The notes under the pieces: model-generated
Databases searched by the model: none
What the model was told of the DNA's origin: nothing
Seen by the model: only the letters and a program-made list of their open reading frames with translations
In this document: positions 1 through 44,132 of the stretch, piece by piece
Layout of the letters: each line of letters opens with the position of its first letter
Numbering within the stretch: the first letter of the stretch is position 1
Source of the DNA: Alphaproteobacteria bacterium
GTDB lineage: Bacteria; Pseudomonadota; Alphaproteobacteria; Rhizobiales; JAKIUO01
DNA: 44,132 nucleotides
Assembly (NCBI GenBank): GCA_024279115.1
Contig: JAJRRW010000030.1
Coordinates: forward strand, 1-44,132
Direction of reading: 5' to 3'
Program-made: the position numbers and the translations under genes

Positions 1-1431
1 GCGGTTCAGCAGCCGGCGGTTCAGGCACCATCCCAGATCACATCAAGGAAAAATCTGTCCATGTTGCGCGGATCCGAAGCCCTGGAACGGGCGATGATCG
101 CGCAAACAGAAAATTTGCATGCCAATCTTGAAGGCAATCGCGGTGATCTTGACGAGACCATCAACAGACAGAACCAGTTGTCGCCCAAGATTACCGAGCT
201 GACGAAAAAGCATGACCAGCTATTACATGATCACGCCGACCAGATCGCCATTGTGCGCGACCAGTTCGCGGCGCAAATTGCCGACTTGTCAGCAACGGCC
301 CGCCTGTTGACCAGTCCCGACATGAAAATGAGCGCCATGATGGGGTCACAACAAAATAAGGCGCGCGCCATTCTTGGTGACCTTGTGACACGATCACAAG
401 AGCTGGAAAAAAGCCGCCTCACGCACGCGCAAGCATTACAAAATTCATTGATACTTAGCGATGAAACAGCTGAAATGTTGAAAAAACATCTGTCCGAAAA
501 TGCCAGTCCTCGTGCCCATAAAGCGGCTCAAGATGTCGATCACGGTACCGCGCAAAGCGTCTTCAATACACAAAAACTCGCCAGGGAAATGGAAGCCAAT
601 TCGATCTCCTTGTCACAACATATCGTCGAAACCGTCACCAGCATGTCGCGCTCAAGCAGTCGCACCAAAATCCTGCCTGGCGAAATCGCCAGCAATTCGA
701 CCGACATCAAAAAGGCCATTGACACCCAACTGCAGGCGCTCGATGCGCTGGCCCAGATTTCTGGTGCCAATGTCAATGCCGGCCTGGCCAGCGCCACGGG
801 GGCCGGTAGCGTCAGCGGGCCCACATCAATGGGACGCCCTCCCCATGGCCACAGCCCAAAGGGTCATGGCGGTGCCATGCCTCCCCCCAACCCCAACGCA
901 AGAGATCGAGGAGCTGCGGGTACCAAACGTCCAAGTCAATGGTCATTTGGTGATCTGCTGGCAAGAGTTGCCGATACGGATAGCGAGCACGAAGAACAGC
1001 CCCTTCCCACCTATCGCCCATCTGGTGGCACGGCCCCCGGCCATCGCCCGCCCCCAGGCAATGGGAGCGGGCGCAAGCCCAGCCTTTCGCTTGACCCTCT
1101 TGATATTTTACGCGTCGATGATATCGCCAGAGCACTTGATAGTCACACCGCAGCAATGGCTTGGAACCGCTCTCAGTTGGGGGAACCCAATGTTTTTACC
1201 AGAGGCCTTTATACCAGCGAGGGGCAAATCACCTTCGATCAGATATCCAAGCGCTATGCCGATGATGCCAGCTTTCACAATACCGTCGAAAAATATGTCG
1301 TAGATTTCGAGGGACTGCTGCAAGAGGCCGATGAAAAAGACCCTAGTGGTCGCATCATCCAACACTATCTGACCACCGATGCTGGTCGGGCCTATCTTAT
1401 GCTCGCCCATATTTCGGGTCGACTTGGCTAG
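1..1431 (+). CDS. Coiled-coil protein of unknown function, 5' end outside window
   Basis: The reading frame is open from base 1 and the first in-frame ATG is at 61, so the gene very probably begins upstream of the window. From there to about codon 240 the protein is polar and rich in Gln, Asn, Glu and Ala with heptad-like spacing, as in a long coiled coil. Codons 260-380 are low complexity, rich in Pro, Gly, His and Ser. The last 90 residues look like a small folded domain with several Trp, Tyr and Phe. I see no enzyme motif and do not recognise the family. A scaffold or cell-envelope structural role is possible but is inference only. The gene ends in TAG. A 7-bp inverted repeat (1449-1455 / 1473-1479) lies just downstream without a T-run. 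Confidence 0.75.
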   Translation, partial: AVQQPAVQAPSQITSRKNLSMLRGSEALERAMIAQTENLHANLEGNRGDLDETINRQNQLSPKITELTKKHDQLLHDHADQIAIVRDQFAAQIADLSATARLLTSPDMKMSAMMGSQQNKARAILGDLVTRSQELEKSRLTHAQALQNSLILSDETAEMLKKHLSENASPRAHKAAQDVDHGTAQSVFNTQKLAREMEANSISLSQHIVETVTSMSRSSSRTKILPGEIASNSTDIKKAIDTQLQALDALAQISGANVNAGLASATGAGSVSGPTSMGRPPHGHSPKGHGGAMPPPNPNARDRGAAGTKRPSQWSFGDLLARVADTDSEHEEQPLPTYRPSGGTAPGHRPPPGNGSGRKPSLSLDPLDILRVDDIARALDSHTAAMAWNRSQLGEPNVFTRGLYTSEGQITFDQISKRYADDASFHNTVEKYVVDFEGLLQEADEKDPSGRIIQHYLTTDAGRAYLMLAHISGRLG

Positions 1432-1542
1432 TGCACAATTGAAACCAGAATAGGCGCACTTAAATTCTTTCTGCCTATTGGATAATGCTCCCCTAGCGTC
1501 TATAACGCTATGAACAATAACAGCTAACGGGAGTGTACTGTC

Positions 1543-2424
1543 ATGGCAAAAATTGCTTGGATCGGGCTTGGCGTGATGGGAACTCATATGGCTGGCCATC
1601 TCGCCAGCAAATCCGACCACGAAATCACGGTTTACAACCGCACAACCCAAAAATCTCTTGACTGGGTGGCCAAATTTGGTGGCTCCCATGCCCTTACCCC
1701 GCTGCAAGCCAGCGAGGGGGCCGATTTTGTCTTTTGCTGCGTTGGCAATGATCAAGACCTGCGCGACGTCACATTGGGACCCAACGGAGCTTTTTCGACT
1801 TTGCAGCCCGGAGCTGTTTTTGTTGATCATACCAGCTCTTCTGCAACAATCGCCCGCGAACTTGACATCGAGGCCCAGGACAAAGGGGCGCAATTTCTTG
1901 ACGCCCCCGTTTCTGGTGGCGAAAAAGGCGCGCAAGACGGCACCCTCACAGTAATGGTCGGGGGCCAGGAAAGCTCCTTTGCGCAAGCCGAACCGCTGAT
2001 CGATTGTTTCGCTGCCAACTGCCGCTTGATGGGACCAGCAGGCGCCGGACAACTCACAAAAATGGTCAACCAGATCGCCATTGCCGGATTGGTGCAAGCG
2101 CTTGCAGAAGCCATTCATTTCGCCGAAAATGCCGAACTTGATGTCGCGCAAGTCATGTCCGTCATCACCAAGGGAGCAGCCCAAAGCTGGCAGATGGAAA
2201 ATCGCTGGGAAACCATGAAGGATCGCAAATTTGATTATGGCTTTGCGGTCGACTGGATGCGCAAGGACCTGGCCAATTGCCTTGATGAAGCACGGCGCAA
2301 TGGCGCTCAATTGCCAGTTGCCGCACTGGTCGATCAGTTCTATTGCGAAATACAGCAACGGGGCGGCAATCGGCTCGATACCTCAAGCCTGCTGACCCGT
2401 CTGGTCCCCAATAAAAAGAGCTGA
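1543..2424 (+). CDS. NAD(P)-dependent beta-hydroxyacid dehydrogenase (3-hydroxyisobutyrate dehydrogenase family)
   Basis: This 293-residue protein has the standard length and architecture of the family. An N-terminal Rossmann fold carries the dinucleotide motif IGLGVMG at residues 7-13. The substrate-binding signature DAPVSGG lies at about 120-126. The catalytic lysine is K173 in the GAGQLTKMVNQ stretch, followed by the all-alpha C-terminal domain. Members reduce or oxidise small beta-hydroxyacids such as 3-hydroxyisobutyrate, tartronate semialdehyde or glyoxylate/succinic semialdehyde, in the cytoplasm. Motifs alone do not fix the substrate, so I give no gene symbol. An RBS-like AACGGGAG precedes the ATG. 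The convergent Lrp-type regulator begins 12 bases past the stop; linked control of amino-acid catabolism is plausible but not shown. Confidence 0.9.
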   Translation: MAKIAWIGLGVMGTHMAGHLASKSDHEITVYNRTTQKSLDWVAKFGGSHALTPLQASEGADFVFCCVGNDQDLRDVTLGPNGAFSTLQPGAVFVDHTSSSATIARELDIEAQDKGAQFLDAPVSGGEKGAQDGTLTVMVGGQESSFAQAEPLIDCFAANCRLMGPAGAGQLTKMVNQIAIAGLVQALAEAIHFAENAELDVAQVMSVITKGAAQSWQMENRWETMKDRKFDYGFAVDWMRKDLANCLDEARRNGAQLPVAALVDQFYCEIQQRGGNRLDTSSLLTRLVPNKKS

Positions 2425-2436
2425 TCTGATTGCCCA

Positions 2437-2904
2437 TCATTTGCCGGCGAACCCAAGCGGCAATTTGGTCGTGAACTTGATTTGCTCCATGGCAAAACTT
2501 GAGCTCACATCGCTCAGTTCAATGCGAGAAATCAGCTTTTTGTAAACCACATCATAATGGGCGATATCGGATACAACGAGCCGCAACAAATAGTCAACCT
2601 GGCCGCACATACGGTAAAATTCGACGATTTCGGGAAGCTCTTCAACCGCAGCGTGAAACTGCTCCAGCCACTCTTTTGTATGATGGCTGGTGGAGATAAA
2701 CACGAACACCGTCACCCCGACATTGACCTTTTGCGGATCGAGCAGAGCCACCCTGGCCTCAATAACCCCATCAGCCTCCAGCTTTTGAATGCGCCGCCAG
2801 CACGGCGTCGTTGACAGCCCCACGCGCTTGCCTATTTCAGCGACCGGAATGGTGCAATCCTCCTGCAATATCGCCAAAATCTGCAAATCAACGGAATCAA
2901 GCAT
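2437..2904 (-). CDS. Lrp/AsnC family transcriptional regulator
   Basis: This 155-residue protein begins with an AsnC-type winged helix-turn-helix at residues 1-60 (LDSVDLQILAILQED, then VGLSTTPCWRRIQKLEADGVI). The RAM/ligand-binding domain follows at about 65-150 (VNVGVTVFVFIST, YRMCGQVDYLLRLVV). Such proteins assemble as dimers to octamers and respond to amino acids. The ATG has a GAGG-type RBS ten bases upstream. The A+T-rich leader on the right carries three spaced copies of a short motif (separate entry) that could be its own operators. The gene converges on the dehydrogenase at 1543-2424. Confidence 0.93.
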   Translation of the reverse strand: MLDSVDLQILAILQEDCTIPVAEIGKRVGLSTTPCWRRIQKLEADGVIEARVALLDPQKVNVGVTVFVFISTSHHTKEWLEQFHAAVEELPEIVEFYRMCGQVDYLLRLVVSDIAHYDVVYKKLISRIELSDVSSSFAMEQIKFTTKLPLGFAGK

Positions 2905-2928
2905 CGTCGCGCCTCATGAGGTTGGAAT

Positions 2929-3010
2929 TATTTTCCTATATATAGCGGTATTATTATTATATTTTCCTAATACGCTCAATATAAATGTGTTTTTTAGTTT
3001 TATTTTCTAA
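2929..3010. promoter_or_regulatory. Three phased ATTTTCCTA-type repeats upstream of the Lrp gene
   Basis: ATTTTCCTA occurs at 2930-2938 and 2961-2969, and a weaker ATTTTCTA at 3002-3009. The spacings of 31 and 41 bases are close to three and four helical turns, so all copies would face the same side of the DNA. They sit in a very A+T-rich stretch between the divergent Lrp-type gene and the 3073 gene. Lrp-family octamers typically wrap DNA with phased sites, so an autoregulatory operator is a reasonable inference. No binding data are available. Confidence 0.4.
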
Positions 3011-3072
3011 TTTATTCCTGTTTTTACTTGAACAAGCCCCCTCTCAAACCCTAAATAAACCGTAGGGAAACA

Positions 3073-3597
3073 ATGACATCTTTGAACATCAGGATCCGCG
3101 ATATGCTTACAAATAGTAAAATCGAAAAAAGGCCGACAATTTTCAGACAACTGGATGACGATTTCTGGCTTGCCGGCTGCCTCGATGAGAGCGACCTGAA
3201 AAGAGCGGCCAGCCAAGGCGTTGCGACCATTATCAATATTCTGCCCGAAGATGATGAATTGTGCGAACTAAGCGATCAAGATGCCAAAGCCATCGCCGCA
3301 CACGAAGGCATGGACTATCGGCACATGCCGATCTATGGACATCAGCTAAATAATGAGTTTTTCGCCCGCGCCTTTGGCTATTTGATTGCCGAAACAAAGG
3401 GTCCCAAGCTGATTTATTGCCGCACAGGCATGCGCTCCGCATTTTTATGGGGCATGATCCACGCCGCTGATATTGGTGTCGAAGAAGTGCTGGATCGCAC
3501 ACTCGATATTGGCTTTGACCTGATGGTGATCGAAGAGGAGCTGGTCAAAATGGCCGATAAGCCCTCCCCCTTGATCAACCTGGCAGACGCGGCTTAG
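3073..3597 (+). CDS. DUF442 / beta-lactamase hydrolase-like protein, phosphatase-type fold
   Basis: This 174-residue protein resembles the Blh/DUF442 (TIGR01244) family, a small cytoplasmic relative of dual-specificity phosphatases. The opening FRQLDDDFWLAGCLDESDL and the strand VATIINILPEDDE match that family. The catalytic-loop equivalent is YCRTGMRS with C116 and R121, which leaves four residues between Cys and Arg, one fewer than the CX5R of classical phosphatases, as is usual in this group. The C-terminal third is helical. Family members occur in sulfide or biofilm regulatory contexts, and no substrate is firmly established. It is transcribed away from the Lrp gene, with AGGGA just before the ATG, and precedes the EIIA-HPr pair after a 255-base gap. 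Confidence 0.78.
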   Translation: MTSLNIRIRDMLTNSKIEKRPTIFRQLDDDFWLAGCLDESDLKRAASQGVATIINILPEDDELCELSDQDAKAIAAHEGMDYRHMPIYGHQLNNEFFARAFGYLIAETKGPKLIYCRTGMRSAFLWGMIHAADIGVEEVLDRTLDIGFDLMVIEEELVKMADKPSPLINLADAA

Positions 3598-3852
3598 CGG
3601 GTTAATAAAACCCCGGTGCCTCCTTCCCACAAGCATGGCTTCATCCCTCCCCTTTTCTTGGGATGGGATGGGCCATGTTTTGGTTTGTCTGGCTGACTTT
3701 AAAGCTGCGCACAGCGCCCAATATATACAGTCCAGGGAATTGTTCATAAAAAACATCTTGCCCTGCCATATAAGCTGGGTGAGAATAAGGTTCTGTAAGA
3801 ACGGATATGAGGTCATAAATTCGTAAATGGATTTTCTTAAAGGGGTCAATCA

Positions 3853-4275
3853 ATGATCGGCCTGGTAATTGTCACACATGGAGCGCTGGGACGGGAGTTC
3901 CGTAGCGCGCTGGAGCATGTGGTTGGTCCCCAGACACAACTCGAAACAATTGCTGTTGATGATGATCTTGATAAAGACCTGCTGCTACGCAAGATCCGCT
4001 GTAGCGTCAAACAGGTCAATGATGGGGACGGCGTTATTATACTCACGGACCTGTTCGGCAGCACCCCCTCCAACCTCGCGGTCGATGCCATGAATGGCTC
4101 TCCCATTGAACTGATCAGCGGCGTTAATCTCCCCATGCTTATTTCACTGGCCACCAATCGTCAAAAACTGAATTTAAGCGATATTGTTGTTGAGGCAAAA
4201 TCCTGTGGGCGCCGTTATATTCATGTGGCCAGCGACATGTTGTGCCCATTTCCAAGACCAACCTCGCGGTCATAA
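3853..4275 (+). CDS. PTS EIIA component, mannose/PTS-system family (ManX-like)
   Basis: This 140-residue protein matches the single-domain EIIA-Man family. The phosphorylatable histidine is H9 in VIVTHG. The LTDLFGSTPSN loop and GVNLPMLI follow at their usual places. In alphaproteobacteria this protein usually belongs to a regulatory phosphorelay with HPr and EI-Ntr rather than to a sugar transporter, and no EIIB/C/D permease is nearby. AGGGG lies about eight bases before the ATG. The HPr gene starts 18 bases after the stop, so the two are almost certainly co-transcribed. In many Rhizobiales hprK is directly upstream; here there is a DUF442 gene instead. Confidence 0.9.
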   Translation: MIGLVIVTHGALGREFRSALEHVVGPQTQLETIAVDDDLDKDLLLRKIRCSVKQVNDGDGVIILTDLFGSTPSNLAVDAMNGSPIELISGVNLPMLISLATNRQKLNLSDIVVEAKSCGRRYIHVASDMLCPFPRPTSRS

Positions 4276-4293
4276 ACTCTAGGCGCGTTCAAA

Positions 4294-4596
4294 ATGATTG
4301 CCAAAGCCCCCCCAAATATCCCCGAAAGCCGATCCATAGACATCCTTATTTGCAATGAGAAGGGACTGCACGCGCGCGCTTCGGCGCTGTTTGTCAAATG
4401 CGTCCAGCAATTTGACGCCATCATTACTGTCACCAGAGATGGGGAAACCGTTTCGGGCAACTCGGTCATGGACTTGTTGATGTTGGCGGCAGGAAAAGGT
4501 ACGTCCTTGACCATCAGCGCCAGTGGCCGACAGTCAAATGAAGCTCTTGCACAACTGGATGCCTTGATAACGGCGGGCTTTTACGAAGAACGTTAA
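4294..4596 (+). CDS. ptsH: HPr phosphocarrier protein
   Basis: This 100-residue HPr-family protein has its active-site histidine in GLHARAS (H26, equivalent to His15). The regulatory serine is in NSVMDLLMLAAGKG (S57, equivalent to Ser46). It is slightly longer than usual because of about ten extra N-terminal residues. It accepts phosphate from PEP via enzyme I and passes it to EIIA, here presumably the neighbour at 3853-4275. Keeping the Ser46 equivalent would fit control by HPr kinase, although no hprK lies in this window. The downstream gene is on the other strand, so the operon probably ends here. Confidence 0.93.
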   Translation: MIAKAPPNIPESRSIDILICNEKGLHARASALFVKCVQQFDAIITVTRDGETVSGNSVMDLLMLAAGKGTSLTISASGRQSNEALAQLDALITAGFYEER

Positions 4597-4653
4597 ACGC
4601 CGTTTGGGGCCAAGCCTCCTTCAGCCCCACAGCCTCCCTACACCCGCCCGCGT

Positions 4654-5244
4654 TTACCAGGGCATAAAACTGTTCATGAAGTTCATGGGGCGACCAACCG
4701 TTCTGTTCATCTGGGCAACACTGCCTGTCATGACATACATCCGGCTGTTCATTGTACTCATTTGCTGGTTCATGCCCTCCATATGGACATTCATGAACTC
4801 CATGCGCTTGTTCATGATTTCAACCTGAACACGCATGGCGGTCATTTCTGACAGCTTTTCGTTCATTTCCGGCATCACCCTGGCAATGACACTCATATCC
4901 TTGCCCATATTGTCGATGCTGCCAGTGAGATGTTCCATTTTTCTGGTGAGCGTGGCCATATGCCCGGCCATCGGGGCGATCTGCTGGGCAATCACCCGCA
5001 TATCATTGGCAAGGTTGAACATCAAAAAGAACCCGTAAGCCATGACCAGAACCATCACGAACATGGCAGGATAAACAATGCGCTCCCAGCGCCGTACCGC
5101 TCCCTCAAACACATCGGCAAAACGCTCGAAAGCCTCGGGCGAGAGGTTGATCTGCGTGGTATGCAGGGCCGCCTCGCCGCTTTCGGTTACATCAGACAGC
5201 CTGGGAAATTTATCGCCCTGGTCGGTATCAGAAATTTTTACCAT
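4654..5244 (-). CDS. Single-pass membrane protein with Met-rich coiled-coil tail, unknown function
   Basis: The 196-residue product has a soluble N-terminus of about 60 residues, one hydrophobic segment at about 61-80 (AMFVMVLVMAYGFFLMFNL), and then a long helical region to the end. The tail is strikingly methionine-rich, with repeated MNxxM spacing (MNKRMEFMNVHMEGMNQQM, MNSFMPW at the C-terminus). The heptad-like pattern suggests a coiled coil. I do not recognise a characterised family. A periplasmic metal-binding (Met-rich) or scaffolding role are both conceivable, without direct evidence. It lies between ptsH and ahcY on the opposite strand. GAGA a few bases upstream of the ATG supports the start. 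Confidence 0.75.
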   Translation of the reverse strand: MVKISDTDQGDKFPRLSDVTESGEAALHTTQINLSPEAFERFADVFEGAVRRWERIVYPAMFVMVLVMAYGFFLMFNLANDMRVIAQQIAPMAGHMATLTRKMEHLTGSIDNMGKDMSVIARVMPEMNEKLSEMTAMRVQVEIMNKRMEFMNVHMEGMNQQMSTMNSRMYVMTGSVAQMNRTVGRPMNFMNSFMPW

Positions 5245-5514
5245 GAATTCTCACTTATGGATGTGCCCAATCCGGGCAAGCTACGCACAACAGTCCATCC
5301 TGCTGGCGACATTACGCCATTGTCACGAACTGCGCAATCAATGTCATTGATCCAGCGTCGATTTTTGAGTTTGAGCTTAATATAGCACCAAAATACATCT
5401 AAACGCCATTTCAGTCTATCTTTACCCGCCAAAAACAGATTTCCCTCAAATGCCGACCCTCCTGTCGCCGCCTCTCAAATGAAGTATATAAAAAAAACTT
5501 TATATGTTTGTTGC

Positions 5515-5572
5515 GCCCGGATCAACAGAGCGCTATGTAGGGGCGAACAGCCCTTGCCGGGTTGAAGACGCT
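5515..5572 (+). ncRNA. Possible structured leader upstream of ahcY (pseudoknot-capable)
   Basis: Bases 5515-5520 can pair with 5557-5562 (five Watson-Crick pairs plus one G-T). Inside that stem a hairpin pairs 5539-5544 with 5550-5555 around a GAACA loop. AGCG at 5529-5532, in the internal loop, can pair with CGCT at 5569-5572 outside the stem, giving an H-type pseudoknot about 30 bases before the ahcY start codon. This arrangement recalls small SAM or SAH sensing leaders, but I could not match it to a known consensus. Chance pairing is a real alternative. Confidence 0.3.
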
Positions 5573-5603
5573 ATTACAGACCAGATAATTAAAGGAACAT
5601 CTC

Positions 5604-7010
5604 ATGGGTGATTATGTCATTGCCGATATCGGACTTGCCGATTGGGGCCACAAGGAAATCGAGATTGCTGAAACTGAAATGCCGGGCCTGATGGCCTGCG
5701 TTGAAGAGTTTGGCCCTTCAAAACCTCTCAAAGGCGCCCGCATCACCGGATCGCTGCATATGACCATCCAAACGGCGGTTCTCATTCAGACGCTGCAAGC
5801 CCTTGGGGCGCAGGTTCGCTGGGCCACCTGTAATATCTTTTCGACACAAGATCACGCCGCTGCCGCCATCGCCGATGATGGCACCCCGGTTTTCGCCGTC
5901 AAAGGGGAAAGCCTGGAAGATTATTGGGACTATGTAGACAAAATCTTCGATTGGCCCAAAACCGATGACAACCCCGAGGGCACCCCGAACCTGATCCTTG
6001 ATGATGGCGGTGATGCCACCATGTATATCATTCTTGGCGCCAAGGTTGATGCGGGCGAGGACATCATTCCCAATCCCGCCAATGAAGAGGAAAAGGTTCT
6101 CAAAGCCCGTATTCTCAAACGTGCCAAGGAGACCCCTGGCTGGTTCACCACACAACAAAATGCCCTGATGGGTGTTTCAGAAGAAACCACTACTGGCGTA
6201 CATCGTCTTTACCAGTTGCAGGAAAAGGGCGAGCTGCCCTTCCCCGCTTTCAACGTCAATGACAGTGTGACGAAATCCAAATTCGACAATCTCTATGGTT
6301 GCCGCGAAAGCCTTGTTGATGGCCTACGCCGCGCCACTGATGTGATGATCGCTGGTAAAGTTGCTGTGGTTTGCGGCTTTGGTGATGTTGGCAAGGGCTC
6401 TGCCGAGAGCCTGCGCTCACAGGGCGCCCGCGTCATTGTCACTGAAATTGATCCCATCTGCGCTCTGCAGGCCAGCATGGAAGGCTATCAGGTCGCCCTC
6501 ATGGAAACCGCCGCACCGCTGGGAGATATTTTCGTCACCACCACTGGCAACAAGGATGTCATCACCGTCGATCACATGCGCGCCATGAAAGACCGGGCGA
6601 TTGTTTGTAATATTGGCCATTTCGACAGTGAAATTCAGGTCGATGGCCTGCGTAATTTCAAATGGACCGAGATCAAGCCTCAAGTCGATGAAATCGAATT
6701 TCCCGATGGTAAAAAGCTTATCCTGCTGGCCGAGGGTCGCCTCGTCAATCTGGCCTGCGCCACCGGTCATCCAAGTCTTGTCATGTCCGCCAGTTTCACC
6801 AATCAGGTCCTGGCTCAGATGGAGCTTTACGGCAGCTCGGAAAAATATGAAAACAAGGTCTATATCCTGCCCAAAAACCTTGATGAAAAAGTCGCCACCC
6901 TGCATCTCGAGAAGCTAGGCGTCAAGCTGACCGTGCTGTCTGACGAGCAGGCCGATTATATCGGTGTGCCAAAGAACGGCCCCTTCAAGCCCGAGCATTA
7001 TCGCTATTAG
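5604..7010 (+). CDS. ahcY: Adenosylhomocysteinase (S-adenosyl-L-homocysteine hydrolase)
   Basis: This 468-residue protein has the full length of the alphaproteobacterial enzyme. It reversibly splits S-adenosylhomocysteine into adenosine and homocysteine with a tightly bound NAD, regenerating the methyl cycle in the cytoplasm. Visible signatures are [12 protein letters not shown] near residue 50, [14 protein letters not shown] near 80, [11 protein letters not shown] with the active-site lysine near 222, the NAD-binding [11 protein letters not shown] near 258, NIGHFDSEI near 340, and the conserved C-terminal KPEHYRY. AAAGGAAC before the ATG is a fair RBS. The long leader may be structured (see 5515-5572). 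A MITE-like element lies between the stop codon and the first strong terminator. Nearness to EIIA-Man/HPr repeats the gene order seen in Rhizobiales. Confidence 0.98.
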
Positions 7011-7029
7011 GCTCAAAAGCATAGAAAAC

Positions 7030-7278
7030 CTGAATAATGGATAAGGAATAGCTCCGGCTTTAAATAGGACACGTTGATATATCGTTATATATCAGTGTCA
7101 TCCCCGCGCAGGCGGGGATCCATACTCTCTGGATTGGCAATTTGGAACGGGAGTCAATTGATGGGTTTGTGCATGAAAATCACAGGCCTGGGGTTATGGT
7201 TCCCCGCCTGCGCGGGGATGACAGAAAATTATTATTGTAAAACAATGACTAATGATTTTACTTATCCATTATTCGGGT
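7030..7278. mobile_element. MITE-like inverted-repeat element, copy 1
   Basis: This 249-bp non-coding element has terminal inverted repeats built on CCCGAATAATGGATAAG (left end 7030-7045, with one substitution; right end 7261-7278). It is flanked by the 8-bp direct repeat TAGAAAAC (7022-7029 and 7279-7286), which looks like a target-site duplication. Its centre (7097-7222, 126 bp) is itself bounded by 25-base near-perfect inverted repeats containing CCCCGCGCAGGCGGGG. A second copy lies at 23208-23447. No transposase is encoded, so movement would need one supplied in trans. Confidence 0.8.
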
Positions 7279-7293
7279 TAGAAAACAACGAAT

Positions 7294-7331
7294 AAAGAGG
7301 CGGCTTTCAGTTGAAAGCCGCCTCTTTTTGA
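7294..7331 (+). terminator. Strong rho-independent terminator
   Basis: A perfect 15-bp stem (7294-7308 with 7313-7327) with a four-base loop is followed by a T-run. It reads best as the original terminator of ahcY, now separated from it by the inserted element. It also ends 11 bases before the first possible start codon of the TPR gene. Confidence 0.9.
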
Positions 7332-7341
7332 GGAAAATTTT

Positions 7342-7956
7342 ATGGTGTTTTACAAGGGCTGTTGCTGCAGGAGAGATAAATTGTTGTTCAAAAAAACTGT
7401 AATCCGGGGCATGGCCTTGGCGATATTATTGGCCGCACAAGCGGCACCGGTAGGCGCGGAAATAGTTGACGAGTGCATCCAGCAAGCCAATCCGGGGCGG
7501 GCGATCGCAGCATGTACAAAGCTGTTGAAAGACAAAACACAGAGCCGCGCCCAGCTGTCGGCGCTCTACCAGTTGCGCGGCGTCGCACATGACAATAATG
7601 GCAAATTTAACCGCGCCATTGCCGATTATAACCGCGCCATTCGTCTCAAACCAGATGATGAAGGCCACTACAATCGCGGCGAAGCCTATTTCAAGCAGCA
7701 ACAATATAAAAAAGCCATCAAAGACTTCACGCGCGCCATCCGCTTCAACCGCAAAATGGCCAAAGCCTACTATAATCGCGGCACCTCATATTTTCACTTG
7801 CGACGATTCAGACGAGCCATCAAGGACTTTAGCCGCACCATCCGGCTTGACCCGCAATATGCCCCCGCCTACCGCAACCGCGCTGTCGCCTATAGAAGCA
7901 CCGGTAAAAACCGCAAAGCAGCTAGCGACTATCGAAAGTATCTGTCGTTGCAATAG
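7342..7956 (+). CDS. Exported TPR-repeat protein
   Basis: The product is about 200 residues. It has an N-terminal signal peptide (hydrophobic stretch GMALAILLAAQAAPVGA) and then at least three tetratricopeptide repeats recognisable from the pattern AIxDYNRAIRLKPDxxGHYNRGEAYF, which recurs as AIKDFTRAIRFNRKMAKAYY and AIKDFSRTIRLDPQYAPAYR. TPRs make protein-binding solenoids, and no catalytic domain is present. Two starts are possible: ATG at 7342 with GAGG upstream, or TTG at 7381 preceded by AGGAG at seven bases, which gives a more ordinary signal peptide. I slightly prefer 7381 as the true start. The function is probably periplasmic scaffolding, and the partner is unknown. Confidence 0.85.
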   Translation: MVFYKGCCCRRDKLLFKKTVIRGMALAILLAAQAAPVGAEIVDECIQQANPGRAIAACTKLLKDKTQSRAQLSALYQLRGVAHDNNGKFNRAIADYNRAIRLKPDDEGHYNRGEAYFKQQQYKKAIKDFTRAIRFNRKMAKAYYNRGTSYFHLRRFRRAIKDFSRTIRLDPQYAPAYRNRAVAYRSTGKNRKAASDYRKYLSLQ

Positions 7957-7998
7957 CGCTGCAAATTCCTGATCTGCCCTGCCCCCAATCTGCCGTGC

Positions 7999-8736
7999 CT
8001 AGGACGCGGCCTGTTTTCTTTTTCGTCTTCTCTTGGCCAGCACGTTGAACATTTCGACAAGCGCCGAGAACGCCATGGCAGAGTAAATATAGGCGCGCGG
8101 GATATGAAAGCCCAAGCCATCGGCAATGAGAGCCGTGCCGATCATGAACAAGAACGACAGCGCCAGCATTTTGGTGGTTGGATGTTCTTCGATGAAATGA
8201 GCAATGGTGCCAGAGGCGATATACATAACGATCATCGAGATCAGCACTGCGGCCACCATCACCTCCACATGTTCCGCCATTCCCACCGCTGTCACCACAC
8301 TGTCGATGGAAAAAATCAGGTCGATGACGGCAATTTGCGCGATGACCATGATGAACAGATCGGACGCCTTGGGACCGGCTTTTTGTTCCGGCGTACCTTC
8401 TATGTCCTTGTGAATTTCCTGTGTCGCCTTGATGATCAAAAACAGGCCGCCAGCGATCAGGATAATGTCCTTCCACGAGAAGCCATGCCCAACAAGCGTA
8501 AACACCTCCTCTTTGAGGCCGATAATCCAGGTAATGCCAAACAGCATCAATACACGCATGACAAAGGCCAGCATCAGGCCAAACTGGCGCGCGCCTTTTT
8601 GAATATTCTTTTTGAGGCGCGAAACCACCAGCGAAATAAACACCACATTATCAATACCAAGCACGATTTCCAACGCCGTAAGCGTCAATAGCGATGCCCA
8701 GATCGCGGGATTATCCAGCTGTGTCCACAATTCCAT
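7999..8736 (-). CDS. TerC family integral membrane protein
   Basis: This protein of about 245 residues has seven to eight hydrophobic segments and the family signatures ALEIVLGIDNVVFISL near residue 20 and DLIFSIDSVVTAVGM near 150, each with the conserved Asp in a membrane helix. The charged tail RRRKRKQ is cytoplasmic by the positive-inside rule. TerC-family members are linked to tellurite resistance and to metal-ion (manganese) export. A longer frame runs up to 8829, but the ATG at 8736, with AGGGAA upstream, begins exactly where family members begin (MELWTQLDNPAIWASLLTL). There are no other ter genes nearby. I saw no obvious mRNA element such as a yybP-ykoY motif in the short leader. Confidence 0.9.
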   Translation of the reverse strand: MELWTQLDNPAIWASLLTLTALEIVLGIDNVVFISLVVSRLKKNIQKGARQFGLMLAFVMRVLMLFGITWIIGLKEEVFTLVGHGFSWKDIILIAGGLFLIIKATQEIHKDIEGTPEQKAGPKASDLFIMVIAQIAVIDLIFSIDSVVTAVGMAEHVEVMVAAVLISMIVMYIASGTIAHFIEEHPTTKMLALSFLFMIGTALIADGLGFHIPRAYIYSAMAFSALVEMFNVLAKRRRKRKQAAS

Positions 8737-8890
8737 TTCGAATTCCCTACAGGTAACATAACGCTCTAAAAGGATTGCCCGCAGGCTCGAAAATGTCAAT
8801 GAGCTGCACGCACGAACAAACGCAATCATCCCGCGCCACGCAAATTGTGCTAGGCTGCCATTTACAACCCGACTTTTCCAAGGAATTCAA

Positions 8891-9775
8891 ATGCGTATCC
8901 TTTGTGTCATGATTTTTTTGTCCAGCGCGTGGCTAAGTTCTGCTATGGCGGGAGATTATTTTTTTGAGTGTGTCCCCCCCGCCAGCACCTATTCCCTAAA
9001 GGAGGGAGGCAAGCAGCTCGAGCTGTTCAAGGGCCGCAAAAAGCTCAAATACACACACCATCGCCAAACCACCCTTCGCCAACAACAAGGATTTTGCACC
9101 ACCAAGGATGGCCAAAAATTCCCATGGAATTCACATCAATATCTTGTCGAGCTGACAACCAGTGTCAATGGCGCCGCCGCTGACCTCTTGTTTTTATGCA
9201 CGCAAGGAGGCAGCGGCGTGCCCGCAGCCATTAGCAAGTGCACCAGGTCCACAAGCAGTGACAAAAAATGGCAACCGGCCGATACACAAAAACAGCCCGC
9301 AACCATCAAACCTCGCCTCAACATTGCCAGCGCCTTGCAACAGGCCGGCTCAACAAGCTGGAGCTCGCTGACCGATGAAACAACCGCCTCGGCGATCTTT
9401 GCGTGGTCCTCAGGCTGCAAAAAGCAGTGCAATGATGAGGTCGATTATGTGCCCATCATCTCCATTGACTGCTCCAAAAAAACCAAAACAGCCGCATTAA
9501 TATTTTGGGAACTGGGGCGCGAGAAAGAAGTCGAGCGCCAAGTCGGTGTGTGGGTGGTTATTGATGGTCACACAACAAGGCTTAAAGCGCGCGCAAGCCC
9601 CAAACTAACCGGCGTCAGCCTGGACACAACCTTGCCCCTGTCGCATCCCTTGTTCGAAGAACTGGCCGCTGGCCGTCGCCTCTCCTATGGCTCGACAAGT
9701 GGCACCAAGGGTAAAGCCGTCACACTAAATGGCTCTGGCAAAGCCGTGCGCCGCATGCTGAAAGCCTGTCGCTGA
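8891..9775 (+). CDS. Secreted protein of unknown function
   Basis: The 294-residue product starts with a clear Sec signal peptide (MRILCVMIFLSSAWLSSAMA, probable cleavage after AMA). The mature part has about ten cysteines, enough for several disulfides, and is beta-rich and polar with several Lys-Lys pairs. The C-terminal half (residues 190-290) carries an alternating hydrophobic pattern including VGVWVVIDGHT. I recognise no family. AAGGAA precedes the ATG. Neighbours (TerC, EF-hand protein) give no functional clue. Confidence 0.8.
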   Translation: MRILCVMIFLSSAWLSSAMAGDYFFECVPPASTYSLKEGGKQLELFKGRKKLKYTHHRQTTLRQQQGFCTTKDGQKFPWNSHQYLVELTTSVNGAAADLLFLCTQGGSGVPAAISKCTRSTSSDKKWQPADTQKQPATIKPRLNIASALQQAGSTSWSSLTDETTASAIFAWSSGCKKQCNDEVDYVPIISIDCSKKTKTAALIFWELGREKEVERQVGVWVVIDGHTTRLKARASPKLTGVSLDTTLPLSHPLFEELAAGRRLSYGSTSGTKGKAVTLNGSGKAVRRMLKACR

Positions 9776-9997
9776 CGTTCAACTTTGCAAGATCGACAGC
9801 CGCGAATGGCTGTAGGGCAACCCCGATACGCTGATTGAGCTGCCGCATCTGCAAGGCCTGAGCGACGCTGCGGCAATTTATCATATCGTCTCTTTTCTTA
9901 CACATGACATATACCTTATAGGCCAGCCGCACCTCATGGAGCAACTGGCATTTTTTGATGAACACCGGATCTCCCGGTCCCATACAAGGAAACCATC

Positions 9998-10342
9998 ATG
10001 AAAACACTGACAAAAACCGTTGCCCTTGGCATCCTCGCCTCCCTCATTAGTGGCGGCGCAGCCTATGCAGCTGGTACGACCCCCAAAGGCCCCGTTCCCT
10101 TCAAGAATTTTGACATGAATGGTGATGGCACGGTCTCGAAAGAGGAATTCAGCAAGGCCGTCGCAAAAGTGCTGGCCAAAAATGCTGCCAGCAAAGCTGA
10201 AGCGCCAAAATTCGAAGACGTCGATAGCAACAAGGATGGCGCTATCAGCAAAACCGAACTGGCCGATGCCCAATCAAAACACGGGCACGGCGCAACCTCA
10301 CAGATGAGCAAGAAAATGGGCGTTCCGTGGCAGTGGCAATAG
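9998..10342 (+). CDS. Small exported EF-hand protein
   Basis: The 114-residue precursor has a signal peptide (residues 1-25, ending AAYAAG). Two canonical calcium-binding EF-hand loops follow: residues 39-50 (DMNGDGTVSKEE) and 76-87 (DSNKDGAISKTE). Both keep Asp at loop positions 1, 3 or 5 and Glu at position 12. It resembles the calmodulin-like EF-hand proteins common in the periplasm of alphaproteobacteria, which presumably buffer or sense calcium. A strong terminator follows, so it is probably monocistronic. AAGGAAACC precedes the start. Confidence 0.9.
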   Translation: MKTLTKTVALGILASLISGGAAYAAGTTPKGPVPFKNFDMNGDGTVSKEEFSKAVAKVLAKNAASKAEAPKFEDVDSNKDGAISKTELADAQSKHGHGATSQMSKKMGVPWQWQ

Positions 10343-10367
10343 CCGAATTCACCGCTTGAAATGCACG

Positions 10368-10407
10368 AAACCCGGCCAGCATATCAGCACGCTGGTCGGG
10401 TTTTTAT
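10368..10407 (+). terminator. Rho-independent terminator after the EF-hand gene
   Basis: A 13-bp stem (10368-10380 with 10391-10403, one G-T pair) with a ten-base loop runs into TTTTT. It lies 25 bases beyond the EF-hand stop codon. Confidence 0.85.
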
Positions 10408-10465
10408 ATTGCATCAAGCGGACATATTGAGGCCGTCTCAAATTTCATTGCACCTGTAAAAGACA

Positions 10466-10930
10466 TCAGATCCAGTCGCCAACAAGGCGCGGCGGCGCAT
10501 GTTTTTGCAAGCTGTCGGCAAGAGATTTGCCAAACACGGTGATGACGGCGCGTGTGCCGCCATTTTCCCCCGAAATGGTCATGCGGATCGATGTTCGAAA
10601 CGCAAAATGGGTTCGCGTCATATCCAGAAAATCATCCCAGGGAATGAATAAGGGAACATGGCCGGTGCGAAACAAAAACACGGTCTGCAAGTGAAGACCT
10701 TGCGGAGTGACCGTGATGTTGAGCGTGCTGTTATAGCCAGCAATTTTCCCAAACCGGGCACTGCTCATCGCGAAGCGATCGCCCAAAACCTCACCATCGG
10801 CGCTATAGTACCTGGCCAATTTCGCCCAGCCACCCAAATAGGCGACCAGGCGCACAATCGCCACCCACAACAAAGGGAAAAAAATCACAAATCCGACCAT
10901 GATCAAAATAGTCGTTGAACTTTCAGACAT
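10466..10930 (-). CDS. Membrane-anchored protein of unknown function
   Basis: The protein has 154 residues when started at the ATG at 10930, which has GGAGG at ideal spacing; a longer frame to 10969 is less likely. Residues 8-38 form one long or two short membrane segments (ILIMVGFVIFFPLLWVAIV, LVAYLGGW). The rest is soluble with alternating strands (FGKIAGYNSTLNITVTPQG, VPLFIPWDDF), resembling the small membrane-tethered PH-like domains found in bacteria. This is a fold impression, not a family match. It lies just downstream of fliE in the same direction (59 bases), so it could be read through from the flagellar operon. Confidence 0.75.
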   Translation of the reverse strand: MSESSTTILIMVGFVIFFPLLWVAIVRLVAYLGGWAKLARYYSADGEVLGDRFAMSSARFGKIAGYNSTLNITVTPQGLHLQTVFLFRTGHVPLFIPWDDFLDMTRTHFAFRTSIRMTISGENGGTRAVITVFGKSLADSLQKHAPPRLVGDWI

Positions 10931-10989
10931 CGCGCCTCCACAGCCCTCAAGACGTTTAACAAATAACACGCTAAATCGGCATGTTACGC

Positions 10990-11334
10990 CTAAATAGGCA
11001 TATTGAGAATGTCTTTGTAAGCGCTGATGACTTTATCGCGAACCGTCACCAGCGTCTGGACGGCAAGTTCGGTCTCGGCAACAGCGGTCACAACATCAAC
11101 GATTGAGGCCTTGCCCTCGGCCAGCGCCAAGGCCTGGCTTTCGGCGGCACGACCTGTCTCCAATGTGCCGCTCACAGCTTTTTCCACCATAGAACCAAAG
11201 CTGCCTGGCCCCGATACCGGCGCTGTTGGCAGGCCAAGGCCGCCATCCGCCTTGCCAGCGGCGTCAGGAATGGATTTTGTCAGTTGCTGGACTGCGGCAT
11301 AGGCATTGGCTGCGCCGGTTGCTGTAATTGTCAT
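10990..11334 (-). CDS. fliE: Flagellar hook-basal body complex protein FliE
   Basis: This 114-residue protein matches FliE, the adapter that joins the MS ring to the proximal rod. The C-terminal half is diagnostic: GKASIVDVVTAVAETELA followed by VQTLVTVRDKVISAYKDI and the terminal NMPI. The N-terminal half is Ala/Gly-rich and variable, as usual. It is exported by the flagellar type III apparatus without a cleaved signal. It is the third gene of a flgB-flgC-fliE operon, 45 bases after flgC. Confidence 0.95.
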   Translation of the reverse strand: MTITATGAANAYAAVQQLTKSIPDAAGKADGGLGLPTAPVSGPGSFGSMVEKAVSGTLETGRAAESQALALAEGKASIVDVVTAVAETELAVQTLVTVRDKVISAYKDILNMPI

Positions 11335-11379
11335 TTTTAGCTCTTCCCTGTTCCAGGTAATGCGTTAAGGCCGCAACAA

Positions 11380-11790
11380 CTAACCACGTAAAATATCAAG
11401 GGTTTTCGATTTCATGCGCCTTGTCGAACCAATGACATTGAGATTGGCCTCATAGCTGCGCTGCGCCTCGCGCATATCGACCATCTCAATGAGCGTGTTG
11501 ACATTGGGTGTCTTGACGATGCCCTTGTCATTGGCGGCCGGATTGCCAGGATCAAATTTTTCACCAAAATCAGAGCGATCAAGCTCCACCCGTCCCAGCT
11601 TGACCACCTTGGCTCCGATATTGGCATCAAAAACCTCGCGAAAAGTCGGGATGCGGCGCTGATAGGGATCACCGCCCTTGGTCTTGGCTGTTGATTCGGC
11701 ATTGGCGATATTCTCGGCAATAATCTTCATGCGTGCTGATTGCGCCCTAAGTCCAGACGCTGCGATCCGCATACTTTTCATCAAATCCAT
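11380..11790 (-). CDS. flgC: Flagellar basal-body rod protein FlgC
   Basis: This 136-residue protein has the N-terminal rod/hook motif (MKSMRIAASGLRAQSARMK, then AENIANAES) and the C-terminal motif NVNTLIEMVDMREAQRSYEANL used in helical packing of axial proteins. The central insert (PYQRRIPTFREVF) is typical of FlgC. It forms part of the proximal rod crossing the periplasm. The start codon is only three bases after the flgB stop, indicating translational coupling. Confidence 0.96.
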   Translation of the reverse strand: MDLMKSMRIAASGLRAQSARMKIIAENIANAESTAKTKGGDPYQRRIPTFREVFDANIGAKVVKLGRVELDRSDFGEKFDPGNPAANDKGIVKTPNVNTLIEMVDMREAQRSYEANLNVIGSTRRMKSKTLDILRG

Positions 11791-11793
11791 ATT

Positions 11794-12210
11794 CTAACCC
11801 CTTCCGCGTAATGCTGATTTCAAAATACCTAGCGAGCGCGAATAAAGCAGGCTGGCCACCTGATAATCCCCCGCATTGCCCGTCACCTTGATCATCTGCT
11901 CCTCAAGCACAACACCATTGCCCTCGGGGGTGATTTCCCACCCACCGCCATTCTCGCTGCCAAAATTCGAGCGGGCATCATCCATAACGCTGCCTTGAAT
12001 ATGCGCGGCACTGGTGCGGGCCATGCCGATTGGCGGCAATACCTGCCCGCGACTGGTGGCTTGCTCCACCTTGAAAGCGGCCAGATCGCGGCCCTTGTAG
12101 CCCGGCGTATCGGCATTGGCAACATTTTGCGCCAGCAATGTCTGACGCTGCTGGTGCCAGTTCATTTTGCTTTTCAAAACAGCAAATATGGGAATAGAAT
12201 CAAGTGTCAT
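11794..12210 (-). CDS. flgB: Flagellar basal-body rod protein FlgB
   Basis: This 138-residue proximal rod protein has the motif RQTLLAQNVANADTPGYKGRDL near residue 20 and a C-terminal helix (VTGNAGDYQVASLLYSRSL). I place the start at the ATG at 12210, which gives MTLDSIPIFAVLKSKMNWH, the usual FlgB N-terminus. The same frame is open for another 380 bases upstream, but that part looks non-coding. It is the first gene of the flgB-flgC-fliE operon, divergent from fliO-fliP across a 353-base control region. Confidence 0.95.
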   Translation of the reverse strand: MTLDSIPIFAVLKSKMNWHQQRQTLLAQNVANADTPGYKGRDLAAFKVEQATSRGQVLPPIGMARTSAAHIQGSVMDDARSNFGSENGGGWEITPEGNGVVLEEQMIKVTGNAGDYQVASLLYSRSLGILKSALRGRG

Positions 12211-12563
12211 CGATGAGGTGATCCCTTCAAAATGAAATGTGGAGGCGCAAGTGGTACAAATCCGCCACTTACACGCATCAATCAGGCAAAGTTTGCCGCC
12301 TTGACGGTTAAAATTACGTAAACAACTGCCTATGGTTAACGCGCTGCCCTTGGAAAATGGCATGTTTACGTTGAAAATTGGAAATCGGCGTGCGAATCGG
12401 TTAAGGATTGACGAGGAAATATTTGCCGACAATTGACAAACAAGCTGTTTGCGAAGATTGCTTGCGCCAATTGATGGCCATCCACTGACCCTGCGAGGGC
12501 TTTGTACGACGCTGATTTGGCGGCTTGTTGAACTGGTAAAACAATTATAAGGAAGTCCATTCC
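12211..12563. promoter_or_regulatory. Divergent control region between flgB and fliO
   Basis: This 353-base stretch must hold promoters for both flagellar units. At 12308-12323 TTAA-N7-TAAAC differs by one base from the CtrA consensus TTAA-N7-TTAAC, and CtrA controls flagellar genes in many alphaproteobacteria. TGGCATG at 12358-12364 looks like a sigma-54 -24 box, but no GC lies at the -12 position. I see no gene here. Confidence 0.4.
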
Positions 12564-12821
12564 ATGGGGGATCTGTTCTTTTACATCGCGGCATTTGTGT
12601 TTGTTATTGCCCTTATTGTGCTAGGTGCCTGGCTGTGGCGCTCCATGCTGGAGCGCGGCGTCAATTTGCCAGGCAATGGCCTGTTCAAGGCTGCCAGCCA
12701 AAAACGCATTGGGGCCATTGAAACCGCCAGCATTGACGGTCGGCGCAAACTGGTGCTGCTGCGACGCGATGGGGGCGAACATCTGATCATGACGGGGGGA
12801 CCGGTCGATGTGGTTATTTAA
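12564..12821 (+). CDS. fliO: Flagellar biosynthesis protein FliO, apparently truncated
   Basis: The 85-residue product has one N-terminal membrane helix (FYIAAFVFVIALIVLGAWLW) and a short cytoplasmic domain with the FliO signature RRKLVLLRRDGGEHLIMTGG. FliO chaperones assembly of the FliP ring in the flagellar export gate. The TAA at 12819-12821 falls inside the motif VVI-x-TGIE, where relatives read VVIETGIE. The same frame then stays open for 52 codons to 12980, overlapping the fliP start. So the native gene was probably 138 codons long and a GAA became TAA. Enough of the conserved domain remains that the short form might still work. Confidence 0.85.
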   Translation: MGDLFFYIAAFVFVIALIVLGAWLWRSMLERGVNLPGNGLFKAASQKRIGAIETASIDGRRKLVLLRRDGGEHLIMTGGPVDVVI

Positions 12822-12980
12822 ACCGGTATTGAGCGATCTGCCCCTTATCAAACCGGCACCAATTCCTATCAAAATGACCCCTCCCAGGGCACGTCGGCCT
12901 ATGGCAATTCTTCCCTTGAAAAACGTCTCGCCAAGGCCAGAGACCCCGAGATTGACCCGCCGCTGCGTGCAAATGACTAA
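12822..12980 (+). other. Detached C-terminal part of fliO
   Basis: This is 52 in-frame codons after the premature stop, reading TGIERSAPYQTG through LEKRLAKARDPEIDPPL to a TAA at 12978-12980. Codon use matches the neighbouring genes. The terminal TAA overlaps the fliP ATG at 12973 by eight bases, the sort of overlap expected for two coupled genes. That makes it unlikely that this open frame is chance. Confidence 0.7.
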
Positions 12981-13776
12981 ACGACACAAAGTTTTCGCGG
13001 TCACCAAGACGGCATCATCCTCAAAATTCGCTGTGGCGGGATTGTTTTCGCTTGGCGCGCTGGTGCTCGGCTTTTTGGTGCTTTTCAGTGGGGCCGGCCT
13101 GGCTCAAAACATCACCATTGGCCTTGGCGAGGGCGGCGGTGGCGGCTTGACCGAACGCGCCATACAGATGATCGCCCTGATCACGGTGTTGTCGCTGGCG
13201 CCCTCGATCCTCATCATGGTCACCTCGTTCACACGTATCGTGGTTGTGTTGTCCTTGTTGCGGACCGCCATCGGGGTCCAGCAATCGCCGCCCAATACGG
13301 TGATCGTCTCTCTCGCATTATTCCTCACCGCCTTCATCATGGCTCCGGTGTTTGAAAAATCCTATGAGAGCGGCATTGCCCCCTTGATGAACAACGAGAT
13401 CAAACTGCCTGAAGCCTTCACCAAGGCGAGTCAGCCGTTCAAAGTATTCATGCTTAAAAATGTCCGCGACAAGGATCTGCAACTCTTTTTGGATCTGTCG
13501 AAATCCGAACCCCCGGCCAGCCGTCAGGACATCGAACTGCGTATTCTGGTGCCGGCCTTTATGATTTCGGAGTTGCGCCGCGCCTTTGAAATCGGCTTTT
13601 TGCTGTTTGTGCCCTTCGTTGTTATTGATATGGTTGTGGCCTCTGTACTGATGTCCATGGGTATGATGATGTTGCCGCCGGTGATGATCTCCCTGCCCTT
13701 CAAGCTGATATTCTTTGTCCTTGTCGATGGCTGGCATCTGGTGGCGGGAAGTCTTGTTAAGAGCTATACTGGATAA
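12973..13776 (+). CDS. fliP: Flagellar type III export gate protein FliP
   Basis: The 267-residue protein has an N-terminal hydrophobic signal (SLGALVLGFLVLFSGAGLAQ). The conserved FliP core follows: LTVLSLAPSILIMVTSFTRI-type helix, LLRTAIGVQQSPPN, then MISELRRAFEIGFLLFVPF and VVASVLMSMGMMMLPP near the end. It forms the core export channel with FliQ and FliR. I chose the ATG at 12973, because it gives the normal length and overlaps the end of the extended fliO frame. Upstream residues in this frame are an out-of-frame reading of fliO. fliQ and fliR are not in the window. Confidence 0.96.
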   Translation: MTKRHKVFAVTKTASSSKFAVAGLFSLGALVLGFLVLFSGAGLAQNITIGLGEGGGGGLTERAIQMIALITVLSLAPSILIMVTSFTRIVVVLSLLRTAIGVQQSPPNTVIVSLALFLTAFIMAPVFEKSYESGIAPLMNNEIKLPEAFTKASQPFKVFMLKNVRDKDLQLFLDLSKSEPPASRQDIELRILVPAFMISELRRAFEIGFLLFVPFVVIDMVVASVLMSMGMMMLPPVMISLPFKLIFFVLVDGWHLVAGSLVKSYTG

Positions 13777-13812
13777 ACCTCGTCGCGCGTATTGAAATGG
13801 CGATGATTGCCA

Positions 13813-14373
13813 ATGGAACCCCCAATGCACCTCTATGAAACCAGACCAGAAGGCCCGGTCACGCAGGTACAGATGCTGACCCGCTACAAGGCGTGGGCCA
13901 ATGGTCTGACCTTCAAAACCGTGCGCACCCTATCTGCCGATGAACTCCTGAAAGAGCGGCAAACCAATTTCAAAACCATCCTGCACACCCTCAATCATGT
14001 CTATGTCATCGACGATATATTCAAAGCCCATCTGCAAGGCGTGTCCCATTCATACACGGATCGCAATACCGATGAGCCGCTGCCCATTGATGCTTTGTGG
14101 AACGCGACACAACAAATGGACAAATGGTATATAGAGCTTGCCGATGCACTTGGTGTGACAGAGCTGCAAGAGACCATTTCTTTTGAATTTGTTGATGGCG
14201 GCGCTGGCACTATGACGCGAGAACAGATCTTGCTTCATATCGTCAATCATGGGACCTATCATCGGGGGTTTGTCTCCGACATGCTATATCAAGGCCCCGC
14301 AAGATTTACCTCCAATGACTTGCCGGTGTTCTTGCGTGATGTCTGGTCGAAAAACACCAATGCAATTTCTTGA
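13813..14373 (+). CDS. DinB family protein
   Basis: The protein is about 186 residues long with the DinB/YfiT four-helix-bundle pattern. The N-terminus is MLTRYKAWANGLTFKTV. The first metal histidine lies in ILHTLNHVYVID, and the other two in the motif HIVNHGTYHRGFV. The three His normally hold a divalent metal. Members include thiol transferases and DNA-damage-induced proteins, and the reaction of this one is unknown. Start codons at 13807 (TTG), 13813 and 13825 (ATG) are all possible and none has a strong RBS; the differences are a few residues. It lies 36 bases after fliP, possibly in the same transcript. Confidence 0.88.
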   Translation: MEPPMHLYETRPEGPVTQVQMLTRYKAWANGLTFKTVRTLSADELLKERQTNFKTILHTLNHVYVIDDIFKAHLQGVSHSYTDRNTDEPLPIDALWNATQQMDKWYIELADALGVTELQETISFEFVDGGAGTMTREQILLHIVNHGTYHRGFVSDMLYQGPARFTSNDLPVFLRDVWSKNTNAIS

Positions 14374-14438
14374 ACACTGATTTTGTCAATTGTAAAAACC
14401 TTCACACAACCCAATTAGCCAAGCGAAACGCGACGATT

Positions 14439-16895
14439 ATGAAATCAAATAATATCTGCATAAAGCTGCTGTTCGCGACCTTGATGTCGTTGATGTTTTT
14501 GACGTCCCTGGCGCAGGCACAAGTGCCCGATGCCGGAGAGTTGATCAGACAGACAACGATCTGGAAAAAACTGCTTGATCGCGCCGATGCACAGATCAAA
14601 AATGGCACCTATAACGATATTCAGCTATCAAAATTAACCGCTGAACTGGAAAAAACCAGCCTTGAAATCAAACAGTTCATTACTCAAAACGAACCCTTTA
14701 GCAAGGATGCCAAAATCCTGCTGGACAAGCTGGGCAAGCCCCCCAAGGAGGGCGAACCGGCGGAAACACCCGAAGTTGCCAAGCAGCGCAAAGAGCTCTT
14801 GAAACGCTTCACCCAAACAGACGGCGCGACACGCTCCGCCACCTCTTTGCTTGAGCGATCAGAGCAGATACGCAAGATCGTTCATGATTTGCGGCGCAAT
14901 TTGTTCACCAACCAGATCCTTGAAAAAGGACGCTCTCCCTTCACCTTGTCTTTGTGGCAAGAAGGGGTATCCGATTTATCCAGGATCAGCAACAAGGTCA
15001 GCAAGCTTGCCCTTGGCTGGTCGCGTCAACATTCGAACCAGCAGCTCGCCCTTCTGGCCCTGGCGGCCGTGGCGCTGGGACTTGCCTTGTTTGCTCTGAT
15101 GCGCTTTGGCATAGATATTTACCGGACCTATCCAGATGGCCCACCGCCGCCGTTTTTCAAGCAGGCAGCCTCCGCTGGTGCCGTGTCGATCATGCGGGCC
15201 CTGCCATTGATTATTGCCGCGACTTTTTTCTATGGCGGTTTGCACTTCCTGGGCATGTTGACCTACCCCTACGACCTGCTGGCACCAGTAGCTCTGGGCG
15301 CATTTTGCGCCATTGCAGCGATCAGCGCCATGTCAACGACTTTGCTGGCCCCCAAGCGCCGTCTGTGGCGCATTTTTCCAGTCGCCAGTTCGGTTGCCAG
15401 GCGGCTCAACATGCTGATTATCGCCATTGCGCTGGTTTATGGTATCGATCTGTTTTTGAACGCGCTCAATAAAACATTGTTGATGCCCTTGTCATTGACG
15501 ATCTTGCAAAGCGCCATTGCCTCGGTGATGTTTGCCGGGCTGCTGGTGGCCATATTGCGCACGCCGTTTCGCGCTCACTCCCTGGCCCGCAGGGAACAAC
15601 GCTCAAGCAGCACCAGACTTTTGAAGATGCCGCTTTGGCTGATCGTATTCACCGTCATGATGGCAACCGCCCTTGGTTATATTTCCCTTGCCCGGTTTTT
15701 GACGCAGCAAACCGTGGTCACCGGTTCAATCTTGATCGTCATTTACCTCACCCATCTGTCCATTCGCGAATTTACGGATAGTTTTGGGGAGCCAGACAGA
15801 TCGACCAGCCAGTTTTTGGCCAAGACCTTTGGCATCGGCGAGCAGCGCCGTGAACAGCTCGGTGCCGTCTCCATGCTGGCACTAAATGCCGTTCTATTTC
15901 TCTCCGCGCTGCCTTTTTTGGCGCTGCAATGGGGGTTTAGCTGGAATGATGTGTTAAGCTGGTCCCGCCAGGCCCTGTTTGGTTTTGAATTTGGCGGCCT
16001 GACCATTTCGCTGGTAACGATATTGATTTCATTTGCCCTGTTCTTCTTTGGGGTTATTGTTACCAAGATCTTTCAACGCTGGCTCGACAAGCGTATCCTC
16101 TCCAAGAGCCGCTCGCAAACCGGGGCCGAGGACAGTATCAAAACGGCCATCGGCTATCTGGGCATCAGTATTTCGGCCCTCATCGCCCTTAGCTATACGG
16201 GGATCGGCTTTGGCAATCTGGCCATTGTCGCTGGTGCCTTGTCATTGGGAATTGGTTTTGGTCTGCAAAGTATTGTCAATAATTTCGTCTCGGGACTGAT
16301 CTTGCTGGTGGAGCGCCCCATCAAGGTGGGCGACTGGATCAATGTTGGCACGGACGAGGGCAATGTGCGGCGCATTTCCGTACGCTCCACGGAGATTGAA
16401 ACATTTGACCGCTCCCACATCATCATTCCCAATTCCGAGCTCATATCAGGGACGGTCAAAAACTGGACCCTGCGCAGCCCGCTTGGGCGTGTGGAAATCA
16501 ATATCGGCGTTTCCTATGATGCTGATCCTGACGAGGTTCACGACCTGCTGCTCGGCGTCGCCAAAGCGCACCCCGCTGTGCTCGAACATCCCGAACCGCA
16601 AGTTATTTTCATGGATTTTGGCCCCAGTTCACTGGACTTTTCGTTGCGCGCCTTTTTGAGCGATATCACCAGCTCCCTGGGGGTGCGCTCGCAATTGCGC
16701 TCCAGCATTTTGCGCGCTCTGCGCGAGGCCAATATCTCCATTCCGTTTCCGCAAACAGACTTGCATCTTGCCGATATTGACCGGTTGGAAGCGGCTCTGC
16801 GCATCCCGCAAGACAGACCATCCAGATCCTCCAAAAAACCACCGCGCCAGGGACCGCGATCCAGTGAGCGCTCAAAACCGCCACAAAAATCCTGA
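14439..16895 (+). CDS. Large MscS-type mechanosensitive channel with DUF3772 N-terminus
   Basis: The product is about 818 residues. After a signal peptide (MKSNNICIKLLFATLMS.., cleavage near AQAQ) comes a periplasmic helical domain of about 180 residues of the DUF3772 type. Some ten membrane helices follow from about residue 195. The MscS core is near residue 590: GALSLGIGFGLQSIVNNFVSG is the pore helix, followed by the beta domain (VERPIKVGDWINVG, EIETFDRSHIIIPNSELI). The cytoplasmic C-terminal domain ends in a very basic Arg/Ser/Pro tail. Such channels open under membrane tension to release solutes after hypo-osmotic shock. The frame is open upstream to 14370, but the ATG at 14439 gives a clean signal peptide. 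Confidence 0.93.
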   Translation: MKSNNICIKLLFATLMSLMFLTSLAQAQVPDAGELIRQTTIWKKLLDRADAQIKNGTYNDIQLSKLTAELEKTSLEIKQFITQNEPFSKDAKILLDKLGKPPKEGEPAETPEVAKQRKELLKRFTQTDGATRSATSLLERSEQIRKIVHDLRRNLFTNQILEKGRSPFTLSLWQEGVSDLSRISNKVSKLALGWSRQHSNQQLALLALAAVALGLALFALMRFGIDIYRTYPDGPPPPFFKQAASAGAVSIMRALPLIIAATFFYGGLHFLGMLTYPYDLLAPVALGAFCAIAAISAMSTTLLAPKRRLWRIFPVASSVARRLNMLIIAIALVYGIDLFLNALNKTLLMPLSLTILQSAIASVMFAGLLVAILRTPFRAHSLARREQRSSSTRLLKMPLWLIVFTVMMATALGYISLARFLTQQTVVTGSILIVIYLTHLSIREFTDSFGEPDRSTSQFLAKTFGIGEQRREQLGAVSMLALNAVLFLSALPFLALQWGFSWNDVLSWSRQALFGFEFGGLTISLVTILISFALFFFGVIVTKIFQRWLDKRILSKSRSQTGAEDSIKTAIGYLGISISALIALSYTGIGFGNLAIVAGALSLGIGFGLQSIVNNFVSGLILLVERPIKVGDWINVGTDEGNVRRISVRSTEIETFDRSHIIIPNSELISGTVKNWTLRSPLGRVEINIGVSYDADPDEVHDLLLGVAKAHPAVLEHPEPQVIFMDFGPSSLDFSLRAFLSDITSSLGVRSQLRSSILRALREANISIPFPQTDLHLADIDRLEAALRIPQDRPSRSSKKPPRQGPRSSERSKPPQKS

Positions 16896-16923
16896 ACGAA
16901 CAGCCAAATGACCAATTTTGATA

Positions 16924-17081
16924 GTGTCGCAGTTTAAAATAGTTCGCTTCCCGGGCTTGAACCGGGATCCAGTGGCAAACAGGCAAAATCTCTATGTATG
17001 AGCCCCTTTGCCCCGGCTCGGCACAAAACCGCACCCGCGTTTTTGCTGGTCCGGGGAGCTTTAATATTCAAAATGAGACAC
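16924..17081. mobile_element. Possible small inverted-repeat element with GGGCTTG palindrome
   Basis: The ends GTGTCGCAGTTTAAAA (16924-16939) and the reverse complement of 17066-17081 match at 12 of 16 bases. Inside is the hairpin TCCCGG-GCTTGAA-CCGGGA (16949-16967). A near-identical hairpin (CGCTTCCCGGGCTTG..CCGGGATCCAG) is found in another element at 27782-27809, so it is a dispersed repeat. The 321-base gap between mscS and mucR holds no gene. Confidence 0.45.
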
Positions 17082-17155
17082 GACCCCAATTTTACCAAAC
17101 TGGCCTGAGCCAATAGAATTTGCTGCTGTCGTTAAAGTTTGGTGGTGCCAACAAA

Positions 17156-17192
17156 AAACCGCTCCTGGCAGCCATTGTGCCAAAAGCGGTTT
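17156..17192 (-). terminator. Terminator of the mucR gene
   Basis: On the minus strand an ACCGCT/AGCGGT stem (17158-17163 with 17185-17190) is extended by an inner TGGCA/TGCCA pair (17166-17170 with 17177-17181). It is followed by a run of T (A's at 17153-17158 on the plus strand). It lies 25 bases past the stop of the MucR-like gene. Confidence 0.7.
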
Positions 17193-17216
17193 ATGAATTA
17201 GTCTATCGACAAGAGC

Positions 17217-17621
17217 CTAGCGCTTGTGACCCAGTTTCATCTTCTTGGCCAGTGAGCGACGCTTTTCCGAATAGTTAGGGGCAACCATTGGATAGTCATG
17301 CGGCAACGACCATTTTTCACGATATTCTTCTGGAGACATATCATAATGGGTTTTCAAATGCCGCTTCAATGATTTGAACTTTTGGCCATCTTCCAGGCAG
17401 ATGAGATAATCTGGCTGAATGGATTTTTTGATCGATACGGCTGGCTTATATTCCTCTTGTGGAGGCGTACTGGCTTTTACCGCAGCGGTGTTGAGAGCTT
17501 CATAAACTTCGCTAATGATGTGCGGCAGTTCAGCAGCTCCAACTGTATTGTGTGAGACATAAGCAGCAACGACGTCTGCTGCCAGATGTACCAACTCTGT
17601 CTGTTCCTGGTATTCTTCCAT
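17217..17621 (-). CDS. MucR/Ros family zinc-finger transcriptional regulator
   Basis: This 134-residue protein has the family's conserved C-terminal block: YLICLEDGQKFKSLKRHLKTHY, DMSPEEYREKW, and DYPMVAPNYSEKRRSLAKKMKLG. The finger has one clear Cys followed by a His pair, the EDG variant common in MucR. The helical N-terminus mediates oligomerisation. MucR proteins bind A+T-rich DNA with little sequence specificity and act as H-NS-like silencers of exopolysaccharide, motility and virulence genes. It is the most informative taxonomic marker here. A very A+T-rich upstream region of the kind MucR binds lies to the right, so autoregulation is likely. Confidence 0.95.
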   Translation of the reverse strand: MEEYQEQTELVHLAADVVAAYVSHNTVGAAELPHIISEVYEALNTAAVKASTPPQEEYKPAVSIKKSIQPDYLICLEDGQKFKSLKRHLKTHYDMSPEEYREKWSLPHDYPMVAPNYSEKRRSLAKKMKLGHKR

Positions 17622-18380
17622 TTTTACTCTGCTTTCTTATTCATCAGATGTCCCCGAAGTCAGTCATTATTATTTATGAAACTGACTGATCCCGTTGAAC
17701 CGAAACTGTCACACTATAGTCTTTGTCAACATTTTTACGCGTTATATAACAAAAACCAACCAGATACTCATAGACTTTCTTTTATTCATAACGAAACAAA
17801 TCGAACGGGCTGCATATAATTACACAATATAAAATATCAAATCAATAGATACTATCACTAGACTTGATATTTTATCCACAACTACCTGTGCCCGCCGGTT
17901 TCATACGGTTACTGCCTGAAAATATAAAGTGGAAACTTTCATTCCTGCGATTCCATATCAAATATCAGCAAATGCGAATTTTAAGTAAGTGACATAAATC
18001 GGCATCAAAAATCAATGTATTAAAACACTGTTCTGGCCCTTTATGATGCGACATATCGACCAAAACTGTCATCTAGTACGAGAAGTTCATAAAAAGAGCC
18101 GTGTTAGTAAGAGCTTTTGGTGGTTTGTGCTTGGTTGTATTTGAATATGACTGTGGTCATTACCCGGTCTGCAACCCATGGGTTGCTTCTGTCTCTATGG
18201 AAATAAGCCCTGGCGGCAAACAACAACGGACCATCTGCGCATGAGACTTGTTTTTTGATTGAAACTGGTTGCAAATCAGGCTCATCTGCCATGACCAACC
18301 CTGTTAAAAACCACATTCAGGCCATAGACCAACGCGAACCATCCTTGCCAGACAACCCCAACAGATTTCGAGAGCCCGAC
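17622..18380. promoter_or_regulatory. A+T-rich intergenic region between mucR and ptrB
   Basis: About 760 bases without a convincing gene. The left 400 bases are strongly A+T-rich with several runs resembling MucR-bound DNA. A perfect 16-bp palindrome GCAACCCATGGGTTGC lies at 18171-18186 and could be an operator or an RNA hairpin. The oligopeptidase frame extends back to 18255 and offers an ATG at 18291, so part of the right end could be coding if an earlier start is used. Confidence 0.45.
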
Positions 18381-20471
18381 ATGACCACCCCCGCCAATAC
18401 GCCGCCGATTGCCCCCAAACATCGCGAAACCACCACCGTTCATGGCCATCAACTCAGCGATGACTATGGCTGGTTGCGCGCTGACAATTGGCAAGATGTG
18501 CTCAAAGACCCGTCCGTTCTGGCCAGCAATATCCGCACCCATCTGGAAGCTGAAAACGCCTATTCCAGTTCGGTCATGGCTACCACCCAAACCCTGCAAG
18601 AAACCCTTTATGAAGAAATGAAAGGGCGGATCAAGGAAGATGACAGCTCCGTCCCCAGCCCCGATGGTCCTTTTCACTATTATTCGCGGGTCATTGAGGG
18701 CGAGCAATATCCGCTTTTTTGCCGACGACCGGTGAACGGCGGTGACGAACAAATCTATCTGGATGGCAATAAACAAGCCCTCGGCCACGCCTTTCATCAG
18801 ATCCATGCCGTCTCGCACAGTCCCGACCACAAGCTCCTTGCCTGGTCCCACGATACCCAGGGCTCTGGCTATTGCACGCTGGTGATCGAGGAAATAGACA
18901 CCGGCAAACACCTGGATACAAAGATCGAGAACACTGGCGGCGGTATCTTCTGGTCCAGCGATACCAACTATCTGTTTTATGCCAAATATGACGATCACAA
19001 CCGTATCCGCTGGATATACCGCCACAAGCTGGGTACAAAGACCAGTGAAGATGTGATGATTTATGAAGAGCCTGATACCGGCTTTTTTCTGGGGCTGGGG
19101 GAAACCCAGAGCGGGCGCTACATCTTGATTGATGCCCATGATCACGAGACCCACGAAGTGCGGTTGATCGATGCGCAAACCCCGCTTGATCCCCCAAAAC
19201 TCATCGCCGTTCGCGAAAAAGAGCATGAATATTCGCTGGAACATGACCAAAGCAATAATCGCTTGATCATCCACACCAATTGCCAGGGCGCCCAGGATTT
19301 CAAAATCATGGAAGCGCCCCTTGACGATCCGCGCCGTGAAAACTGGCGCGATATCGTCCCCCACCAGCAAGGCCGCCTGATTCTCGACGTGATCGCCCTC
19401 AAACGCCACCTGATCCGCCTTGAACGCGAAAATGCCCTGCCGCGCATTGTCATCACAGCGCTCGACACTGGCGAAGAACACACGATTGAATTTGAGGAAG
19501 AGGCCTATAGCCTTGGCGTCTCGCCGGGCTATGAATATGACACAGATCTGATCCGCTTCACCTATTCCTCCCCCACGACCCCGGCGCAAGTCTATGACTA
19601 TGACATGCAATCCAAACAACGCACCTTGCGCAAAACCCAAGAAGTGCCATCTGGTCATGATCCCAAGGATTATATCACGCGCCGCATCATGGCACCGGCC
19701 CGCGATGGTCAACAAATCCCCGTCACCTTGCTATACCGCGCCAGCACAAATATTGATGGCTCCGCTCCCCTGCTGCTTTATGGCTATGGTTCTTACGGCA
19801 TTTCCATCCCCGCGAACTTCTCCACGGCCCGGCTCTCTCTCGTCGATCGCGGTTTTGTCTATGCCATCGCCCATATCAGAGGCGGTGAAGAAAAGGGCCG
19901 CGCCTGGTATCTTGATGGCAAGCGCGAAAACAAGAAAAACACCTTTAATGACTTCATAGATACCGCCCGTTATTTGATTGATGAAAAATTCACCAGCAAG
20001 GGCCAGATCATCGCCCAGGGCGGGTCAGCTGGCGGCATGTTGATGGGGGTTGTCGCCAACTGGGCGGGAGAGCTGTTTGGCGGCATTATCGCCGAGGTGC
20101 CGTTTGTTGATGTGCTCAACACCATGCTCGACGACACCCTGCCCCTCACACCTCCCGAATGGTTGCAATGGGGAAACCCCATCAATAGCCGCGAGGAATA
20201 TGACTATATTGCCTCCTATTCCCCCTATGACAATGTGGAAGCCAAGGACTATCCCCCCCTGCTGGTGCTGTCTGGCATCGCAGATAGCGCGGTGACTTAC
20301 TGGGAGCCTGCCAAATGGGTGGCCAAATTGCGCGATATGAAGACCAATGAGGCGCCCTTGCTGCTCAAGCTCAATATGGAGGCTGGTCATGGCGGCGCGT
20401 CGGGGCGCTTTGATTATCTCAAGGAAATAGCCGTTGCACAGGCCTTCGCGATTGAGGTTAAAAAGCTCTAA
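18381..20471 (+). CDS. ptrB: Oligopeptidase B (protease II), S9A family
   Basis: The protein has about 696 residues from the ATG at 18381, where homologues begin (TTPANTPPIAPKHRETTTVHG). An N-terminal seven-bladed propeller gates an alpha/beta-hydrolase domain at residues 420-690. The nucleophile is the Ser in GGSAGGML near 549, the Asp is in LSGIADSAVTYWEP, and the His is in MEAGHGGASGRF. The enzyme cleaves short peptides after basic residues, in the cytoplasm. The upstream in-frame residues (18255-18380) lack similarity that I can see. It is apparently monocistronic. Confidence 0.93.
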   Translation: MTTPANTPPIAPKHRETTTVHGHQLSDDYGWLRADNWQDVLKDPSVLASNIRTHLEAENAYSSSVMATTQTLQETLYEEMKGRIKEDDSSVPSPDGPFHYYSRVIEGEQYPLFCRRPVNGGDEQIYLDGNKQALGHAFHQIHAVSHSPDHKLLAWSHDTQGSGYCTLVIEEIDTGKHLDTKIENTGGGIFWSSDTNYLFYAKYDDHNRIRWIYRHKLGTKTSEDVMIYEEPDTGFFLGLGETQSGRYILIDAHDHETHEVRLIDAQTPLDPPKLIAVREKEHEYSLEHDQSNNRLIIHTNCQGAQDFKIMEAPLDDPRRENWRDIVPHQQGRLILDVIALKRHLIRLERENALPRIVITALDTGEEHTIEFEEEAYSLGVSPGYEYDTDLIRFTYSSPTTPAQVYDYDMQSKQRTLRKTQEVPSGHDPKDYITRRIMAPARDGQQIPVTLLYRASTNIDGSAPLLLYGYGSYGISIPANFSTARLSLVDRGFVYAIAHIRGGEEKGRAWYLDGKRENKKNTFNDFIDTARYLIDEKFTSKGQIIAQGGSAGGMLMGVVANWAGELFGGIIAEVPFVDVLNTMLDDTLPLTPPEWLQWGNPINSREEYDYIASYSPYDNVEAKDYPPLLVLSGIADSAVTYWEPAKWVAKLRDMKTNEAPLLLKLNMEAGHGGASGRFDYLKEIAVAQAFAIEVKKL

Positions 20472-20630
20472 AATACGGGCAGCTAATCCTCATTATAGTA
20501 ACTATGGTGCAATTGTTTGACGACAAGCCTCTGACAAATATGTAGAATATGGCTCATTGGACAAAAATTGGATAAACGGTTGGCCATCACTGGCGTTGTC
20601 GGGGCTTAAAATTGTAAGGTTTTGGAACTC

Positions 20631-21875
20631 ATGAGTGACAAGGATTTCGTAGAAAAAGCTGCTGTGAAGGGGCTTTCTCGCAAAAAAGACCAAAAAGCCA
20701 AGTCGTCGCAAAAACCGGCGCTTCCCGAAAAAGGCAGCGCCGAAGCTGAAATCCACCGCCAGGCAGCCATGGCCGCCAATATTCGCCTGTCAGAACCTGA
20801 TCTGCCACAAAAAGGGGGAGCCGAAGCGGCCGTTCATAATATGGCTGCCAAAGGATCCGCCCCCGCGCAAGGAGCCCGCTTGGACTTCCTGGCCCTCGTG
20901 CTGCTGATCCCCCTGGCCATTGTCGGTGGGGTCTATGCCTATAGTGGCAAGATGCGAGGGGATATAAACGCCCTGATGACAGCCAGCGATGCCAATCCCG
21001 CAACGCCAAAATCCGCAACAAACGCATCCCCGGCCGCCAGTAAAAACGCCAAAACAGATGCCGCGAAAACACCCGCAGTCAAAACACCTGCAACCAAAGC
21101 AACGGCCCCCGCGAAACTGGCCACAGCACCCGCAAACGCACCGAAAACAGCCCCCAAAACAGCCACCAAGCCGCTTGCCAAACCGGCGGCAAAACCCGCC
21201 AAAGCGCGTTGGGACTATAAAAACACCAAATGGGCTGCCCTTGATCCCGCCTTTAAAACCTGCGGCAGCGGTAAAAGCCAGTCCCCCATCAATATCGTCG
21301 CTGGCGCGCCGTTGAGCGGGCCAAATTTTCAATTCAACTACGCCCCCTCAAGCGGCAAAGTCATCAATACTGGCCGCGCCATACGAATAGAGCTTACCAA
21401 AACGGCGCAAGGGCAGGCCAATCAATTGCTGGTCAATGGCAAGCCCTATGATCTGATCGAATTCCATTTCCATACCCCTGGCGAGCATGCCATCAATGGC
21501 CGCCGCGCTCCCATGGAAGTGCATCTGGTGCATAAAAACGCCCAGAACCAGATGGCATTTGTGGCCATCATGATCAATGCCGGTGGTACAAATCAACTCA
21601 TTGATCACATGCCGGTACCCGCCAATAAAGGCGACTACAGCTCAAGCGGTGGTCCCAACATCAACCCGGCATTATTGCTGCCAGACAATCGCCGCGCATT
21701 TACCTATTCGGGGTCCTTGACCACCCCCCCCTGCACGCAAAATGTCGGCTGGGTCGTTCTGCAATCCTCGCTTGGCGTTGCCCCTGCAACCCTGGCCAAA
21801 TTTCAAAAAATCATGGGTCGCAATAACCGCCCCCTGCAACCCGCAAATGGTCGTGGCATTTACGTCGCCAATTGA
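20631..21875 (+). CDS. Membrane-anchored alpha-type carbonic anhydrase
   Basis: The 414-residue protein has an unusual layout. Residues 1-83 are a charged cytoplasmic region holding two copies of a motif LPxKGxAEAxxH (31-42 and 58-69). Residues 84-104 form one membrane helix. A linker of about 85 residues is made almost only of Ala, Lys, Pro and Thr. The alpha-carbonic anhydrase domain follows from about 190 (SQSPINI, EFHFHTPGEH, MEVHLVHKN, LTTPPCTQNVGW). The three zinc histidines, the gate-keeping Thr and the Glu are all present. The proton-shuttle His of human CA II (NNGHAF) is Arg here (NTGRAI), which should slow catalysis. The catalytic domain would face the periplasm. The ATG at 20631 is preferred over an earlier TTG at 20622. 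Confidence 0.93.
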   Translation: MSDKDFVEKAAVKGLSRKKDQKAKSSQKPALPEKGSAEAEIHRQAAMAANIRLSEPDLPQKGGAEAAVHNMAAKGSAPAQGARLDFLALVLLIPLAIVGGVYAYSGKMRGDINALMTASDANPATPKSATNASPAASKNAKTDAAKTPAVKTPATKATAPAKLATAPANAPKTAPKTATKPLAKPAAKPAKARWDYKNTKWAALDPAFKTCGSGKSQSPINIVAGAPLSGPNFQFNYAPSSGKVINTGRAIRIELTKTAQGQANQLLVNGKPYDLIEFHFHTPGEHAINGRRAPMEVHLVHKNAQNQMAFVAIMINAGGTNQLIDHMPVPANKGDYSSSGGPNINPALLLPDNRRAFTYSGSLTTPPCTQNVGWVVLQSSLGVAPATLAKFQKIMGRNNRPLQPANGRGIYVAN

Positions 21876-21975
21876 CTTGTTCCAGTTCAGTTTCGCTGGC
21901 AATTGACCGAACTGACCCGAGCGGATAGAGATGGTCTTCAACGAAATATAACCCTCATTGATGACAGGCACTGAC

Positions 21976-23066
21976 ATGTCCCATAACAGCTTTGGTCACC
22001 TTTTTCGCATCACCACATGGGGGGAAAGCCATGGCCCCGCTATTGGCTGCGTGATTGATGGCTGCCCTCCCGGCATTAAACTGACAGTGCAGGACATCCA
22101 GGCCTTTCTCGACAAGCGCCGCCCCGGCCAATCGCGCCACACGACCCAGCGCCGCGAACCCGATCAGGTGAAAATCTTGTCCGGCGTGTTCGAAGATGAA
22201 GATACCGATGGCTTGCGCACCACCGGCACGCCCATTTCGCTGCTGATAGAAAATGTCGACCAGCGCTCCAAAGACTATAGCAATATCAAGGAAACTTTCC
22301 GGCCCGGCCATGCCGACTATACCTATACCAAAAAATACGGCTTGCGCGATTATCGCGGCGGCGGGCGCTCATCGGCCCGCGAAACCGCCATGCGCGTCGC
22401 CGCCGGGGCCATCGCCCGCAAGGTCATTCCAGGGCTGAAAATAACCGGCGCCCTCGTGCAGATCGGCGAGCATAAAATCAATCGTGACAATTGGGATGAT
22501 GAGCAGATCAACCAAAATGATTTCTTTTGCCCGGATGCCAAAGCCGCGCAAAACTGGGCCACCATTCTCGACAAGGTACGCAAAGATGGCTCCTCGATCG
22601 GCGCGGTCATCGAGCTGACCGCCACCGGCGTGCCCCTTGGCCTTGGCGCTCCGGTCTATGGCAAACTCGATCAGGATCTGGCCTCTGGCCTCATGAGCAT
22701 CAATGCCGTCAAAGCCGTCGAGATTGGCGCAGGTTTTGACGCCGCCATGCTGTCTGGTGAACAAAATGCCGACGAAATTCGTGCCGGAAAGACGACCAAC
22801 CAGACTTTTTGTCCAATAATGCGGGAGGCATCTTAGGCGGCATCTCCAGCGGCCAGCCGGTTATCGCTCGTTTCGCGGTCAAACCAACCTCTTCCATTCG
22901 CACCTCGCGCAAAACCATCACCCGCGACGGTTCCGAAACGGAAGTGTCCACAAAAGGCCGCCACGACCCCTGCGTTGGTATCCGCGCCGTGCCCGTGGGT
23001 GAAGCCATGATGGCGCTGGTGCTGGCCGATCACTATTTGCGGCATCGTGGGCAGGTTGGTGGTTGA
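21976..23066 (+). pseudogene. aroC: Chorismate synthase with a one-base frameshift
   Basis: Chorismate synthase converts 5-enolpyruvylshikimate-3-phosphate to chorismate using reduced FMN, the last step of the shikimate pathway. The first part ([19 protein letters not shown] through [15 protein letters not shown] and [10 protein letters not shown]) is intact to about 22787. The frame then shifts, ending at 22836 in unrelated residues. The true C-terminus continues in another frame: [41 protein letters not shown], to a TGA at 23064. Restoring one A in the run at 22788-22790 joins the two parts into one protein of normal length. Either the gene is dead or the base is a sequence error; the enzyme is essential in most free-living bacteria. 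The start at 21976 has AGG upstream. Confidence 0.9.
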
Positions 23067-23207
23067 ATGTCCTGCGCGGACAGCGCTGGGGACTAGCCCC
23101 CAGACCCCGCTATTGCGGGTGAAAAATAATTGTGAGGCAAGTATCAAGCTCGATAGGGCTGGGGGGAGGCGTATATCCCCCGCTATTTCCATTTTTTACC
23201 TACACTA

Positions 23208-23447
23208 ACCCGAATAATGGATAAGCAGAAAACTAGTCATTGCTTTACAACAGTAAATTTCTGTCTTCCCCGCGCAGGCGGGGATCCATACTCCCTGTAT
23301 TTGTAATTTGGAACGGGAGTGTGTTGGTGGATTTGTACGTGAAAATGACAGGCCTGGGGTTATGGTTCCCCGCCTTCGCGGGGATGACACTGATGTATAA
23401 CGCTAAATCAACGCGTTTTCTTTAAAGCCGGAGATATTCCTTATCCA
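23208..23447. mobile_element. MITE-like inverted-repeat element, copy 2 (inverted flanks, same core orientation)
   Basis: The left end (23208-23225) equals the right end of copy 1 at 7030-7278, and the right arm (about 23389-23447) is the reverse complement of its left arm, so the element as a whole is inverted. The 126-bp core (23263-23388), however, reads in the same direction as the core of copy 1. The right terminal repeat stops after TTATCCAT. TTTTTACCTACACTA flanks both sides (ends at 23207 on the left, begins at 23448 on the right), which suggests a 15-bp target duplication or a rearranged end. Confidence 0.8.
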
Positions 23448-23534
23448 TTTTTACCTACACTACTCATAGCACCCCAAACGGGTTCCAAGGGCTGGCCCTT
23501 GGCGCGAGCCGAGCAGGCTACCCGACCGGCGAGG

Positions 23535-24785
23535 TCATTTCTTCACGAACTCCCCCACCAGCTCCACATGGGTTGAAAATAAAAACTGATCAAACGGCGT
23601 CAGGGATTTTAGTTGATAGCCGCCATCAATCAAGATACGGGCGTCTCTTGCAAAGCTTGCCGGGCTGCACGAGATGGCGATGAGCTGGGGAATGTCTGAT
23701 TTTGCCAGCTCGGCGACTTGCGCTCTTGCCCCGGAACGGGGTGGATCGAACAAAGCCACATCATAGTCTCGCAGTTCAAGGGCGGAAAGCGGCATAATGG
23801 CGAGGTCGCGCTCCAGTATCTCAACGGGTTTCAATCTTTTGGACAATCCGATGGCCTGTTGCAAGGCTTTGAGCGCTGCCTTATCATATTCAACGGCCAG
23901 CACTTTGAAATTTCGGGCCAGTGGCAGTGAGAAAGTCCCCATACCGCTATAGAGATCAAGAGCCCGCCCTTTGGGGGCTTTGCCAGCACTGACAAGCTCC
24001 AGAATATGAGCGATCATCTTGTCTTGAATGATTTGACTGGCTTGTAAAAAACCTCCCGGCGGCGAGATGGCCTTTAGACCATCAAACGATATATAGGGCC
24101 GGTCTTTTTCGATGATCATGTCGCCAGCCACGGTCAGTCGCGCCAAAGACAGGCCGGCGCTAAGCTCCACGAGCTTGATGCGCATGCTCGCCTCAGCTGC
24201 TGGTTCGACCTTGTCAATGACCACATCCAGACCGCCCTTCGTCGATAGAACAGACAGTCGGGCAACATTCTTGCGCGACAAGAGCGGGCGCACCAGCTTG
24301 CGTAACGCGGGCAGCGCCTCGACAATATCGGGGCTTAAAACGGGACATTGATGAATATCGACAAGCTCATGGCTGGATCGCTTGAAATAGCCGATCATGA
24401 CGCTCTTTTTGGTGCGGGTGGCGCTCAAAACGGCGCGCCTGCGCATACCGATTGTGCCAGCAACAAGCGGCGAGACCTGCGTCTTCAGTCCGCGCGCCGC
24501 CAAGGTCTGGGCAAGTTGTTGCCGTTTCCAGTCCTCGTAAAGCGGGGCGCGCAAATGCTGTAGCGCGCAGCCACCACATTGCGCAAAGTGAGCACAAACG
24601 GGCTTGATGCGGTCGCTTGAAGGTTCAATAACCCTCAAGAGCTTGCCGCGCCCATCGGTGATTTCCACCGCCACACGTTCTCCCGGTAGTGCCAAAGGCA
24701 CAAATACGGGCACGCCTTCGGGACTGGTGGCAACGCCGTCGCCACCCGCCCCAAGAGATTGTATCTGTAGAATGTTTTCAGCCAT
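23535..24785 (-). CDS. TrmA/RlmC/RlmD-type RNA (uracil-5-)-methyltransferase
   Basis: This protein of about 416 residues begins with a TRAM domain (QSLGAGGDGVATSPEG, residues 5-60). The four iron-sulfur cysteines are C-x5-C-x2-C (CAHFAQCGGC, near 85) and one in HQCP. The C-terminal half is a class I methyltransferase: LDLYSGMGTFSLPLA binds S-adenosylmethionine, DPPRSGA follows, and the catalytic Cys is in ISCSPASFARD. It methylates U747 and/or U1939 of 23S rRNA or U54 of tRNA; motifs alone do not decide which. A GTG at 24800 is an alternative start; ATG 24785 matches family members better. The unknown gene at 24807-25289 lies directly upstream in the same direction. Confidence 0.92.
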   Translation of the reverse strand: MAENILQIQSLGAGGDGVATSPEGVPVFVPLALPGERVAVEITDGRGKLLRVIEPSSDRIKPVCAHFAQCGGCALQHLRAPLYEDWKRQQLAQTLAARGLKTQVSPLVAGTIGMRRRAVLSATRTKKSVMIGYFKRSSHELVDIHQCPVLSPDIVEALPALRKLVRPLLSRKNVARLSVLSTKGGLDVVIDKVEPAAEASMRIKLVELSAGLSLARLTVAGDMIIEKDRPYISFDGLKAISPPGGFLQASQIIQDKMIAHILELVSAGKAPKGRALDLYSGMGTFSLPLARNFKVLAVEYDKAALKALQQAIGLSKRLKPVEILERDLAIMPLSALELRDYDVALFDPPRSGARAQVAELAKSDIPQLIAISCSPASFARDARILIDGGYQLKSLTPFDQFLFSTHVELVGEFVKK

Positions 24786-24806
24786 CGGGGTTGATAGCAC
24801 ACCGGA

Positions 24807-25289
24807 TCAGACTTCGTATAGCTCGCTGGCAAGAAATTCCGCATGATCGATATAATGCGTGCCATCGCAGGAGAAATTAAGCCCCAGACAGCCATTCATG
24901 ACATTGATGGATCCAGAACGCAGATAGACGGTGTCGTCGCCAAAGCGCAACAGTTTGAACTTTTCCATCAGCGGCCGGATCTGCTTGCCGCCTATTTTGG
25001 CCCCATCGGGATAAGACAAGAGCGGGACGCGCTGGCGATTGTCAGCATCAAAAATCTCATCCCCGGCCAAAACCCGGTAATTATAGGGATCATCGAGCAA
25101 CCAGACGGTCACCTGACAGGTCGACATATGGATTTGCACATGAAATACCCCATAGAGCAAAAACAGCTCTTCGATCCGGTCGATCAGTTCGTCATAGCGC
25201 TGATCGAACAGGCTCGTAGCGCGGGTTTGCGAAAACACAAAGCGCCGGATCGAGGGATCGCCCTTTAGTTGCAGCAATTGCCGTGACAT
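24807..25289 (-). CDS. Conserved-looking protein of unknown function
   Basis: This is a 160-residue soluble protein without signal or membrane segment. It mixes helices (ELIDRIEELFLLYG) and strands (HVQIHMSTCQVTVWLLDD, DTVYLRSGSINVMNGC) and has three cysteines. GAGG at ideal spacing supports the ATG at 25289, and codon use resembles its neighbours, so I regard it as a real gene. No motif points to a function. It is co-directional with the RNA methyltransferase, 21 bases upstream of it, and may share its transcript. Confidence 0.78.
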   Translation of the reverse strand: MSRQLLQLKGDPSIRRFVFSQTRATSLFDQRYDELIDRIEELFLLYGVFHVQIHMSTCQVTVWLLDDPYNYRVLAGDEIFDADNRQRVPLLSYPDGAKIGGKQIRPLMEKFKLLRFGDDTVYLRSGSINVMNGCLGLNFSCDGTHYIDHAEFLASELYEV

Positions 25290-25434
25290 GTTTTGGCCTC
25301 CCTCAAAAATTGAACATTATTCATTGAGGCTCATTGTCGCAGATTCGGGTTAAAAAGTGTAGAGGCGCCAAAGCATGCCAGCCATACAGTTGATGCATGA
25401 CTGGTCCATCGTCACAAACGCTGATTACGCCGCG

Positions 25435-27366
25435 CTAAGCCAGATCAAGATGGCTGCCGGTTTCGTTCATTTGGCGGCCAAGAGCCCCAAACACGGTACG
25501 GATAACCGCCTCTACATCAAGTCCGGCTTTTTGGTACATGATGTCAGGGGCATCATGATCAATAAACTCATCCGGGAGCGCCAATGGTCGCACTTTGAGG
25601 CCGCCGCTGCCCTTGGCATTGTCCAGCAGGCCGTCAAGAGCCAGAAAATTCAGCACCTGCGAGCCAAAACCACCGCTTGCCCCCTCTTCGAGGGTCAGCA
25701 ATACTTCGTGATGGCGCGCCAGTTGGGCAATCAGCTTGGTATCGAGAGGCTTGGCAAAACGGGCATCGACGACCGTTGTGGAAAGTCCAAATCCATCCAG
25801 TTTCGCCGCCGCCGCCAGCGCCACTTCAAGGCGGCCACCAAGGGACAGTAACGCCACCTTGCTGCCTTCCTTGCATACACGCCCCTTGCCAATGGTCAAG
25901 GCGTCGGGCTGATCCGGGATAACCAGACCATCGCCACTGCCGCGTGGATAGCGAAAGGCAATCGGCCCGGCGTCATGAGCAGCACTTGTCACCACCATAC
26001 GGGCCAGCTCCACCTCATCGCTGGCCGCCATCACCACCATATTTGGCAGATTGGACAAAAAAGCCAGATCAAAACTGCCCGCATGGGTTGGACCATCCGC
26101 CCCCACCAGTCCGGCGCGATCAATGGCAAAGCGCACGGGCAGATTCTGGATGGCCACATCATGCACCACCTGATCATAGGCGCGCTGTAAAAAGGTCGAA
26201 TAAATCGCGGCAAAAGGCTTTAACCCGTCGGCCGCCTGCCCCGCCGCAAAGGTCACGGCATGTTGCTCTGCGATGCCCACATCAAAGCACCGATCAGGGT
26301 ATTTTTCGGCAAAGCTCTTTAATCCTGTGCCATCTGGCATGGCGGCGGTAATCGCGGTGATGCGCTTGTCTTTGTCCGCTTCCTTGATCAGCTGATGGGC
26401 GAAAACGCTGGTATAGCTGCGCGCCGTTGATTTTTCCTGCAGGCCGGTCACCACATTAAAGCGGCTGACGCCATGAAACTTGTCGGCGCTTTTTTCGGCG
26501 TGCCCGTAGCCCTTGCCCTTTTGGGTGCGCACATGCAACAAGATCGGCCCCTGCTGCGCGTCTTTAATATTGCGCAAGACGGGCAATAAATGCTCGAAAT
26601 TATGACCATCAATCGGTCCGACATAGTAAAAACCAAGCTCTTCAAAAAAGGTGCCGCCAGCCCACAAGGTGCGCGTGTGCTCTTCCACCCGTCTGGCCCG
26701 CTCTTCCCATTTCTGGGGCAGGATTTTAGCCAGCTGCTTGGCAATATCGCGCAGATAAAGATAGGTACCGCCCGATGACAGGCGCGCAAAATAGGCCGCC
26801 ATGGCACCAACCGGTGGGGCAATCGACATATCATTGTCGTTGAGAATGACGATCATGCGGCTATCCATGGCCCCCGCATTATTCATGGCTTAATAGGCCA
26901 TGCCCGCACTCATGGCGCCATCGCCGATCACCGAGATGATTTTATTGGAGCCTCCCAACTGATCGCGGGCAACCGCCATGCCAAGCCCGGCTGAAATAGA
27001 GGTAGAGCTATGGCCAGCGCCAAACGGGTCATAGTCGCTCTCCTTGCGCTTGGTAAAGCCAGAAAGCCCGCCGCCCTGTCGCTGGGTGCGCATCTGGGCA
27101 CGCCGTCCCGTGAGAATTTTATGAGGATAGGTTTGATGCCCCACATCCCAGATCAACCGGTCCTTTGGGGTATCAAATATCTTGTGCAGAGCGATCGTCA
27201 GTTCCACAACGCCCAGCCCGGCGCCCAGATGCCCGCCGGTCAGCGAAACAATATCAATCATCTCGTCGCGCAACTCGCGCGCCAGTTGCGGCAATTGATC
27301 ATCTTTGAGATGGCGCAGCTGTTTGGGAGTATCGACCGTGTCCAGCAAGGGTGTCTTTGGTGGCAT
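25435..27366 (-). pseudogene. dxs: 1-deoxy-D-xylulose-5-phosphate synthase with an internal stop
   Basis: DXS condenses pyruvate and glyceraldehyde-3-phosphate with thiamine diphosphate, the first step of the MEP isoprenoid pathway. The first part ([40 protein letters not shown]) ends at a TAA at 26887-26889. The second part resumes at the next codon with [10 protein letters not shown] and runs to FGSQVLNFL and a TAG at 25435. Together they give about 643 codons, the normal size. Relatives read GMAYEAMNN, so the lost codon is almost surely GAA. The stop splits the thiamine-binding GDG..NN motif, so neither half could work alone. The start is ATG 27366; a TTG lies one codon earlier. Confidence 0.9.
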
Positions 27367-27719
27367 CAATGTTCCAACTCATAAATTTTACGCCAATTCA
27401 AAAGAGAGCTTTCGCGCCCCCTCATGACGTCTCGACCTGTCATCCAGCCTATACCCAACATGATGACGCCGTGAAGTCAAAATTATGCAATATATGAGCA
27501 AATCCAGTGGTTATTGGTCGCACAGGGCACAATTCGCGCCCGTTTTTGGCTCCGTTTCTTGGCAATTCGCGCCGACAACTTGCCTACTGATATTGCTTTG
27601 CTTCGTCGAGCTGGCCGCTCTCGCGCCCTCAAGCCGCAAAGTGGCAGGGCACCAAAAACAGGCTTGAGCATCGCGAAAGATTTATAGCCACCATCAAATA
27701 CCGTCTCGATATATCCTGC
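27367..27719. other. Intergenic stretch upstream of dxs
   Basis: About 350 bases between the dxs start and the element at 27720. Short open frames exist on both strands, but they have neither RBS nor recognisable sequence. The dxs promoter presumably lies near 27370-27480, and no clear -35/-10 pair stands out. I see nothing else. Confidence 0.5.
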
Positions 27720-27948
27720 CTAGTGGCCTGCCTCTCTTAAATTGATGGGTATCGCAATTTGCCCCCCCCCCTAAACCTAACCGCTTCCCGGGCTTGCCCC
27801 GGGATCCAGGGCAGCGGGTGGCAAACTATCGAAAGGGCAAGAAGCGTGGCCCCTGGACCCCGACTCTGCGTTTGCTCGCTGCAGCTCCCAAACTTGTCGC
27901 GGGAGCAAGTAGAAAACACCATTCAATTTAAGAGAGGCAAGCCACTAG
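27720..27948. mobile_element. MITE-like element with 29-30-bp terminal inverted repeats, abutting the ATPase gene
   Basis: The ends CTAGTGGCCTGCCTCTCTTA (starting 27720) and the reverse complement of 27919-27948 agree over about 29 bases with one substitution and a one-base gap. The interior holds the dispersed palindrome CTTCCCGGGCTTGCCCCGGG (27785 on) and a C-tract. No protein is encoded. The right terminal CTAG covers the stop codon of the minus-strand ATPase gene (27945-27947). Confidence 0.75.
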
Positions 27949-29423
27949 CGTCCACCAAATAATGACTTAACGACAATACGGCTGATCTGACGGGCGATCG
28001 AGCGCAAAAAGCTTTTGCCAAAGGCTTCCATGGGGCCTTGACGCCGCGAAGAGCGCCCGGCTGCCTTTTGAGCGGCTTTATCGGCGGCCAGCTTTTCGGC
28101 GGTTTCCGCTCGCAAGGCTTCGCGTTCGGCCCAACGTTTTTCGAGCATTTCATAGGCCGACTCGCGATCTATCGCTTCATCATAAAGCCCTGCCACCGGG
28201 CTTTTTGCCATCAAGGCTTCTCGCTCGCTGGCCTCCAAGGGGCCAAGACGCGAGGAGGGAGGACGGATCAAGGTGCGCTGCACAATTGATGGTTCGCCCT
28301 TTTTCATGAGGGTCGAGACCAGCGCCTCCCCCACTCCCAGTTGCATGATGACGTCTGCCGTATTGAGATCAGGGTTCTGGCGAAAAGTGCTGGCTGCGGC
28401 TCGCACTGCCTTTTGTTCGCGAGGTGTAAAGGCACGAAGCGCATGCTGGACGCGGTTGCCCAACTGGCTCGACACGCTATCTGGCACATCGAGGGGGTTT
28501 TGCGTCACAAAATAAACCCCAACGCCCTTGGAGCGAATGCGCCGCACCACCTGCTCGACCTTTTCCAGCAGCGCCTTTGGTGCTTCATCGAACAAAAGAT
28601 GTGCTTCATCAAAAAAGAACACCAGCTTTGGCTTGTCCGGATCGCCAACTTCGGGCATCTCGTCAAACAGCTCGGACAATAGCCACAGCAAGAATGTCGC
28701 GTAAAGACGCGGTGATTTCATCAGCTCGTCGGCCGCCAGCACATTGATAAAGCCCTGACCATCATAGGTGGTGCGCATGAATTCGCTGATCTGAAGCGCT
28801 GGCTCACCAAAAAATTCCTCGGCACCTTGTTCTTCCAGAACCAGCAAACGGCGCTGAATGGCCCCGACCGATGATTTGGAGACATTGCCATATTCGGCTG
28901 ACAGCTCCTTGGCGCGATTGGACACCTCAATCATCAACTTGCGCAGGTCTTTGAGATCGAGCAAAGGCAGCTTTTCATCCTCGGCAAGGCGAAAAGCAAT
29001 ATTGATCACCCCTTCCTGGGTATCATTAATATCGAGCAGACGAGACAGTAACAAAGGCCCCATTTCTTGCACAGTGGTGCGAATGGGATGACCTTTTTTA
29101 CCAAACAGGTCCCAAAAAACCGTTGGATAGGCGCGGTATTTATAGTCATCAAAGCCGATTTTTTCAGCCCGCCCTTCCAAAAAATCTTTGGTGACGCCGC
29201 TTGCGCCAATGCCGGACAGATCGCCCTTCACATCGGCGCAAAAAACCGGCACTCCGGCTTCTGAAAACCCTTCCGCGAGAATTTGCAGCGACACGGTTTT
29301 ACCGGTGCCCGTCGCTCCGGTGATCAGTCCGTGCCGGTTGGCAAGTTTTAACAAAAGCTGCTCTTTTTGCGGCTCAGTATCAATATTGCTGGTTCCAATA
29401 TAGATTGTTTCGTCGATGCTCAT
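27945..29423 (-). CDS. HerA-like DUF853 ATPase
   Basis: This 492-residue P-loop ATPase belongs to the HerA/FtsK superfamily, DUF853 branch. The N-terminus has IYIGTSNIDTEPQKEQLLL, followed by Walker A GATGTGKT at residues 36-43 and CADVKGDLSGI. Walker B FFFDEAHLLFDEAP is near residue 265, with a sensor region (GVYFVTQNPLDVPDSV) after it. The tail is basic and Arg/Lys/Ala-rich and ends SLFGGR. Members are proposed DNA translocases or helicases, and the cellular role is not established. ATG 29423 has AAGGAGC nine bases upstream. The TAG stop lies within the terminal repeat of the adjacent small element, so the native C-terminus may have been longer. Confidence 0.92.
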   Translation of the reverse strand: MSIDETIYIGTSNIDTEPQKEQLLLKLANRHGLITGATGTGKTVSLQILAEGFSEAGVPVFCADVKGDLSGIGASGVTKDFLEGRAEKIGFDDYKYRAYPTVFWDLFGKKGHPIRTTVQEMGPLLLSRLLDINDTQEGVINIAFRLAEDEKLPLLDLKDLRKLMIEVSNRAKELSAEYGNVSKSSVGAIQRRLLVLEEQGAEEFFGEPALQISEFMRTTYDGQGFINVLAADELMKSPRLYATFLLWLLSELFDEMPEVGDPDKPKLVFFFDEAHLLFDEAPKALLEKVEQVVRRIRSKGVGVYFVTQNPLDVPDSVSSQLGNRVQHALRAFTPREQKAVRAAASTFRQNPDLNTADVIMQLGVGEALVSTLMKKGEPSIVQRTLIRPPSSRLGPLEASEREALMAKSPVAGLYDEAIDRESAYEMLEKRWAEREALRAETAEKLAADKAAQKAAGRSSRRQGPMEAFGKSFLRSIARQISRIVVKSLFGGR

Positions 29424-29744
29424 CGCGAACAGCTCCTTGTTTTGCTTGCTCAAATTCAATTTTCAGGTGCGCCCGGCTGGTGATCAACAATGAAAACGCC
29501 AGGCACAAAGAATCGTATTGGATCGACTTTAGGAGAATTTATAGCATTATCAATGCTCTTTGTAGGGGAGAATTGTGAACATCAAGCAAGAAACCCCGCG
29601 CACAGATCGGTCAAAAGCGACGCCTTTGCCGCAATCTACCCCCCTTGCCACAACCCCATCGGGCTTTTATATGGAGTGTGCAGCCAATCTTTGATCTATT
29701 ATATTTTAGCCAACCAACCCTTACCCCCTTACAGGAGACAATAA

Positions 29745-30158
29745 ATGGAAGAACTTATTCAACGTATCGTAACAAGTGTCGGCATTGACGAAGGCCTAGC
29801 CAAGACCGCTGTCGGCATCATCCTCAACATGTTCCAAAAAGAAGGGGACGCCGGAGCGGTCGCCTCTTTGATGAACGCCATGCCAGGCGCGGGCGATCTG
29901 GCCAGCGCTGCTGCCAGCGCCACAAGCGATGGCGACAGTGGTGGCGGATTGGGCGGCCTGATGGGCGCCGCGGCCAGTATGCTGGGTGGCGATAGCCCCG
30001 TGATGGGCATGGTCGGCGATCTGACCGGCGCTGGCCTCTCGATCGATCAGGCCAAAGGCGTTGGCAATGAATTGATGGAGTTTGCCACCGAAAAAGCTGG
30101 CGGCGATGTCATCGCGCAGATCGCTGGCTCCATTCCCGGCCTCGACCAGCTTTTGTAA
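29745..30158 (+). CDS. Small Gly/Ala-rich protein, DUF2267/DUF2780-like
   Basis: This 137-residue protein has a helical N-terminus (IQRIVTSVGIDEGLAKTAVGIILNMFQKEG), a Gly/Ala/Ser-rich middle (GGGLGGLMGAAASMLGG) and a helical C-terminus ending GSIPGLDQLL. It has neither signal peptide nor membrane helix. The pattern of AVASLMNAMPG plus PGLDQLL is reminiscent of the DUF2780/DUF2267 proteins of unknown function. AGGAG lies well placed before the ATG. A 9-bp hairpin (30183-30191 / 30204-30212) follows the stop and may end the transcript. Confidence 0.8.
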   Translation: MEELIQRIVTSVGIDEGLAKTAVGIILNMFQKEGDAGAVASLMNAMPGAGDLASAAASATSDGDSGGGLGGLMGAAASMLGGDSPVMGMVGDLTGAGLSIDQAKGVGNELMEFATEKAGGDVIAQIAGSIPGLDQLL

Positions 30159-30182
30159 AAAAGCGGCACCCAACAGACCAAT

Positions 30183-30212
30183 GCACAAAGGGGCGACATA
30201 GCTCCTTTGTGC
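30183..30212 (+). terminator. Possible terminator hairpin
   Basis: GCACAAAGG pairs perfectly with CCTTTGTGC around a 12-base loop. The T-run after it is weak, so termination is uncertain. Confidence 0.45.
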
Positions 30213-30241
30213 CAATGTTATTTAGGGGAGCGCTTAATAAA

Positions 30242-30907
30242 ATGAATTTGAAGACCGATGGTGCTGAGCGCTTCCCTTTGGCCCTTAGAGGGCAGGAACT
30301 CTCATTGCTGCATTCCTTGGCCTTGCGCTTCTCAAGGCTTTCTGCGGGGTTGCGCCTGGCTCACGACGATGATCTGTCACACATTCTTGCCCCAGATGGA
30401 GCAATGCAAAAAATTGCAGAAGGTTTTCTCGGAAACAAAGCTCAGCCAGTCAGAGCTATTTTATTCGATAAAACCCCCAGTTCCAATTGGGCTCTTGGCT
30501 GGCATCAAGACCGCACAATCGCAGTCCGCAAGAAAACAGCATTACCAAATTTTGGACCTTGGTCAGTCAAGTCCGGGATAGACCATGTCGAGCCCCCCTT
30601 TCAATTCATCGAGAAAATGGTGACTTTACGCGCTCATCTTGACGCCTGTGACACCAATAACGCTCCTTTGTTGATCCTGCCCGGATCTCATCAACTCGGG
30701 CGCATCCCTGTTGAAGAAATAAGCGATCTTGTCATACACCACCAAATCCGCGCTTGCCTGGCAAACGCAGGAGACATATGGGCCTACGCGACGTCAATTA
30801 TCCATGCTTCAAAAGCAGCAGAACATCCGACACACCGCCGCGTCTTGCAAGTTGATTATTCAGTTCAAAAACTTCCAGACGGACTGGAATGGTTTGGTGT
30901 CAGATAA
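30242..30907 (+). CDS. Phytanoyl-CoA dioxygenase (PhyH) family protein
   Basis: This protein of about 221 residues belongs to the Fe(II)/2-oxoglutarate-dependent PhyH-like group. The metal ligands H88 and D90 are in LGWHQDRTI, and the distal His is in SIIHASKAAEHPTHRR, whose Arg would bind 2-oxoglutarate. A long acidic insert (GIDHVEPPFQFIEKMV) sits between. The oxidised substrate is unknown. The ATG at 30242 is preferred; an earlier GTG at 30209 overlaps the hairpin region and has no RBS. The next gene converges from the right 20 bases away. Confidence 0.85.
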   Translation: MNLKTDGAERFPLALRGQELSLLHSLALRFSRLSAGLRLAHDDDLSHILAPDGAMQKIAEGFLGNKAQPVRAILFDKTPSSNWALGWHQDRTIAVRKKTALPNFGPWSVKSGIDHVEPPFQFIEKMVTLRAHLDACDTNNAPLLILPGSHQLGRIPVEEISDLVIHHQIRACLANAGDIWAYATSIIHASKAAEHPTHRRVLQVDYSVQKLPDGLEWFGVR

Positions 30908-30927
30908 CCGATTGAGACAAACAAGCG

Positions 30928-31485
30928 TCAGGCCGCTTTCCACTTGATCGAGCAACCCATGGAGGGGATTTGCTCGATTGGACCCTTGCCAGTTTTGGCC
31001 ACTTCGCTCATGGCCTCAAACAAATCGCGCTTGGCATCTGGTACCGCCTCCTTGCGGCTGGCATCAAGGCGGCCGCGATATTGCAGGCCCAAATTCTTGT
31101 CGAAGCCGAAAAAATCCGGGGTGCAAACGGCGTTGTAAGCCTTGGCGATGGCCTGATTTTCATCGTGCAGATACGGAAAATTGAAGCCGTGTTGCTTCGC
31201 GAACACAGCCATATTTTCAAAACTGTCGGCGGGATAATCATTGGCGTCATTGGCGCAAATGGCCACCGTATTGATGCCCAATGCGTAAAGCTCATTCGCA
31301 TCCCTGACAATCCGCTCAATCACCGATTTCACATAGGGACAATGATTGCAGATGAACATGATCAGCAAGCCGTTCTCTCCCTTAAGCTCTTCCAGGGTAT
31401 AGGTTTTTCCATCTGTTGCTGGCAGTGAAAATTCCGGCGCACTCCAGCCAAAATCACAAATCGGGGTCTCTACAGCCATAGTCAT
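30928..31485 (-). CDS. Thioredoxin-fold peroxiredoxin-like protein
   Basis: This 185-residue AhpC/TSA-type protein begins APEFSLPATDGKTYTLEELKG and has a redox pair C-x2-C in MFICNHCPYV (residues 46-49). It continues with the thioredoxin-fold features AICANDANDYP and FNFPYLHDE. The C-terminal GRLDASRKE and IPSMGCSIKWK match the common bacterial thioredoxin-family proteins of unknown partner. It probably acts in the cytoplasm, since no signal peptide precedes it. AAGGA lies well placed before the ATG at 31485; the longer open frame to 31626 is unsupported. Confidence 0.9.
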   Translation of the reverse strand: MTMAVETPICDFGWSAPEFSLPATDGKTYTLEELKGENGLLIMFICNHCPYVKSVIERIVRDANELYALGINTVAICANDANDYPADSFENMAVFAKQHGFNFPYLHDENQAIAKAYNAVCTPDFFGFDKNLGLQYRGRLDASRKEAVPDAKRDLFEAMSEVAKTGKGPIEQIPSMGCSIKWKAA

Positions 31486-32492
31486 ATATTCCTTGCGGCA
31501 GTTTATTGTTTGCGTAAGCGCTTTGTTGCCCAAGCCAAAAGCTTGCGCCAGCAATGCCAGTTGTGGCGCGCCAAAAACTATGATTATCGCCTCAGGCCCC
31601 TTGTTGCAAGGCGGTTTGTTATCCACGCCACACCATTAATCGTCATATTTTAGTTGACGACCCATAGTTATGCCCCTACAATTTAAGTATAGATGAAAAG
31701 GAGGTTACGATAATGACTCCGCCTGATAGTATTGGGCCGCACTCTGAATAGTATTAATATACTGACGGCTTGTGCGGCTTTCACGAACCACATAAATATA
31801 CACAAAACTTACGATCATTCACGACAAGAAGTCTGTGATGCCGGGTACGGCTTACTCTTTACCTGCGTACTATTTACAGCGCTTCTCTTGTGAACATCGC
31901 ATATATCTCCAATTAAATTGGAGAAGGTCAAACAGGCAGATAAGTCGAGAGCGATTTGTTCAGCCTTATGGTGAAGTGGAATTTGTGCGTTATTGAACGC
32001 TGATCTGGATTAGAGACCCGGCGTTTTGTATCAAGCAAAAAGTGGAATTGAGTATCGCTTTGCACGCGTCTCTTGTAGGGAAACCCCGCAAAATGGCGTT
32101 GGCGAATTGATCATGAAAACTATTCCACAGAACACGCTGTATGCGCTCATCCATGCGAGCAAAAACGCGCAACACACGAACCGTAAGATCTGTAAAAACA
32201 CTCTGAACGCTGCATACTAAAACAAGACCTATTCGGGAAACCGATCAAGCCCTTGTCTGGTGTAAAAAACCAGCCAGGGGTTTGCATTTGCCATAAGCAC
32301 CAAAAGACAATGCGGTTTGAGGGCTATCCCTTGTTGCAGCTCCAAAGCTGGAGCCGGGCCGGGGCATCGCACACTTGCGCGGTCAAAATGGTTGACTATG
32401 GGAGCACAGAGCTCTGAATATATTGATTTTTCCTACCGCCAAAATGGAGCAAAAATGTCAGCTGGAATGATTGCGGGTGAACGCAAAACGCT
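31486..32492. other. One-kilobase gene-poor region with hairpins
   Basis: No convincing gene. A perfect Shine-Dalgarno (AAAAGGAGGT) is followed by a 12-codon frame at 31713. GCCGCAC (from 31736) can pair with GTGCGGC (from 31773), enclosing an AGTAT/ATACT hairpin. TCTCCAAT-TAA-ATTGGAGA at 31906-31924 is a perfect inverted repeat. CTGGT/ACCAG forms a small hairpin near 32258. The stretch may hold a small RNA, a leader peptide or a decayed gene. Confidence 0.5.
31713..31751 (+). CDS. Possible 12-residue peptide behind a perfect Shine-Dalgarno
   Basis: AAGGAGGT ends six bases before ATG, an ideal arrangement and the strongest RBS I noticed in the window. The frame reads MTPPDSIGPHSE and then TAG. 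The hairpin around 31736-31779 begins inside the end of this frame, an arrangement known from attenuators. No gene follows closely on the plus strand, so the role is unclear and it may be a remnant. Confidence 0.25.
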   Translation: MTPPDSIGPHSE

Positions 32493-33443
32493 CTAGCTGC
32501 CACCAAATGCGTCCTTCAGCCAGCTTGCATTGCTGGCCGCTGATTGGCCCGATGTTGATGTAGCAGGCGCGGTTGCCGCCGAACGATAGGTTTCGGCGGC
32601 CTGCTTGTGCCGCTGCGTGGCGCTGGCCGGTGCCGCAGCGCTTTCACTCTTAGCCCCTACCCCAGAACGAGCACTCGCGCGAGCATCACGCACTTTGCCA
32701 GTATCTCCCCAGACACCAATGCTTCCTGGCCCACCAGAGCCATAGCTTGCGCCCCCAAAATCCTCACTTAACGATCCCATAATACCAAAATCGAAGGCCC
32801 CGAACTGGGTCTGCCTCACCCCGGCGCTACTATTCCCAGTATGGCTTTTGATCAAAATACTATGCACCTCTGAAAGAGACCGCGACTTCCCGTCACTATA
32901 AAAAATGGATTTGTTTGCCCTTGCAGCGCTTGGGAAATGCCGACTGGCGGGACTATCGGGCTGGCGCTCGGCAAGATTGATCATTTTTGCGGCACTGCCT
33001 GGCCCCAGAAAATGCGCGAGATAAAGCTCGCCATCTGAGGGCGTGCGACCAATACGGCCTCGCACATAGCGTTCATTATGTTCGGTGTAAGCGGCGGCAA
33101 CCAGCGCTGATGTTTCCGCATCATGACGCATATTAAGAATTTCTCGCCGCTGCCCCTTGTTGGGGACGTAATATTTCCCCGAGCTGGAGCGGCGGATATT
33201 TTTGGCCATATCGGCAAGACCCAACCGGTCGCCATCTTCCTTGACGACCTTTAGCCATGTGCCTTCGATAAACTGGAACAGACCAGCGGCCGAAGAGGAC
33301 GAAGATTTTGCATTGGTCCGAAAGCTGCTTTCGCGCTGAGCCGTATTGACCAGATAGTCAAAGCTCGCGCCAGTACGCTGACTGGCAACGGTAATTGCAT
33401 TTTGCACCTTAACAGGGATCGACGACGTTCTTTGGATGGGCAT
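32493..33443 (-). CDS. Lytic transglycosylase-like (SLT domain) protein without signal peptide
   Basis: This is a 316-residue protein. Residues 10-150 form a lysozyme-like SLT domain: the catalytic Glu is E38 in AQRESSF, followed by SSSAAGLFQFIEGTWL and the conserved later block AAAYTEHNERYV and LYLAHFLGPGSAAKM. These enzymes cleave peptidoglycan between MurNAc and GlcNAc. There is no signal peptide at the N-terminus (MPIQRTSSIPVKVQNAITVA), so export would need another route. The C-terminal 150 residues are low complexity (Ser, Ala, Gly) and probably disordered. GGAG precedes the ATG. Confidence 0.87.
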   Translation of the reverse strand: MPIQRTSSIPVKVQNAITVASQRTGASFDYLVNTAQRESSFRTNAKSSSSSAAGLFQFIEGTWLKVVKEDGDRLGLADMAKNIRRSSSGKYYVPNKGQRREILNMRHDAETSALVAAAYTEHNERYVRGRIGRTPSDGELYLAHFLGPGSAAKMINLAERQPDSPASRHFPSAARANKSIFYSDGKSRSLSEVHSILIKSHTGNSSAGVRQTQFGAFDFGIMGSLSEDFGGASYGSGGPGSIGVWGDTGKVRDARASARSGVGAKSESAAAPASATQRHKQAAETYRSAATAPATSTSGQSAASNASWLKDAFGGS

Positions 33444-33592
33444 ACCAACTCCAAGCGAGGTTTAAACAAGTTCGAGACCAATTCAAAACAACGCCGGAAA
33501 CCAATTTCCTTACCTGATAAATATAATGAATGAAATCTTAACAATAGGTTGATGAATGGATAACAATCACCGATTTATTCCGCGCTCGTCCT

Positions 33593-34192
33593 TTATGAGG
33601 GACTATCCGTGTTGGCAAGCGCTCCAGCAACCGTGTAATCGAAATATCCCAAACGCCCCAGCGCCTTCACCATATCAGCGCTATAGCGCCCGTCTTTTAG
33701 CACCTTGTCATCAATAAAAACCCCAACGACTTCCCCGATCACCATCAAATAGGGGTCGGCCTGCGCGTCAGATGCGGGCAGTTCAACGGTCTGGTGATAC
33801 CGACATTCCAGAGCTGCTGGAGATTTTGCGACGCGCGGCGGCTTGACGAATTGCGAGGGCTTCGACTTGAGCTTGGCCATTTGCATCTCATCGACATGGG
33901 CGGCAACAGAGGCGCCGGTTTTATTGACCTCATCAAACAGCTGCAATGTGGCGACCGAGCAAACAAACTCGCCCTCGCGCTCGGCATTGCGCAAGCTGTC
34001 CTTGCGGCCATGCGATGAAAACATCACATAATGGGGACGATACGAGACCAGGTTAAAAAAGCTGTAGGGCGCAAGATTGACGCCCCCATGCTCGTTAAGG
34101 GTCGAAATCCAGCCGATCGGCCTTGGTGCCACGATGGCTTTCATGGGATCATATTGCAGCCCATGATCATTTTTTCTGGCATCATAATACAT
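33593..34192 (-). CDS. Flavin reductase-like (FMN-binding) family protein
   Basis: This 199-residue protein shows the flavin-reductase-like fold: PMKAIVAPRPIGWISTLNE near the N-terminus binds FMN, followed by NLAPYSFFNLVSYRPHYVMFSSHGRKDSLRN and EFVCSVATLQLFDEVN. The C-terminal VIGEVVGVFIDD and GRLGYFDYTV complete the barrel. Relatives are NAD(P)H:flavin oxidoreductases or flavin partners of monooxygenases. It lies 26 bases downstream of a nitroreductase in the same direction, so the two are probably co-transcribed flavin enzymes. Confidence 0.9.
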   Translation of the reverse strand: MYYDARKNDHGLQYDPMKAIVAPRPIGWISTLNEHGGVNLAPYSFFNLVSYRPHYVMFSSHGRKDSLRNAEREGEFVCSVATLQLFDEVNKTGASVAAHVDEMQMAKLKSKPSQFVKPPRVAKSPAALECRYHQTVELPASDAQADPYLMVIGEVVGVFIDDKVLKDGRYSADMVKALGRLGYFDYTVAGALANTDSPS

Positions 34193-34218
34193 TGGTTCGC
34201 TCCAGACGGACAGCTTGT

Positions 34219-34785
34219 CTAATTTTTCCAGTAGCTCATAAGCTCTTGTGGTTCAACCCTTGGACGCTCTTTGGGTACGATGGCCGGTGTGCCAATATAG
34301 GGGAAACCGGCAACTGATTGTGTTTTTTCAAGGCGCAGCAGCTTGGCAACCTGTTGGTCATAAGCAATCCACTCGGTGATCCATTGGCCGCCAAACCCAA
34401 GCGCCCTGGCGGCATGCAAGATGTTCTGGCACGACGCCCCGGCAGACAATAGCTGCTCGCTGACAGGAACTTTTTCGCTTTCAACGGGACTGGAGATGAC
34501 GGCAATCACCAGCGGCGCCCGCATAAAACGATTGCGCTCATTTTCCAGATGGCGCGGCAGACACTCGTCTCCATGGGTTTGCTCATAAATATCGGCTATG
34601 GCGCGGCCAAAATCAGCCCGCGCATCTTTGGTGAAAACCAAAAATCGCCATGGTGTCAATGCCTTATGGTCTGGCACCCGAATAGCAGCGCGAATCAATT
34701 CGGTGATTTGCGCGCTGTCAGGCCCCGGCTCTCGAAGCTGTGAGGCCACAACCGAGCGGCGCTTCAATAGAAATTGAAGAGGCAT
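34219..34785 (-). CDS. Nitroreductase family protein
   Basis: This 188-residue FMN-dependent nitroreductase of the YdjA-like type opens with LLKRRSVVASQL (FMN contact). Then come RVPDHKALTPWRFLVF, SAGASCQNILHAARALGFGGQWITEW (the characteristic central helix) and GTPAIVPKERPRV. Such proteins reduce nitro groups or quinone-like acceptors with NAD(P)H. It is short, as in the minimal YdjA group. The gene is first in a two-gene unit with the flavin reductase-like gene. The region to the right leads, divergently, into the first vWA gene. Confidence 0.92.
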   Translation of the reverse strand: MPLQFLLKRRSVVASQLREPGPDSAQITELIRAAIRVPDHKALTPWRFLVFTKDARADFGRAIADIYEQTHGDECLPRHLENERNRFMRAPLVIAVISSPVESEKVPVSEQLLSAGASCQNILHAARALGFGGQWITEWIAYDQQVAKLLRLEKTQSVAGFPYIGTPAIVPKERPRVEPQELMSYWKN

Positions 34786-34918
34786 AATTTTACCAACCTT
34801 CCCCTGTATTCTTTGTCATATCTGACCACATATAGGGCAGTTGGCACGAGGTTGCGATATTTTCTTGAGACTTGCCCGCCCTAACTTGATAGATTGTCGC
34901 GGGTAGCATCTAATTGAA

Positions 34919-36949
34919 ATGCGGAAAACGGCCATGTTGATCGACAAATTCTTACCCCTGAAATTATTTTTCGCCCTGTTGGTGCTCGTCCTTGCGGCCC
35001 CAAACGAGGTCATGAGTGCAGAGCATAAACCGCCGGCCGTGCTGATCATCGACGGTTCTGGCAGTATGTGGGGGCGGCTCAACAAGCGCGAAAAGATTGT
35101 CATCGTCCGGCAGGAGCTGGCGCGACAGCTTGATCTTTTGCGCCCCAGAGTTGAGCTTGGCGTGATGTCCTATGGCCATCGCCGCCGCCGTGATTGTCGC
35201 GATATCGAAATGATCGTCCCCATCAGCCCTATTGACAAAAAAGCCCATAGTCAGGCGGTCAAGCGCTTGTTGCCGCGCGGCAAAACCCCGATTTACAGCG
35301 CCCTGGAGATGGCGGCACAAGGGCTTGAAGCTGCCAGAACAACGCAGACCAAGGGACAGGCCTCCCATATTATACTGGTCGCCGACGGGATAGAGAACTG
35401 CCGCCGAGACCCTTGTGAGACGGCGAGCGCCCTGAAAGCCTAATATCCAGACCTGAAGATTGATGTCATTGGCTTTGCGGTACCTGATGCCGAACGTCCC
35501 CAACTGCAATGTATCGCCAACAACAGCAACGGCCGCTTTCTTGTCGCCAATAGCAAAGACGAATTGCGCGGCGCTATTGTGCAGATTTTCAGCTCCCTTG
35601 GAGCAACCAGCAAGCCACAGATCACCGCCAGGAAAAAACAGGTCAAGAAAATCCCGCCCGGTCTTTATTTGAGCGCTGGCCTGTCGTCCAAGGGGCCACC
35701 ACTTGATGGCAATGTCAGCTGGCGCATATACCCGGCTGGACAAAGCTCAAAAACCGGCGCAACGCCCCTGCAACGCCTCGCCTCTGCCGCTCCTTTTTTA
35801 GCGATGCCAAGCGGCAAATATCATATTGAAGTCCGTCACCAGACATTGCTTGCCGAGCGCGAGGTGGAATTGCGCCCTGATACACCGCTCAAGCTGCGCC
35901 TGAGCTTTGATGTCGGGATTTTCACCGCCAGCGCCAGGCTGGGAGAAGGCACAGCCCTGTCAAACAACATCATTTTTTCCTTGTATGATGCCTCGACGGG
36001 GGGCACCAGCCCGGGCAGGATTATCGCTCATAAACAACAATCCAAAGCCGTATTCTATCTTCCTCCTGGCAAGTACAGCCTCAAGGCAAGAGCCAATGAA
36101 ATGCAAACCCGCCACGACTTTAGCCTGAAGGCTGGAGAGCGCAAAAACCATATCTCGCTGCTGGATGCCGGGGAAATCAGCTTTAACACCCGTCTGGCCA
36201 AAGATCTGCCCATACTTCGCGATGTGCAATATGCAATATATCAGCGCCGCTCCAAAAAGGACGTGGAATTCATCCGCACTCTTGACCCAAATCCAAAACT
36301 GATCCTCCCCAAGGGAGAATATTTCGTTGTCGCCCGTCAAGGAGCAGCCTCCAGCTACACCCGCTTGTTTGTGAAAGCTGGAGATAGCAAAACTGTTTCC
36401 CTCACCCTCAATGCCGGTATTTTAAATCTGTCCTCCAATCTCGACAATGGCGCCAGCGATCAATCCGCGCAGATTGCCTACACGATTGAACCGGTGGATC
36501 GCGATAATTCGAAAACCGTCAAACTGTCAAGCAACAATGCGCTGGTGGAAACCCCGCAATCGTTGCCGACCCGCAGTTTCCGCAATCGATTTGTGTTGCG
36601 TGCGGGAGACTATGTGATCAAGGCGATTTATGGAAATTCGAACGCGCGTGCCCGGGTCCAGGTGCATGTGACCGCAGGGCAAGAAACGGCTCACAAAATC
36701 TCTATGAGTGCCGGCAGGGTCAGGCTTTCCCTTGCTCTAAGTCTGGGCAATCCTCCCCTGCCCGGGGTGTTTTGGAGTATTCTTGACGCCTCTGGCAAAC
36801 AGATCGCCAGTGCCAGTTCGACAACGCCAAGGCTGACATTGGCCAAGGGCAATTATCAGGTTGTGGCCGATTATCTGGGGGAGCGCTACGCCAAGAGCTT
36901 TGTCATCAATAATGGCGACAACAAGCAAATACAGCTGGAGCTGCAATGA
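34919..36949 (+). pseudogene. Exported vWA-domain protein with repeated C-terminal segments, internal stop
   Basis: The full frame of about 676 codons starts with a signal peptide (LKLFFALLVLVLAAP). The von Willebrand A domain follows with MIDAS DGSGSMW, the ILVADGIENC strand and DVIGFAV. The TAA at 35441-35443 falls between ALKA and YPDLKIDVIG, where related vWA proteins have AEYPDLK-like sequence; reading continues in the same frame to 36949. The second half consists of about five beta-rich repeats of 75-80 residues (for example LPPGKYSLKARA, LPKGEYFVVARQ, LAKGNYQVVADY). vWA domains bind protein ligands through a metal. The gene is followed by a related gene at 37059. If the stop is real, the product is a 174-residue fragment ending inside the vWA domain. 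Confidence 0.85.
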
Positions 36950-37058
36950 AAACGGGCCGGTCTTTTCCCGTATCCCTCACAAGGAACCACAGCCCAAATG
37001 CGTCCATAGTTATGCCTTATTTTTTCGACTATGTTCAAGCATAGCGGGGAACCACATT

Positions 37059-39140
37059 ATGAACAATTTTACGCTGCGTGGATCAGCTCTTCGATATACC
37101 CTTCGATACGCCTTGGGGGGAGCTGCTTTGATTGCCGCTCTAATGAGTGCGCACGCCCCGCTCCAAGCCAAACAATTGCCGCAACTGATGATGATTCTCG
37201 ATGCCTCGGCCTCGATGGAAGACAAGCTGACAACCCAGCTCAAATACAAGCTGGTGCGCAAAGCCATGAACAAAGCTTTACCGGCCTATGGCGGCAAGCT
37301 GCAGGCCGGTCTCATCACCTTTGGTCGCAACACGCTAAATTCCTGCACGGACATTTCTTCCGTGATCACTCCCAAACCGCTGAAACCAGCAGCCTTTGGC
37401 AATGTCATCAATAGCATCAAACCCAAAGGCAAGAGCCCTATTGGGGCATCGCTTATAGCGGCCATCAATATGGCAAATGCCAGCTCCAACCCCTCGCACA
37501 TGCTGTTAATGGCCGATGGCAGCGACAATTGCAGCGCCGATATTTGCGCCTCTGCCAATCTCATTGCCACGCGCTCACCGCAAACCAAAATTCACGTCAT
37601 CGGGATCGGCAAAACATCCGCAGTCAAGCGCTTGTCCTGCGTGTCCAAAGCCACCAATGGCATCTTCAGCGCGGTCAATAATGGCGCTGAAATGACCGCC
37701 GCTCTCAAACTGGTCTTACAAACCGTGGTCACCGAAAAACAACCCGCCAGGCCAACGCTGGCCGCATTGGAAACACCGCCCTCTCCCCCTGCAGGTCCGC
37801 TGGAAGAAGCCGCTACCAGACCCGCCATCAAATTCCCCCAGACAGTGCCGCTACCCGCGCGATCTTCCAAACGGTTAAAAGCTGCTATCGTCTCTCAAAA
37901 GGCGATCACGCAGGCGCAAACAGCCGCAAAGACGAGGGTTCAATCCCAGAGCGATACCCTGTCCTCCATTGATAAAACGATCCCCGAAACAGCCCGAACT
38001 GACGCCAAGGGCACAGCGCCAGTCATTTGGCAAAAAATTACCGAAACACCCTCGGTCATTGCGGAAGCCCCTGCCACTGCTGCGCCAGCGACAGCGCCAG
38101 CATCGGCGCCATTTCCCAAAACTGCGATTGCGGCACCAGTTCCAGCCCCAGTTCCGACCAAAGCCCCGGCCCAGGTTCAGGTTCAGGTTCCAGCGCCACC
38201 CCAGATCAAAGCCCCGGCCCAAGTTCAGGCCCAGCTTCAGGCTCCAGCGCCAGCCCAGGTCCCCGCGCCAGTCCCGGTCGCAACTCCAGTCGCGCCCGTG
38301 ACCAAACCAGTCGCTCCGCGCCCCGACACAACCTTTTTGGGCAAAGAACCATCGATAGAAATCACCTTGCCAGAAACCTCCGCCAAGGTGAAATTTAGTG
38401 CGCTCATCACCGAGCAGGGCAAAGCCATCGAAAGTGGATTATTCTGGCGCATATATCAATCGCGCAAAGACGATGACGGGCGCTACAAGCTCGTCAAGTC
38501 AGTAGAAGCGCCTCGATTTGATGACCGACTGCCGCTCGGGGTCTATCTTGTCAATCTATCCTGGGGGCGCTCGCATCTCACCGAGAAACTGGATATTTTG
38601 TCCTCCAAACCCTTTGAGCACAATTTCGTCTTGAACGCCGGTGGTTTGCGCCTTGGGGCGCGGCACGTCGATGGCTCGGTTCTGCCAGCATCACAGGTGG
38701 TCTATCGGATTTATTCCGATGAACGCGATCAGTTTGGCAAGCGCCGCCTGATTCTCGACAATGCCAAACCCGCCCGCACCATCCGCCTGAACGCCGGCAT
38801 CTACCATGTCGCCAGTCTCTACGGCACCGCCAATGGGCTGATTGAGACAGATATCACCATTGAAGCTGGCAAGCTCACCGATGCCGTCATCAACCATAGT
38901 GCCAGCAAGGTGATTTTCAAGCTGGTCAACAAACCAGGAGGGGAAGCTCTGGCCGGGGCAATCTGGCGCATCTCTTCTCCCGATGGAAAACTCATCAAAA
39001 ACGCCGGTGGTGCCTTGCCAAGCCTTATTCTGGCGGCAGGTGATTATCTGATCGATGCCAAATATTCCGGCCGCACCTTCACGCGCAAAGTAACGATTGA
39101 ACCCGGCGCTCCGGTCTATGTGGAACTTGTCATCGAGTAA
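37059..39140 (+). CDS. Exported vWA-domain protein with Pro/Ala/Gln linker and repeated C-terminal segments
   Basis: This 693-residue protein has a signal peptide (ALGGAALIAALMSAHAPLQA). Its vWA domain has MIDAS DASASM near residue 48, LLMADGSDNCSADIC, and IHVIGIGKTSAVKRLSC. Next is a long low-complexity linker of about 280 residues that ends in repeated PAPVQVQ-like segments (38090-38330 in DNA). Three beta-rich repeats follow (LFWRIYQSRKDDDG, VVYRIYSDERDQ, AIWRISSPDGK with LILAAGDYLIDAKYSG). The layout parallels the 34919 gene, suggesting an old duplication. Both would act in the periplasm or on the surface, and the partner is unknown. The ATG at 37059 has GGGGA upstream; a longer frame from 36861 overlaps the preceding gene and is unlikely. 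Confidence 0.88.
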   Translation: MNNFTLRGSALRYTLRYALGGAALIAALMSAHAPLQAKQLPQLMMILDASASMEDKLTTQLKYKLVRKAMNKALPAYGGKLQAGLITFGRNTLNSCTDISSVITPKPLKPAAFGNVINSIKPKGKSPIGASLIAAINMANASSNPSHMLLMADGSDNCSADICASANLIATRSPQTKIHVIGIGKTSAVKRLSCVSKATNGIFSAVNNGAEMTAALKLVLQTVVTEKQPARPTLAALETPPSPPAGPLEEAATRPAIKFPQTVPLPARSSKRLKAAIVSQKAITQAQTAAKTRVQSQSDTLSSIDKTIPETARTDAKGTAPVIWQKITETPSVIAEAPATAAPATAPASAPFPKTAIAAPVPAPVPTKAPAQVQVQVPAPPQIKAPAQVQAQLQAPAPAQVPAPVPVATPVAPVTKPVAPRPDTTFLGKEPSIEITLPETSAKVKFSALITEQGKAIESGLFWRIYQSRKDDDGRYKLVKSVEAPRFDDRLPLGVYLVNLSWGRSHLTEKLDILSSKPFEHNFVLNAGGLRLGARHVDGSVLPASQVVYRIYSDERDQFGKRRLILDNAKPARTIRLNAGIYHVASLYGTANGLIETDITIEAGKLTDAVINHSASKVIFKLVNKPGGEALAGAIWRISSPDGKLIKNAGGALPSLILAAGDYLIDAKYSGRTFTRKVTIEPGAPVYVELVIE
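38090..38335 (+). repeat. Low-complexity Pro/Ala/Val/Gln-coding tandem repeats
   Basis: Short imperfect units such as CAGGTTCAGGTTCCAGCGCC and GCCCCGGCCCAGGTTCAGG recur several times inside the vWA gene at 37059-39140. They encode a flexible linker and probably vary in copy number. Confidence 0.7.
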
Positions 39141-39337
39141 TAGCAATCGCCCTTGATAGCCACTTATGACACCGACATGAGCAAAATTCGCCAAGGAAAG
39201 CCGTTCTACGATGGCGCTAAAGGCAAGCCGCGATGCAATGATGCTGACGCGGCCTTGCTATTCATCACCGCAGGCTATGGGCCATCAAAAGCCATGACAT
39301 CGCAATGATCAAGGTCAAGGATGGAAGGGGTTGGCAC

Positions 39338-39371
39338 AAAAAAAGGGCCGGGGATTTCTCACCCGACCCTT
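39338..39371 (-). terminator. Terminator for the minus-strand gene at 39504
   Basis: A ten-bp stem (39343-39352 with 39362-39371, one G-T) is followed by a T-run on the minus strand (A's at 39338-39344). It lies 130 bases past the stop of the gene at 39504-40136. The rest of 39141-39503 shows no gene. Confidence 0.65.
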
Positions 39372-39503
39372 CAAAGGACATCAACTTGGAGGTAACGGGA
39401 ACAAGCTTAGGAGGTATGTTCCGCTGATGCCCTTTAGCGATATAGCAAGGTTGCCCGGCGCGCCTGGCAAGACAATGAAAACCATTGGCGCCAGGCATCC
39501 TTA

Positions 39504-40136
39504 CTAATAGCGTCTCCCCCTGCCCCCAAGGGTGATGGAAAGACCAGGACCATCATAGTAAATTCCCGAACGAGGGCCCCGACCATGATGAGCTCCGCCA
39601 CTCCGTCTGCCATAACCACACCAACCGCGACGATCACGATCCATGATCCGTCCCCAACGGTTCAGGCGCAGAGCATATCTTTTGCCATTTCGGCAAACTT
39701 TTGCGCCGTAGCCGGGCAAACGTCTGTCAGTGAATCTAATCTTGTGATATCCACGATCGCGCAGTCCGGCACGAATTTGCGGGAAGCTTAGACCGGCTGA
39801 ACCATGTCGATACCCACCACAACGACCAATGCGGACGCGTCGATTGATATCTCCCCAACGATTGAGGCGTAATCTGAATTTTTTACCGTTGCGGCATGCC
39901 TTTACTTTGTAAACAGGGAGCCGACGGTCGATAAAACGAATATTGCGATATCCACGATCACGCAGGCTGCGGCGAATACCACGAGGCGACAAAGCCACCG
40001 TTTTGGCCAGCGATTCGACCGGGACATACATGTGAGCGCGGGCACTAGCGCCAGCACCAGCAGCAAAGGCCGATGAACTGGCAGCAACAGCTGTTGCCGC
40101 CAAAACGCCCAATCCGACTAACATTTTATGGGTCAT
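39504..40136 (-). CDS. Very basic exported protein with two internal repeats
   Basis: The 210-residue precursor has a signal peptide (LVGLGVLAATAVAASSSAFAAGA). The mature protein holds two copies of a unit of about 65 residues: LRDRGYRNIRFIDRRLPVYKVKACRNGKKFRLRLNRWG.. near residue 60 and LRDRGYHKIRFTDRRLPGYGAKVCRNGKRYALRLNRWG.. near 120, each with two cysteines. It closes with a Gly/Arg-rich tail. The estimated charge is strongly positive. It resembles small PepSY-like or LPS/DNA-binding envelope proteins only in character; I know no family by name. It faces the vWA gene at 37059. Confidence 0.82.
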   Translation of the reverse strand: MTHKMLVGLGVLAATAVAASSSAFAAGAGASARAHMYVPVESLAKTVALSPRGIRRSLRDRGYRNIRFIDRRLPVYKVKACRNGKKFRLRLNRWGDINRRVRIGRCGGYRHGSAGLSFPQIRAGLRDRGYHKIRFTDRRLPGYGAKVCRNGKRYALRLNRWGRIMDRDRRGWCGYGRRSGGAHHGRGPRSGIYYDGPGLSITLGGRGRRY

Positions 40137-40622
40137 TATTCTATTCCTTTCTTTATTTATACTCGGCCATTACCAAGCTTGACACCAGTAATAGCCAAGG
40201 TTGCCTGAACCAAACTGGAAAGCTTCATTCATCTCGCGTTCATATTAGCGTTTTTTTTACCAGAGATAAAAATGCACCCCGGCAAGGGCAGAATGCGACT
40301 CGGTTTGACCTGAAGAATAATATTATTAGGGCACAAATACGCAGCTTGTAAATGTGAAACAGGCGAAGTTGTTGTGGCCAACCCATCTGGCGCTACTGCC
40401 CTGCCGGGCTTGTATACATGCTGTATCGACAGTACAAACCATTTACAGCGATGATTGCAGCCATTACAGCCATTTTCGCGGCACTGGCTCCTTGTGTGCA
40501 GGAGATGCTTATTTGCTAAACGGGCTATTTTGGCCCCGTAGCCAAAGCCGCTATCTCTGGCGTTGAGGGCCGATGATTTGCAAATCGCCCTGATAGCCCT
40601 CCTATGAAGGCTTGTCCTCGCA
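40137..40622. other. Intergenic stretch with no gene seen
   Basis: 486 bases between the basic exported protein and the hydrolase remnant. Short open frames occur without RBS support. The left part (about 40140-40220) is A+T-rich and may hold the promoter of the gene at 39504-40136. I see no stable hairpin with a T-run. Confidence 0.5.
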
Positions 40623-41501
40623 TCACAGGTCCATCAGGCGCCTTAGCACGTCTTCAAAATGGTCAAAAATCCAGAAATGGCCCTGCCCCGGCAATGGGAC
40701 GATTTCCACGCCGACAATGCTGTGAGCCAGTTTGTAAGCCGCGCGCTCTGGCACCATCTGGTCCTGTGACCCTTGCCAAAAAATCACTGGGGCCTCGATA
40801 TTGTTGAGGGGAATCTGCCAGGGGGTCGCAAACAGACGCAGATCTTCCGTGAGACCGCTGACCCCGGATGCCAAGGCGTCATGAAACGCCGCCAGCAACG
40901 CATTTTGGTGACGAGGGTCCTTTAAAATCAACTGATCTGGAGCCGCAAGGCTAACAGCAAATATTTTCAAAAATGCTATGGGGGCACGCATAATCGAGAA
41001 CCGCGCAAGGTGCAAAACCGGTTTTGCCAGAACGGGATGGCGCGGCAGCGCACCAAAGAACAAACGATGGCGCCAGCACCAGTCCCGCCGCCCCTCTTGA
41101 TCAAAAATCCCCACAGGGCTGACCAGCGCCATGCCATGCACCCGTTGCGGCATCAAAGCGGCAAGGGCGCTCGCAAACGGCCCACCGCCAGACACGCCAA
41201 ACAACCAGAAGCGGTCGATCTTCAACGAGGCGAGCAGCGTCTTAATATCACTTGTCCATTGAACAAAACACTAGTCCGGGCAAGCCGTCGAGAGCCCATA
41301 TCCAGGCCTGTCGGGGGCGATCAGCATAATCTTGTTCTGACGGGCAAACTGATCGGCTGGCTGCATCATGATGCGAGAACCAGGGGTGCCGTGAATGGCA
41401 AGCAGCGGGCGGCCGTTGGGATCACCATAGCGCGCATATCCCATCAATCGCCCGTCGGGCAGTTGAACAATATTATGATCATCGGGTGAGTTGTCAGCCA
41501 T
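40623..41501 (-). pseudogene. Alpha/beta hydrolase with an internal TAG
   Basis: The combined frame (about 292 codons) reads as a normal alpha/beta hydrolase. The N-terminus has LPDGRLMGYARYGDPNGRPL, then AIHGTPGSRIMM (oxyanion loop HGTPG) and PDRPGYGLS. The nucleophile elbow is GVSGGGPFA and the His is near the end (PLPGQGHFWIF). A TAG at 41274-41272 on the minus strand comes directly after STACPD. The next codons CFVQWTSDIKTLLASL continue the helix expected before the nucleophile. The start ATG overlaps the stop of the small gene at 41494-41781. If the stop is real, only a short fragment is made. Confidence 0.8.
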
Positions 41502-41781
41502 TGTCCCAGTCTATATCGAAGTCACAGGCGGTGTCTTCAACTAGTTTTTTCTGGCATTGATCCGGCAGGTCATGTTCCAGAATGCAGCCAATACAATCAC
41601 TGGCCGAGGCGCTTATTTCAGCGCAAAATGAGGGCAGTACATAGTTTGCGCGGGCCACACCAATGATCTTTTTGACAGCCGTGATATCTCGATTTTGAAA
41701 TTGTAGCGAGGCTGTTAAATCAGCATGCATCGCGAGACTTTCCATCAGCTTCTTGGCAATGGCTATTTTGGGATCACTCAT
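41494..41781 (-). CDS. Small Cys-rich protein of unknown function
   Basis: This 95-residue protein starts MSDPKIAIAKKLME. Its second half contains five cysteines spaced CAEI..DCIGCIL..QCQKK..ACDFD and ends in the acidic tail DFDIDWDNG. There is no signal peptide, so the cysteines would be reduced in the cytoplasm and could bind metal. The stop overlaps the next start in ATGGCTGA, which couples it to the hydrolase at 40623-41501. GGAG is placed loosely before the ATG. Confidence 0.7.
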   Translation of the reverse strand: MSDPKIAIAKKLMESLAMHADLTASLQFQNRDITAVKKIIGVARANYVLPSFCAEISASASDCIGCILEHDLPDQCQKKLVEDTACDFDIDWDNG

Positions 41782-41885
41782 CGTATATCCGGCTCCAGCT
41801 TTTGTGACTGATATTATTAGTTGCCCCCATTTTACGGGGCAGACCTTAAAGATTAGATACCAAAACAATCTTTTTTATATCTATT

Positions 41886-41927
41886 CTAATCTTCTGAGCG
41901 ATCTGGCTAATCTTCTGAGCGATCTGG
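41886..41927. repeat. Perfect 21-bp tandem duplication at the end of arfB
   Basis: CTAATCTTCTGAGCGATCTG plus G is present twice head to tail. On the minus strand the second unit encodes the last codons of ArfB with its TAG, and the first copies the same seven codons, PDRSED and stop, in the same frame behind it. Confidence 0.85.
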
Positions 41928-42332
41928 TCTCTGGCGCATCTTCTTGACGCCGGCGCGTTTCGTCTTGTACTCAAGGCGGCGTCTTTTGGCAGCCCGGCTC
42001 GGCTTTGTCGCGATCCGCTTTTTGGGTTCAATACAGGCATTTTTTATAAGCTCGACAAGACGCTCAACCGCGTCTTTGCGGTTGGCATCCTGAGTGCGGT
42101 GCTTATTGGCGGTAATGACAATCCCCCCCAGCTTGGTCAAGCGTCGACCAGCCAGTTTTTCGAGCCGCAAGCGCACCCTTAGTGGCAGCGAATTTGACCC
42201 ACGCACGTCAAAGCGCAATTGCGCCGCGCTCGACACCTTGTTGACATTTTGCCCGCCAGGGCCACTGGCGCGAATATAGGTCAGCTCAATCTCATCTTCT
42301 TCGATGGACAAACGGTCATTGATGACGATCAT
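41907..42332 (-). CDS. arfB: ArfB-type peptidyl-tRNA hydrolase (ribosome rescue)
   Basis: This 141-residue protein carries the release-factor GGQ motif at residues 26-28 in YIRASGPGGQNVNKVSS. Its Lys/Arg-rich C-terminal tail (KPSRAAKRRRLEYKTKRAGVKKMRQR) enters the empty mRNA channel of stalled ribosomes. ArfB hydrolyses peptidyl-tRNA on non-stop ribosomes. The domain is single and of normal length. Its ATG overlaps the stop of the upstream PP2C gene by four bases (ATGA), so translation is coupled. A 21-bp tandem repeat sits at its 3' end. Confidence 0.95.
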   Translation of the reverse strand: MIVINDRLSIEEDEIELTYIRASGPGGQNVNKVSSAAQLRFDVRGSNSLPLRVRLRLEKLAGRRLTKLGGIVITANKHRTQDANRKDAVERLVELIKNACIEPKKRIATKPSRAAKRRRLEYKTKRAGVKKMRQRPDRSED

Positions 42333-43141
42333 TTGGATGACTTCATTTTGTCAAAGCCAATTGCCAGAACCGTGATGTTATCCTGTTCGGGGGCGGCTTT
42401 TTTCTTGACGGCGGCAACCAGTGCCTGGGCCATCTGATCGGCATTTTTGGAGCTATTTCGAGAAACCACACTGGAAATTTTATCATGGGAAAGCGTCGCC
42501 AGCCCATCGCTGGCCATGATCAGCCAGTCGCCCTTTGAGAGCGGCACCGCTTCACGGTTCAGATCAACCAGCGTGATTTCATCGCCGGTGACCGCCGACC
42601 GTAGCATATTGCGCTTGGGATGGTGCAAGGCTTCTATCGTGGTGATCTCGCCGCGCGCCACCAGATTGCTCAGGACCGGCGCCAGTGAGTGATCCTCGTT
42701 TAGCTTCGAGAGTTCTTTATTGTGGAATAAATACAGCAAGCTATCGCCGACACTCACCCAGTGCACCCCTGATTGGTCGACACACACTCCCACCAGCGTA
42801 CACCCCATGCCTTGCAGCTCACGGTCTTTTTCGATGGCCTTGGAGACAATCTTGTTGCTGGCGTCCAGACTTAGCAAAAGCCGTCGATTGATGGAGCCAT
42901 TGATCTTGGGATAGGTGGTCATAAAGCTGGCACAGGTCATTTTACTGGCCTTCGCGCCCCCGACATGCCCCCCCATGCCATCGGCCAGAACCGCGATCAG
43001 CTCCATACACCGACTATGGTCCTTGCCATTGGCGGTACTTTCATCCGACCGCTGAAAGACCTTGATACCATAGGCATCTTCCTGGCGTTTTCGCTCGCCA
43101 ATATCGGACCGGCCGGCATGTTGAAAAGAGACAAATGTCAT
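42329..43141 (-). CDS. PP2C-family Ser/Thr protein phosphatase
   Basis: The 270-residue product has all PPM motifs in order: RSDIGERKRQEDAYG (metal Asp), VLADGMGGHVGGAKAS near residue 53, VSVGDSLLYLF near 130, ASDGLATL near 208 and DNITVLAIGF at the end. It removes phosphate from Ser/Thr using two Mn or Mg ions. The N-terminus has a polar insert (VFQRSDESTANGKDHSRC). It lies between an FHA gene and arfB on the minus strand, and a Ser/Thr kinase begins divergently at 44058; its substrates are probably targets of that kinase. Confidence 0.95.
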   Translation of the reverse strand: MTFVSFQHAGRSDIGERKRQEDAYGIKVFQRSDESTANGKDHSRCMELIAVLADGMGGHVGGAKASKMTCASFMTTYPKINGSINRRLLLSLDASNKIVSKAIEKDRELQGMGCTLVGVCVDQSGVHWVSVGDSLLYLFHNKELSKLNEDHSLAPVLSNLVARGEITTIEALHHPKRNMLRSAVTGDEITLVDLNREAVPLSKGDWLIMASDGLATLSHDKISSVVSRNSSKNADQMAQALVAAVKKKAAPEQDNITVLAIGFDKMKSSK

Positions 43142-43199
43142 CGCACAATTATTCTGGAATCAAGGACTGGGAAACGAAGTGACAAACGCACAACCTCTT

Positions 43200-43871
43200 C
43201 TATTTGGGATGAGTTGGAAGGTCTGACCAGTCAAATTCATCCCCGCAAAACGGGATAAAGACAAGCTGCGTATTGCCCATGGAAATAATATCATAGGGCA
43301 TCAGCCGCACCGCTGAAGTGGGCTTCACATTGTCTATTGATACGACATTGGTTTTGGCGAGATTGGGAATGAACAAAAACTGCCGATCATCTGCATCATA
43401 GCGGATATAAGCCTGCTCTTGCTTGGAGATATATTCGTCGCCACAATCAATCGGAATACGCTGATCAGATGCGGAACCGACGGTATTGGAGCCCGTAAAA
43501 ATCGGGCGATGCGCGCCAATGCCGGGCCCACCGACCACCACCAGCCAGCCAACCACCGGCTCTTGATAATATTTCAACTCTTCATCGCTGCCGCCAAATA
43601 CCTTGGTTTTTGGACCACTGGATTCTTGCGTTACTTCAACGGCCGCATCGCTTGGCCTCTCGCCCTGGACAGGCGCGGCCTTGGCGCCGGGAACATTTTA
43701 CACACTTGGAGCCGCTTCATTGTGGGGGCTTTGACTTTCCTTGTCGTCCCCCTGACCAAGCGCTGCCAGCGCTTCTTTAAGGCTTGTTGAGCGTGTTTCA
43801 GGTGTTGCATGCGGTCGCTCTTTAGCCGGTCCGCCTTTGCCTGGATCATCTGATCCGCTTTGACTAGTCAT
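43200..43871 (-). pseudogene. FHA-domain protein with an internal stop
   Basis: The combined frame is about 223 codons. The N-terminal third is polar and probably disordered (MTSQSGSDDPGKGG, SLKEALAALGQGDD). After a TAA at 43698-43700 the frame continues with NVPGAKAAP and KTKVFGG. The second half is the FHA domain: VGWLVVVGGPG, TVGSASDQRI, and LMPYDIISMGNTQLVF, ending with FCGDEFDWSDLP. FHA domains bind phosphothreonine peptides. Since the stop lies in the linker, the original codon cannot be read from conservation, though GAA (VENV) is one base away. Truncation would remove the whole FHA domain. ATG 43871 with AAAGGAAC upstream is the likely start. Confidence 0.8.
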
Positions 43872-44057
43872 CGAATACTTGTTCCTTTTATTGTCATGAA
43901 CCCATTGACCAATAATGCCCCGATTTAGCTGTGCCAGAACACCATCAATCCAACAGCCATGCAAGTCGTTTTTATGACCTCGTATTGCAGCCAATTACAT
44001 TGTGTGATCTGGTGTAATAAATAGTCGAATTCAAAAAAGCTTGCCATTTGAGGATCC
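43872..44057. promoter_or_regulatory. Divergent promoter region between the FHA and kinase genes
   Basis: 186 bases separate the two divergent starts, so both promoters must lie here. The left half is moderately A+T-rich. I see no clear -35/-10 pair nor palindrome to name. Confidence 0.5.
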
Positions 44058-44132
44058 GTGACGAAAAATAACCATCATCCCCTGGCCTTACCGGTCGGAA
44101 CTGAACTTGTCGGCGATTATGTGATCACCAAA
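44058..44132 (+). CDS. Start of a Ser/Thr protein kinase, 3' end outside window
   Basis: GTG at 44058 is preceded by GAGG five bases upstream. The 25 codons read (V/M)TKNNHHPLALPVG, then TELVGDYVITK, and run off the window. The LPVGTxLVGDYVITK opening is typical of bacterial Hanks-type kinases, where the next residues would be the glycine-rich loop. It lies divergent from the FHA/PP2C genes, which fits a kinase-phosphatase-FHA unit. Identification rests on 25 residues and context. Confidence 0.6.
   Translation, partial: MTKNNHHPLALPVGTELVGDYVITK

Follow-up and report, generated by a model that had tools for sequence, protein, structure and literature searches.

A probable vWA-bearing RgsD orthologue and its tandem paralogue in an MreB-encoding member of the Hyphomicrobiales

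Two consecutive genes, P1 and P2, in a 44,132-nucleotide contig of an alphaproteobacterium (JAJRRW010000030.1 of assembly GCA_024279115.1; the whole stretch analysed is called the window here) encode vWA proteins with C-terminal repeats that resemble RgsD of Sinorhizobium meliloti. It is likely that P2 is an RgsD orthologue with an N-terminal vWA domain, that P1 is its tandem paralogue, combining a vWA domain with five RgsD-type domains, and that a wall-bound growth scaffold is the role to which this kinship points. By analogy with S. meliloti, P2 would be a wall-growth protein and not an adhesin.

Results

Architecture of the gene pair

The features of the locus are as follows.

32493..33443, minus strand: SLT lytic-transglycosylase-like protein, a neighbour kept in many relatives (cluster in 16/39 loci)
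33593..34192, minus strand: flavin reductase family protein, a conserved rgsD neighbour
34219..34785, minus strand: nitroreductase, divergent neighbour, kept at the S. meliloti rgsD locus
34919..36949, plus strand: first gene (P1), putatively exported vWA protein with five RgsD-type beta-sandwich domains; 676 codons, one in-frame stop
35024..35605, plus strand: vWA domain of P1; MIDAS D-S-S-T-D; conserved Cys at four positions, the last of them beyond the stop
35441..35443, plus strand: in-frame TAA of P1, inside the vWA domain
35660..36946, plus strand: five repeats of P1, with starts near 35660, 35915, 36170, 36416 and 36713
37059..39140, plus strand: second gene (P2); uninterrupted frame of 693 aa encoding a vWA-RgsD fusion
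37059..37175, plus strand: signal-peptide-like segment of P2 (by eye)
37185..37733, plus strand: vWA domain of P2; MIDAS D-S-S-S-D; four conserved Cys
37755..38369, plus strand: Ala/Pro-rich linker of P2; 20% A and 18% P over 205 residues
38379..38630, plus strand: RgsD domain 1 of P2; seven strands
38637..38897, plus strand: RgsD domain 2 of P2; seven strands; best-conserved part, with YGxxN and EAGKLT-type motifs
38904..39137, plus strand: RgsD domain 3 of P2; seven strands

An earlier, sequence-only reading had described a tandem pair of exported vWA proteins with C-terminal beta-rich repeats, and this outline is borne out: the genes follow one another on the same strand, both products begin with a hydrophobic, signal-like segment (by eye), and both contain a vWA domain (Pfam PF13519, 1.5e-10, in P1; PF00092, 4e-6, in P2) and repeats of about 75-100 residues. 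Five repeats were counted by eye in P1; the three of P2 were delimited in an AlphaFold2 model (mean pLDDT 89.9) whose 21 strands form three sets of seven. The full-length model of P1 was poor (mean pLDDT 58.3) and was left unused. The complete MIDAS attributed to both proteins is present in P1 but not in P2, where Ser occupies the Thr position. Nor is the first gene the single open frame it was taken for, the TAA at 35441-35443 having been overlooked; the P1 homologues of same-genus relatives (L034-L037) are uninterrupted. Recoding of the stop was considered and rejected, on the grounds that P2 also ends in TAA and that in-frame stops elsewhere in the window's genome line up with varying residues in relatives.

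Relationship to RgsD of S. meliloti

The S. meliloti relative of P2, a protein of 331 aa, is 36% identical to it over 250 aa (E 1e-51), spanning all three domains, and is adjoined by the same flavin reductase and nitroreductase genes that lie divergently upstream in the window (33593-34785), at the conserved place of rgsD. Its length and its signal-like segment, which extends to about residue 27, fit the published construct RgsD28-331, and it has no Pfam domain, as expected of RgsD. Foldseek placed 6fwv and 4oq1 at ranks 1 and 3, in agreement with the published similarity of RgsD to BaTIE and RrgC; we take 4oq1 to be RrgC. Counting along from tpiA (SMc01023), instead of reading the tag off a record, assigns SMc01011 to this gene. 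Because all of these features fit, we identify the relative as RgsD. By PhoA fusion, RgsD of S. meliloti (SMc01011) is periplasmic (PMC7327166); it is reported to be essential, to bind peptidoglycan and to reside at the growing pole and septum, and its published structure is a prediction, like the model made here.

With this match the proposal of an undescribed adhesion or assembly system gives way, the three-repeat module being that of RgsD, a published peptidoglycan-binding protein of growth zones. The repeat is indeed unnamed in Pfam and NCBIfam, as had been supposed, but it has a relative of known role, and the RgsD match comes close to equating the repeats with a known domain of known function. 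P2 and S. meliloti RgsD share homology over the three C-terminal domains, a signal-like segment, neighbours, restriction to the order and fold similarity to BaTIE and RrgC; they differ in that the latter lacks a vWA domain, whereas P2 carries a vWA head and a long linker, is accompanied by a tandem five-domain paralogue and coexists with MreB. P2 is a variant of RgsD, not the rhizobial three-domain form of about 331 aa. In P1, repeats 3-5 align with the RgsD tri-domain, and an RgsD profile from which the window's genus was excluded scored the repeat region at 198.8 bits, against 4.8 for the best of 500 shuffles; this likeness is not due to chance.

What looks new is that in many families RgsD carries a fused, putatively disulfide-rich vWA head, or is encoded beside a paralogue with a vWA domain and five repeats, or both. 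No mention of the vWA-RgsD fusion, or of a role for the vWA head or the P1-type paralogue, was found in the literature searched, supplementary files excepted. Among other neighbours, a thrS cluster occurs at 19/39 loci and is absent from the window; clusters c4 and c15 were antisense frames produced by the greedy ORF caller and were discarded.

Repeat fold and vWA head

Neither Pfam nor NCBIfam scans put a confident name to the repeat, and PDB sequence searches returned nothing below E 0.05; weak NCBIfam matches to a T9SS sorting domain and to CglB were dropped. The fold itself is a prealbumin-like beta-sandwich, as judged by VIA-align comparison with 8bdw (Z 9.8, rmsd 2.5 over 80 residues) and 2x5p (Z 9.3, rmsd 2.0 over 80 residues); such VIA-align and Foldseek matches reflect a common fold and were not used as evidence of function. 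The CnaB/SpaA prealbumin-like isopeptide domains (BaTIE, RrgC, the SpyCatcher parent) share the beta-sandwich and a weak profile similarity, with weak SpaA matches in 14/36 members. Unlike them, RgsD domain 3 has a nearly invariant Ala at the position aligned with the Glu of 4mli, presumably the catalytic residue for the isopeptide bond (a weak match, E 0.054, concerning domain 3 only), and no sortase signal was seen in the window protein. The carboxypeptidase regulatory-like domain PF13620 (CarboxypepD_reg) likewise matches 24/36 members weakly, and its sum over the P1 repeats (34.8 bits) exceeds the cut-off of 32.3, but no single stretch of P1 passes and the P2 tri-domain is unmatched. Alphaproteobacterial extracytoplasmic records named "VWA domain-containing protein" (Paracoccus, Roseovarius, Agrobacterium plasmids) have vWA domains about 40% identical to that of P1, but among the matches listed most cover this domain only, leaving the repeats unmatched.

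In the vWA head itself, the MIDAS is degenerate in many relatives, with the complete D-S-S-T-D set in 11/29 fused domains, and the four Cys are nearly invariant (27/29 fused and 28/30 other vWA domains), suggesting disulfides in the head. This lack of strict MIDAS conservation speaks against simple metal-dependent binding by the vWA.

Distribution and coexistence with MreB

The RgsD tri-domain was detected by profile search in 184/199 genomes of the order Hyphomicrobiales (Rhizobiales). Elsewhere in the class, 15/189 genomes gave weak and mostly partial matches (best E 6.6e-23); RgsD, published as confined to Rhizobiales, is restricted to the order in this survey as well. A P1-like protein with vWA domain and repeats occurs outside the order, in genome G236. 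The apolipoprotein profile for RgsE/GPR also matches other coiled coils.

Rgs proteins and MreB have been stated to be mutually exclusive (PMC7327166), on the basis of four MreB-bearing species. The window's own genome encodes mreB-mreC-mreD-pbp2-rodA, and true MreB was found in 24/199 genomes of the order, every one of which, the window's included, also has RgsD. The published exclusivity is thus not upheld for RgsD and, given this co-occurrence in 24/24 genomes, RgsD is probably older than the loss of the Rod system.

A vWA domain is encoded at the RgsD locus in 22/22 classifiable MreB-bearing genomes versus 16/49 MreB-lacking ones, counts that omit G041 (contig break) and G195 (frameshifts), with G004, G013, G019 and G029 lying outside the MreB sample; a second batch of extra loci was partly picked for long RgsD frames, which biases these genome-level proportions and, less so, those by family. 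By family the figures are 9/9 versus 10/36, a strong association in counts that are not freed of phylogeny: the phylogenetic comparison, on a tree leaving out G029, G195 and G053, yielded four pairs on supported branches, which is too few.

Discussion

Homology, synteny, predicted fold, architecture, distribution and coexistence with MreB are what we observe for P1 and P2; the mechanism that we judge most likely is as follows. Both proteins would be exported to the periplasm, where RgsD-type beta-sandwich domains would attach to the peptidoglycan sacculus wherever new wall is being made; the long Ala/Pro-rich linker of P2 may present a disulfide-stabilised vWA head to a partner, making P2 a scaffold that is bound to the wall and serves the growth machinery. 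The periplasmic location, peptidoglycan binding, essentiality and pole and septum placement of S. meliloti RgsD may carry over to the window organism; the vWA head is absent from the rhizobial form, where the tri-domain alone is essential. Against this mechanism speak the interruption of P1 and the Rod operon of the window's own genome: growth there may be other than polar, and P2 could be at work in a different setting.

That setting might be the MreB/PBP2/RodA elongasome or the divisome, which vWA-RgsD and P1 would serve in place of a polar zone, recruitment of RgsD to the pole having come later. This is plausible, though we would put it somewhat below an even chance: the universal presence of RgsD in MreB-bearing genomes, and of vWA at the locus in those genomes and families, speaks for it, but the vWA/MreB link has only its four phylogenetic pairs, and a third or so of the MreB-lacking genomes (16/49) also have vWA at the locus. 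A vWA head without function of its own, left over from an origin of RgsD in a P1-like vWA-repeat protein and now being lost, seems unlikely; MIDAS decay, the repeated occurrence of RgsD without vWA and the P1-like protein outside the order would suit such a remnant, but the retention of the four Cys and of the domain across many families would not. Far less probable still is a role at the cell surface, as an adhesin or pilus-like system in which a CnaB-like stalk bears the vWA head in the manner of Gram-positive pilus adhesins. Foldseek and VIA-align do list Gram-positive pilins and CnaB/SpaA-type domains, and the weak SpaA matches point the same way, but the C-terminus ends on the last strand with neither sortase motif nor membrane anchor (by eye), Ala replaces the CnaB catalytic Glu in domain 3, and the close relative for which data exist, S. 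meliloti RgsD, is periplasmic and binds peptidoglycan.

Taking P2 as a vWA-bearing RgsD of the cell wall, we tentatively suggest, as a scenario with perhaps one chance in three, that the order's lineages with MreB, the window's among them, represent an extant halfway stage between MreB-guided growth and growth from a single pole, with vWA-RgsD in the wall and working beside the Rod complex; later loss of vWA and, in several lineages, of MreB would have left the bare, essential RgsD of rhizobia. The data bear on how the Hyphomicrobiales reached one-pole growth without MreB: they correct the published statement of Rgs/MreB exclusivity and set the emergence of RgsD apart from the disappearance of MreB. 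In the lineages that have both systems, with vWA at the RgsD locus, the order of these events is directly testable.

Identity of the gene pair

Two adjacent genes, separated by 109 bases, encode proteins in which a vWA domain is joined to C-terminal repeats:

34919-36949, + strand: P1, vWA domain and five repeats (counted by eye)
37059-39140, + strand: P2, vWA domain and three repeats, a single open frame of 693 codons

The tandem arrangement proposed in the sequence-only reading stands as regards two same-strand genes with vWA and repeats, but its first member is broken by an in-frame TAA (35441-35443) within the vWA domain. The P1 counterparts at three related loci (L034, plus L032 and L033, whose contigs are those of the same-genus genomes G002 and G003) span 676 codons, as in the window, free of stops; the copy in L037, a fourth relative from the genus, likewise shows no break. 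Intact copies of P1 therefore exist, and the TAA may be a real stop or an error of the 145-contig assembly. Isolated in-frame stops occur also in other genes of the window's genome when compared with close relatives, reflecting either assembly errors or gene decay. Comparison with same-genus relatives places such stops in genes at 26404-27378, 43203-43994 and 40611-41474 of the window and at 738-4022 of L114, another locus of this genome; among these genes one is otherwise 95.7% identical to its relative, and another is an RgsP-like gene.

When named plasmid records were searched at the protein level, the three-repeat module of P2 turned up in Sinorhizobium (S.) meliloti strain Ak57 as a 331-residue hypothetical protein with a signal-like segment to about residue 27. 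Its gene is flanked by thrS on one side and by a nitroreductase/flavin reductase pair in divergent orientation on the other; the same pair is the divergent neighbour in the window. Gene counting from tpiA (SMc01023 in PMC13001267), through the listed genes and one unlisted 380-codon gene, arrives at SMc01011, named RgsD in PMC7327166. The identification of this protein as RgsD is strong but indirect, its tag coming from gene counting and not from the record. According to PMC7327166, RgsD was pulled down with RgsA, RgsB, RgsP and RgsM, was located in the periplasm by PhoA fusion, and could not be knocked out, its depletion yielding short round cells; purified RgsD28-331 was retained with peptidoglycan, and SWISS-MODEL gave BaTIE and RrgC as similar. 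Essentiality of smc01011, confirmed by targeted knock-out, is given in PMC5929573. The sequence-only reading was largely right in what it observed; its suggestion of an undescribed adhesion system is not borne out, since what was found is a vWA-fused version of an essential growth protein already known, together with a paralogue. The rhizobial RgsD, as seen in S. meliloti, is bare, lacking vWA, whereas P2 is a vWA-RgsD fusion with P1 alongside.

Fold and distribution of the repeats

Structure prediction for the P2 module, from 12 input rows all drawn from the window and L032/L033, gave a mean pLDDT of 89.9 and 21 strands dividing as three sets of seven. The profile derived from 36 aligned tri-repeats (alignment A1) spans the entire module. 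The P1 repeat region scored 198.8 bits with an RgsD profile excluding the window's genus (best of 500 shuffles, 4.8), and its last three repeats align with the three of P2. The sequence-only reading knew no named domain for the repeat, and the repeat is indeed unnamed in Pfam and NCBIfam: Pfam holds no dedicated model, matches among the 36 members being weak (PF13620, 24/36; SpaA, 14/36; NOMO transthyretin-like, 7/36), and an NCBIfam search of repeat members returned nothing useful. The top Foldseek hit was the TIE protein of Bacillus anthracis, and a streptococcal ancillary pilin (4oq1) ranked third; VIA-align gave Z of 8 to 11 against single prealbumin-like domains having many functions, so the fold is common and by itself uninformative on function. 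Domain 3 bears a near-invariant Lys in its first strand (38919-38921, tri-domain residue 185) and a near-invariant Glu in its last (39123-39125, residue 253), a pair that might be joined by a salt bridge or by an unusual cross-link. CnaB-type isopeptide chemistry is improbable in this domain, because Ala occupies the position aligned with the Glu that catalyses isopeptide formation in CnaB domains.

Among 199 genomes from the order (Rhizobiales/Hyphomicrobiales), the RgsD profile finds a match in 184. A class-wide sample of 192 genomes gave matches in all three members of the order and weak, mostly partial ones in 15 of the 189 others (best E 6.6e-23), in agreement with the exclusivity to Rhizobiales stated in PMC7327166. 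The 15 order genomes without RgsD represent four families (f4, f5, f22, f50), in one of which the genomes measure 1.3-1.5 Mb. P1-type proteins range more widely than RgsD: intact P1 matched 15 of 96 class genomes, two of the 15 within the order, mostly through vWA alone and in one genome (G236) over vWA and repeats.

Locus architecture, MreB and other Rgs proteins

Loci surveyed in 77 genomes are of four types: RgsD is either fused to vWA or bare, and each form occurs both with and without P1. The window's genus has the fused form with P1. On an unrooted tree of 74 tri-domains, bare RgsD without P1 falls mostly in one large clade (support at its base, 83 to 86), with a few separate cases; presence of vWA at the locus requires 4 changes and MreB 9. 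Four vWA cysteines are kept in 27/29 fused and 28/30 other copies, and a complete MIDAS, the vWA metal-site motif, in 11/29 and 16/30. Since the cysteines are so widely kept while fewer copies have a complete MIDAS, conservation suggests that the head is stabilised by disulfides for binding and does not depend strictly on a metal. Downstream, 39504-40136 encodes a small protein that looks exported and in which a motif resembling RGYRNIRFIDRRLPxYxVKxCRNGK occurs twice; it has no Pfam match, and its cluster is present at 4 of 39 loci.

All 199 order genomes match PF06723, since related actin-fold proteins cross-match. A wide score gap separates 24 genomes below E 1e-100, taken as true MreB, from the next best at 1.8e-18. 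RgsD is present in all 24 (within the 184), and true MreB is absent from all 15 genomes lacking RgsD. MreC exceeded the cut-off in 18 of the 199, all MreB-bearing, and in none of the other six MreB-bearing genomes. In the window's genome, mreB and mreC are followed in a row by a weak match to mreD, a gene for a PBP2-type transpeptidase and the beginning of a RodA-type gene. PMC12130487 places a loss of mreB and pbp2 inside Rhizobiales, so that MreB persists in some members of the order is no novelty; coexistence of MreB and RgsD was not found in the literature searched.

With two broken loci dropped, vWA occurs at the RgsD locus in 22/22 MreB-bearing versus 16/49 MreB-lacking genomes, and in 9/9 versus 10/36 families (Fisher p 1e-4, treating as independent families that are related). 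Independent pairs on supported branches number 4 and decide nothing; given this and the relatedness of the families, the pattern is reported as consistent with shared ancestry.

Of 24 chosen genomes, 22 gave a match to a 7TMR-DISM profile, over the cut-off in 16. The full-length copy in G002 has 7TMR, PAS, GGDEF and EAL domains and shares 42% identity across 946 residues with that of G026, a genome without MreB, with domain order alike; from domain order and similarity we infer that these genes encode RgsP. The 7TMR-GGDEF-EAL gene of the window's genome is split by one in-frame stop. This RgsP-like gene and the mreBCD-pbp2-rodA run lie together on one 40.8 kb contig (G000 C68; L123, L114). Apolipoprotein-like frames (perhaps GPR/RgsE-like), sought in 24 genomes with a loose coiled-coil profile, tend to be longer where MreB is lacking (frames with the best match, about 1050-2340 aa) than where it is present (about 710-1500 aa).

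Possible role

The best supported role, by analogy with the bare S. meliloti protein, from which alone peptidoglycan binding and localisation derive, is that of a periplasmic wall-bound scaffold. RgsD-type domains would hold peptidoglycan at synthesis zones, while the linker would extend outward and the vWA head bind a partner; in PMC7327166, RgsD is proposed to position synthesis factors or to regulate them. An adhesin reading of the pair found no support. We found no report of a vWA fusion of this known essential growth protein, accompanied by its paralogue P1. Together, vWA-RgsD and the paralogue make it possible to test directly, by comparison, how MreB-guided growth gave way to polar growth.
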